NCBI RefSeq assembly: GCF_900112415.1
Contig: NZ_FOLV01000041.1
Span: forward strand, 1-34,449
Length of the DNA: 34,449 nt
Direction: 5' to 3'
DNA from: Bacillus sp. 491mf
GTDB taxonomy: Bacteria > Bacillota > Bacilli > Bacillales > Bacillaceae_G
In this document: in pieces, positions 1-34,449 of the stretch
Layout: each line of letters opens with the position of its first letter
Position numbering within the stretch: position 1 is the first letter of the stretch
The notes under the pieces: model-generated
Databases searched by the model: none
Told to the model about the DNA's origin: nothing
What the model saw: the letters and a program-made list of their open reading frames with translations, nothing else
Made by a program: the position numbers and the translations under genes

Positions 1-558
1 AGAAGCTATGAAAGGATATACTAGCATGCTCATTATCTTTACAGTGATATCTTGACCAAAATTTAGTATAGCTATAAGACCGATTACTAATACAAGCGAT
101 AAAATGGCCCTTGGAGGCTCGTCCATGTGCAATTGATTTACGATAAAACTACTTGCAGTATTTGTAAGTGCAACCGAATACATTAGCACGATTGTATAAA
201 TTGAAACGAAATATACTATATTAAAAATGATACTTGCCTTATTTCCGAAATACTCTCTTATTGTACCTGTAATTCCCTCATCAGCAGAATTGGAAGCGTA
301 TATCATTTTAGCAAGCGCCCTATGTGAGTAATACATAACTGGAAATGCAAGGATGGTAATTAACAGTAATGATAATAAACCACCTGAACCTGCATTAATA
401 GGTAAAAAGAGTACCCCTGCTCCAATTGCTGTCCCAAAAAGACTCAATGCCCAGGTTGTATCCTGTTTATGCCACTTTTTAGGGTCTAGATATTTTTCAT
501 TTTTTACTGCAGTATTTTCAGCTTGAAGTTCTATTTTTTTTGCAGTATTCCCATTCAT
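1..558 (-). CDS. Serine/threonine-type amino-acid permease (SdaC/HAAAP family), N-terminal part
   Basis: The reading frame is open from an ATG at 558 to the window edge, giving 186 codons without a stop, so the gene is cut by the window and not visibly truncated. An AAGGAGG ribosome binding site lies 9 bases before the ATG. A hydrophilic N-terminus of about 28 residues with a KKWHKQDTTW segment leads into the conserved first membrane segment, LSLFGTAIGAGVLFLPINAG, which is characteristic of the SdaC/STP (hydroxy/aromatic amino acid permease) family. At least three further hydrophobic segments follow. The family imports serine, threonine or related amino acids by proton or sodium symport in the cytoplasmic membrane. 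The exact substrate cannot be told from this half. Confidence 0.85.
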   Translation of the reverse strand, partial: MNGNTAKKIELQAENTAVKNEKYLDPKKWHKQDTTWALSLFGTAIGAGVLFLPINAGSGGLLSLLLITILAFPVMYYSHRALAKMIYASNSADEGITGTIREYFGNKASIIFNIVYFVSIYTIVLMYSVALTNTASSFIVNQLHMDEPPRAILSLVLVIGLIAILNFGQDITVKIMSMLVYPFIAS

Positions 559-842
559 ATAATAATTCCTCCTTGTATCCTATTCTTACGTCTCTTTTTA
601 AGGCTTAGGAATATAGTCCATTCTTGAAAAATAAATTGCTTACAAGGTGCCGCGCATCGTATACCCTTCTTCTAAGTTGATCAAAATCGAAACATTCGCT
701 AGTCATCAACTTGATGAATTTGTTAGCGTTTACAAAAAATTCTAATTGTATAGTAGTATATTTTAATGATAATGGCTCTAAATGTACAAACATCCTTAGA
801 AGAACAATAGAGAATAGAAATGTTAACGATTTCATAATATTC

Positions 843-968
843 CTAATAACTGTTTATTTCTTTAATTGTAATAAAAACTGTATTAGAATTATCACCAAAT
901 TTCATTTTCTTAAATGACATGAAGTTTAATATAGCGCTTCCATTTTCATGTCGAATAAATTTCCCTTC
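843..968 (-). pseudogene. Decayed small gene behind promoter copy A
   Basis: Immediately downstream of promoter/SD copy A (968-1010, reading on the minus strand) there are 41 open codons ending in TAG at 843. They have no start codon, because a TGA directly precedes them. The translated end reads NTVFITIKEINSY, which I do not recognise. Where copy B has ATGGAAA after its SD, copy A has AGGGAAA, so the start seems to have been lost. The next 200 bases towards the transporter contain only a doubtful open frame without a ribosome binding site. I read this as the remains of a gene; function unknown. Confidence 0.3.
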
Positions 969-1010
969 TAATCACACACCTTTCTTAGAGTAAACGTATC
1001 AGTATGTCCA
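968..1010 (-). promoter_or_regulatory. Promoter/SD segment, copy A of an inverted pair
   Basis: Read on the minus strand this 43-base segment matches the plus-strand segment 1490-1532 at 36 of 43 positions. It begins with GGACATACTGATA and ends with AAAGGTGTGTGATTAG, a probable ribosome binding site. The distance between the CATACTGAT element and AAAGGTG would suit a -10 element and short leader, possibly of a sporulation sigma factor, but no convincing -35 is visible. Confidence 0.4.
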
Positions 1011-1032
1011 ATTTAAGAAGATTACTTGCAAG

Positions 1033-1485
1033 GTCTTTAGAATTTCCGCACCAGAACCAGGTTTGATATTTTCTCTAGAGGTAATAGATTATCTCTCGAC
1101 GCCCTCATTATAGCTTGTATATTTATGAGTTATGATATTTTTTTATTTTTAGAAAGATTGAATATACAGAATCTTGAATAGATAATAAATTACACTTGGC
1201 ATGTAGCAACTGTGTCTATTGTTTGAAGCTGTATTAGTTTAGTATAAAAATAAAATAATACAGCTTACCTTTGATTAATTCATTGATTATATTAGAATGT
1301 CATTATAAAGATATTTATACTTTCCCTTATTGTAATATCTTATTTTAGACGTGAAAGCTGTTATAATAAATAATTAATGTAGATGAAACAGGAATAAATT
1401 AAGGGAGTATAAAATTATTTTGTATATTTATTATTAATATTGAATTTATATACATTTTTCAGAAAAAAAGAACTTTTTCTTATAT
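1033..1485. other. AT-rich stretch between the inverted promoter copies, no gene seen
   Basis: No open frame with a plausible ribosome binding site was found in either direction. The only clear structure is a perfect 11-base inverted repeat, AAGCTGTATTA at 1226-1236 and TAATACAGCTT at 1256-1266, with a 19-base loop. It may be an old terminator. Confidence 0.4.
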
Positions 1486-1489
1486 ATCT

Positions 1490-1532
1490 TAGACATACTG
1501 ATATTATTACTTTACAAAAGGTGTGTGATTAG
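1490..1532 (+). promoter_or_regulatory. Promoter/SD segment, copy B of an inverted pair
   Basis: This is the plus-strand copy of the segment found inverted at 968-1010. It reads AGACATACTGATA, then 14 bases, then AAAGGTGTGTGATTAG, and is followed by ATG at 1534. The conservation of both the CATACTGAT element and the ribosome binding site suggests a functional transcription/translation start that was duplicated. Confidence 0.4.
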
Positions 1533-1533
1533 T

Positions 1534-1572
1534 ATGGAAAAAGAACAGTTATTTAGGCTCTGGTGCATATAG
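1534..1572 (+). pseudogene. Truncated gene start behind promoter copy B
   Basis: An ATG follows the AAAGGTGTG ribosome binding site at 6-7 bases' spacing and opens a frame of only 12 codons, MEKEQLFRLWCI, before TAG. The good initiation signals and abrupt end just where IS231-like/repeat sequence begins suggest the 5' end of a gene cut off by a mobile element. It could also be a genuine micropeptide. The family is not recognised. Confidence 0.3.
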
Positions 1573-1590
1573 CCACCAAGTAAAATTTTT

Positions 1591-1791
1591 GCAGCACCCC
1601 CATAACGAAATTTTAAACCTTCTTGTAATAAGAAAGCTCATTTTATCCCGCTATTCGTGGGCAGTATTACTGCCCGTAAAAGCCCGATTGGTGAGGGATG
1701 ATAATCAGTGGGGGATGAAGAAACCCCCCACTGATTAAAGTTTCACTTTATCGTTTTGGGGGTGACCTGCTTTCCTAGGTTGATGGGCATG
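1591..1791. mobile_element. IS231-like remnant with one terminal inverted repeat, split by a bcr1-type repeat
   Basis: At 1772-1791 the complement reads CATGCCCATCAACCTAGGAA, close to the IS231 terminal repeat as I remember it (CATGCCCATCAACTTAAG...). Just inside it, GCAGCACCCCCATAACGA (1591-1608) and TCGTTTTGGGGGTGACCTGC (1751-1770) form an imperfect inverted repeat that brackets the bcr1-type repeat at 1642-1751. No transposase and no second terminal repeat are visible. The segment is therefore a solo end, a deletion remnant, or part of a MIC231-like cassette. Assignment rests on recall of the terminus, not on a search. Confidence 0.45.
1642..1751. repeat. bcr1-type repeat, short copy (copy 1)
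   Basis: This 110-base unit is bounded by TTTAT direct repeats (1642-1646 and 1747-1751). It contains the palindrome GGGCAGTATTACTGCCC (1659-1675) and a stem of AATCAGTGGGG with CCCCACTGATT around a short loop. About 80 bases are nearly identical to the right part of 7848-8126. TTTAT borders and a conserved fold are, to my recollection, properties of the B. cereus-group element bcr1. Confidence 0.7.
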
Positions 1792-1842
1792 GTCCTTCCC
1801 CCCTTATTTAAATATTTACCTAAAAACAACCGTACACAAACC

Positions 1843-2778
1843 TTACAGTTCAACTTGTTCCAAAATTTCTAGTTCTTTCTTCAGTTTCGCTTTATCTAAA
1901 TTCTCTCCAATAATTACAAGGTTTGTTGGGAACCCAAAATCCTGCTCTAATAAAGATGGCACACCAAATGAGTATTGCAGTAAAGTTGGGTATTTATCAC
2001 CATGAAACTTCACAAATCCTTTTACACGGTAAATTCCCTCTGGTAAATTAGAAAGCCATTCGTATAATTTGTCTTGATTAATTGATTTTGTAAATGGATA
2101 AGTCATCGTTTGAATATGTAAATGCTGTGTCACATGTAATTTCTCGTGATTTTGATTACTTGCGAGCTGTACCTTTTCTAAATCTTCTAAAGATATATTA
2201 CAATATTGTGTTTCGTATAATTTTGCGTGTTTATTTATTAACGATACTTCCTTAACAATCCGTTCCTTCTCTTCATCTCTAAGCAAATCTGATTTATTGA
2301 TAAGAATATGACTTCCATACTTCATTTGTTCATTTAAAAGTTGTTGTACACTTTTACTTAAAGTCTCACGATTTAACCACCTGATTGCATCTAATACAAC
2401 AATAATCGATTTCACTTCAATATAAGGTGCTAAAATAGGTGAAAGACAAGCGTCCAATACTTCAATCGGATGCGCAACGCCTGTTGTTTCTATATAAACT
2501 ACATCCGGTCTCTCCTCCTGATATAAGGAATGTAGCTGAATTTCTAATTCATCTTTCATCGTACAGCAAATACAGCCTTTTAAAAGTTCTCTTAAAATAT
2601 TTTCTCGTCCTACAATATCTGTATCTACGGAGTATTCACCGATTTCATTCATTAGTACTGCAACTTTTCGATTTTTCTTCTTTTCCGCTAATAAAAGATT
2701 TTGAAGCAGCGTTGATTTCCCGCTCCCTAAAAAACCACCTAATATATGAATTTCTACTTTGTTCATATGAGTTACCAT
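1843..2778 (-). CDS. COG0523 (CobW/YciC-type) zinc metallochaperone GTPase
   Basis: A G3E-family GTPase that probably delivers zinc to client enzymes under zinc starvation, like YciC/ZagA of B. subtilis. Numbered from the chosen start, the Walker A motif GGFLGSGKST is at residues 14-23, the CxCC metal-binding motif (GCICC) at 69-72, an ETTGVAHP segment near 105 and the NKSDL guanine-specificity motif follow; a CobW C-terminal domain fills the last third. The frame also opens at a TTG (2808) and at an ATG (2766). I prefer the ATG at 2778 because AAAGGA lies at proper spacing before it. A near-perfect Zur box sits about 50 bases upstream, which argues for zinc rather than cobalamin or nitrile hydratase service. 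The gene is monocistronic. Confidence 0.88.
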   Translation of the reverse strand: MVTHMNKVEIHILGGFLGSGKSTLLQNLLLAEKKKNRKVAVLMNEIGEYSVDTDIVGRENILRELLKGCICCTMKDELEIQLHSLYQEERPDVVYIETTGVAHPIEVLDACLSPILAPYIEVKSIIVVLDAIRWLNRETLSKSVQQLLNEQMKYGSHILINKSDLLRDEEKERIVKEVSLINKHAKLYETQYCNISLEDLEKVQLASNQNHEKLHVTQHLHIQTMTYPFTKSINQDKLYEWLSNLPEGIYRVKGFVKFHGDKYPTLLQYSFGVPSLLEQDFGFPTNLVIIGENLDKAKLKKELEILEQVEL

Positions 2779-2829
2779 CCATTCCTTTATTTCTAACAAT
2801 AATTGCAATTAATTTTACAACATTACCAT

Positions 2830-2850
2830 AAAGCGTAATTATTATGATTT
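2830..2850. promoter_or_regulatory. Zur box (zinc-uptake regulator operator)
   Basis: The 21-base site has the core CGTAATTATTATG within AAA-G and ATTT flanks. It differs at only about two positions from the B. subtilis Zur consensus (AAATCGTAATNATTACGATTT). It lies between the COG0523 gene and its upstream region, where a repressor would block transcription when zinc is sufficient. Confidence 0.8.
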
Positions 2851-2924
2851 TTATATATTATTCTAGTAAATTCAATTTTATTTGTAAACAAAACGAGATC
2901 ATGCCTATTCGAAGAAGCTGACCC

Positions 2925-2946
2925 AAAAGGCATATAAGTGCCTTTT
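2925..2946. terminator. Hairpin between copZ and the COG0523 gene
   Basis: AAAAGGCA (2925-2932) pairs perfectly with TGCCTTTT (2939-2946). It may be a second, weaker terminator behind copZ or part of a short repeat. Both this hairpin and the one at 3027-3064 start beside an AGCTGAC word. No gene is seen in 2851-3110. Confidence 0.35.
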
Positions 2947-3026
2947 GAAGTTAGTCCTTTTTCCGTTTCGACCATTCTTTGCAATATATCGTCGATTCGC
3001 TAAGCTGAATCATACTGAAAAATAAG

Positions 3027-3064
3027 AGGAGCTGACTAAAAATTGGACTTTTTAATCAGCTCCT
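3027..3064 (-). terminator. Terminator of the csoR-copA-copZ operon
   Basis: AGGAGCTGACTAAAAA pairs with TTTTTAATCAGCTCCT except for a small asymmetry, giving a long stem 47 bases after the copZ stop. The A/T part supplies the U-rich side on the minus strand. Confidence 0.6.
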
Positions 3065-3110
3065 TATATAAAACGGCCTCTATAGTAAAAATTTATTAAA
3101 TTTTTACTAT

Positions 3111-3314
3111 TTACTGCACGTCATATCCTTGATCTTCAATAGCTTCTTTCATTTTTTCTACATCTACTTTTGCTTCATCATATACTACATTTACAGTTCC
3201 CTCTTGCAACTGTACTTCTACATTTTGTACTCCTTCTAACTCTGTAAGTGCGTTTGTTACTGCCATTTTGCAATGATTACATGTCATTCCTTGTACGTTT
3301 AATGTGATAGTCAT
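3111..3314 (-). CDS. copZ: Copper chaperone CopZ
   Basis: A 67-residue heavy-metal-associated (HMA) domain with the copper site MTCNHC (Cys12 and Cys15), followed by the usual beta-alpha-beta-beta-alpha-beta pattern ending in QGYDVQ. CopZ carries Cu(I) in the cytoplasm and hands it to the CopA pump. The frame can be extended to 3335, but a GGAGG sequence lies 8 bases before the ATG at 3314, giving MTITLNVQGM as in other bacilli. It follows copA on the same strand with about 20 bases between, so it is the last gene of the csoR-copA-copZ operon and shares its CsoR-controlled promoter. Confidence 0.95.
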   Translation of the reverse strand: MTITLNVQGMTCNHCKMAVTNALTELEGVQNVEVQLQEGTVNVVYDEAKVDVEKMKEAIEDQGYDVQ

Positions 3315-3335
3315 ATTAAATTCCTCCATATTCAT

Positions 3336-5732
3336 TTATATTTTAACGCGTTTTAAGCGAAGTGCGTTCGTCACAACAGATACAGAACTAAATGCCATCG
3401 CTGCTCCGGCCACCCAAGGCTCTAATAATCCAAAAGCCGCCACAGGAATACCGATTGCGTTATAGAATAAAGCCCAAAACAAGTTTTGACGAATATTTTT
3501 CATCGTCTTACGACTTAACTCAATCGCTTTTGGTATATGTGATAAGTCACCACCAACTAACGTAACATCTGCAGTTTCAATTGCTACATCTGCACCTGTT
3601 CCAATTGCCATACCAATATCAGATTTTGCAAGAGCTGGTGCATCATTAATACCATCACCTACCATTGCTACTCTCTTTCCTTGTTTTTGTAAATCCTCTA
3701 CAATCTTAGCCTTTTCCTCTGGCAATACTTCCGCAAATACATGCTCAATATGAACTTGCTTTGCAATCGCCTCAGCGGTACGTTGATTATCCCCCGTTAC
3801 CATGTATACTTCAATTCCCATGTGCTTCAGTGTTTCAATTGCAACCTTTGAACTTTCTTTTACTGTGTCGGCAACAGCGATTATTCCAGCCATTTCCCCA
3901 TCAATTGCAACAAGCATTGCTGTTTTACCTTGATACTCTAATTCTTTCAAAATTTCTTCATGCTGTGAAATTTCTATAGATTGCTCATTCATTAATTTAC
4001 GCGTTCCAACAAGAACTTTTTTACTTTCAATGCCCGCTTCAATACCATGACCTGGAATAGCTGAAAAGTGCTGTAACTCTTTTAATTCTATCTCATTTTG
4101 TTTTCCATGTTCAACTATCGCATGAGCTAATGGATGTTCAGAAGCACTTTCAGCTGAAATCGCATAATCCAGCATACCTTTTTGAAATTCTATTACATCA
4201 GTCACTTCTGGCTTTCCTTTTGTTACTGTTCCTGTTTTATCCAATAACACTGCATTGACTTTATGTGTCCCTTCTAGGTATTCACCTCCTTTAAAGAGAA
4301 TACCCTTCTCTGCTCCTTTTCCTGTACCAACCATAATCGAAGTTGGTGTAGCCAAACCTAGAGCGCATGGACATGCAATGACAAGAATCGCAATTCCTAC
4401 TTCCAATGCTTTTGGCAAATCTCCTGGTGTTATAAAGAAATACCATACTATAAAGGCAACTACAGCAATCGCTACAACAATAGGAACAAAAATGCCCGAA
4501 ATGATATCTGCTAATCGTTGAATTGGTGCTTTAGAACCTTGTGCTTCTTCAACAATTTTAATAATGCCTGCTAATGCTGTGTCTTTTCCAACTTTTTCAG
4601 CTTGAATGGTTAGCATTCCATTTGCATTAATCGTCGCACCAATAACAGAATCTCCTTCTTTTTTATCCACTGGAATAGACTCTCCAGTAATCATAGATTC
4701 ATCAACAGAGGATACCCCTGAAATCACAATACCATCTACCGGTATTTTTTCGCCGGGTTTTACAATCATGATATCTCCAATCACAACTTCTTCTAATGGC
4801 ACTCGCACCTCTTGACCATTGCGAACGACAAGTGCATCTTTCGCCTGTAAACTTAGCAATTTAGAAATCGCTTCTGTTGTGCGGCCTTTTGCCAATGTTT
4901 CAAAGTACTTTCCAACTAATATTAATGTAATTAAAACGGCACTTGTTTCAAAATAGAGATCTGGATTGTAGTTTACCTTTCCTAATGTTTTCAATGCCTC
5001 ATATAGACTGTAAAAGTAAGCTGCTGATGTTCCCAAGGCCACTAAAACATCCATATTCGCACTTTTATTTCGAAGAGCACGATAAGCCCCGACATAGAAG
5101 TGTCCTCCAATATAAAACTGAACGGGTGTTGCTAATAAAAGTTGAAACCATGGATTCATAAGAATATGCGGCATTGGTAACCCTGTATCAAACGGCATAT
5201 GTCCAAACATTGTATAAAGTAATGGTAAGGACAAGAGAATCGAAATCAGCAATTGACGCCTTTTCTCCTTAATAACTCCTTCCTTTCTTTCTGAATGATC
5301 TACCTCTCCGTTACGGATTTGTCCCTTATATCCTAGTTTCTTTATCTTTTCAAGAATGTTTTCTGTAGAAACTAACCCTTCGTTATACTCTACAACAGCA
5401 CTATTTGTAGCTAAATTAACTGTTGCACTCGAAATACCTTCCATTTTATTTAGTACTTTTTCAATTCGGTTTGCACAGGCTGCACATGTCATCCCTTCGA
5501 TATCTAAAGTAACCTTTTCTTCCGCCACGCTATATCCTAGTTTTTCAATTTTGTTTTTTATATTGGAGATTTCCTGCTTTGACGGGTCATATTTAATACT
5601 TGCTTTTTCCATCGCTAAGTTTACATTAGCTTCTACCCCATCCATTTTATTTAGCACTTTTTCAATTCGGGTGGCACAAGCTGCACATGTCATTCCTGTT
5701 ACGCCAAGCGTAACATGTTTTTGATTCCCCAT
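3336..5732 (-). CDS. copA: Copper-exporting P1B-type ATPase CopA
   Basis: A 798-residue P-type ATPase that pumps Cu(I) out of the cytoplasm. Two N-terminal HMA domains carry GMTCAAC motifs (Cys16/19 and Cys83/86). The actuator domain has TGES (about 349-352), the transport site is CPC at 454-456, the phosphorylation motif DKTGT starts at Asp498, the nucleotide-binding domain has the SEHP motif, and [10 protein letters not shown] marks the hinge. Length and order are those of B. subtilis CopA. AGGAGGGG lies 6 bases before the ATG. It starts 12 bases after csoR and precedes copZ, so the three form one copper-induced operon. Confidence 0.97.
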
Positions 5733-5744
5733 TGTATACCCCTC

Positions 5745-6056
5745 CTATTTCGAAAACTGCTTAATGACATTCATTAATTCATGAATCGATTCGTCCCCAT
5801 TCCCTTCATGAATTGCTTTTGCAACGCAATGCTTTGTATGACGCTCCAATAAAGAAAAACCGACCTTATTTAACGCTGCGTTAATCGCTGAAATTTGAAT
5901 TAAAATATCAACACAGTAGCGATTATCTTCTACCATCTTTTGTACACCACGTACTTGACCTTCAATACGTTTTAAACGTTTCATCACACTTTGAATTTCC
6001 TCTTCTGTTCGAGGAACCATTTTTTGATCTATATGATTTCCTTCACAATGATCCAT
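5745..6056 (-). CDS. csoR: Copper-sensing repressor CsoR
   Basis: A 103-residue all-helical DUF156 repressor. The Cu(I) ligands Cys48, His73 and Cys77 have the spacing of B. subtilis CsoR, which distinguishes it from RcnR or FrmR relatives. Without copper it binds DNA; Cu(I) releases it and opens transcription of copA and copZ. The frame reaches 6086, but GAGGTGAT lies just before the ATG at 6056 (MDHCEGNH), so I take that start. The N-terminal HCEGNH piece may give extra metal affinity. It is the first gene of the operon and autoregulated through the operator in its promoter. Confidence 0.95.
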   Translation of the reverse strand: MDHCEGNHIDQKMVPRTEEEIQSVMKRLKRIEGQVRGVQKMVEDNRYCVDILIQISAINAALNKVGFSLLERHTKHCVAKAIHEGNGDESIHELMNVIKQFSK

Positions 6057-6097
6057 TACTATCACCTCATGAATTATTTTTGTCATTCTTTGTATAC

Positions 6098-6126
6098 ATT
6101 ATACGGGTAGGGGGTATCTGAAGCAA
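6098..6126 (-). promoter_or_regulatory. csoR-copA-copZ promoter with CsoR operator in the spacer
   Basis: On the minus strand TTGCTT (6121-6126) and TATAAT (6098-6103) are separated by exactly 17 bases. That spacer contains GATACCCCCTACCCGTAT (about 6101-6118), which resembles the GC-rich CsoR operator of B. subtilis copZA. Repressor binding there would occlude RNA polymerase. Confidence 0.85.
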
Positions 6127-6451
6127 CTGTTAATATGCCTATTTTTTCAAGGACAATATATATCACGCCCATGAACATAGATGGGGTGTGATAAATCACC
6201 TGCATTGATTAAACGAAGCTGATTATGTAACGCAACTTGTTCAAGATTCATGAGAATTTTTTTAGATATTTCTCATATTTTCATCATTTCCCTTTCATGC
6301 CCTTCTCACATCTAAGTTTTACACTAATAATCATTAAAGATATAGCGAGGTGATAAATCCAGATACACACTTCAAATTTTGACTCTATTAACAGTAGTTC
6401 TGGATTCACTTTTTCTTGAAACAAAATGAATCATAGATAGGTGGTGAACAG
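6127..6451. other. Intergenic region between csoR promoter and the PspA pair
   Basis: No gene is seen. Two inverted repeats stand out: ATCACGCCCAT with ATGGGGTGTGAT (6162-6192, one bulge) and AATCCAGA (6356-6363) with TCTGGATT (6399-6406). Either could be a terminator, an operator or chance. I could not find a sigma-W type promoter (TGAAAC-N16-CGTA) before the next gene. Confidence 0.4.
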
Positions 6452-7009
6452 ATGAAAAAGAACAAACGTAAAAAATGGTATTGGCTAAAATGGATGTTGA
6501 TCCTTCCACTGCTTCTTACTTTGCTGTTCTTTGGACTACATAGTATGAAGTCAGAAAGATGGGATCATGAAACGCACAAGAACGCTGAATATGGTATTTC
6601 TCACGATAAGGAGAGACAAGCTTTCCTTACAAAGAAAGAAGATTTTTCTAGCTTCGAAAGACATACTCATTATGAAAAGCATCATGAAAAGAGATTTGAT
6701 GTTCTATTATTTTTACCATTTCTGCTAGAACTTGGCCTTGTTCTTTTCGGCTGGTTAATTCTTCGCAAATCTGAAGGAAATATGGCTAAAAAGTGGACAG
6801 GAATACTGATCCTAATTATTGGTTTATTACCACTCTTTCCAATACTTGCACTTGCTGCAATGATTGCCTGGGCGTATAAAAAGGTTAGACAAAAAAGAAC
6901 GATAACAAGTGAGCATATAAATATTCCTATGTATAATGTTTCAACAATGCAAAAACAAATAGATATTTTAGATCAATGGGAACGGAATATTCGTAAGGAG
7001 GAGAAGTAA
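6452..7009 (+). CDS. Membrane protein cotranscribed with PspA (LiaI-like role possible)
   Basis: A 185-residue protein of unknown function. A very basic start (KKNKRKK) leads into a membrane segment at about 13-30. A His/Lys/Glu-rich hydrophilic stretch follows (about 32-80, several HxH-like pairs), then two more membrane segments at about 84-105 and 113-138 and a charged tail. The start ATG follows AGGTGG. It ends 3 bases before the pspA-like gene, whose ribosome binding site lies inside its last codons, so the two are translationally linked. By analogy with LiaI-LiaH or PspC-PspA it may anchor the PspA-like protein at the membrane. That is an inference from position; I see no PspC domain. 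Confidence 0.8.
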   Translation: MKKNKRKKWYWLKWMLILPLLLTLLFFGLHSMKSERWDHETHKNAEYGISHDKERQAFLTKKEDFSSFERHTHYEKHHEKRFDVLLFLPFLLELGLVLFGWLILRKSEGNMAKKWTGILILIIGLLPLFPILALAAMIAWAYKKVRQKRTITSEHINIPMYNVSTMQKQIDILDQWERNIRKEEK

Positions 7010-7012
7010 ACA

Positions 7013-7672
7013 ATGGGTATCTTTAAACGAATTAAAAATATTGTAATGGCAGATGTGCACCAAACATTAGATAAGCTAGAAATCCCTGTTAGTATGTTAA
7101 AGCAATACCTGAGAGAAACAGAAGAACAAATTTCAAAGGCGCAAAAGGCGCTATCTCACCAATTCTATTTAGAAAAGAAATATGAAGCGTTAATTGTAGA
7201 AACTGATGCTCTTGTCACAAAAAGAACTCGTCAAGCTGAGCTTGCGGTATCACGTGAAGAAGATCATATGGCACAGCTAGCTTTACAAGATAAAATCATA
7301 AATGAGAAGAAGGCTACACTATATCGTGAACAGTACGAAATAACAAAACAGCAAACAGCCACACTTTATGAACAAATTGACAAACTGCAAGAGAAATATC
7401 AAGAATTACAATATAAAGAACTCGTTCTTGTTTCTCGATTAAATGCGGCACAAGCGATAAAAGAAAGTAACGCAGCACTTGCTTCTTTCCATACGGAAAA
7501 TGCAACGAAAGGTTTTGCTCGCGTCGAATCTTACGTGCAAAAACTAGAAGCGGAAGCTGCTGCTAGCAACTATTTTTATCAGTTAAAATCTCCTAATCAA
7601 ACAGAGAGTTTAAACCAAGGTTTACAAGAAGAAATAAAACAAGAATTAGAGAAATTAAAAGAAAATAAGTAG
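7013..7672 (+). CDS. pspA: PspA/IM30-family membrane stress protein
   Basis: A 219-residue almost entirely alpha-helical protein with long coiled coils (about 25-190). It has the typical amphipathic N-terminus (MGIFKRIKNIVMADVHQTLD) that binds stressed membranes. PspA and LiaH assemble into large rings or rods on the inner face of the membrane and limit leakage caused by antimicrobial peptides or envelope damage. AAGGAGG lies 11 bases before the ATG. The upstream gene is probably its membrane partner. A strong terminator follows. No PspF- or LiaRS-type regulator is next to it, so control is not visible here. Confidence 0.9.
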   Translation: MGIFKRIKNIVMADVHQTLDKLEIPVSMLKQYLRETEEQISKAQKALSHQFYLEKKYEALIVETDALVTKRTRQAELAVSREEDHMAQLALQDKIINEKKATLYREQYEITKQQTATLYEQIDKLQEKYQELQYKELVLVSRLNAAQAIKESNAALASFHTENATKGFARVESYVQKLEAEAAASNYFYQLKSPNQTESLNQGLQEEIKQELEKLKENK

Positions 7673-7737
7673 TTTCTTTATCTACACTATTTTGTATACA
7701 CAAGCCAATTATGTTCGAACTATACCCTATAAAATAG

Positions 7738-7777
7738 AAAAAGATGGTTTCGGTTTGACCCGAGCCATCTTTTTTTC
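7738..7777 (+). terminator. Terminator of the PspA pair
   Basis: AAAGATGG (7740-7747) pairs with CCATCTTT (7765-7772), with further pairing of TCGG and CCGA inside, and is followed by a T run. Confidence 0.85.
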
Positions 7778-7847
7778 CATTGCTAGCGATGAACATTGTA
7801 AACAGAAAGCATACTCCACAAAGCAATCACAGCTTCTTTGTAAAAAC

Positions 7848-8126
7848 TTTATCCCACATTAACGGGCAGTAATACTCCCACCTCAAAATTCAGCAAAAGC
7901 ATTGTCCAGCTCTAGCGGCTAGAATCTCCGGTCGTTTCGCCCCCCTCGGACGAGGCAAAAAGCGCCTCTCCGCCCTGTGCTCCAACGTCCTGCGATTCTG
8001 AGCGAGCCGCCTCCGCCTTTCTTAAGAAGTTAGGTGGGAGATAAGCTGCCCGTAAAAGCCCGATTGGTTCAACTAATAATCAGTGGGGAATGAAGAAAAC
8101 CCCCACTGATTAAAGTTTCACTTTAT
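7848..8126. repeat. bcr1-type repeat, long copy with nested GC-rich module (copy 2)
   Basis: The unit is bounded by TTTAT repeats (7848-7852 and 8122-8126). Its right part is nearly identical to copy 1, including the AATCAGTGGGG/CCCCACTGATT hairpin. The short GGGCAGTATTACTGCCC palindrome of copy 1 is split here: GGGCAGTAATACTCCCACCT (from 7864) and AGGTGGGAG...CTGCCC (to about 8051) form long arms around a GC-rich module of about 147 bases (7884-8030). That module, with a TCTAGCGGCTAGAATC motif, resembles an interspersed sequence I have seen in many bacilli. It is non-coding in both directions. Confidence 0.7.
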
Positions 8127-8248
8127 TGCTCCTATTTTAAATGCATATAAGTATTCATAACCGAACACTCTATTTCTTCCATACTTACTAAATATTCGAC
8201 TTATCATTGATATACATAAATAATCTAGCACTATTTTTCCTAATGTAA

Positions 8249-8273
8249 TATAATTTGCACAAAGGCAAAATTT
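8249..8273 (+). promoter_or_regulatory. mntH -10 region with MntR operator
   Basis: TATAAT at 8249-8254 overlaps the start of AATTTGCACAAAGGCAAA, continuing to 8273. This imperfect palindrome has the TTTGC...GGCAAA halves of B. subtilis MntR sites. Manganese-loaded MntR would block mntH here. The -35 (near 8226) is weak. Confidence 0.7.
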
Positions 8274-8358
8274 ATGTTCAAATAAAAGAAATATAATTTA
8301 CGACAAAAATAAATAAAACAAATTGCATCAAGTTAACAAGCAAAAGGGGAAACAAAAC

Positions 8359-9654
8359 ATGACAGAAAATACAAAAGAGCGCGAACATCTTCCGCCAAAT
8401 AACAGGACGATGCAATCGGCACAGTTAGCTTTAAGCGGTCAGACAAAAGGACTGAAACGATTATTACCTTTTTTAGGCCCCGCTTTTATCGCATCTGTTG
8501 CTTATATTGATCCAGGGAATTTTGCCACGAATATTGCGGCAGGGTCCCAGTACGGTTATTTACTACTTTGGGTTATCCTTATTTCAAATTTAATGGCGGT
8601 TTTAATTCAATCCTTATCAGCTAAATTAGGAATTGCTACTGGGAAAAACCTTCCCGAAGTTGCTCGTGAGCATTTTCCAAAACCTGTTTCCATCGGTTTA
8701 TGGATACAAGGTGAATTAGTAATTATGGCAACTGATCTTGCTGAGTTTATCGGCGCTGCTTTAGGATTAAATTTATTATTTAATATTCCACTGCTCCCCG
8801 CTGCATTCATTACAGCAGTAGGTTCATTCATTATTCTAGAGTTTCAACGCAGAGGATTTCGTCCACTAGAAGCAATCATTACTGGTATGGTCTTTATCGT
8901 TGTTATTGCTTTTGGCGTCCAAGTGTTTTACGCAAAACCAGAACTAAGTCCTCTTCTATCGGGACTATTCGTTCCTCAGTTTCAAGGTGTAAATAGCATT
9001 TTACTGGCAGCAGGAATTTTAGGTGCAACTGTTATGCCACATGCAATTTATTTACATTCCGCTTTAACACAAAGGCGTGTAGTAGGAACAACAGATGCAG
9101 AGCGAAAACAAATTTTCCGCTTTGAATTTATCGATATTGTAATTGCAATGGTCATTGCCGGAGCAATTAATGCAAGTATGCTAATTGTAGCAGCTTCCCT
9201 ATTCTTCAAAAACGGACTACATGTCGAAGATTTAGATGTCGCTTTTCGCGAATTTGGCCATTTAGTCGGGCCTACATCAGCAGCTCTTTTTGGAATTGGT
9301 TTACTAGCTGCCGGTTTATCCAGTTCTTCCGTCGGTACAATGTCCGGTGATATTATTATGCAAGGATTCATCCGTATGCACATTCCTTTATATGTGCGAC
9401 GATTTATAACAATGGTTCCACCGCTTGTTATTATTGCATTAGGTGTGAACCCAACTCATGCCCTCGTAATGAGTCAAGTCGTTTTATCATTTGGAATTGC
9501 ATTTGCATTAATTCCACTTATCGTCTTTACAAGTAAAAAGAGCATTATGGGTGGTCTTGTCAACCATCGCATTACAACAGCACTTGCATGGATAATTGCC
9601 GTATTAATTATCGCTTTAAATATATTTTTGTTGTATCAAACATTTGTTGGTTAA
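8359..9654 (+). CDS. mntH: Nramp-family manganese transporter MntH
   Basis: A 431-residue proton-coupled divalent metal importer with about 11 membrane segments. The metal-binding DPGN motif (AYIDPGNFATN) lies in the first unwound helix and the matching MPHAIYLHS motif in helix 6; both define Mn/Fe Nramp transporters. A hydrophilic N-terminal tail of about 35 residues precedes the core. The frame can be extended to a TTG at 8323, but AAAGGGGA lies 8 bases before the ATG at 8359. An MntR-type operator overlaps the promoter, so the gene should be repressed by Mn(II). It stands alone and ends in a strong terminator. Confidence 0.95.
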   Translation: MTENTKEREHLPPNNRTMQSAQLALSGQTKGLKRLLPFLGPAFIASVAYIDPGNFATNIAAGSQYGYLLLWVILISNLMAVLIQSLSAKLGIATGKNLPEVAREHFPKPVSIGLWIQGELVIMATDLAEFIGAALGLNLLFNIPLLPAAFITAVGSFIILEFQRRGFRPLEAIITGMVFIVVIAFGVQVFYAKPELSPLLSGLFVPQFQGVNSILLAAGILGATVMPHAIYLHSALTQRRVVGTTDAERKQIFRFEFIDIVIAMVIAGAINASMLIVAASLFFKNGLHVEDLDVAFREFGHLVGPTSAALFGIGLLAAGLSSSSVGTMSGDIIMQGFIRMHIPLYVRRFITMVPPLVIIALGVNPTHALVMSQVVLSFGIAFALIPLIVFTSKKSIMGGLVNHRITTALAWIIAVLIIALNIFLLYQTFVG

Positions 9655-9709
9655 AAAAGAGAATGCCTACAAACCTAAATTATTAGAGTTGTATGGCATT
9701 CTCTTTTTT
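9653..9709. terminator. Bidirectional terminator after mntH
   Basis: A 15-base perfect stem joins AAAAAAGAGAATGCC (9653-9667) and GGCATTCTCTTTTTT (9695-9709). With A and T runs on both sides it can also serve the M23 gene on the other strand. Confidence 0.9.
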
Positions 9710-9739
9710 ATTTTAGTATGTATAAGGCAAATAATGATC

Positions 9740-10636
9740 TCAAATTGATGAAATAACATCCCCCGTCGGTACATCTCTTCCATCTTCTATACGAATTCCC
9801 CCTTTTGGCATAGATGGTCCGTCTATATCGCGAAAATATAAAGGTAATCCTTCAGAAAGAAACATACTCGTCTTAGATGGATCTTGCCGTTGATGATGAA
9901 TGTGTAAATGTGGTTCACTAGAATTTCCAGAATTGCCAACACGAGCAATTACTGTTCCTTCCTGTATACGTTGCCCTGTTTTCACTTTGACAGATTCCTG
10001 TTTTAGATGAGCGAGGACAAGATATGTTCCGGTCTCATCTAACCGTATATAAATATGATTACCTGTCATGGACTTAAAATTTTCATTTCCTGGTGTTAAA
10101 TCAGCTTCTGAATCTTTTACAGATATAACGGTTCCTGATGCAGGCGCTATTACCTCCACACCGTATATGCCATAATCCTCTAATTGAGAATTTTTCACTC
10201 CTTTTTGCGGAGCAATAAAATCATACGCCCATCGTTGATTTGGTTCGATAGCATGGTAATTTGTTTGAAGTCGCTCTCCTCCCCATCCTACTCGAACAGT
10301 TTCATTAAACGGAAGTCGAATCGTTACTTTCGGTGTAGCCGAATCAACATTTATTGGATAAGCGATTTGTCCAATTCCAACAAACCAACATACCGGCCAA
10401 GCAGCAGCTGTGGATAGAATAAAAATCGTTGCGGTTGTTTTATGTATTTTACTTCTAGAAAACACTTTACCCACTATTACACATATCGTAATAATTATAC
10501 TAATGAAACCTACTATACTAAAAACTTGCATTGCCCACCAAGCTAAAACAGACACAATACCGGTTGCTAAATAAACAGAACCCCAACCTACTGCTAATAT
10601 TACAATAAACATGATCATTATCCATTTCTTCCACAT
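9740..10636 (-). CDS. Membrane-anchored M23 (LytM/lysostaphin-like) peptidase domain protein
   Basis: 298 residues. Three membrane segments (about 5-27, 35-57, 68-90) are followed by an extracytoplasmic M23 domain. His210 (LVLAHL), and the H-x-H motif His243/His245 (EPHLHIHH) are present, as is the GTVIARVGNSGNSSEPH segment typical of the fold. The usual first ligand motif HxxxD reads RWAYD (135-139), so Asp139 is kept but the His is Arg. The protein may therefore bind zinc differently or be a non-catalytic LytM-type activator. GGAGGG lies before the ATG. It follows the two-component system on the same strand with an 84-base gap, and may be one of its targets (inference). Confidence 0.85.
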   Translation of the reverse strand: MWKKWIMIMFIVILAVGWGSVYLATGIVSVLAWWAMQVFSIVGFISIIITICVIVGKVFSRSKIHKTTATIFILSTAAAWPVCWFVGIGQIAYPINVDSATPKVTIRLPFNETVRVGWGGERLQTNYHAIEPNQRWAYDFIAPQKGVKNSQLEDYGIYGVEVIAPASGTVISVKDSEADLTPGNENFKSMTGNHIYIRLDETGTYLVLAHLKQESVKVKTGQRIQEGTVIARVGNSGNSSEPHLHIHHQRQDPSKTSMFLSEGLPLYFRDIDGPSMPKGGIRIEDGRDVPTGDVISSI

Positions 10637-10720
10637 CGTATTCCCTCCATTTGTAATGTCTTATATTAAGATCGTACAAAATAATAATTACGACATTTGA
10701 AAGAAATACTTACAACTTCC

Positions 10721-11791
10721 TTACGATTTTGTTGAATATTGCGGCAAAATGAGTGTAAACACAGTTTCCTTGTCATCACTGCATACTGTAATATCACCTT
10801 TATGTATATTGGCGATGCTCTTAGCAATAGCAAGCCCCATCCCTTTTCCACCTGTATGAGCACTTCGTGACTTTTCCCCCCGATAAAATTTTTCAAATAT
10901 ATAAGGGACATCTTCTTGTGAAATTTTCTTCCCATAATTTTTAAAGTTTATCTTAATATCTCTATCTTCCTGAAAAATCCGCACATCAATTTCCCTTCCA
11001 GATTTCCCATAAAAGATGCTGTTGCTAATTATATTTTGCATTAATCTTACTAGTAAACTGATATCCGCTTCTATTTGTAAATCTTGATTACCTTCTATAT
11101 GAAAGGTCATTCGTGCCGCTTCTAGTTGGGGAATAAAATCAATCATAACTTGTTCTACTAATTGCTTAACTCCTACAATTTCTTTATGCAACTGAATCTC
11201 TCTGTAATTAATATGACAATATTCAAGTAAGTCATCTACTTGATTTTTCAATTCATGACTTTTACGTTTTACAACCTTTACATATTGCTGACAATTCTCT
11301 TTGTTCATATCAAGATTACGTTCTATTAAATCCACATAGCCAATTAACGATGTTACTGGTGTCCGCAGATCATGAGAAATATTACTAATCATCTCATTTT
11401 TCAGCTTTTGTGCAAATTTTTCGTTTTCAATTGACTCTTTTAAACTGTTTGTCATTTTATTAATATTTGTTGCAAGTTGTCCTATTTCATCGTTTTTCAT
11501 TGTTTGTATTTGTACATTTAAATTTCCCTTGCTAATTTCTTCTACATTTTGATTCATTTCTTCTAATCTCAATATCATATTCTTTGATAATAGAAGGTAA
11601 AAGAATGAAGTTAAGATCAAAAAAATAACAAAATATAGAAAAGAGTACTTCTCCTCTAATTCCACTGTATTTCCATATACATGACTAATAGCATTTTGAA
11701 AGAACACAATACATAAAGTTGCAAATACAATACTGCATATAAAAATGAAAAAAAACTTCATTCTTAATCCTTGAAATAATTTAGCTTTCAA
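10721..11791 (-). CDS. Two-component sensor histidine kinase (VanS-like)
   Basis: 356 residues. Two membrane segments (about 12-32 and 50-69) enclose a very short extracellular loop of about 17 residues. A HAMP domain (about 70-120), the HisKA dimerisation domain with phospho-acceptor His140 (SHDLRTP) and a HATPase domain with N box (252-262) and G box GGKGMGL (314-320) follow. The short sensor loop suggests intramembrane sensing, as in kinases that respond to cell-wall antibiotics, though the stimulus is unknown. The start is TTG at 11791, overlapping the regulator's end by 11 bases, so translation is coupled. Confidence 0.93.
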   Translation of the reverse strand: MKAKLFQGLRMKFFFIFICSIVFATLCIVFFQNAISHVYGNTVELEEKYSFLYFVIFLILTSFFYLLLSKNMILRLEEMNQNVEEISKGNLNVQIQTMKNDEIGQLATNINKMTNSLKESIENEKFAQKLKNEMISNISHDLRTPVTSLIGYVDLIERNLDMNKENCQQYVKVVKRKSHELKNQVDDLLEYCHINYREIQLHKEIVGVKQLVEQVMIDFIPQLEAARMTFHIEGNQDLQIEADISLLVRLMQNIISNSIFYGKSGREIDVRIFQEDRDIKINFKNYGKKISQEDVPYIFEKFYRGEKSRSAHTGGKGMGLAIAKSIANIHKGDITVCSDDKETVFTLILPQYSTKS

Positions 11792-12479
11792 TTTTATATC
11801 CTACTCCCCATACATTTTGGATAAATTTTGACTCTTTCGGATTCGCTTCTATCTTCCCTCTTAATCTTGCTAGATGGACCATGACAGTATTATTACTTTC
11901 ATAAGCTGCTTCTCGCCAAACACTTTCATATATCTCTTCTAGCGTAAATACGCGGTTTGGGTGTGTTGCCATCAGATGCAAAATCTCATATTCTGTCTTT
12001 GTAAGATTAATATGTTCTCCATATAACAGTACCTTTCTAGAGGCCTCATCTATTTCTAATTCTCTAATTTGAATCTTTTTTTCAATCATCTGTATCGGAG
12101 TTTGGTTTAAATATTTGTATCTTCTTAACTGCGCTTTTACTCGTGCTATCAGCTCAATTAGACTAAATGGCTTCCCAATATAATCGTCTGCCCCTGTGCT
12201 TAATCCGATAACTTTATCTACATCCGTTGATTTTGCACTTAAGAACATTACAGGTATATTATAATTTTCTCGTATTCTCCTGCACACTTCAATTCCATCC
12301 ATAATCGGCATCATAATATCAAGGATCGCCAATTCAATATCATGTTCCAATAAGAGCTGTAATGCTTGTTCTCCATCATAAGCTTTTATAACTTTGTAGC
12401 CTTCTTGTTGTAAATACACTTCAATCATTTGAACGATATCCTTATCATCATCTACGACTAATATAGATTGTTGTTTCAT
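11781..12479 (-). CDS. OmpR-family response regulator
   Basis: 232 residues. An N-terminal receiver domain has the acidic pocket VVDDD (8-12), phospho-acceptor Asp54 (AILDIMMP) and Lys in GKPFS. A C-terminal winged-helix DNA-binding domain ends in KFIQNVWGVGYKIES. AGAGG lies 7 bases before the ATG. It is the first gene of the pair with the kinase. Similarity to VanR-type regulators is my impression of the domain sequence only; no van resistance genes are nearby. Confidence 0.95.
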   Translation of the reverse strand: MKQQSILVVDDDKDIVQMIEVYLQQEGYKVIKAYDGEQALQLLLEHDIELAILDIMMPIMDGIEVCRRIRENYNIPVMFLSAKSTDVDKVIGLSTGADDYIGKPFSLIELIARVKAQLRRYKYLNQTPIQMIEKKIQIRELEIDEASRKVLLYGEHINLTKTEYEILHLMATHPNRVFTLEEIYESVWREAAYESNNTVMVHLARLRGKIEANPKESKFIQNVWGVGYKIES

Positions 12480-12667
12480 ACTTCATCCTCTTTTTATGTA
12501 TATTTGAAATATTTCCCACGATTTTATAGTATCATGTTCATAACATAAAAACCTCTAAATATTATAAGCTCTAAACAATCTATATACATTTTGATCAACA
12601 TATAATTTACTTCGATGCATGTCCAATTGCTCTTACCTATATAGAAAAGTTTATTTGCGTAAATACT

Positions 12668-12706
12668 ATAAAAAAATAGCTAAGGCTTATTCAAAGCACT
12701 TAGCTA
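12668..12706 (-). terminator. Terminator of the oligopeptide-binding protein gene
   Basis: On the minus strand TAGCTAAG (12699-12706) pairs with CTTAGCTA (12677-12684), followed by a TTTTTT run. Confidence 0.8.
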
Positions 12707-12719
12707 CTTAATCTCTTAT

Positions 12720-14354
12720 TTATTTCTCTTTTCCACTTATATAAGCATGTTTATACGTATAAACACCACCAAATTGATGCTTTTCAATCCCTTTTACATA
12801 TTCCTTTTGAACGTAAGCTGAACCGATATAGTAAAGCGGTGCAATAGCAGCATCTTGTATTAAGATTCTTTCCGCTTCTTGCATAGATTCCCAGCGCTTT
12901 TTCTCTTCCAATAACAGATCATTTCTCGCACTATTTATACATTCATCATATCGCTTATTAGAAAAATTCATTTTATTATTTGGATTATCTGTCGTAAATA
13001 ATTCTAAATAACTAATCGGATCTTTGTAATCCGGTCCCCATACAAACAGCGATATATCATACTGCCCTGTTTGTTCAAGTTGCAATTTTTGTTTAAACGG
13101 TTGCGGTTTTATTTTTATTGTTAATCCTTGTAAATTCTTTTCAAGTTCTCCTTTTATATATTCCGCTATCAGCTTCGCTTGGTCCTGTTCAAATGTTAAA
13201 AATTCAAGTGTTATCTGGTCTACACCAAGCTCTTTTTTCGCATCTCCCCAAAGAGTCTTTGCCTTTTCAACATTATATACGGAAAGGTCACCGTTTTCTT
13301 TTCTGAAATCTTTTCCATCTTTTTCATTCTTATATCCTTTTGGTATTAGTCCTTGAGCGGCTGTTGAACCATTGTTTAGAAAATGATTTACTATTGCTTC
13401 TTTATTTAAAGCCATAGAAATCGATTGTCGTAATTTTGTGTTTGCTAGTGCAGAATTTTTTTGATTAAATCGTAACATAGCTATAGCAGGGTCTTTTGTT
13501 GTATGAAAATCACTTTTTCCTTTATATTTGTCAACAAACGAAGAATTAATTGGCGTACGATCGATACTACCAGTTTCATACAAATTAACTGCTGTTGCTA
13601 TCTCTTTTACAATATGAAAATTAATTTCTTCTAATTTCACGTTATTTTTATCCCAATATGTATCATTTCTCTTCAACTTAAATTCTTGCTCATGTTTCCA
13701 TTCCGATAATACAAATGGACCGTTGTAAATCATATCGGCTGGTTCTAATCCATACTTACTTCCTTTTCCCTCAACAAACGATTTGTGCTGTGGTAAATAA
13801 ACAGGAAGTGTTAACAAATTAAGAAAGTAAGGGATCGGTTTCTCTAACTGTACCTCTAATGTAACATCGTCAATCGCTTTTACACCTAATTGATCAACAG
13901 TTAAGTCTCCTTTATTTATTGCATCTGCATTTTTTATATAATATAACATGTTTGCATATTGCGATGCTGTTTGCGGGTTCAGTGTACGCTGCCATGAATA
14001 AACAAAATCATTTGCTGTTACAGCATCCCCGTTCGACCATTTTGCATCTTTGCGTAAATGAAAGATATATGTTTTCCCATCTGTACTTTTCTCAAAAGAT
14101 TTTGCAACACCTGGTACTGGATTATCTCTCTCATCAAGTACATATAACCCTTCAAATATATTTTGCATGACATGCGATGATGTACCACTCATTGATTTTG
14201 CAGTATCTAAGGACGGAATTTCTTCTGATATCGTTACATTTAATACTTGTTTTTCACTTACTTCCTTCTGTTTACTCGAATTGTTACTACAAGCTGAAAT
14301 CAATAAAGAGGTGGCAAGTATAATTCCTATCAGTAGTCGTTCAGGTTGTTTCAT
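12720..14354 (-). CDS. Oligopeptide ABC transporter substrate-binding lipoprotein (OppA-like)
   Basis: 544 residues, family 5 extracellular solute-binding protein. A lipoprotein signal peptide ends in LLISAC, with lipidated Cys22. The family signature region (GKTYIFHLRKDAKWSNGDAV) is at about 92-111 and the length matches OppA/DppE-type receptors. It captures peptides outside the membrane for import. AAAGGAG lies before the ATG. No permease or ATPase genes are adjacent, so it is an orphan receptor that presumably feeds an Opp system encoded elsewhere. In the B. cereus group many such paralogues exist, some used for signalling-peptide uptake; specificity cannot be read here. Confidence 0.93.
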   Translation of the reverse strand: MKQPERLLIGIILATSLLISACSNNSSKQKEVSEKQVLNVTISEEIPSLDTAKSMSGTSSHVMQNIFEGLYVLDERDNPVPGVAKSFEKSTDGKTYIFHLRKDAKWSNGDAVTANDFVYSWQRTLNPQTASQYANMLYYIKNADAINKGDLTVDQLGVKAIDDVTLEVQLEKPIPYFLNLLTLPVYLPQHKSFVEGKGSKYGLEPADMIYNGPFVLSEWKHEQEFKLKRNDTYWDKNNVKLEEINFHIVKEIATAVNLYETGSIDRTPINSSFVDKYKGKSDFHTTKDPAIAMLRFNQKNSALANTKLRQSISMALNKEAIVNHFLNNGSTAAQGLIPKGYKNEKDGKDFRKENGDLSVYNVEKAKTLWGDAKKELGVDQITLEFLTFEQDQAKLIAEYIKGELEKNLQGLTIKIKPQPFKQKLQLEQTGQYDISLFVWGPDYKDPISYLELFTTDNPNNKMNFSNKRYDECINSARNDLLLEEKKRWESMQEAERILIQDAAIAPLYYIGSAYVQKEYVKGIEKHQFGGVYTYKHAYISGKEK

Positions 14355-14464
14355 AAATCGGCTCCTTTAATAAAGTTATAAAGCGTTATATATTATAACA
14401 GAATAATTATCTCAAAAGTGTTACATTTCACCGAATTTTTATTCTTTCAAATATAAACAAGAAA

Positions 14465-14493
14465 GCTACCCTTTCATTTAATGAAAGGATAGC
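14465..14493 (-). terminator. Terminator of mtaD
   Basis: GCTACCCTTTCAT (14465-14477) and ATGAAAGGATAGC (14481-14493) pair apart from one mismatch around a 3-base loop. A T-rich tract follows on the minus strand. Confidence 0.75.
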
Positions 14494-14506
14494 CTTCTCT
14501 TACTAT

Positions 14507-15814
14507 TTACATGCTCAATCCTTGTTTATAACGGCTTGCTTCAAAAATTATACGCTCTTCATCTAACGTTTTACATTCACCGTTCCAAACAATGTGCTTT
14601 CCATTAATTACAACATCTGAAACGTCTTTTCCACTCGCTGCGTATACAAGATGTGACAATACTTCTTCTGCAGGTTGTAAATGTGGCTTTTTAGATGGAT
14701 CAATTGTAATAAAGTCAGCACACTTGCCTACTTCTAATGAACCTGTTTGGTTCATCCCGATTACCTCTGCCCCTACTTTTGTCGCTAATGTGAGAAGTGT
14801 TTCAACAGGTAATGTTGTCGCGTCTTTATGAACACCTTTTTGCAATAAAGTGGCAATGCGCATTTCTTCAAACATATCTAAATTGTTATTAGAGGCCACA
14901 CTATCTGTTGCAATTCCGACTTTTATGCCGCTCTCTAACATTGCACGAACGTTCGCGATACCCGATCCTAATTTTAAATTACTAATCGGATTATGAGCAA
15001 CACGCACATCATGTTCTGCTAAGAAAGTGCGCTCATTATCATTTAGCACAACACCGTGAGCAATTACAGTCGGTCTTTTGAACAATCCACAATCTGCTAC
15101 ATACTTTACTGGCCGTTTTCCATATTGCGCTTCAATATCTTGAACTTCACGTTCTGTTTCAGAAAGATGAATATGGGCCATCGTCTTATTTTCCACTGCA
15201 ATTCGTGCACACTCTTCTAACATTTCAGTTGAACATGCATATGGACTATGAGGAGCAACCATCGTTGTTAACATGCCATCTTTATTGGCATAACGTTTCA
15301 CATACTTCTCCGCTTCTTGAATTGCCTTCTTTTCATCCTCTTTCGTTCCGAAGCTAAATAATGTTCGAGAAACAGCTGCTCGCATACCACTTTTACGAAC
15401 AGCTTCCATAATAGAATCCTGATCTACTCCAATTGGATTAAACATATCAGAAAATGTTGTTGTCCCGCTTTTCACCATTTCTAATAAACCTAGCTCTGTG
15501 CTCGCAACAGCAAGCTCTGGTGTAAATTGACTTTCAAGCGGCCAAATTCTCGTTTCAAGCCATGGCTTTAAAAGCATGTCATCGCCTATTCCGCGTAAAA
15601 TGCTCATCAAGACATGCGTATGTGTATTTACCAAACCTGGCAATACCCACTTTCCATGAAGATTAATGACTTGATCCACTTCTTTTCCGCTCGGTAATTC
15701 TCCTGATTGTATTTCTATAATTTGGTCATCTTCTACAATGATATATCCATTTTGCAACACTTCATTTTTTTCATTCAAAGTCACGATTGTAGCGCTTACA
15801 TATGCTGTTTTCAA
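14507..15814 (-). CDS. mtaD: 5-methylthioadenosine/S-adenosylhomocysteine deaminase
   Basis: 435-residue metal-dependent amidohydrolase of the MtaD/TrzN branch. It deaminates S-adenosylhomocysteine or 5-methylthioadenosine to the inosyl forms in methyl-cycle and purine salvage. Metal ligand motifs are visible in order: HTHV in GLVNTHTHV, HIHLSETE, IAHGVVLND and the ATDS aspartate. The HNPxSNLKLGSG motif reads HNPISNLKL; as I remember it B. cereus homologues have Asn where this has Ile. The start is TTG at 15814 with GAGGGGAA 7-8 bases before it; no better ATG exists upstream. A long perfect dyad lies upstream. Confidence 0.93.
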   Translation of the reverse strand: MKTAYVSATIVTLNEKNEVLQNGYIIVEDDQIIEIQSGELPSGKEVDQVINLHGKWVLPGLVNTHTHVLMSILRGIGDDMLLKPWLETRIWPLESQFTPELAVASTELGLLEMVKSGTTTFSDMFNPIGVDQDSIMEAVRKSGMRAAVSRTLFSFGTKEDEKKAIQEAEKYVKRYANKDGMLTTMVAPHSPYACSTEMLEECARIAVENKTMAHIHLSETEREVQDIEAQYGKRPVKYVADCGLFKRPTVIAHGVVLNDNERTFLAEHDVRVAHNPISNLKLGSGIANVRAMLESGIKVGIATDSVASNNNLDMFEEMRIATLLQKGVHKDATTLPVETLLTLATKVGAEVIGMNQTGSLEVGKCADFITIDPSKKPHLQPAEEVLSHLVYAASGKDVSDVVINGKHIVWNGECKTLDEERIIFEASRYKQGLSM

Positions 15815-15858
15815 AAGAATTTCCCCTCTCGACTCTTTTAGAAATAAATATTTCCTCC

Positions 15859-15890
15859 AAATAAGTTACTACCGTTATAGTAACTTATTT
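15859..15890. promoter_or_regulatory. Perfect 13-base dyad before mtaD
   Basis: AAATAAGTTACTA (15859-15871) and TAGTAACTTATTT (15878-15890) are exact inverted repeats around CCGTTA. It lacks a T run on the mtaD strand, so an operator is as likely as a terminator of the upstream YunG-like gene. Twelve bases, TATAGTAACTTA, recur on the same strand at 18670-18681 before the dioxygenase gene. Confidence 0.5.
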
Positions 15891-15913
15891 ACTGATAAGA
15901 GTCAAAAGATAAA

Positions 15914-16273
15914 TTAATATAAAATACATTCCTTTATATGGATACGAACCTTTTGTTTTAAAGCATCATATTGCATCTCATTTGTATCTGCAAATGCTTC
16001 TTTTCTATTAGAAGGCATGTCAGTATATGCTATCTCGTCCAAAAATTGCGATGCAGTAAAATCATATCTTTTACCGTTGATGAAATTGTAAAAGTGCCAT
16101 CCTTCCGAAACCTTTGTCTTCATAATTTCGCCCTCAAACAAATCATGAACTACTAAGGCTGTTACACCGCATTGCCCTTTCGCCGGATTATCTAGTGCCC
16201 ATTTTGAACTTGTCTCTTTTGACCAAGATCGAAACAAAACCTCGCTCATCTTTTCTATGTCCTTATACACCAT
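15914..16273 (-). CDS. YunG-like small protein
   Basis: A 119-residue soluble protein. The motif KGQCGVTALVVHDLFEGEI, followed by a central HFYNFINGKRYDFTASQF segment, matches my recollection of the YunG family of bacilli. Its Cys followed later by a His and an Asp is reminiscent of papain/transglutaminase-like folds, but no activity is known to me. The frame reaches 16282, yet AGGGG lies 9 bases before the ATG at 16273, which I take as the start. The gene stands between the GNAT gene and mtaD on the same strand, and may be transcribed with either. Confidence 0.65.
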   Translation of the reverse strand: MVYKDIEKMSEVLFRSWSKETSSKWALDNPAKGQCGVTALVVHDLFEGEIMKTKVSEGWHFYNFINGKRYDFTASQFLDEIAYTDMPSNRKEAFADTNEMQYDALKQKVRIHIKECILY

Positions 16274-16319
16274 ACTTAGCATCCCCTAACTGAATTCAAA
16301 ATATCAAATTAAAATTAAT

Positions 16320-16766
16320 TTACACATCATACCGTAAAAGCGGCAGCATACGATTTTTAAAAACAGTAGAGGGTGTTTCACCTATTAATTCCGCTCCCAT
16401 TTTCACATAATACCCTTTCGCATTTGGATCACTATCAATCGTAAAGCTCTTTATATTTAATTCACCCGCTTTTTGGACAACGCTTTCCCAAAGAATTCTG
16501 CCATAGCCTTTTCCTTTATAAATTGGGTGTAGATATAGAAAATCAAGACTGTCAACTTCTCTTCTCTGAAAAGAAAAAAAGCCAATCATATCTTGGTTTT
16601 CTTCTAAAATGTAAACATAATTATTCTTAATATATTGTTCTGTAATTGTTAAGTCTTCCTTACATGCTAATATAAATTCTTCACTATAATTCCAAGTTGC
16701 TTTTGAGGACAATGCGACGTTACTTAATTCGTTTGCTTCTTGTAAAAACGCTTCCCTAACAATCAT
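16320..16766 (-). CDS. GNAT-family N-acetyltransferase
   Basis: 148 residues with the complete GNAT fold. The acetyl-CoA binding motif is seen in LHPIYKGKGYGRILWESVV (about 76-94), followed by the beta5 strand IKSFTIDSDPNAKGYYVKMGAELIG, where Asn-Ala-Lys-Gly-Tyr-Tyr is the usual motif B region. AAGGAGAG lies before the ATG. The substrate is unknown; the family acetylates amines of small molecules or protein N-termini. Confidence 0.9.
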   Translation of the reverse strand: MIVREAFLQEANELSNVALSSKATWNYSEEFILACKEDLTITEQYIKNNYVYILEENQDMIGFFSFQRREVDSLDFLYLHPIYKGKGYGRILWESVVQKAGELNIKSFTIDSDPNAKGYYVKMGAELIGETPSTVFKNRMLPLLRYDV

Positions 16767-16918
16767 GTAGTTCTCTCCTTTTGTATATCATAGATACCGA
16801 GAATAAAATTCTTTTATTTCTGAATATTATTCGCAACATTATCTCCTATCCTCGAAAAAAAGAACCCGGAAATCCCTCCAAGCTCTTCAGCAATTTAACT
16901 GTGTTCTTCTTTAACTAA

Positions 16919-17497
16919 TCAACGAACAAAGGATAAACATTTAGCGATATGAATAACCTCTTTAATAACAGAATCAACTTCTTCGTTGTCTTTAATGACA
17001 AATAAATGATCTGCTTCACCTTCTACTGGATCTATTACATCTTCTTTTAGGGATTCAGCCTGTTGTCGAACAAGCACTTCCTCAAAATTAGAATACGCAC
17101 CTCTAAATATATTGGTACTTCGCTCACTTTGAGTAACTCGTTTTTGAAGAACATCATCTGGAATATCAAAATGAACCAAGATACGGACAAATTCAGCTTT
17201 ATTAAACAACTCTTCAAATAAATATAATCGCCCATTTCGACTTCGATTTGAGTTGCAAATAATAAGATGTAAATCTGTATGTTCTTTTGCATAATCGACA
17301 ATGAATTTTGAAAGGCCATGCTTAAGAGTATTCGGTCCTTCTGTTGGTTGTAACTTCTCATAATTAGTATTTATAAATTCAGCGTGGTTATCTTGGTCCA
17401 TAACAAAAGAGTTATTTAACCCTTTTTCTAGAGCTCTTGCAAATGTAGTTTTCCCACTATGCGTTTTACCTACTGTAATAATTACTAACCTTTTCAT
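16919..17497 (-). CDS. P-loop kinase / AAA-type ATP-binding protein
   Basis: 192 residues. The Walker A motif VGKTHSGKTT lies at residues 8-17, next to the N-terminus as in small-molecule kinases. A DQDNHAEF segment follows, then a Walker B-like strand (HLIICNSNRS), and a lid-like stretch RVTQSERSTNIFRG. The architecture resembles zeta-toxin/gluconate-kinase type enzymes, but there is no antitoxin partner and I cannot name the substrate. Of the possible starts I chose the ATG at 17497 because GGAGG is 8 bases before it. Confidence 0.8.
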   Translation of the reverse strand: MKRLVIITVGKTHSGKTTFARALEKGLNNSFVMDQDNHAEFINTNYEKLQPTEGPNTLKHGLSKFIVDYAKEHTDLHLIICNSNRSRNGRLYLFEELFNKAEFVRILVHFDIPDDVLQKRVTQSERSTNIFRGAYSNFEEVLVRQQAESLKEDVIDPVEGEADHLFVIKDNEEVDSVIKEVIHIAKCLSFVR

Positions 17498-17570
17498 AAC
17501 TTCAACCTCCATCGTGAAACAAACGGCTCATGCTACTCATAATTGTTGAATCTTCATTTGTTACAAATCA

Positions 17571-18494
17571 CTACTGTCCATGCTCGTCTAACCAAGAAAT
17601 CACATCTTGGAACACTTCCTGTCTGTTTACCTCATGGAGCATTTCATGCCTTCCGTTCTTATATAAACGGATGGTAACATCTTTAACACCGCATTTTTTA
17701 TACATGTCGTACACTTCTTGTACACCTTTTCCCATGTTTCCGACTGGATCACGGTCTCCCGAAAAAATATAGATAGGTAAATCTTTTGGTGTTTTCTTAT
17801 ATGCTTCAAGCTTGTTCACAGTCAGCACACCGTTAAATAATTCACGGTAAAAACTCGTTGTACAAATAAATCCACATAATGAGTCCTCTATGTATCTATC
17901 AACTTGATTCGTATCAGAAGACAACCAATCAAACTTCGTACGGTTTGGCTTAAAATGCGAATTAAAATTACCAAATGATAAAAAGTTCAACATCGGGCTT
18001 TTCGTTTTTACACCCCGCAGTTTCATTTCCACTGTTGCTACTTTATGGCCAATAGCTCCTAAAAGCCCTGGATTCCCTCCCGTTCCGGAAATAAGAAATC
18101 CATTATATAATTCACCGCGAATCTGTACGGCACATCTTGATAGGAAAGAACCCATACTATGTCCTAATAAGAAAAGTGGACAGGTATGTTTCTTACGAAT
18201 AAGCTCTGAAACAAAAATCACATCAGAAACAGCTTGATCCCAGCCCACATTCGGCTCAAAATGGCCGTAATCTTCTTCCTGCTTCACTGTTTTTCCATGT
18301 CCTCGATGATCATAAGCATATACCCCATATCCAGCCTCCAATAATGCTTCAATACATTCTATATACGCACCAGTATGTTCCGCCATTCCATGTGCAATTT
18401 GAACTATCCCACGAGGTTCACTTTCTGGTAACCATTGACGTAAATAAATTTCCGTTCCATCCGACGTCATAACGAAGTTTTCTTGTCTATTCAT
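17571..18494 (-). CDS. Alpha/beta hydrolase, monoacylglycerol lipase/lysophospholipase type
   Basis: 307 residues, alpha/beta hydrolase fold. The oxyanion segment HGMAEHTGAY (35-44), the YDHRGHGKT motif (61-69), and the nucleophile elbow GHSMGS with Ser113 are all hallmarks of the monoglyceride lipase / PldB-like family. The acid (FSGDRDPVG) and catalytic His (NGRHEMLHE) follow in the right order. It probably releases fatty acids from monoacylglycerols or lysophospholipids; no signal peptide, so it acts in the cytoplasm. GGAGG lies upstream of the ATG. Confidence 0.9.
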   Translation of the reverse strand: MNRQENFVMTSDGTEIYLRQWLPESEPRGIVQIAHGMAEHTGAYIECIEALLEAGYGVYAYDHRGHGKTVKQEEDYGHFEPNVGWDQAVSDVIFVSELIRKKHTCPLFLLGHSMGSFLSRCAVQIRGELYNGFLISGTGGNPGLLGAIGHKVATVEMKLRGVKTKSPMLNFLSFGNFNSHFKPNRTKFDWLSSDTNQVDRYIEDSLCGFICTTSFYRELFNGVLTVNKLEAYKKTPKDLPIYIFSGDRDPVGNMGKGVQEVYDMYKKCGVKDVTIRLYKNGRHEMLHEVNRQEVFQDVISWLDEHGQ

Positions 18495-18669
18495 TTTGAA
18501 CGACCTCCAAATCTATTATCTATTTCTCAACAATACGAATCTACATCCATTCAAAATGAATCATCTTTCATTTTTCTTACTATAAATTATATGTAAAAGC
18601 TTTCCTTATTACAAATAATGATTTTTAAATTTCTGTCAATTCATTCTTGACGAAATATAAATAATTATA

Positions 18670-18691
18670 TATAGTAACTTACATAAAGTAA
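18670..18691. promoter_or_regulatory. Operator-like site before the dioxygenase gene
   Basis: TATAGTAACTTA runs into the small palindrome TTACATAAAGTAA (18679-18691), 10 bases before the ribosome binding site. The position suits a repressor site, perhaps of a MarR/HxlR-type regulator that controls quinone or oxidant stress genes. That family guess is based on general look only. Confidence 0.35.
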
Positions 18692-18714
18692 TTATATTAT
18701 TGGAGGTAATCAAC

Positions 18715-19476
18715 ATGATGCCATCTCTTTTTTTAGCGCATGGGTCACCTATGCTAGCCATTCAAGATACAGAATATACAAGTTTTTTACGAACACTTGG
18801 TGAAACTTACAAACCAAAAGCAATTGTCATCTTTACAGCTCATTGGGAAAGTGAAGTTTTAACTATTTCTTCTTCAAATAATGAATATGAAACAATTTAT
18901 GATTTTGGCGGTTTTCCTCCTGAACTATATGAAATAAAATACGCAGCAAAAGGTTCGGCAACTATTGCTGCTATGTTAGAAGAGAAATTCAAAAAGCAAG
19001 GGATAGCAGTTCAACAAGATACAGCGCGCGGATTAGATCATGGTTCCTGGACACTCCTGCATCGTATGTACCCAAAAGCTGATATACCTGTTGTTCAAAT
19101 CTCAGTGAACCCCTTCCTTCCCGCAAGAGAACAATATGAAATTGGAAAAACCCTTCAAGGACTTGGGAAAGAAAATATTTTAGTCATCGGCAGCGGTGTT
19201 ACCGTGCACAATTTGCGAATGTTAAAGTGGGACCAAACTACACCTGAACCATGGGCTGTTGAATTTGATGAATGGCTGATTGATCAAATCCAACGCAACA
19301 ACATAGAAGCCCTATTCAACTGGGAAGCAGAAGCTCCGCATGCACGTTTAGCTGTGCCAAGAGCAGAACATTTTGTTCCTCTATTTATTGCAATGGGGAG
19401 TGGTAATGCTAAGGCTAAAGTGATTCATCGGAGCTATGAATTTGGAACTTTAAGTTATCTTTGTTTACAATTTTAA
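18715..19476 (+). CDS. DODA-type extradiol (class III) dioxygenase
   Basis: 253 residues of the YgiD/4,5-DOPA-extradiol-dioxygenase-like family. Metal ligands are expected in SLFLAHGSPML (His9), IFTAHWES and the GLDHGSWTLLHRMYP motif, all present; a late conserved His is in ARAEHFVPLFIAMG. The family opens catechol rings with non-haem Fe or Zn; the natural substrate in bacilli is not known. A TTG at 18700 would add five residues, but it overlaps the GGAGGT ribosome binding site, which is 7 bases before the ATG at 18715. Monocistronic, with an operator-like site upstream. Confidence 0.9.
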   Translation: MMPSLFLAHGSPMLAIQDTEYTSFLRTLGETYKPKAIVIFTAHWESEVLTISSSNNEYETIYDFGGFPPELYEIKYAAKGSATIAAMLEEKFKKQGIAVQQDTARGLDHGSWTLLHRMYPKADIPVVQISVNPFLPAREQYEIGKTLQGLGKENILVIGSGVTVHNLRMLKWDQTTPEPWAVEFDEWLIDQIQRNNIEALFNWEAEAPHARLAVPRAEHFVPLFIAMGSGNAKAKVIHRSYEFGTLSYLCLQF

Positions 19477-19628
19477 TTACTATTTATAAAAGTTTGATCA
19501 TTTTTACTCAACAAAAACTCCCCGATAGTTGATTTTGAATATAGTTCACTATCTAAAGTGAAAATAGGATGTTTTAAAAGCATGTATACAGTAGCATTGG
19601 ATACTTCACCTGCTGACAACAATTTTTA

Positions 19629-20333
19629 CTATCCCATCGTTGTCAGCAGCACCATAATTCCATTAGTTAGACCATGAATGATGACTGGCGCCCAAATTGA
19701 ATTGGTTCGTTCATACGCCCATGCAAAGACTATACCACTCAAGAAGTTTACAGGCATCGCGTTATAAGTTGGAATATGGATAATTGTAAAGATTACTGAG
19801 CTTAGAAAAATGGCCACTATCATTCCTAAGCGTGTACGTAGCCATCGATATAAAAAACCACGATAAAATATTTCCTCATATATTGGTGAAATGACCGCCG
19901 CAGAAATAAAAGCAATAAGAACTGTAAAGAAATTTACGTTTTGCTGCATAGCTTCAGTTTTGCTATTCTCATAAGTATTCCCAATAAAGCTAGTAAGTGC
20001 CATCACTATTACATCACCAACCATTAATATAATAGTTAGTAAGACAATAATTTTCCAATCCTTCATAGATAATGATCTGATTCCTACTTCACTCCAAGAA
20101 AGTTTCTTTGGACGAAGAACGATAAAATATACACCTAAAACTAAAACAATCGCTATTGTTAATCCTATTAAAGTTCCTGAATATAACTCATTATCAAACC
20201 ACTGAGAATAAATGGGCTTTACTAAGAATTTTATGCATCCTATAACAAATACAAATTCAAGTAGCATCATTAATAGAAATTCTTTTAATCCCCAATGGTC
20301 TTGCTCCTTCCAATTCATGTCGCTTTTCTTCAT
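19629..20333 (-). CDS. CPBP-family intramembrane metalloprotease (Abi/CAAX type)
   Basis: 234 residues with about seven to eight hydrophobic segments. The three conserved motifs of the family are present: EEIFYRG (Glu153/Glu154), FTIIHIP (His186) and HGLTN (His220, Asn224), which form the membrane-embedded metal site. Members cleave membrane substrates and often confer self-protection against bacteriocins or process signalling peptides; no bacteriocin cluster is adjacent here. AAGAGGAA lies before the ATG. The stop codon lies inside an inverted repeat (see findings). Confidence 0.92.
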   Translation of the reverse strand: MKKSDMNWKEQDHWGLKEFLLMMLLEFVFVIGCIKFLVKPIYSQWFDNELYSGTLIGLTIAIVLVLGVYFIVLRPKKLSWSEVGIRSLSMKDWKIIVLLTIILMVGDVIVMALTSFIGNTYENSKTEAMQQNVNFFTVLIAFISAAVISPIYEEIFYRGFLYRWLRTRLGMIVAIFLSSVIFTIIHIPTYNAMPVNFLSGIVFAWAYERTNSIWAPVIIHGLTNGIMVLLTTMG

Positions 20334-20479
20334 TTACCATTCCTCTTTCTTTGTATTCTATATCCTAACTATAATAGATGACGTAACGTCATTTACAACC
20401 TTCATTTTCATGAGGAATTAAATAAATTGATGGATCAGGAAGACAGGTATCCAAGCGACATAATTTCACTCCCAGAGTA

Positions 20480-20513
20480 AAAAACACCCCTTTAGATAGG
20501 ATTACCTAAAGGG
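20480..20513 (-). terminator. Second terminator behind the double-GNAT gene
   Basis: Read on the minus strand, CCCTTTAG (20506-20513) pairs with CTAAAGGG (20488-20495) and is followed by TGTTTTTT. It stands about 45 bases beyond the first hairpin, so the two are in tandem. Confidence 0.7.
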
Positions 20514-20557
20514 ATAAAGCATCGTGACTTTATTTCAATCCCACATCGAAAAGCCAA

Positions 20558-20587
20558 AGAAGTCCAGTAATTCACCACTGGACTTCT
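20558..20587 (-). terminator. First terminator behind the double-GNAT gene
   Basis: AGAAGTCCAGT (20558-20568) and ACTGGACTTCT (20577-20587) are perfect 11-base arms, starting 3 bases after the stop codon. Confidence 0.75.
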
Positions 20588-20590
20588 ACT

Positions 20591-21526
20591 TTATTTCCTA
20601 ACAGAAACTTCCTTATCAAACCGTACAAATTTACTCTGCACTTTCATTCCAGCTGTTTCGTATACGCGTGGTGCACCTGTAATATTCTCAGAGTCTACAT
20701 TTAGATGAACCTTAGAAATCCCTTCTTGTTGCAATTGACCAAATGCATGATGTAATAGCGCTAATCCCAATCCTTGTTTACGCCTTGAACGACATACACC
20801 TAAGTGAGTAATTTCAGCTTTATTATCAGTACTCTTTTTACTAAAGATAAAACCAACTACTTCATCTCCATGCATCGCTAGTGACCATAATGTAGGATGG
20901 AATCCCTCTCTTTCGGTACGTTTCAAAAACTCTTCAAGTGAAGAAGGATGCGAATTCCAGTGGTCTGCAAAGGCTTCATTAAAAGCTTGATGTAACCCTC
21001 CATCATCCACACCTGGTATGTAATGTCGTACAGTAATCTCTTTTGGCCATAGTGGAGATGGAACATTTGATTTTAATTCAATCCCCATCTCCCACCAAAT
21101 ACGAGTTGGAGTAAAACCAGCTTCTGCTAATACTTCTTCCTCATAGTTATTATTTGCTTGTGTTACAATCGTACCGTCCAAGCGAGAAGAATACTCTACG
21201 AGCTCCGTAGCTCGCTCTTCAAGCATTGACAATAATGAATATTCAATACCTTGCTGTATGTAATCAGGATTTATTAATACAGCAGAAGGAAATTGTGCTT
21301 CATTTCCGGTAAGAATCCCGTATCCGATTATATTTTCTTCTTCATTTATAACAACAGAAGAGCTCTTACTCACATCAATATCTTTCCATGAGTTGATAAT
21401 ATCCTCTTCTGTTGTATCAATTTCACCATAAATAGCTTGATCGTAAATCGTGCATAGATTTACAATTTGTTGTAAATCTTCTTGTGTCGTTGCTCTAATG
21501 AATAGGCCATTCACTAAGTTTCCCAT
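20591..21526 (-). CDS. Tandem GNAT acetyltransferase
   Basis: 311 residues made of two GNAT-like halves. The N-terminal half (about 1-140) is divergent. The C-terminal half (about 150-305) keeps the acetyl-CoA motif CRSRRKQGLGLALLHHAF and the VHLNVDSENITGAPRVYETAGM strand-helix typical of active enzymes. The arrangement resembles mycothiol-synthase-like tandem GNATs, but bacilli do not make mycothiol, so the substrate is unknown. The frame extends to 21547; AAAGGGGG lies 9 bases before the ATG at 21526, which I take as the start. It is divergent from the CapA-like gene. Confidence 0.88.
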   Translation of the reverse strand: MGNLVNGLFIRATTQEDLQQIVNLCTIYDQAIYGEIDTTEEDIINSWKDIDVSKSSSVVINEEENIIGYGILTGNEAQFPSAVLINPDYIQQGIEYSLLSMLEERATELVEYSSRLDGTIVTQANNNYEEEVLAEAGFTPTRIWWEMGIELKSNVPSPLWPKEITVRHYIPGVDDGGLHQAFNEAFADHWNSHPSSLEEFLKRTEREGFHPTLWSLAMHGDEVVGFIFSKKSTDNKAEITHLGVCRSRRKQGLGLALLHHAFGQLQQEGISKVHLNVDSENITGAPRVYETAGMKVQSKFVRFDKEVSVRK

Positions 21527-21772
21527 AACTTCTATCCCCCTTTCCAAAAAACAAAAAAGTCCGAATATTAATATTATAAAACAAGATACTATTGTTCTTA
21601 AAGAGAAATTTCAATTTTGTTACTTTCATTCAAATTCATTTTCATATAAAGTTATAAGTAGAAATGAGACTTCTCGAGTTAACTTCATATAAAAATCCTT
21701 AAAGTGTTATATTTGAATATTTTTTTAAAACAAACAACTCTACACACTATTTTTATAAGGAAAGGACTACAT

Positions 21773-22906
21773 ATGAAAATTCGTAAAAGAACATTACTAA
21801 AACGGACTATAGTATTAGCTGTACTCTTTACCCCGATAATCTTATTGATTAACTATGCGCTAAGTTCAGACACGAAAAATGATCAAAATACAGGGGTAAA
21901 AAATAAACAAACAGAAAAAGCTAAAGGAAAAGAACAAACAAAAAAACCGAAAGAAGATCCTGAGATTACTCTTACATTCTCGGGTGATACAATGTTTGAT
22001 TGGCAATTACGCCCTGTTATTCAAAGTAAAGGTGCTGATTATCCATTTCAGCATGTAAAACCGGAAATAGAAAAAGCGGACTACTCATTTGTAAATTTAG
22101 AATCTGCGTTTACAACTCGCGAGAAAAAATATCCTGGCCAACTGTTTTGGATTAAAAGCGATCCTTCTACGTTAAAAGCGATTAAAAATACAGGCTATGA
22201 TATTGTTAATATCGGAAATAATCATACACTCGATTATTATCAAGACGGCTTATTGGATACAATTTCGCATGTTGAAAAAATGGGATTTCCGTATATCGGC
22301 GCAGGAAAAAATGCAAAAGATGCATATACAGCAAGAGAAGTTACAATTAAGGGGAAAAAGTTTAAATTCCTCTCTTTCGTTCGTTTTATGCCTGATGCTG
22401 CATGGATAGCTACAGATAACAAACCAGGAATTGCAAATGGCTATGATTTAAACTTAGTCACCAAAACAATTAAAGAGCAAAAGAAAGATGCCGATTATAT
22501 GATCGTGTATATGCATTGGGGAGTCGAAAAAACAAATCGTCCTGCTGCTTATCAAAAAGAATATGTACAAAAAATAGTAGAAGCAGGTGCAAATGCAATT
22601 GTTGGAAGTCATCCTCACTGGTTACAAGGCTTTGAATATTACAACAAAGTTCCTGTTGCATACTCACTTGGAAACTTCCTCTTCCCTGATTATGTAAAAG
22701 GACATAGCGCAGAAACTGGAGTTCTAACAATGAAATTTAAAGGAAACGACGTCCGCATGTCATTTAATCCATATATGATTCGTAATAACCAAATTACGCC
22801 GCTTCAAGGTACAGAAAAACAAAATATGTTGCAATATTTACAATCTATTTCAAACGATGTACAAATTAATCAAAATGGAGAGATTATGAATAAACGCTCA
22901 CAATAA
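21773..22906 (+). CDS. CapA/PgsA-like metallophosphatase-fold protein
   Basis: 377 residues. One N-terminal membrane anchor (about 12-32) is followed by a Lys/Glu/Thr-rich linker and a PGA_cap domain. Conserved pieces are LTFSGDTMFD, NLESAFTTR, VNIGNNHTLDY, YMHWGVEKTN and GSHPHWLQGFEYY, which together form the predicted metal site. Homologues include CapA/PgsA of poly-gamma-glutamate synthesis, but no capB, capC or capD genes are near, so this is a stand-alone paralogue whose role is open. The frame reaches 21704, yet AAGGAAAGGA lies 6 bases before the ATG at 21773. Confidence 0.92.
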   Translation: MKIRKRTLLKRTIVLAVLFTPIILLINYALSSDTKNDQNTGVKNKQTEKAKGKEQTKKPKEDPEITLTFSGDTMFDWQLRPVIQSKGADYPFQHVKPEIEKADYSFVNLESAFTTREKKYPGQLFWIKSDPSTLKAIKNTGYDIVNIGNNHTLDYYQDGLLDTISHVEKMGFPYIGAGKNAKDAYTAREVTIKGKKFKFLSFVRFMPDAAWIATDNKPGIANGYDLNLVTKTIKEQKKDADYMIVYMHWGVEKTNRPAAYQKEYVQKIVEAGANAIVGSHPHWLQGFEYYNKVPVAYSLGNFLFPDYVKGHSAETGVLTMKFKGNDVRMSFNPYMIRNNQITPLQGTEKQNMLQYLQSISNDVQINQNGEIMNKRSQ

Positions 22907-22999
22907 TTATTTTACTATTCTTCCTAACTTTTCTCTTGCGGTGATTTAAAACATATATGATACTATATAAAACATATCAATTTAAGGGGATTACATACA

Positions 23000-23536
23000 A
23001 TGGAAGAAAAACAATATGAACTTGCAACTTTTGCTGGCGGTTGCTTTTGGTGTATGGTAAAACCATTTGATGAACTGCCTGGCATACACAAAGTCCTTTC
23101 AGGTTATGCAGGAGGACATGTTGAAAATCCAACATATGAAGATGTCAAATCAGGGGAATCTAGACATTTAGAAGTCGTTCAAATTACATTTGATCCTACT
23201 TTATTCCCTTTTCAAAAGTTATTAGATTTATATTGGCCACAAATCGACCCAACAGATGACGGTGGACAATTTTTCGACCGCGGTCCATCTTACCGTACAG
23301 CAATTTTTTATCATAATGAAGGACAAAAAGAACTTGCTGAAAAATCGAAGTTAGCATTAGCAGAAAGCGGTATGTTTAATGACCCAATTGTAACAGAAAT
23401 CCGCCCAGCTGCTCCCTTTTACGAAGCAGAAGAATATCATCAACATTTTTATAAAAAGAATCCAGAGAAATATGCCAAGGAACAAAAAGAATCTGGCCGC
23501 GAAGACTTTATTAAAGCAAACTGGCAAAAGAAATAA
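23000..23536 (+). CDS. msrA: Peptide methionine-S-sulfoxide reductase MsrA
   Basis: 178 residues. The catalytic GCFWC motif (Cys15, Cys18) near the N-terminus, the [17 protein letters not shown] segment and the [21 protein letters not shown] block are all diagnostic. It reduces the S form of methionine sulfoxide in proteins, using thioredoxin. No MsrB domain is fused and none lies next to it. AAGGGGA precedes the ATG. Confidence 0.96.
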
Positions 23537-23541
23537 TATAA

Positions 23542-23576
23542 AAGAAAAAGGACGCAAATAGCAGTGTCCTTTTTCT
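23542..23576 (+). terminator. Terminator of msrA
   Basis: AAGAAAAAGGAC (23542-23553) pairs with GTCCTTTTTCTT (23565-23576), 12 bases perfect with a T run. Confidence 0.9.
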
Positions 23577-23598
23577 TTTTCCTATTCATATCTATTAC

Positions 23599-24237
23599 TT
23601 ATTTTCTCAATCTCTCAATAAAATCATCTAATTTGTCAAGTGAAGTCATATTCCTATTACATACTATACTATCTTTGCAAATATAGTTTCCCTTCTTAAC
23701 AAAAGTACCTGGTACATCACCTTTTATTTCAACAAGAAACATTCCCACTTCTTCATGTTTGTGACATAATGTACAAATCCCTTTTTTATTTATACTTTGA
23801 AATGTACCTTGCACACCTACAAGTTTATTATCTTTACGAGCTATTATGAACTTTCTGTTTGTCCCTTTATCAATCCAACTTAGATAAGATGTCTCTTTCA
23901 TATTAATTTCTTCCATATTGGGCAGTTTAAGCTTTTTAGCCTTAGGAAATAATTTTTTTAATGTTTGCTCGGACACTTCTTGAAACGGTATGACATATGG
24001 CGATAACTTGCACAAAAATAATTCTGCATCCTCTCTATTTTCAATCGTCAAAATCATATCCATTAATTCTTTTTGTTCATCTGTCAGATCCTCAAATAGA
24101 TGTAGTACTTTTTCTATCGCCAAGGATTTCAGTGCAGCAATAACTCCCTTATCATTCGCAGTTGCATGTCCATTCGCTAGAATATGAGCTTGTGATTTTA
24201 TGAAGTTGTATTGATCATTTCTAATAAAGGTATTCAT
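23599..24237 (-). CDS. FusB/FusC-like elongation factor G-binding protein
   Basis: 212 residues. The N-terminal helical part and the C-terminal treble-clef zinc finger (GICTLCHKH ... YICKDSIVCNRNM, four Cys) match FusB-type proteins (FBP family). FusB binds EF-G and frees it from ribosomes stalled by fusidic acid; Bacillus and Listeria homologues are chromosomal and may help translation in general. The frame extends to 24255, but GGAG is 8 bases before the ATG at 24237 (MNTFIRNDQYN). An inverted repeat ATTGTTTA/TAAACAAT (24257-24264 and 24278-24285) lies just upstream and may be an operator. Confidence 0.88.
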   Translation of the reverse strand: MNTFIRNDQYNFIKSQAHILANGHATANDKGVIAALKSLAIEKVLHLFEDLTDEQKELMDMILTIENREDAELFLCKLSPYVIPFQEVSEQTLKKLFPKAKKLKLPNMEEINMKETSYLSWIDKGTNRKFIIARKDNKLVGVQGTFQSINKKGICTLCHKHEEVGMFLVEIKGDVPGTFVKKGNYICKDSIVCNRNMTSLDKLDDFIERLRK

Positions 24238-24339
24238 TCCTATCACTCCATACAAAATTGTTTATCTATTTTTATTTTAAACAATAAATTCACTTTATAA
24301 AATGCAGAAAACCATTTAGAAACAAACTTTACATAAAAA

Positions 24340-24370
24340 GCACTGCGTATTTATATAAAATACTCAGTGC
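24340..24370 (-). terminator. Terminator of the small HTH gene
   Basis: GCACTGCGTATTT (24340-24352) and AAATACTCAGTGC (24358-24370) pair with one mismatch, followed by TTTTTAT on the minus strand. Confidence 0.85.
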
Positions 24371-24387
24371 CAATGATTTATTTTTAT

Positions 24388-24651
24388 TTATTTCGAGTAC
24401 ACTATTTTTTTTATAGTTTCAATGGAGAGAAAATATTCTTCTGCTAGTTGATGAATTACTGTTCCGTTTTGAAAAGCATGTTTAATTGCTTTATTTCGTT
24501 CATCAAGTTGCTTTCTTCCTCCAGAGCGTGTGCCCCACTTATGATAAGCATTTTCTTGTTTTGGAATATAAATCGTTTCTCCTTGCACATACTTTTGAAT
24601 TTCTATAATCAACTGTTCAGGTAAAACAGTCGCTGCTTTTACATATTTCAT
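24388..24651 (-). CDS. Small HTH protein, CD3324/Mor-activator-like
   Basis: 87 residues. The pattern MKYVKAATVLPEQLIIEIQ, a KWGTRSGGRKQLDERN segment and a C-terminal helix-turn-helix (QLAEEYFLSIETIKKIVY) match a widespread Firmicute family, called CD3324 in annotations and related to the Mor/Mga-like HTH group. A DNA-binding role is likely, targets unknown. AAGGGG before the ATG lies in a predicted hairpin (AAATAAGG with CCTTATTT), and an upstream 27-codon ORF with long inverted repeats suggests leader control. Confidence 0.82.
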   Translation of the reverse strand: MKYVKAATVLPEQLIIEIQKYVQGETIYIPKQENAYHKWGTRSGGRKQLDERNKAIKHAFQNGTVIHQLAEEYFLSIETIKKIVYSK

Positions 24652-24662
24652 TTCCGCTCGCC

Positions 24663-24795
24663 CCTTATTTTTTATGTTTCATCTAAATAAGGTGCAAAGC
24701 CAAATATAAGAGAAATGATACAAGTCCATTCAGGCGATTGTATGTTACATCTCTACCTCACGCAAAGTATCGCCGTTTCCATATTTGGCTTTGCA
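24663..24795 (-). promoter_or_regulatory. Structured leader of the small HTH gene
   Basis: Minus-strand reading: a perfect 15-base outer stem (24781-24795 with 24693-24707) encloses an inner GGCGAT/ATCGCC stem (24769-24774 with 24733-24738). Directly after it, CCTTATTT (24685-24692) can pair with AAATAAGG (24663-24670), which covers the ribosome binding site of the HTH gene. The 5' arm of the outer stem lies within the 27-codon ORF. Confidence 0.55.
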
Positions 24796-24836
24796 TGAGA
24801 CGATGCAGTATCTAGCAATTTCATTATAATCGCCAT
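24753..24836 (-). CDS. 27-residue leader-type ORF upstream of the small HTH gene
   Basis: An ATG at 24836 follows a near-perfect GGGAGGTGAT ribosome binding site and opens 27 codons ending in TAG. The peptide starts MAIIMKLLDTASSHAK and ends ETAILCVR. A TATAAT lies at 24874-24879 on the same strand, with no clear -35. It is not a family I know. The strength of the initiation signal, together with stems overlapping its second half, favours a regulatory leader peptide, but a free-standing small protein is possible. Confidence 0.5.
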   Translation of the reverse strand: MAIIMKLLDTASSHAKPNMETAILCVR

Positions 24837-25010
24837 ATCATCACCTCCCAAATATTTCTTATGAATCAACATTATTATATGATAAATTTTTCCTAATTGC
24901 ATCTTTGTATCTTTTAATAATTGTATTATTAAGAAGTGTACTTATCTTTACAACCCCCTACTAAAATTTCGCAAACAAACACACTTTGTAAAAATTCTGT
25001 AATAATAAAT

Positions 25011-25037
25011 TTAGTATTTTACTTTATAAAATACTAA
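25011..25037. promoter_or_regulatory. Perfect dyad before the flippase gene
   Basis: TTAGTATTTTA and TAAAATACTAA are exact 11-base inverted repeats around CTTTA, 58 bases before the TTG start. An operator or the stem of an AT-rich hairpin. Spacing does not fit the FapR consensus. Confidence 0.4.
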
Positions 25038-25094
25038 GACAAGTTTATAGTAGAAAAAGATGATTCTTAAGCAACCAGAGTAGGAGGAAGTATT

Positions 25095-26729
25095 TTGTCT
25101 ACTTCAAAAGTATTAAAAGGCACTGCACTGCTAAGCGGTGCGACAATGATTTCACGTATTTTAGGTTTTATTTATTTCTTCCCATTTCAAGCTTTAGTTG
25201 GAAGTCAAGGAGTTGCTTTATATTCTTATGCATACTCCTGGTATGGGATTTTACTAAGCTTTTCAACGGCAGGTATTCCTATCGCCGTTTCCAAATTTGT
25301 TGCCAAATATAACGCTTTAGGAGATTACAGTACAAGTAAAAAGCTATACAACTCAAGCTTAAAAGTAATGATGGTTATGGGATTCCTTGGTTTCCTAATT
25401 TTATTTTTCGGCGCACCATACGTATCAGAATTAATTATCCGCTCTAAAACACCTGAGCCTGGATTCGTCGAAGATGTAACATTAACAATGCGCGCACTAA
25501 GTTTTGCTCTTATTATCGTGCCTGCAATGAGTGTTACCCGCGGTTATTTCCAAGGTTTCCAATATATGAAACCAAGTGCTGTTTCACAAGTTGTGGAACA
25601 AATTGCTCGTGTTGTTTTTATTTTAGTTGGAAGCTTTATCGTTTCTAAACTATTAGGCGGATCTGTAGCATCTTCTGTAGCAGTTGCAACATTTGGCGCT
25701 GTTATTGGTGCAATTGCCAGTGTTTCCATGCTCGTTATGTATTGGAGAAAATACAATGGACTTCGTGCGCCAGAAGGAGAACGAAAAACACGCTCTTCCT
25801 CGCTTTCCTTAACAAAGATTTATATGGAACTACTTCGGTATGCGATTCCAATTGTCTTTGTAGGTATTGCCATTCCGCTTTATACATTAGTGGATCAATA
25901 TACTGTTGCTGATGCACTGCAAGCAATAGGTACACCACTTGATAAAGCAAACGCTGTGTTCGCTTACATTACGAACTATGCTCAAAAGTTGATTATGATA
26001 CCGGCATCACTAGCAACAGGCTTTTCGCTTACAATCATCCCGGCGATTACACAATCATTTACGGGTGGTAAATTAGATGAGCTGCAAAACCAAATTGAAA
26101 AGATTTTCACAGTCTTATTATTTTTTACAATTCCAGCATCATTTGGACTTGCGAGCATCGCATACGATGCATTTCGCATGGTATATTTTGATCACCATAC
26201 AGCATTAGATGGGTCACAATATTTAATCTCATACGCACCATCCGCTGTAATGAGTGCGATCTTCACCGTATCAGCTGCTATTTTACAAGGTATTGATTAT
26301 CAGCGTAAAACAATGATTGCTTTTACAGCTGGTATTCTTGTAAAAGTCGTTGTCAACACGCCACTTTTATACGTACTAGGTGGACACGGCGCTGTATTAG
26401 GAACTATACTTGGTTACCTCGTTTCTGATGTAATTATGTTATACTGCATTGTGAAATATACAAAGTTTAACATCGTAAAAACTGGTAAAACGATATTGCT
26501 TATTACCATTTACTCAGCTGCGATGTCTGCTGTAGTAGTTGGCTCAAAAACGTTATTAAAATGGTTAATTCCTGGCCAATCATATATGGAGTCATTAGTA
26601 ATTGTGGTCGTATGCGGTGCTCTTGGCGGAATTGTTTACTTCGCTTTTGTATTCACAAGCGGTCTTGCTTCTGACATTCTTGGCGATCGTATCAATCGAC
26701 TTCCGCTATTGAAGAAATTAAAACGATAA
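25095..26729 (+). CDS. MOP-superfamily flippase (MurJ/SpoVB/YtgP-type)
   Basis: 544 residues with about 14 membrane segments. The start STSKVLKGTALLSGATMISRILGF and the QALVGSQGVALYSYAYSWYGILLSFSTAGIPIAVSKFVAKY region are typical of the polysaccharide/lipid II flippases of bacilli (SpoVB, YtgP). Such proteins move undecaprenyl-linked precursors across the membrane for wall, cortex or polysaccharide synthesis. It starts with TTG; AGGAGGAAG lies 5-6 bases before it, and no ATG fits. Length equals that of B. subtilis YtgP (MurJ), but this could equally be a paralogue. Confidence 0.88.
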   Translation: MSTSKVLKGTALLSGATMISRILGFIYFFPFQALVGSQGVALYSYAYSWYGILLSFSTAGIPIAVSKFVAKYNALGDYSTSKKLYNSSLKVMMVMGFLGFLILFFGAPYVSELIIRSKTPEPGFVEDVTLTMRALSFALIIVPAMSVTRGYFQGFQYMKPSAVSQVVEQIARVVFILVGSFIVSKLLGGSVASSVAVATFGAVIGAIASVSMLVMYWRKYNGLRAPEGERKTRSSSLSLTKIYMELLRYAIPIVFVGIAIPLYTLVDQYTVADALQAIGTPLDKANAVFAYITNYAQKLIMIPASLATGFSLTIIPAITQSFTGGKLDELQNQIEKIFTVLLFFTIPASFGLASIAYDAFRMVYFDHHTALDGSQYLISYAPSAVMSAIFTVSAAILQGIDYQRKTMIAFTAGILVKVVVNTPLLYVLGGHGAVLGTILGYLVSDVIMLYCIVKYTKFNIVKTGKTILLITIYSAAMSAVVVGSKTLLKWLIPGQSYMESLVIVVVCGALGGIVYFAFVFTSGLASDILGDRINRLPLLKKLKR

Positions 26730-26734
26730 ATATT

Positions 26735-26771
26735 AAAGAGGTGTAACTTGAAATATAAGTTACACCTCTTT
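26735..26771. terminator. Bidirectional terminator between flippase and MFS genes
   Basis: AAAGAGGTGTAACTT (26735-26749) and AAGTTACACCTCTTT (26757-26771) are exact 15-base arms between two convergent genes. Confidence 0.9.
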
Positions 26772-26800
26772 GTATGAATTTGAAATAAATCTTTTCATAT

Positions 26801-28009
26801 TTACATCTTTTTACGGTCATTTGGCAATAACCATGATGATAACCCAATTAATGGTAACATACTGCATAGTATCATAATAAAGTTAAGGCTATATATATCT
26901 GCCAATTTTCCAAGTATAACTGCTCCTAACGCCCCAAGCCCAAATGCAAGTCCGACAATTAATCCAGATACCATTCCAACCTTTCCTGGAACAAGTTCCT
27001 GTGCATACACAACAATCACACTGAAGCTACTAGAACTAATAAATCCAATGCAAAGAAACAATGGAACAACCCATACGAGCGAAACGTGCGGCAATAATAG
27101 TGCTAAAGGTGCCGAACCAAGCATGGAGAAAACAATAATATTTCTCTTTCCAAACCGATCTGCTAACGGCCCGCCAAAAAATGTGCCCAGTACGCCAGCA
27201 ATCATAAAAGCAAATACGTAAAACTGGGCATTTTTAATAGATAATCCATAATGCTCGATTAAATAAAACTGATAAAAGTTCCCAATCCCTGCTCCGTACC
27301 ATGAGCGAACAAACGTTAAAAATACAAGTAATACAATAACAAACTTAATTCGGCTGCTTATTACTAAACTGTCAGCTTCTAGCGCAGCACGTTTCTTCCT
27401 TCTGACAGCCCCGCTTGCTAACTCGCCTTTATACCAAGTAGAAACAAAGTATAGTAAGATAATTCCAACCATTGCAAAACCCGTAAACCATACTGCTCCA
27501 ATTTGTCCAAGCGGAACAAATACAAGTGCCGTAAAAATTGGCGCAAGCGAATTCCCTGTATTTCCCCCTACTTGATAAATGGATTGCGCTAAACCACGCT
27601 TTGCCCCTGCTGCCATATAAGCAACACGTGCGCCTTCTGGATGAAAAACTGCAGATCCAAGTCCAATAAATAAAACAGATAAAATAACAATAAAAAAGTT
27701 CGGTGCAAACGCAAGTCCAATCATCCCAAGCATGCTTGAAAACATTCCTAGTGGCAGCAAATATGGGGAAGGCTTCTTATCTGAATACATCCCAAACACC
27801 GGCTGCATAATGGATGATGTCATATTGAGAGCAAAAGCAATCCAGCCCACCTGCATATAGGATAAATTCATCGTTTTTTCTAAAATGGGAAACAGTGCCG
27901 GTACAACTGCCTGCATCGAATCATTAAGAAAGTGCCCTAAACTAATCGCAAATAAAATACGATAAATCGTCGGTGTATTCACCGCATTTGGCTTTGTTGC
28001 TGTCTGCAT
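26801..28009 (-). CDS. MFS transporter, fosmidomycin-resistance (Fsr) type
   Basis: 402 residues with 12 predicted membrane segments. The opening helix LFAISLGHFLNDSMQAVVPALFPIL and the GLGSAVFHPEGARVAYMAAG motif in the middle of the N-terminal half are hallmarks of Fsr-like drug exporters. The MFS loop motif appears as GMYSDKKPSP and again as GGPLADRFGKRN. Likely exports fosmidomycin-like or other small phosphonates/antibiotics; the substrate in bacilli is untested as far as I know. AAAGGAGAG precedes the ATG. Confidence 0.92.
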   Translation of the reverse strand: MQTATKPNAVNTPTIYRILFAISLGHFLNDSMQAVVPALFPILEKTMNLSYMQVGWIAFALNMTSSIMQPVFGMYSDKKPSPYLLPLGMFSSMLGMIGLAFAPNFFIVILSVLFIGLGSAVFHPEGARVAYMAAGAKRGLAQSIYQVGGNTGNSLAPIFTALVFVPLGQIGAVWFTGFAMVGIILLYFVSTWYKGELASGAVRRKKRAALEADSLVISSRIKFVIVLLVFLTFVRSWYGAGIGNFYQFYLIEHYGLSIKNAQFYVFAFMIAGVLGTFFGGPLADRFGKRNIIVFSMLGSAPLALLLPHVSLVWVVPLFLCIGFISSSSFSVIVVYAQELVPGKVGMVSGLIVGLAFGLGALGAVILGKLADIYSLNFIMILCSMLPLIGLSSWLLPNDRKKM

Positions 28010-28387
28010 GTTACACTCTCCTTTCCTCTTGTGCTGAAAACAATCTTTGCATATGTTTCACACACTTTTATTTTTCTGATTTTTTAAACAAAACCTATTC
28101 TATACCTCTTCTTCCTTTTTTTCCACTTCTCTGCTTACTACCTTCCGAAACGAACATAATCCCTAAAAAATATTAAAAATTAATTTTCACTAAAATTCAG
28201 AAAAAACATTTACCACATACATCCATTCGTGTATCATAATAAAAAATAACTGCATGCTTTTTTTCGACATATAAGTTTCTGCCATGCAAAATACACCATG
28301 ACCGTTACCTTTTAAAGCCAGATCCTCTCCTAAAAAGAATGGGGTTTTATGTCGTTTTTTAACTTTTATAAATAAGGAGAATTACTC
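28010..28387. other. Divergent intergenic region, no gene seen
   Basis: This 378-base stretch separates the Fsr-like gene and the RimJ-like gene, which diverge. It is AT-rich with T-rich runs and no open frame that has a ribosome binding site. It must hold both promoters, but I could not single out convincing pairs of hexamers or an operator. Confidence 0.5.
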
Positions 28388-28981
28388 ATGAATCCACTAC
28401 TATTAAATTTCCCTTCAGAGTTCTACACGGACAGACTTCTCATAAGAATGCCAAGACCTAGAGATGGAAAAGAAGTATATAACGCAATCAATGAATCTAT
28501 TGAAGAATTAAAACCTTGGATGCCTTTTGCACAAAAAGAACAAACAGAACAAGAAGTAGAAGCAAATATTAGAGATTCTCACGTAAAGTTTTTGGCGCGT
28601 GAAGATTTACGATTGCTCATTTTCCTTAAAGACACAGGTGAGTTTGTTGCCTCTTCGGGATTACATCGCATTAACTGGGATATTCCTAAATTTGAAATTG
28701 GTTATTGGATTCACTCTCGGTTTAGCGGGAAAGGATACATGACAGAAGCTGTTAGAGGAATTATAGATTTTGCTTTTCATGAATTACAAGCAAATCGAAT
28801 AGAGATTCGCTGTGACTCAAGAAATGTCAAAAGCCGCGCCCTACCTGAAAGATTAGGTTTTAAATTGGAAGGTATTTTAGGGAATAATAGTGTATCTGTA
28901 GATGGAACTGAATTAAGAGATACATGCATATATGGGATAACGGCATGTGGAAAATTACGCTCACAAATAGTCAAGAGTTAA
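28388..28981 (+). CDS. RimJ/RimL-type GNAT acetyltransferase
   Basis: 197 residues, Acetyltransf_3 subfamily. The first strand-turn YTDRLLIRMPRPRDG, the EIGYWIHSRFSGKGYMTEAVRG acetyl-CoA loop (about 104-125) and the ANRIEIRCDSRNVKSRALPERLGFKLEG block are typical of ribosomal-protein-serine/alanine N-acetyltransferase homologues. The N-x-K-S-R motif is normal for this group. Targets may be protein N-termini or small amines. TAAGGAGA lies 7-8 bases before the ATG. Confidence 0.92.
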   Translation: MNPLLLNFPSEFYTDRLLIRMPRPRDGKEVYNAINESIEELKPWMPFAQKEQTEQEVEANIRDSHVKFLAREDLRLLIFLKDTGEFVASSGLHRINWDIPKFEIGYWIHSRFSGKGYMTEAVRGIIDFAFHELQANRIEIRCDSRNVKSRALPERLGFKLEGILGNNSVSVDGTELRDTCIYGITACGKLRSQIVKS

Positions 28982-29184
28982 TCTTGGAAACATTACACCT
29001 GGGCAATATTCCAGAAATATAGAAAAAGAAGTACAACGTTATATAGCCAGCAGCAAAAATTCAGTGTGTTCCTTTGAAGGGAGGTGATTGGTCTTCTTTT
29101 CCTATTAAACTGGGAGAAGACGATATGCAAAACCAAGCTGCCAAAGCAGTAGTCCTGCTATTCGGGAGGAGATACCAAAAGTAA
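28982..29184 (+). pseudogene. Decayed coding sequence upstream of melA
   Basis: Codon-like sequence continues past the RimJ-like stop in shifting frames: ETLHLGNIPEI, then after a one-base shift EKEVQRYIASSKNSVC, then a third frame PLKGGDWSSFPIKLGEDDMQ running to AAAVVLLFGRRYQK-like codons and a TAA at 29182. No start joins them. The last piece faintly recalls the C-terminal end of flavodoxin-like NAD(P)H oxidoreductases. A 19-codon ORF starting at 29125 with a GGGAG ribosome binding site lies inside it and is an alternative reading. The base composition is richer in G and C than in the gaps nearby. Confidence 0.35.
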
Positions 29185-29471
29185 AGTCGAATTCAAATTT
29201 CTTAACTAATTTAATGTATTTTCAAGCTTAACAGCGGCGCATGAAACGATATCATTCTTCTATTCCGGGATGAACCGATTAGTTTGCTGACAAGCCCTAA
29301 GGTAAATTTATGTAACTCTTAAAATCAACTTCTATGGTTCACATAAACTTTTTCAAACAAAACCCTTTTTGAGAAGGAAAGAAACATTTGTCTGTCTTAT
29401 CCAAAAAAGGATCGCGTTCACTTTAAAACTTTTGAGGTAAACATAAAATTCACATTCAGGAGGTTTTATAA
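29185..29471. other. melA upstream region
   Basis: No gene is seen. The region must carry the melA promoter. A TGATATCGTTTCA (minus strand, near 29246) resembles a catabolite-response element but is one base short. AGGAGG lies 7 bases before melA. Confidence 0.4.
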
Positions 29472-30797
29472 ATGTCAAAAATCACCTTTCTAGGTGCTGG
29501 AAGTACGATTTTTGCCAAAAATGTACTTGGTGACTGCATGTTAGTACCTAGTATCCAAGGGTTCGAGTTTGCACTGTTTGATATTGACCATCAACGCTTA
29601 AAGGATTCTGAGAACATACTGCAAAATCTAAAGGAAAGCTCCGGGAGTAACGTGCAAATCAAGACTTATACGAACCGGAAAGAGGCGTTAAGCGGAGCAA
29701 AATACGTCATTAATGCCATACAGGTCGGCGGCTATGACCCTTGTACGGTGACCGACTTCGAAATTCCGAAAAAGTATGGGCTTCGCCAGACGATTGGAGA
29801 CACAATCGGAATTGGCGGCATTTTCCGAGCATTACGAACTATTCCAGTGATGCTTGATTTTGCCAAAGATATCCGTGAAGTTTGTCCGGATGCTTTGTTT
29901 TTAAACTATACAAACCCGATGGCGACGTTAACAGCGGCTATGACTCGTTACGGCGGCGTAAAAACGATAGGATTGTGCCACAGCGTCCAGGTTTGTGTTC
30001 CGTACTTATTTCGTTTGCTTGGAATGGATAAAGAAAATGTCCAGTGGAAAATTGCCGGAATCAATCATATGGCATGGCTTTTAGAAGTGACAAGAGATGG
30101 AAAAGACTTGTACCCAGAAATCAAGAGACTTGCGGCTGAAAAGCAAAAAGAAAAACATAATGATATGGTTCGTTTGGAATTGATGAACCGTTTCGGCTAT
30201 TACGTAACGGAATCGTCCGAGCATAACGCCGAATATCATCCATACTTCATCAAAAAGAATTATCCGGAACTCATCGATAAGTTGAACATTCCGCTTGATG
30301 AATACCCGCGCCGCTGTATCACTCAAATTGAAGACTGGGTAAAAATGCGTGAAGACCTTGTTAACAACAAAAACCTAACGCATAAACGTTCACTTGAATA
30401 CGCTTCTTATATCATTGATGCAATGGAAACCGATAACCCATTTAGAGTCCACGGAAATGTAATGAATACAGGCGGCTTAATCAGTAACCTTCCGGAAAAA
30501 GCCGTGGTTGAAGTTCCGTGCCTAGTTGATCGGAGCGGAATTACACCTTGTTATGTAGGAGAACTTCCTGAGCAGCTGGCGGCGCTGAACCGTACCAACA
30601 TCAATACCCAGCTTCTTACTATTGAAGCAGCTATAACAGGTAAAAAAGAACACATTTACCAGGCCGCAATGCTTGATCCACATACTGCGGCAGAACTGTC
30701 TATCGATGATATCGTCGCATTATGCGATGACCTTATTGAAGCACATGGTGACTGGCTGCCTCAATTTAAAGGAACAGCTGTTTTGGAGACAATCTAA
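29472..30797 (+). CDS. melA: Alpha-galactosidase, glycoside hydrolase family 4
   Basis: 441 residues, GH4. These enzymes use NAD+ and Mn2+ to cleave alpha-galactosides such as melibiose in the cytoplasm through an oxidation-elimination mechanism. The Rossmann loop FLGAGSTIF is at the N-terminus; NAIQVGGYDP, LNYTNPMATLT, the Mn ligand region GLCHSVQ (Cys-His), AGINHMAW and SSEHNAEYHPYF are all present, so it looks active and specific for alpha-galactosides rather than glucosides. It resembles B. subtilis MelA closely in my memory. Codon usage is visibly more GC-rich than in its neighbours, and no transporter or regulator of an msm/mel operon is adjacent. This and the decayed sequence before it suggest acquisition. 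Confidence 0.95.
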   Translation: MSKITFLGAGSTIFAKNVLGDCMLVPSIQGFEFALFDIDHQRLKDSENILQNLKESSGSNVQIKTYTNRKEALSGAKYVINAIQVGGYDPCTVTDFEIPKKYGLRQTIGDTIGIGGIFRALRTIPVMLDFAKDIREVCPDALFLNYTNPMATLTAAMTRYGGVKTIGLCHSVQVCVPYLFRLLGMDKENVQWKIAGINHMAWLLEVTRDGKDLYPEIKRLAAEKQKEKHNDMVRLELMNRFGYYVTESSEHNAEYHPYFIKKNYPELIDKLNIPLDEYPRRCITQIEDWVKMREDLVNNKNLTHKRSLEYASYIIDAMETDNPFRVHGNVMNTGGLISNLPEKAVVEVPCLVDRSGITPCYVGELPEQLAALNRTNINTQLLTIEAAITGKKEHIYQAAMLDPHTAAELSIDDIVALCDDLIEAHGDWLPQFKGTAVLETI

Positions 30798-30870
30798 ATA
30801 ACGTGAATGAATGCGGCAAAGTAGACTAAGTTCTAGACGGTTTATTCTGTAAGTGTTTCAAACGGTAAAA

Positions 30871-30912
30871 AATATTAAATTTTAATTTTCGGAAAAATTA
30901 AAATTTAATATT
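30871..30912. terminator. Very long AT-only hairpin after melA
   Basis: AATATTAAATTTTAATTTT (30871-30889) and AAAATTAAAATTTAATATT (30894-30912) form a perfect 19-base stem with the loop CGGA. Position suggests a terminator for melA, although the stem lacks any G-C pair. Confidence 0.6.
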
Positions 30913-30978
30913 ATCTACAATGATGATTTTCATTGAACCTGATCTTTAATACTCAAACTGGGTATACTTTACTCCATA

Positions 30979-31007
30979 AAAAAAAGAGCTACTATCCGGT
31001 AGCTCTT
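30979..31007 (-). terminator. Terminator of hflX
   Basis: AAGAGCTAC (30984-30992) pairs with GTAGCTCTT (30999-31007); eight T follow on the minus strand. Confidence 0.85.
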
Positions 31008-31031
31008 CTTTTCTTATTTCAAGTGCACTCT

Positions 31032-32294
31032 TTAGCCAATTACATACCTTTTATGCTTTTCAAAATCACTCATTTTACATTCCACAGTAATCTTTGTACC
31101 TTCATTTTCATAATCCGTCGCTAAAACGTTCGCATGCTCATTAAAATAAGAAATTAGCTGTCCTTGATCATAAGGAATTAACATTTCACACTTTGTATAA
31201 TCTTTATAAATTTGCGTGCGAATCATTTGCACAAGTTCATCGATACCTACTTTTTGTTTCGCAGATAAATACACCCGATCATCTTGTACTTTCGGAATTT
31301 CAATATCTACAACATCCGCTTTATTATAAGCATAAATTGTCTGGATATTTTCCACACCAATTTGTTTTAACGTTTGATTTGTAATCTCGATAAGATGTTC
31401 ATAGTTCGGATTTGCATAATCAACGACATGAACTAATAAATCAGCCTCCGCTACTTCTTCTAACGTCGAGCGGAACGCTTTCACAAGATGATGCGGCAAT
31501 TTACTAACGAATCCAACGGTATCTGTTAATAAAAACGATTTATTATCTGCCAATTGAATATTTCGCACAGCTGTTTCAAGTGTCGCAAACAACATATCTT
31601 TTTCAAATACTTGCTTCTCCGCAGAACCGTTAAATATTTCAAGCATCGCATTCATCGTTGTTGATTTACCGGCATTTGTATACCCTACTAACGCAACAAC
31701 TGGTACTTCATTTTTCTTACGTTGTTTACGCTGCGTTTGACGCTGTGCAACGAGTGCTTCTAACTCTTTATTTAACGCAGCAATTTGCTCTTCAATCTTA
31801 CGGCGATCAAGCTCTAATTTCTTTTCCCCTACCCCTTTGTTCTTCGTACCAACACCGCCGCTTTGTCTTCCTAACGATTCACGAAGTCCAATTAAACGAG
31901 GCATCATATATTGCAAATGTGCTACCTCAACTTGTAATTGCGCTTCTTTCGTTTTAGCACGCTGCGCAAAAATATCTAAAATTAATATCGTACGATCAAT
32001 TACTTTACAATCTATATCTGCTTCTAAATTTCGAATTTGTGAAGGTGATAACTCATCATTGAAAATGACCAAATTCGCATCTGCTTCTTTCACGAACGCT
32101 GACACTTCTTCAATCTTACCCGTTCCAATATAATGAGATGGGTTTACACGATGTAAATTTTGGGTCACTTTCCCTATCACTTCTACATCGCACGCTTCTG
32201 CTAAGTTCGCTAACTCCTCCATCGAATATTCGAAATCACTTTCACTATTTAAATTCACTCCGACTAATATTGCCTTTTGTACTAATTGTTCCAT
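31032..32294 (-). CDS. hflX: Ribosome-splitting GTPase HflX
   Basis: 420 residues. The HflX N-terminal domain (about 1-120, SHYIGTGKIEEV), the Gly-rich linker motif (GRQSGGVGTKNKGVGEKKLELDRR), and a GTPase domain with G1 GYTNAGKS, G3 DTVGF and G4 NKAD are in order. A C-terminal ubiquitin-like domain completes it. HflX binds 50S/70S ribosomes, splits stalled ribosomes and, in the HflXr variants of Listeria, gives resistance to macrolides and lincosamides. The linker reads GTKNKGVGE where housekeeping HflX usually has GxRGPGE, which hints at a paralogue. GGAGG precedes the ATG at 32294. The leader upstream carries an attenuator. Confidence 0.93.
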   Translation of the reverse strand: MEQLVQKAILVGVNLNSESDFEYSMEELANLAEACDVEVIGKVTQNLHRVNPSHYIGTGKIEEVSAFVKEADANLVIFNDELSPSQIRNLEADIDCKVIDRTILILDIFAQRAKTKEAQLQVEVAHLQYMMPRLIGLRESLGRQSGGVGTKNKGVGEKKLELDRRKIEEQIAALNKELEALVAQRQTQRKQRKKNEVPVVALVGYTNAGKSTTMNAMLEIFNGSAEKQVFEKDMLFATLETAVRNIQLADNKSFLLTDTVGFVSKLPHHLVKAFRSTLEEVAEADLLVHVVDYANPNYEHLIEITNQTLKQIGVENIQTIYAYNKADVVDIEIPKVQDDRVYLSAKQKVGIDELVQMIRTQIYKDYTKCEMLIPYDQGQLISYFNEHANVLATDYENEGTKITVECKMSDFEKHKRYVIG

Positions 32295-32328
32295 ATATTT
32301 ATTCCTCCATTTCGATTACGCGCAAACG

Positions 32329-32348
32329 AAAACACCTACCTGTGTTTT
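32329..32348. other. Short hairpin before hflX start
   Basis: AAAACAC (32329-32335) and GTGTTTT (32342-32348) pair around a 6-base loop about 35 bases upstream of the hflX start. Too weak to be called a terminator alone. Confidence 0.3.
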
Positions 32349-32480
32349 TCATAAACGGACGAAAACGCGACAAATAAACATAAAAGCATCACTTCTTGCT
32401 TGTTCAATGGTCGTCAAATCCAGCACCATACAACATAAAAATGTTCGTATACATGCATTGCATCATTCTGTTTTAAAGGC

Positions 32481-32518
32481 AAAACAAAAAGAGGGCGTAT
32501 TCGTCCTCCCCTCTTTTT
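32481..32518 (-). terminator. Attenuator terminator in the hflX leader
   Basis: On the minus strand AAAAAGAGGG (32509-32518) pairs with CCCTCTTTTT (32486-32495), followed by TTTTTGTTTTG. It lies about 190 bases before hflX and after the leader ORF, so it would end transcription before the gene. Its 5' arm can alternatively pair with TCTTTTTA upstream (32544-32551). Confidence 0.85.
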
Positions 32519-32534
32519 ACATATAAGTTCAATA

Positions 32535-32655
32535 GGGTTCCTTTAAAAAGACAGACCAATCCCGTTTACTCTGTACACAGACAGAGCCTTTGAGCGCTAT
32601 TCAATTATTGGCACAAAGTATTGAGACGTAATCTGATTAAGATCAAAGGAAACCC
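32535..32655 (-). promoter_or_regulatory. Alternative-pairing region of the hflX leader
   Basis: GGGTTTCCTTT over the leader SD/start (32645-32655) can pair with AAAGGAACCC (32535-32544) with one bulge. TCTTTTTA (32544-32551) can pair exactly with TAAAAAGA (32512-32519), the 5' arm of the terminator, forming an antiterminator. A local hairpin CTCTGT/ACAGAG lies between. The layout is that of a ribosome-mediated attenuator. Confidence 0.6.
32605..32646 (-). CDS. hflX leader peptide with RLR macrolide-arrest motif
   Basis: TTG at 32646 with GGAGGGG (32653-32659) at ideal spacing opens 13 codons: MILIRLRLNTLCQ, then TAA. Arg5-Leu6-Arg7 is the +X+ motif at which macrolide-bound ribosomes stall. 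The ErmD leader of bacilli, as I recall it (MTHSMRLRFPTLNQ), shares the RLRxxTLxQ frame. The ORF lies between a good promoter and an intrinsic terminator upstream of hflX. A longer overlapping ATG frame (32597-32665) lacks a ribosome binding site. Confidence 0.7.
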   Translation of the reverse strand: MILIRLRLNTLCQ

Positions 32656-32679
32656 CTCCGTTCATTAAAAGTTACATAA

Positions 32680-32708
32680 ATTTTAGCATAGTTATGGAGC
32701 TGACACAA
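32680..32708 (-). promoter_or_regulatory. hflX leader promoter
   Basis: TTGTGT (32703-32708) and TAAAAT (32680-32685) are 17 bases apart and the -10 is extended by TGC. Transcription should start near 32673, 27 bases before the leader start codon. Confidence 0.75.
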
Positions 32709-32759
32709 GAATAAATTCCATTTACTAACATAAAGAAAATCGCTATTTTTCTATTTTAT

Positions 32760-32957
32760 TCATCTTTTTTTGCGTATATTTCTTATTATCAATATCCATA
32801 CACCTATAACGAGTAAAGCTTAAACCGAAATAACGATGATACTGTTTGTTTTACGATCATTTGGCATAGCATGTTCAACATTCACTTGTTTCGTTGGAGC
32901 TTGCCCCTTCGCAATATGACTTAAAACAGATACATCATTCCATACAAAGTTAATGAA
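32760..32957 (-). pseudogene. C-terminal fragment of a membrane-anchored protein with an internal stop
   Basis: 65 sense codons in one frame, interrupted by a TAA at 32820-32822, end in TGA at 32760. The translation reads FVWNDVSVLSHIAKGQAPTK and MPNDRKTNSIIVISV, stop, then ALLVIGVWILIIRNIRKKR: an ectodomain tail, a membrane helix and a basic stop-transfer, which is a typical C-terminal anchor. No start or upstream part is present, because the ppk2-type gene ends 8 bases away. The tail recalls serine hydrolases of the class C beta-lactamase/PBP type, but that is a weak guess. Confidence 0.5.
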
Positions 32958-32964
32958 TTATATC

Positions 32965-33759
32965 TTATACTTGTTCTGTCTCCTCTTGCTTTTCTTCTTT
33001 CATTTCATGATAGTACGATGGCAGTTCTATACCATGTTCTAAGAAATAGTCCTCGATTAACGAAATGACCACTTTCAATGTTTTCACACGTGCATACAAC
33101 TTATCATTGCCAGGTATAATATGCCACTTCGCATTTGGTTTATCTGTTTTCTCAAACATATCTTCCATGGCCTCGACATATTCGTCCCACTTTTCTCGAT
33201 TGCGCCAATCTTCATCTGTAATTTTCCACTTCTTAAGAGGATTTTGCTCTCGATCTTTAAATCTTGCTAGCTGTTCATCTTTACTAATGTGATAAAAGAA
33301 CTTCGCTACTATGTATCGATCATCTGTTAATAGTTTTTCAAAATCATTGATTTCATCATATGCCCTAGTCCACTCTTCCTTTGTAGCAAAGCCCTCTACA
33401 CGTTCAACCAATACACGACCGTACCATGAGCGATCAAAAATAGTAATTTGCCCATATTGCGGGATTTTCCGCCAAAATCGTTGCATATAATGATAGCGTT
33501 GTTCATGTGGAGCAGGCGCACCAATTGGATTTACTTGCAGACCGCGCGGATCAAGATGCTCAGTAATTCGTTTAATTGCTCCGCCCTTTCCAGCAGCATC
33601 CCAGCCTTCCATAGCCATAATAAAAGCTATTTTTTCATTACGTAAAATCTGCTGCAACGCAAGTAAACGCATTTGATATTTTTCAAGCTTTTTATTATAT
33701 ATTTTTTTTGATTCCATTCTTTTCGTTAAATCTATTTTTGCAAGACGACCATTTTTCAT
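32965..33759 (-). CDS. ppk2: Polyphosphate kinase 2-family protein
   Basis: 264 residues. The Walker A motif EGWDAAGKGG (51-60), the lid segment with APAPHEQRYHYMQRFWRKIP and the Walker B-like FDRSWYGRVLVERVEGF are diagnostic of PPK2 enzymes. They transfer phosphate between polyphosphate and nucleoside mono- or diphosphates; which class this belongs to cannot be told safely. The C-terminal tail is rich in Glu/Gln. AAAAGGAGG lies before the ATG at 33759. Monocistronic; only the gene remnant follows it. Confidence 0.92.
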   Translation of the reverse strand: MKNGRLAKIDLTKRMESKKIYNKKLEKYQMRLLALQQILRNEKIAFIMAMEGWDAAGKGGAIKRITEHLDPRGLQVNPIGAPAPHEQRYHYMQRFWRKIPQYGQITIFDRSWYGRVLVERVEGFATKEEWTRAYDEINDFEKLLTDDRYIVAKFFYHISKDEQLARFKDREQNPLKKWKITDEDWRNREKWDEYVEAMEDMFEKTDKPNAKWHIIPGNDKLYARVKTLKVVISLIEDYFLEHGIELPSYYHEMKEEKQEETEQV

Positions 33760-34030
33760 AATAAATCCTCCTTTTCAAACAATTAACACTATTTTAACAT
33801 AATTTTCAGTATTTTGCGTATATATATCCAATTTCAACACGCATTACCTATGAATTATTTATAGCATTTAGGAAGAACTTTATTATATAAAGCAAGGGTT
33901 TCCTTATGGCTTCAAATATTCCACCATCACTGTTATTTACCTTGTTACTAACATACAAAGGACTGTTCCACTTAAAGGAGGCCACTGAAAAACTTCCGTT
34001 TTTCATCTCATAAAACATATGTAAAACAAA
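33760..34030. other. Region between ppk2 and the transposase, probable IS edge
   Basis: No gene is seen. A GGAGGCCACTGAAAAAC sequence at about 33978-33994 looks like a possible end of the IS1182-type element whose transposase follows, but the other end is outside the window so it cannot be tested here. Confidence 0.35.
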
Positions 34031-34072
34031 AAAGGCGACCTTTCGTTCAGTTTTGAACGAAAGGTCGCCTTT
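34031..34072. terminator. Terminator behind the transposase
   Basis: AAAGGCGACCTTTCGTTCA (34031-34049) and TGAACGAAAGGTCGCCTTT (34054-34072) form a perfect 19-base stem with a GTTT loop. It probably ends transposase transcription and may shield the element from outside transcription. Confidence 0.85.
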
Positions 34073-34087
34073 CTCTCTATACTTTTG

Positions 34088-34447
34088 TTACTGTTTCCCT
34101 TTTAATAATGTCATAATTCGTTTTAAATTAACTGCGAATATGGCCATCGCCCCTTGCATTCGCATGCCAATAAGACCCGAGGAAGATGCCACATCATACC
34201 CATGTCTATGTTTGAGTTCACTATTTTTCGCTTCAATTTTATAGCGCTCTTTTGCTTTTTCTTTGAACAGCTCGCTTTCTTGAAAAGTTTTTTGTTTACT
34301 ATGTTCTGTTGAGTGGATCGTGACTGAATACGTTTTTGATTTTGCGCCTTCTTTATAACAGCCTTCTTTAAAAGGGCATCGTTTACATTTTTCTATATCA
34401 AAGTAATAGGTATCTCTCTGACTTTTACCTGTATTTTTCTTTCCTTC
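34088..34447 (-). CDS. IS1182-family transposase, C-terminal part
   Basis: 119 codons and a TAA at 34088 in one open frame from the window edge, so the gene is cut by the window only. The translation holds a Cys-rich strip (CKRCPFKEGCYKEG) and the C-terminal signature ERYKIEAKNSELKHRHGYD followed by GLIGMRMQGAMAIFAVNLKR, as in DDE_Tnp_1_6 transposases of IS1182-type elements. The conserved Glu of the DDE triad is expected in KIEAKNSELK. A strong hairpin follows at 34031-34072. Whether the element is intact cannot be seen. Confidence 0.85.
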   Translation of the reverse strand, partial: EGKKNTGKSQRDTYYFDIEKCKRCPFKEGCYKEGAKSKTYSVTIHSTEHSKQKTFQESELFKEKAKERYKIEAKNSELKHRHGYDVASSSGLIGMRMQGAMAIFAVNLKRIMTLLKGKQ

Positions 34448-34449
34448 TC

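What the first reader, a model, noticed from the sequence alone, without database searches (positions are those of the whole stretch)
32481..32708. ErmD-like RLR leader peptide and attenuator upstream of hflX
Minus strand, in order: promoter TTGTGT-N17-TAAAAT with extended -10; GGAGGGG; a TTG-started 13-residue ORF MILIRLRLNTLCQ; inverted segments GGGTTTCCTTT/AAAGGAACCC; TCTTTTTA, which can pair with the terminator's 5' arm; an intrinsic terminator; then hflX. Established: Arg-X-Arg motifs stall macrolide-bound ribosomes, and ErmD-type leaders (MTHSMRLRFPTLNQ as I recall) use this to induce resistance; HflX-type GTPases rescue antibiotic-stalled ribosomes in Listeria. Inference: macrolides or ketolides stall the ribosome on codons 5-8, covering the SD segment so that it cannot pair with AAAGGAACCC, the antiterminator forms, and hflX is read through. 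I know of no description of an RLR leader controlling hflX in the B. cereus group.
Basis: partly seen in the sequence, partly recalled or inferred. Interest (0 to 1): 0.92.

Follow-up and report, generated by a model that had tools for sequence, protein, structure and literature searches.

The report
Macrolide-sensing leader switch before hflX
A short RNA in front of a ribosome-rescue gene carries the signs of a switch that senses macrolide-type antibiotics; such switches are already described, but the same RNA was also found here in front of several other kinds of macrolide-resistance gene in related bacteria.

Summary
The minus strand carries an extended -10 promoter, GGAGG, a TTG-started ORF MILIRLRLNTLCQ, a strong long-range hairpin (z -3.8), a terminator, then hflX. 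A covariance model of such leaders finds the element in 64 of 80 related hflX loci and in 137 of 397 and 102 of 398 sampled genomes. Of 223 elements examined, 214 lie within 700 nt of an HflX, Erm, Mph, ABC-F, Mef-like, RlmA or LmrB-like gene. A model built from hflX leaders alone recovers a leader before an ErmD-annotated stretch of B. licheniformis, and none of six second-copy hflX loci. It is very probably a macrolide-responsive attenuator of an HflXr-type gene.

It is not new in kind: Listeria rli80-hflXr (PMC6310831) and the uORFC-6-1 motif of Bacillales (PMC8632094) are published. The start-region helix is maintained between loci, but the RLR codons pair with GGGATTGGTCTG, which is probably the main trigger, and the antiterminator fails a swap test. 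The least documented part is one RNA family shared by seven gene classes.

The parts
32680..32708 (-). Promoter: TTGTGT, 17 nt, TAAAAT with TG at the extended -10 position
   Evidence: Read; a promoter-like site at a similar distance (-14 to -21) in 135 of 158 elements
32653..32659 (-). Shine-Dalgarno GGAGGGG of the leader ORF; GGGG also begins the 5' arm of the outer helix
   Evidence: GGAGG in 20 of 21 rows of A1
32605..32646 (-). Leader ORF, TTG start, MILIRLRLNTLCQ; RLR at residues 5-7 (AGA TTA CGT, 32634-32626)
   Evidence: Arg/Lys-X-Arg/Lys in 209 of 223 related leaders, with synonymous codon variation
32552..32563 (-). GGGATTGGTCTG, pairs with the RLR-codon stretch CAGATTACGTCTC in the resting fold; strongly conserved
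   Evidence: conserved, but no pair of this helix changed on both sides
32569..32619 (-). Two inner hairpins of the family consensus (CTTTG..CAAAG and CTCTGT/ACAGAG)
   Evidence: 8 of 28 pairs with changes on both sides, all in these two helices. In the window 2 of 10 pairs of the first hairpin are not standard (rows), and its own minimum-energy fold draws this part as one longer stem
32535..32544 (-). AAAGGAACCC, 3' arm of the outer helix, pairs with the SD/start region
   Evidence: own -13.3 versus swapped -8.2 kcal/mol, 0 of 2000 permutations as low
32544..32551 (-). TCTTTTTA, proposed antiterminator strand, complementary to TAAAAAGA of the terminator 5' arm
   Evidence: Duplex -10.2 kcal/mol; the swap test in the same call gives no support
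32481..32519 (-). Intrinsic terminator: AAAAAGAGGG / CCCTCTTTTT and U tract
   Evidence: hairpin -13.7 kcal/mol
31032..32294 (-). hflX (HflXr-type GTPase, 420 aa)
   Evidence: TIGR03156 458.5 bits, cut-off 216.75; PDB chain 8a57_D 493 bits, next chain 277.7

Best explanation
The element is a ribosome-mediated transcription attenuator that senses macrolide-type antibiotics and controls an HflXr-type ribosome-splitting GTPase. Without drug the leader peptide is translated to its stop, the long hairpin forms (RLR codons with GGGATTGGTCTG, SD/start with AAAGGAACCC), the terminator folds and transcription stops about 190 nt in. With drug the ribosome stalls on the RLR codons, with Leu6 expected in the P site. 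It opens the codon helix, weakens the outer helix and frees GGTCTGTCTTTTTA to hold the 5' arm of the terminator long enough for RNA polymerase to read into hflX. Shown here: anatomy, conservation, helix covariation, one RNA family with macrolide-resistance genes. Inferred: stalling, antitermination and drug response, for which the Listeria counterpart gives the experimental support.
For: Strong fold, z -3.80. The element is found in 64 of 80 related hflX loci, the best 80 of 417 relatives; in one of the 64 (L068) it stands before an Erm gene with hflX next. 214 of 223 elements have, within 700 nt downstream, HflX (102), Erm (25), Mph (25), ABC-F (23), Mef-like MFS (23), RlmA (11) or LmrB-like MFS (5). 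The 154 found by the RNA model in genomes, without hflX as bait, split into HflX 38, Mph 25, Erm 24, ABC-F 23, Mef-like 21, RlmA 10, LmrB-like 5, unassigned 8. Arg/Lys-X-Arg/Lys in 209 of 223 leaders, against 4 of 318 in the other two frames of 159 of them. The hflX-only model R2 finds 17 of 17 element-bearing loci tested outside its training set and 0 of 6 second-copy hflX loci. Covariation: 8 of 28 pairs with changes on both sides, 0 of 500 shuffles as high on four of five measures. Outer-helix swap test, 0 of 2000. Terminators 106 of 137 versus 6 of 136. In Listeria the corresponding leader attenuates transcription, needs its start codon for induction, and induction is lost when ErmC protects the ribosomes (PMC6310831, parts 1-3 of 5 read). 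Telithromycin stalls ribosomes on ErmDL with the middle residue of RLR in the P site (PMC8298421, passages).
Against: The codon helix has no pair changed on both sides. On the fifth covariation measure, further pair types, 42 of 500 shuffles are as high. In full-length folds the terminator wins in all five states tried, with no antiterminator. Before the terminator's 3' arm is made, expected antiterminator pairs vary from 0.2 to 5.6 with the assumed footprint, and 5.0-5.8 if only RNA downstream of the ribosome may fold. Own antiterminator pairs are slightly worse than swapped ones (-10.15 versus -10.63; 1993 of 2000 permutations as low), though better than shuffled (-7.84). In ErmDL, erythromycin stalling does not need RLR and the N-terminus contributes; the window's N-terminus (MILI) differs. 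Conservation in the window's own species group could not be tested. The leader-picking script favoured ORFs with the motif and the model includes those codons, so 209 of 223 is partly by construction. 16 of 80 related hflX loci have no hit.
Confidence: 0.85

Rival explanations
1. The leader senses slow translation in general (for example arginine or leucine shortage, or any drug that slows the ribosome) rather than macrolides specifically.
For: The codon helix would be opened by any pause over codons 5-8. The first + codon is AGA in 96 of 125 distinct leaders. In Listeria, induction at the transcript level is higher with lincomycin than with erythromycin.
Against: The genes downstream are of macrolide, lincosamide or streptogramin resistance classes in 214 of 223 elements, HflX counted among them. 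Arg may be replaced by Lys (KFR in 17 of 125 distinct leaders), which fits charge and not arginine supply.
Confidence: 0.1
2. The switch acts mainly on translation of hflX or on mRNA stability, with the terminator a minor part.
For: The yxjB leader of B. subtilis combines control of termination and of translation (PMC6851288, passages), and mRNA stability contributes for mef(E) (PMC4335068, passages).
Against: A hairpin with T-run follows most elements (106 of 137 versus 6 of 136). The hflX SD lies outside the stretch folded; its sequestration was not tested, so this rival is weakened only by the terminator.
Confidence: 0.1
3. The structure is a decayed leader that no longer works in this organism.
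For: TTG start; the window's copy differs from the family at some conserved places, and 2 of 10 pairs of one inner hairpin are not standard.
Against: Promoter, SD, motif, codon and outer helices and terminator are all present; TTG starts occur in 20 of 125 distinct leaders. It scores 136.8 and 138.4 bits with R1 and R2, but it is in both training sets.
Confidence: 0.05

Closest known systems
Listeria monocytogenes rli80 - hflXr (lmo0762), PMC6310831
   Same: RLR-containing short uORF, terminator / antiterminator / anti-antiterminator model, HflX-type GTPase downstream. The window protein's best solved relative is PDB chain 8a57_D (493 bits), which I recall to be Listeria HflXr.
   Different: 14-aa uORF with ATG start there, 13 aa with TTG here. 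The rli80 sequence was not at hand, so RNA homology was not tested.
uORFC-6-1 motif, PMC8632094
   Same: uORF with conserved Arg-Leu-Arg, primarily upstream of hflX, predominantly Bacillales, covarying RNA structure (passages); very probably the same element.
   Different: Described from 51 representatives, no mechanism tested in the passages seen. Its consensus figure is not held, so column-by-column identity was not checked. Here the family also stands before six other resistance gene classes.
erm(D)/erm(K) leaders of B. licheniformis (MTHSMRLRFPTLNQ)
   Same: Homologous RNA: R2, built from hflX leaders only, scores the leader before an ErmD-annotated stretch of B. licheniformis at 86.6 bits; 79.8% identity over 97 nt with the window.
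   Different: Stands before a 23S rRNA methyltransferase (automatic prediction, 501 bp listed); N-terminus MTHSM against MILI.
mef(E)/msr(D) leader of streptococci (MTASMRLR), PMC4335068
   Same: RLR leader peptide and transcriptional attenuation; elements found here include peptides that begin MTASMRLR.
   Different: That paper saw no homology between the mef(E) and erm(K) 5' regions beyond the peptide (passages). The streptococcal sequence itself was not tested with the models.

Membership tests
HflXr-regulating RLR attenuator (rli80 type) | Short uORF with RLR, preceded by SD and promoter | tested here: met
HflXr-regulating RLR attenuator (rli80 type) | Mutually exclusive terminator and antiterminator, with the ORF in the anti-antiterminator | tested here: inconclusive
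   Terminator and codon/SD helices present; antiterminator possible but absent from full-length folds and without support in the swap test
HflXr-regulating RLR attenuator (rli80 type) | Drug-dependent ribosome stalling and read-through | not testable with these tools
   Needs toeprinting, Term-seq or a reporter
HflXr clade of HflX GTPases | Closer to Listeria HflXr than canonical HflX is | tested here: met
   8a57_D: 493 bits for the window protein, 484.6 for the close copy of genome G001, 304.6 for that genome's second copy. That 8a57 is HflXr is recalled; no tree was made
HflXr clade of HflX GTPases | Longer loop of the helical domain than canonical HflX (PMC12493154, passages) | tested here: met
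   Motif-to-motif spacing 22 residues in 71 and 23 in 1 of the 72 element-led HflX proteins that matched the pattern (of 87); 20 in the 5 second-copy loci that matched (of 6). HflX loci without the element that matched (3 of 16) have 22, 22 and 24, so the loop does not mark the leader
HflXr clade of HflX GTPases | Gives resistance to lincomycin or erythromycin | not testable with these tools
   Would need growth assays
uORFC-6-1 motif | RLR uORF upstream of hflX in Bacillales with covarying RNA structure downstream of the start codon | tested here: met
   description seen as passages; published consensus not compared.
ErmD/ErmK-type leader | Homologous leader RNA and RLR peptide | tested here: met
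ErmD/ErmK-type leader | Controls an Erm methyltransferase | tested here: not met
   The downstream gene is hflX; so it is a relative, not an erm leader
Any Rfam release 15 family | Match at gathering score | tested here: not met
   0 matches in the whole window; around the element only four weak matches with E 3.3 or more

The most novel reading that the evidence does not exclude
One RNA family, not merely one peptide motif, is a common macrolide sensor of Bacilli. The hflX leader, the ErmD-type leader and leaders of Mph, Mef-like, ABC-F, RlmA and LmrB-like genes descend from one attenuator that has been re-used in front of at least seven resistance gene classes, with the +X+ residues and the N-terminus of the peptide tuned to gene or drug.
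Probability: 0.75. Interest if true: 0.6.

Novelty: new member of a known kind. Interest (0 to 1): 0.48.

Why it matters
The wider result matters more. A covariance model of this leader works as a marker: 214 of 223 hits have a gene of a macrolide, lincosamide or streptogramin resistance class (HflX counted among them) within 700 nt downstream. It can point to uncharacterised resistance genes, the 9 unassigned hits being first candidates, and it makes the question of how one sensor is re-tuned for different drugs directly testable.

Tried and rejected
Rfam at both thresholds: no family. Phages, distant mode: no match to the element. Own genome: not held. Conservation inside the B. cereus group: not testable. 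The best of 397 genomes has 75% DNA identity over the hflX gene (G001). A near-mode plasmid search with 20,450 bases of the window gave two records, Bacillus arachidis (91.3% over about 1 kb, a CAAX-protease gene) and Cytobacillus spongiae (74.9% over about 310 bases).

Antiterminator covariation: tested and not found, partly because terminator 5' arms are alike and because the hairpin finder picked wrong hairpins in some loci (L071, L003). A first codon-helix energy test gave meaningless values and was redone (own -13.0, shuffled -7.7, window -11.8 kcal/mol). Rows dropped before counts: 22 of 159, 29 of 159, 49 of 159, because an anchor pattern or a hairpin was not found; one search analysed codons in 125 of 135 distinct leader ORFs, the rest lacking the motif. 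The elements fetched from genomes were the best-scoring plus a spread, not a random draw: 90 and 64 new ones, both of which cap their lists. The two genome samples overlap, and some elements repeat loci of the hflX set (for example L219 and L080).

Full report
What is there. On the minus strand between a polyphosphate-kinase-like gene and hflX lie, in order, a promoter with extended -10 (32708-32680), GGAGGGG, a TTG-started 13-codon ORF MILIRLRLNTLCQ (32646-32605), a long-range hairpin, a terminator (32519-32481) and hflX (32294-31032). The transcript up to the terminator folds with z -3.80; no shuffle of 200 does as well. In that fold the RLR codons CAGATTACGTCTC pair with GGGATTGGTCTG, and the SD/start region pairs with AAAGGAACCC.

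Is it more than chance. With 130 of 159 loci usable, own arms of the outer helix pair at -13.3 kcal/mol on average against -8.2 when arms are swapped between loci; own is better than the mean of swapped in 130 of 130, and 0 of 2000 permutations is as low. Locus by locus the test is softer: in its first version 64 of 137 loci had an own arm better than 90% of foreign arms. The two inner hairpins of the family covary: 8 of 28 pairs have changes on both sides, four of five measures are reached by 0 of 500 shuffles, and the fifth (further pair types) by 42 of 500. With partners slid by 1-3 columns only 29-51% of cells pair, against 94%. In the window itself 2 of 10 pairs of the first inner hairpin are not standard, and its own minimum-energy fold draws this part as one longer stem. 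The codon helix is 90% paired but has no change on both sides, so it rests on conservation and energy. The promoter position is shared (135 of 158 elements), and so is the terminator (106 of 137 versus 6 of 136 control stretches).

What family it belongs to. A covariance model R1 of 21 leaders (18 from hflX loci with the window, 3 from plasmids) finds the element in 64 of 80 related hflX loci, which are the best 80 of 417 relatives, and in none of six second-copy hflX loci. In one of the 64, L068, it stands before an Erm gene with hflX next. It is found in 137 of 397 genomes drawn from the order of Priestia taiwanensis and in 102 of 398 drawn from its class; the two samples overlap. I examined 223 elements (1 window, 64 hflX loci, 4 plasmid stretches, 154 genome loci). 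Each was assigned by its best blastp match (E at most 1e-15) among ORFs that begin within 700 nt downstream, to 22 reference proteins from the clusters. The result is HflX 102, Erm 25, Mph 25, ABC-F 23, Mef-like MFS 23, RlmA 11, LmrB-like MFS 5, unassigned 9. In the 154 genome loci alone HflX is 38 and the other six classes 108 together. Class names rest on NCBIfam for the window protein and 11 of the references. The Erm model's curated cut-off is passed by both Erm representatives. The Msr cut-off is passed by one ABC-F representative and narrowly missed by the other (671.1 against 680), which passes the broader ribosomal-protection ABC-F model. Mph, Mef and RlmA representatives match their families below the curated cut-offs (one Mef representative is annotated Mef(F) in its record). 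The LmrB-like one passes only the broader DHA2 efflux model.

Is the ErmD likeness only a shared tripeptide. No. R2, built from the 18 hflX leaders only, finds 17 of 17 other element-bearing loci tested. Among them are the leader before an ErmD-annotated stretch of a B. licheniformis plasmid, peptide MTHSMRLRFPTLNQ (86.6 bits, E 8e-18), a Mef(F)/Msr(G) plasmid leader (82.4) and a Planococcus macrolide phosphotransferase leader (76.6). None of six second-copy hflX loci matched; one chance-level second hit (16 bits, E 0.35) was listed in L187. The window is 79.8% identical to the B. licheniformis stretch over 97 nt. PMC4335068 (passages) noted the peptide likeness of mef(E) and erm(K) leaders but no further homology of their 5' regions; I did not test the streptococcal sequence.

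The peptide. Arg/Lys-X-Arg/Lys occurs in 209 of 223 leaders, RLR in 87 of 125 distinct ones with the motif. Codons vary synonymously: at the first position AGA 96, CGA 4, CGT 2, CGG 2 beside Lys codons AAA 20 and AAG 1; at the third CGT 63, CGA 46, CGC 7, AGA 6, CGG 2, and AAA 1. Selection therefore probably acts on the residues too. My picking rule favours ORFs with the motif, and the model includes these codons; the other two frames of the same stretches give 4 of 318.

The downstream protein. It is an HflX GTPase (TIGR03156) whose best solved relative is chain 8a57_D (493 bits; the next chain 277.7). In genome G001 the close copy gives 484.6 bits to that chain and the second copy 304.6. The spacing across the helical-domain loop is 22 residues in 71 of the 72 element-led HflX proteins that matched the pattern (of 87) and 20 in the 5 second-copy loci that matched (of 6). 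A longer loop is the feature PMC12493154 gives for HflXr (passages). That 8a57 is Listeria HflXr is recalled; no tree was built.

How it most likely works. Without drug the hairpin forms and the terminator follows. With drug the ribosome stalls on RLR, opens the codon helix and frees GGTCTGTCTTTTTA to pair with the terminator's 5' arm. If only the RNA downstream of such a ribosome may fold, before the terminator's 3' arm is made, 5.0-5.8 antiterminator pairs are expected; if upstream RNA may fold too, 0.2-5.6 depending on the footprint. With the full RNA the terminator wins in all five states tried, so the antiterminator has to work kinetically or the model is incomplete. Own antiterminator pairs are no better than swapped ones (-10.15 versus -10.63 kcal/mol), though better than shuffled (-7.84). 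In Listeria the same logic was shown by mutation and RNA-seq (PMC6310831, parts 1-3 of 5 read). PMC8298421 (passages) shows telithromycin stalling ErmDL at RLR and erythromycin stalling it without need of RLR, so ketolide-like drugs may be the better inducers here; this is inference.

What is known. PMC8632094 (passages) describes uORFC-6-1: 51 representatives, predominantly Bacillales, primarily before hflX, RLR, covarying structure. That is very probably this element. Searches for other accounts. Among the listings seen I noticed no paper that treats the erm, mph, mef, ABC-F, rlmA and hflX leaders as one RNA family. I saw titles and starts of abstracts of capped lists, subscription journals are mostly missing and supplements were not searchable, so this is not proof of absence.

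Limits. Conservation within the species group therefore remains untested.

Noticed in passing
window 32750-32960, minus strand: Between the PPK2-like gene and the hflX promoter lies a short frame with a hydrophobic, membrane-anchor-like end that is interrupted by an in-frame stop; it looks like a gene remnant. Described only.
   Followed up: no
L181, L182, L245, L276, L277: Five elements precede LmrB-like (lincomycin efflux type) MFS genes; two of their picked leaders (L181, L182) lack the +X+ motif, which may mean that the peptide is tuned to lincosamides.
   Followed up: partly
L083, L271, L140, L173, L227, L101, L128, L130, L166: Nine elements without an assigned gene. Four have no ORF of 90 aa or more that begins within 700 nt (L128 has an RlmA-like ORF 963 nt downstream); the others precede an SDR-type oxidoreductase, an MFS protein, an ABC ATPase and short or unplaced frames. 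Candidates for unknown resistance genes.
   Followed up: no
L021 and L023 (Paenibacillus radicibacter, one contig): Two hflX genes about 14 kb apart, each with the same leader peptide MNNFYAVRLRFNALCR.
   Followed up: no
plasmid hits H23 and H24: A DNA search with an Mph-type leader (L102) also hit two Acinetobacter plasmids (81.9% over 94 nt), outside the Bacilli; possible horizontal spread of the leader.
   Followed up: no
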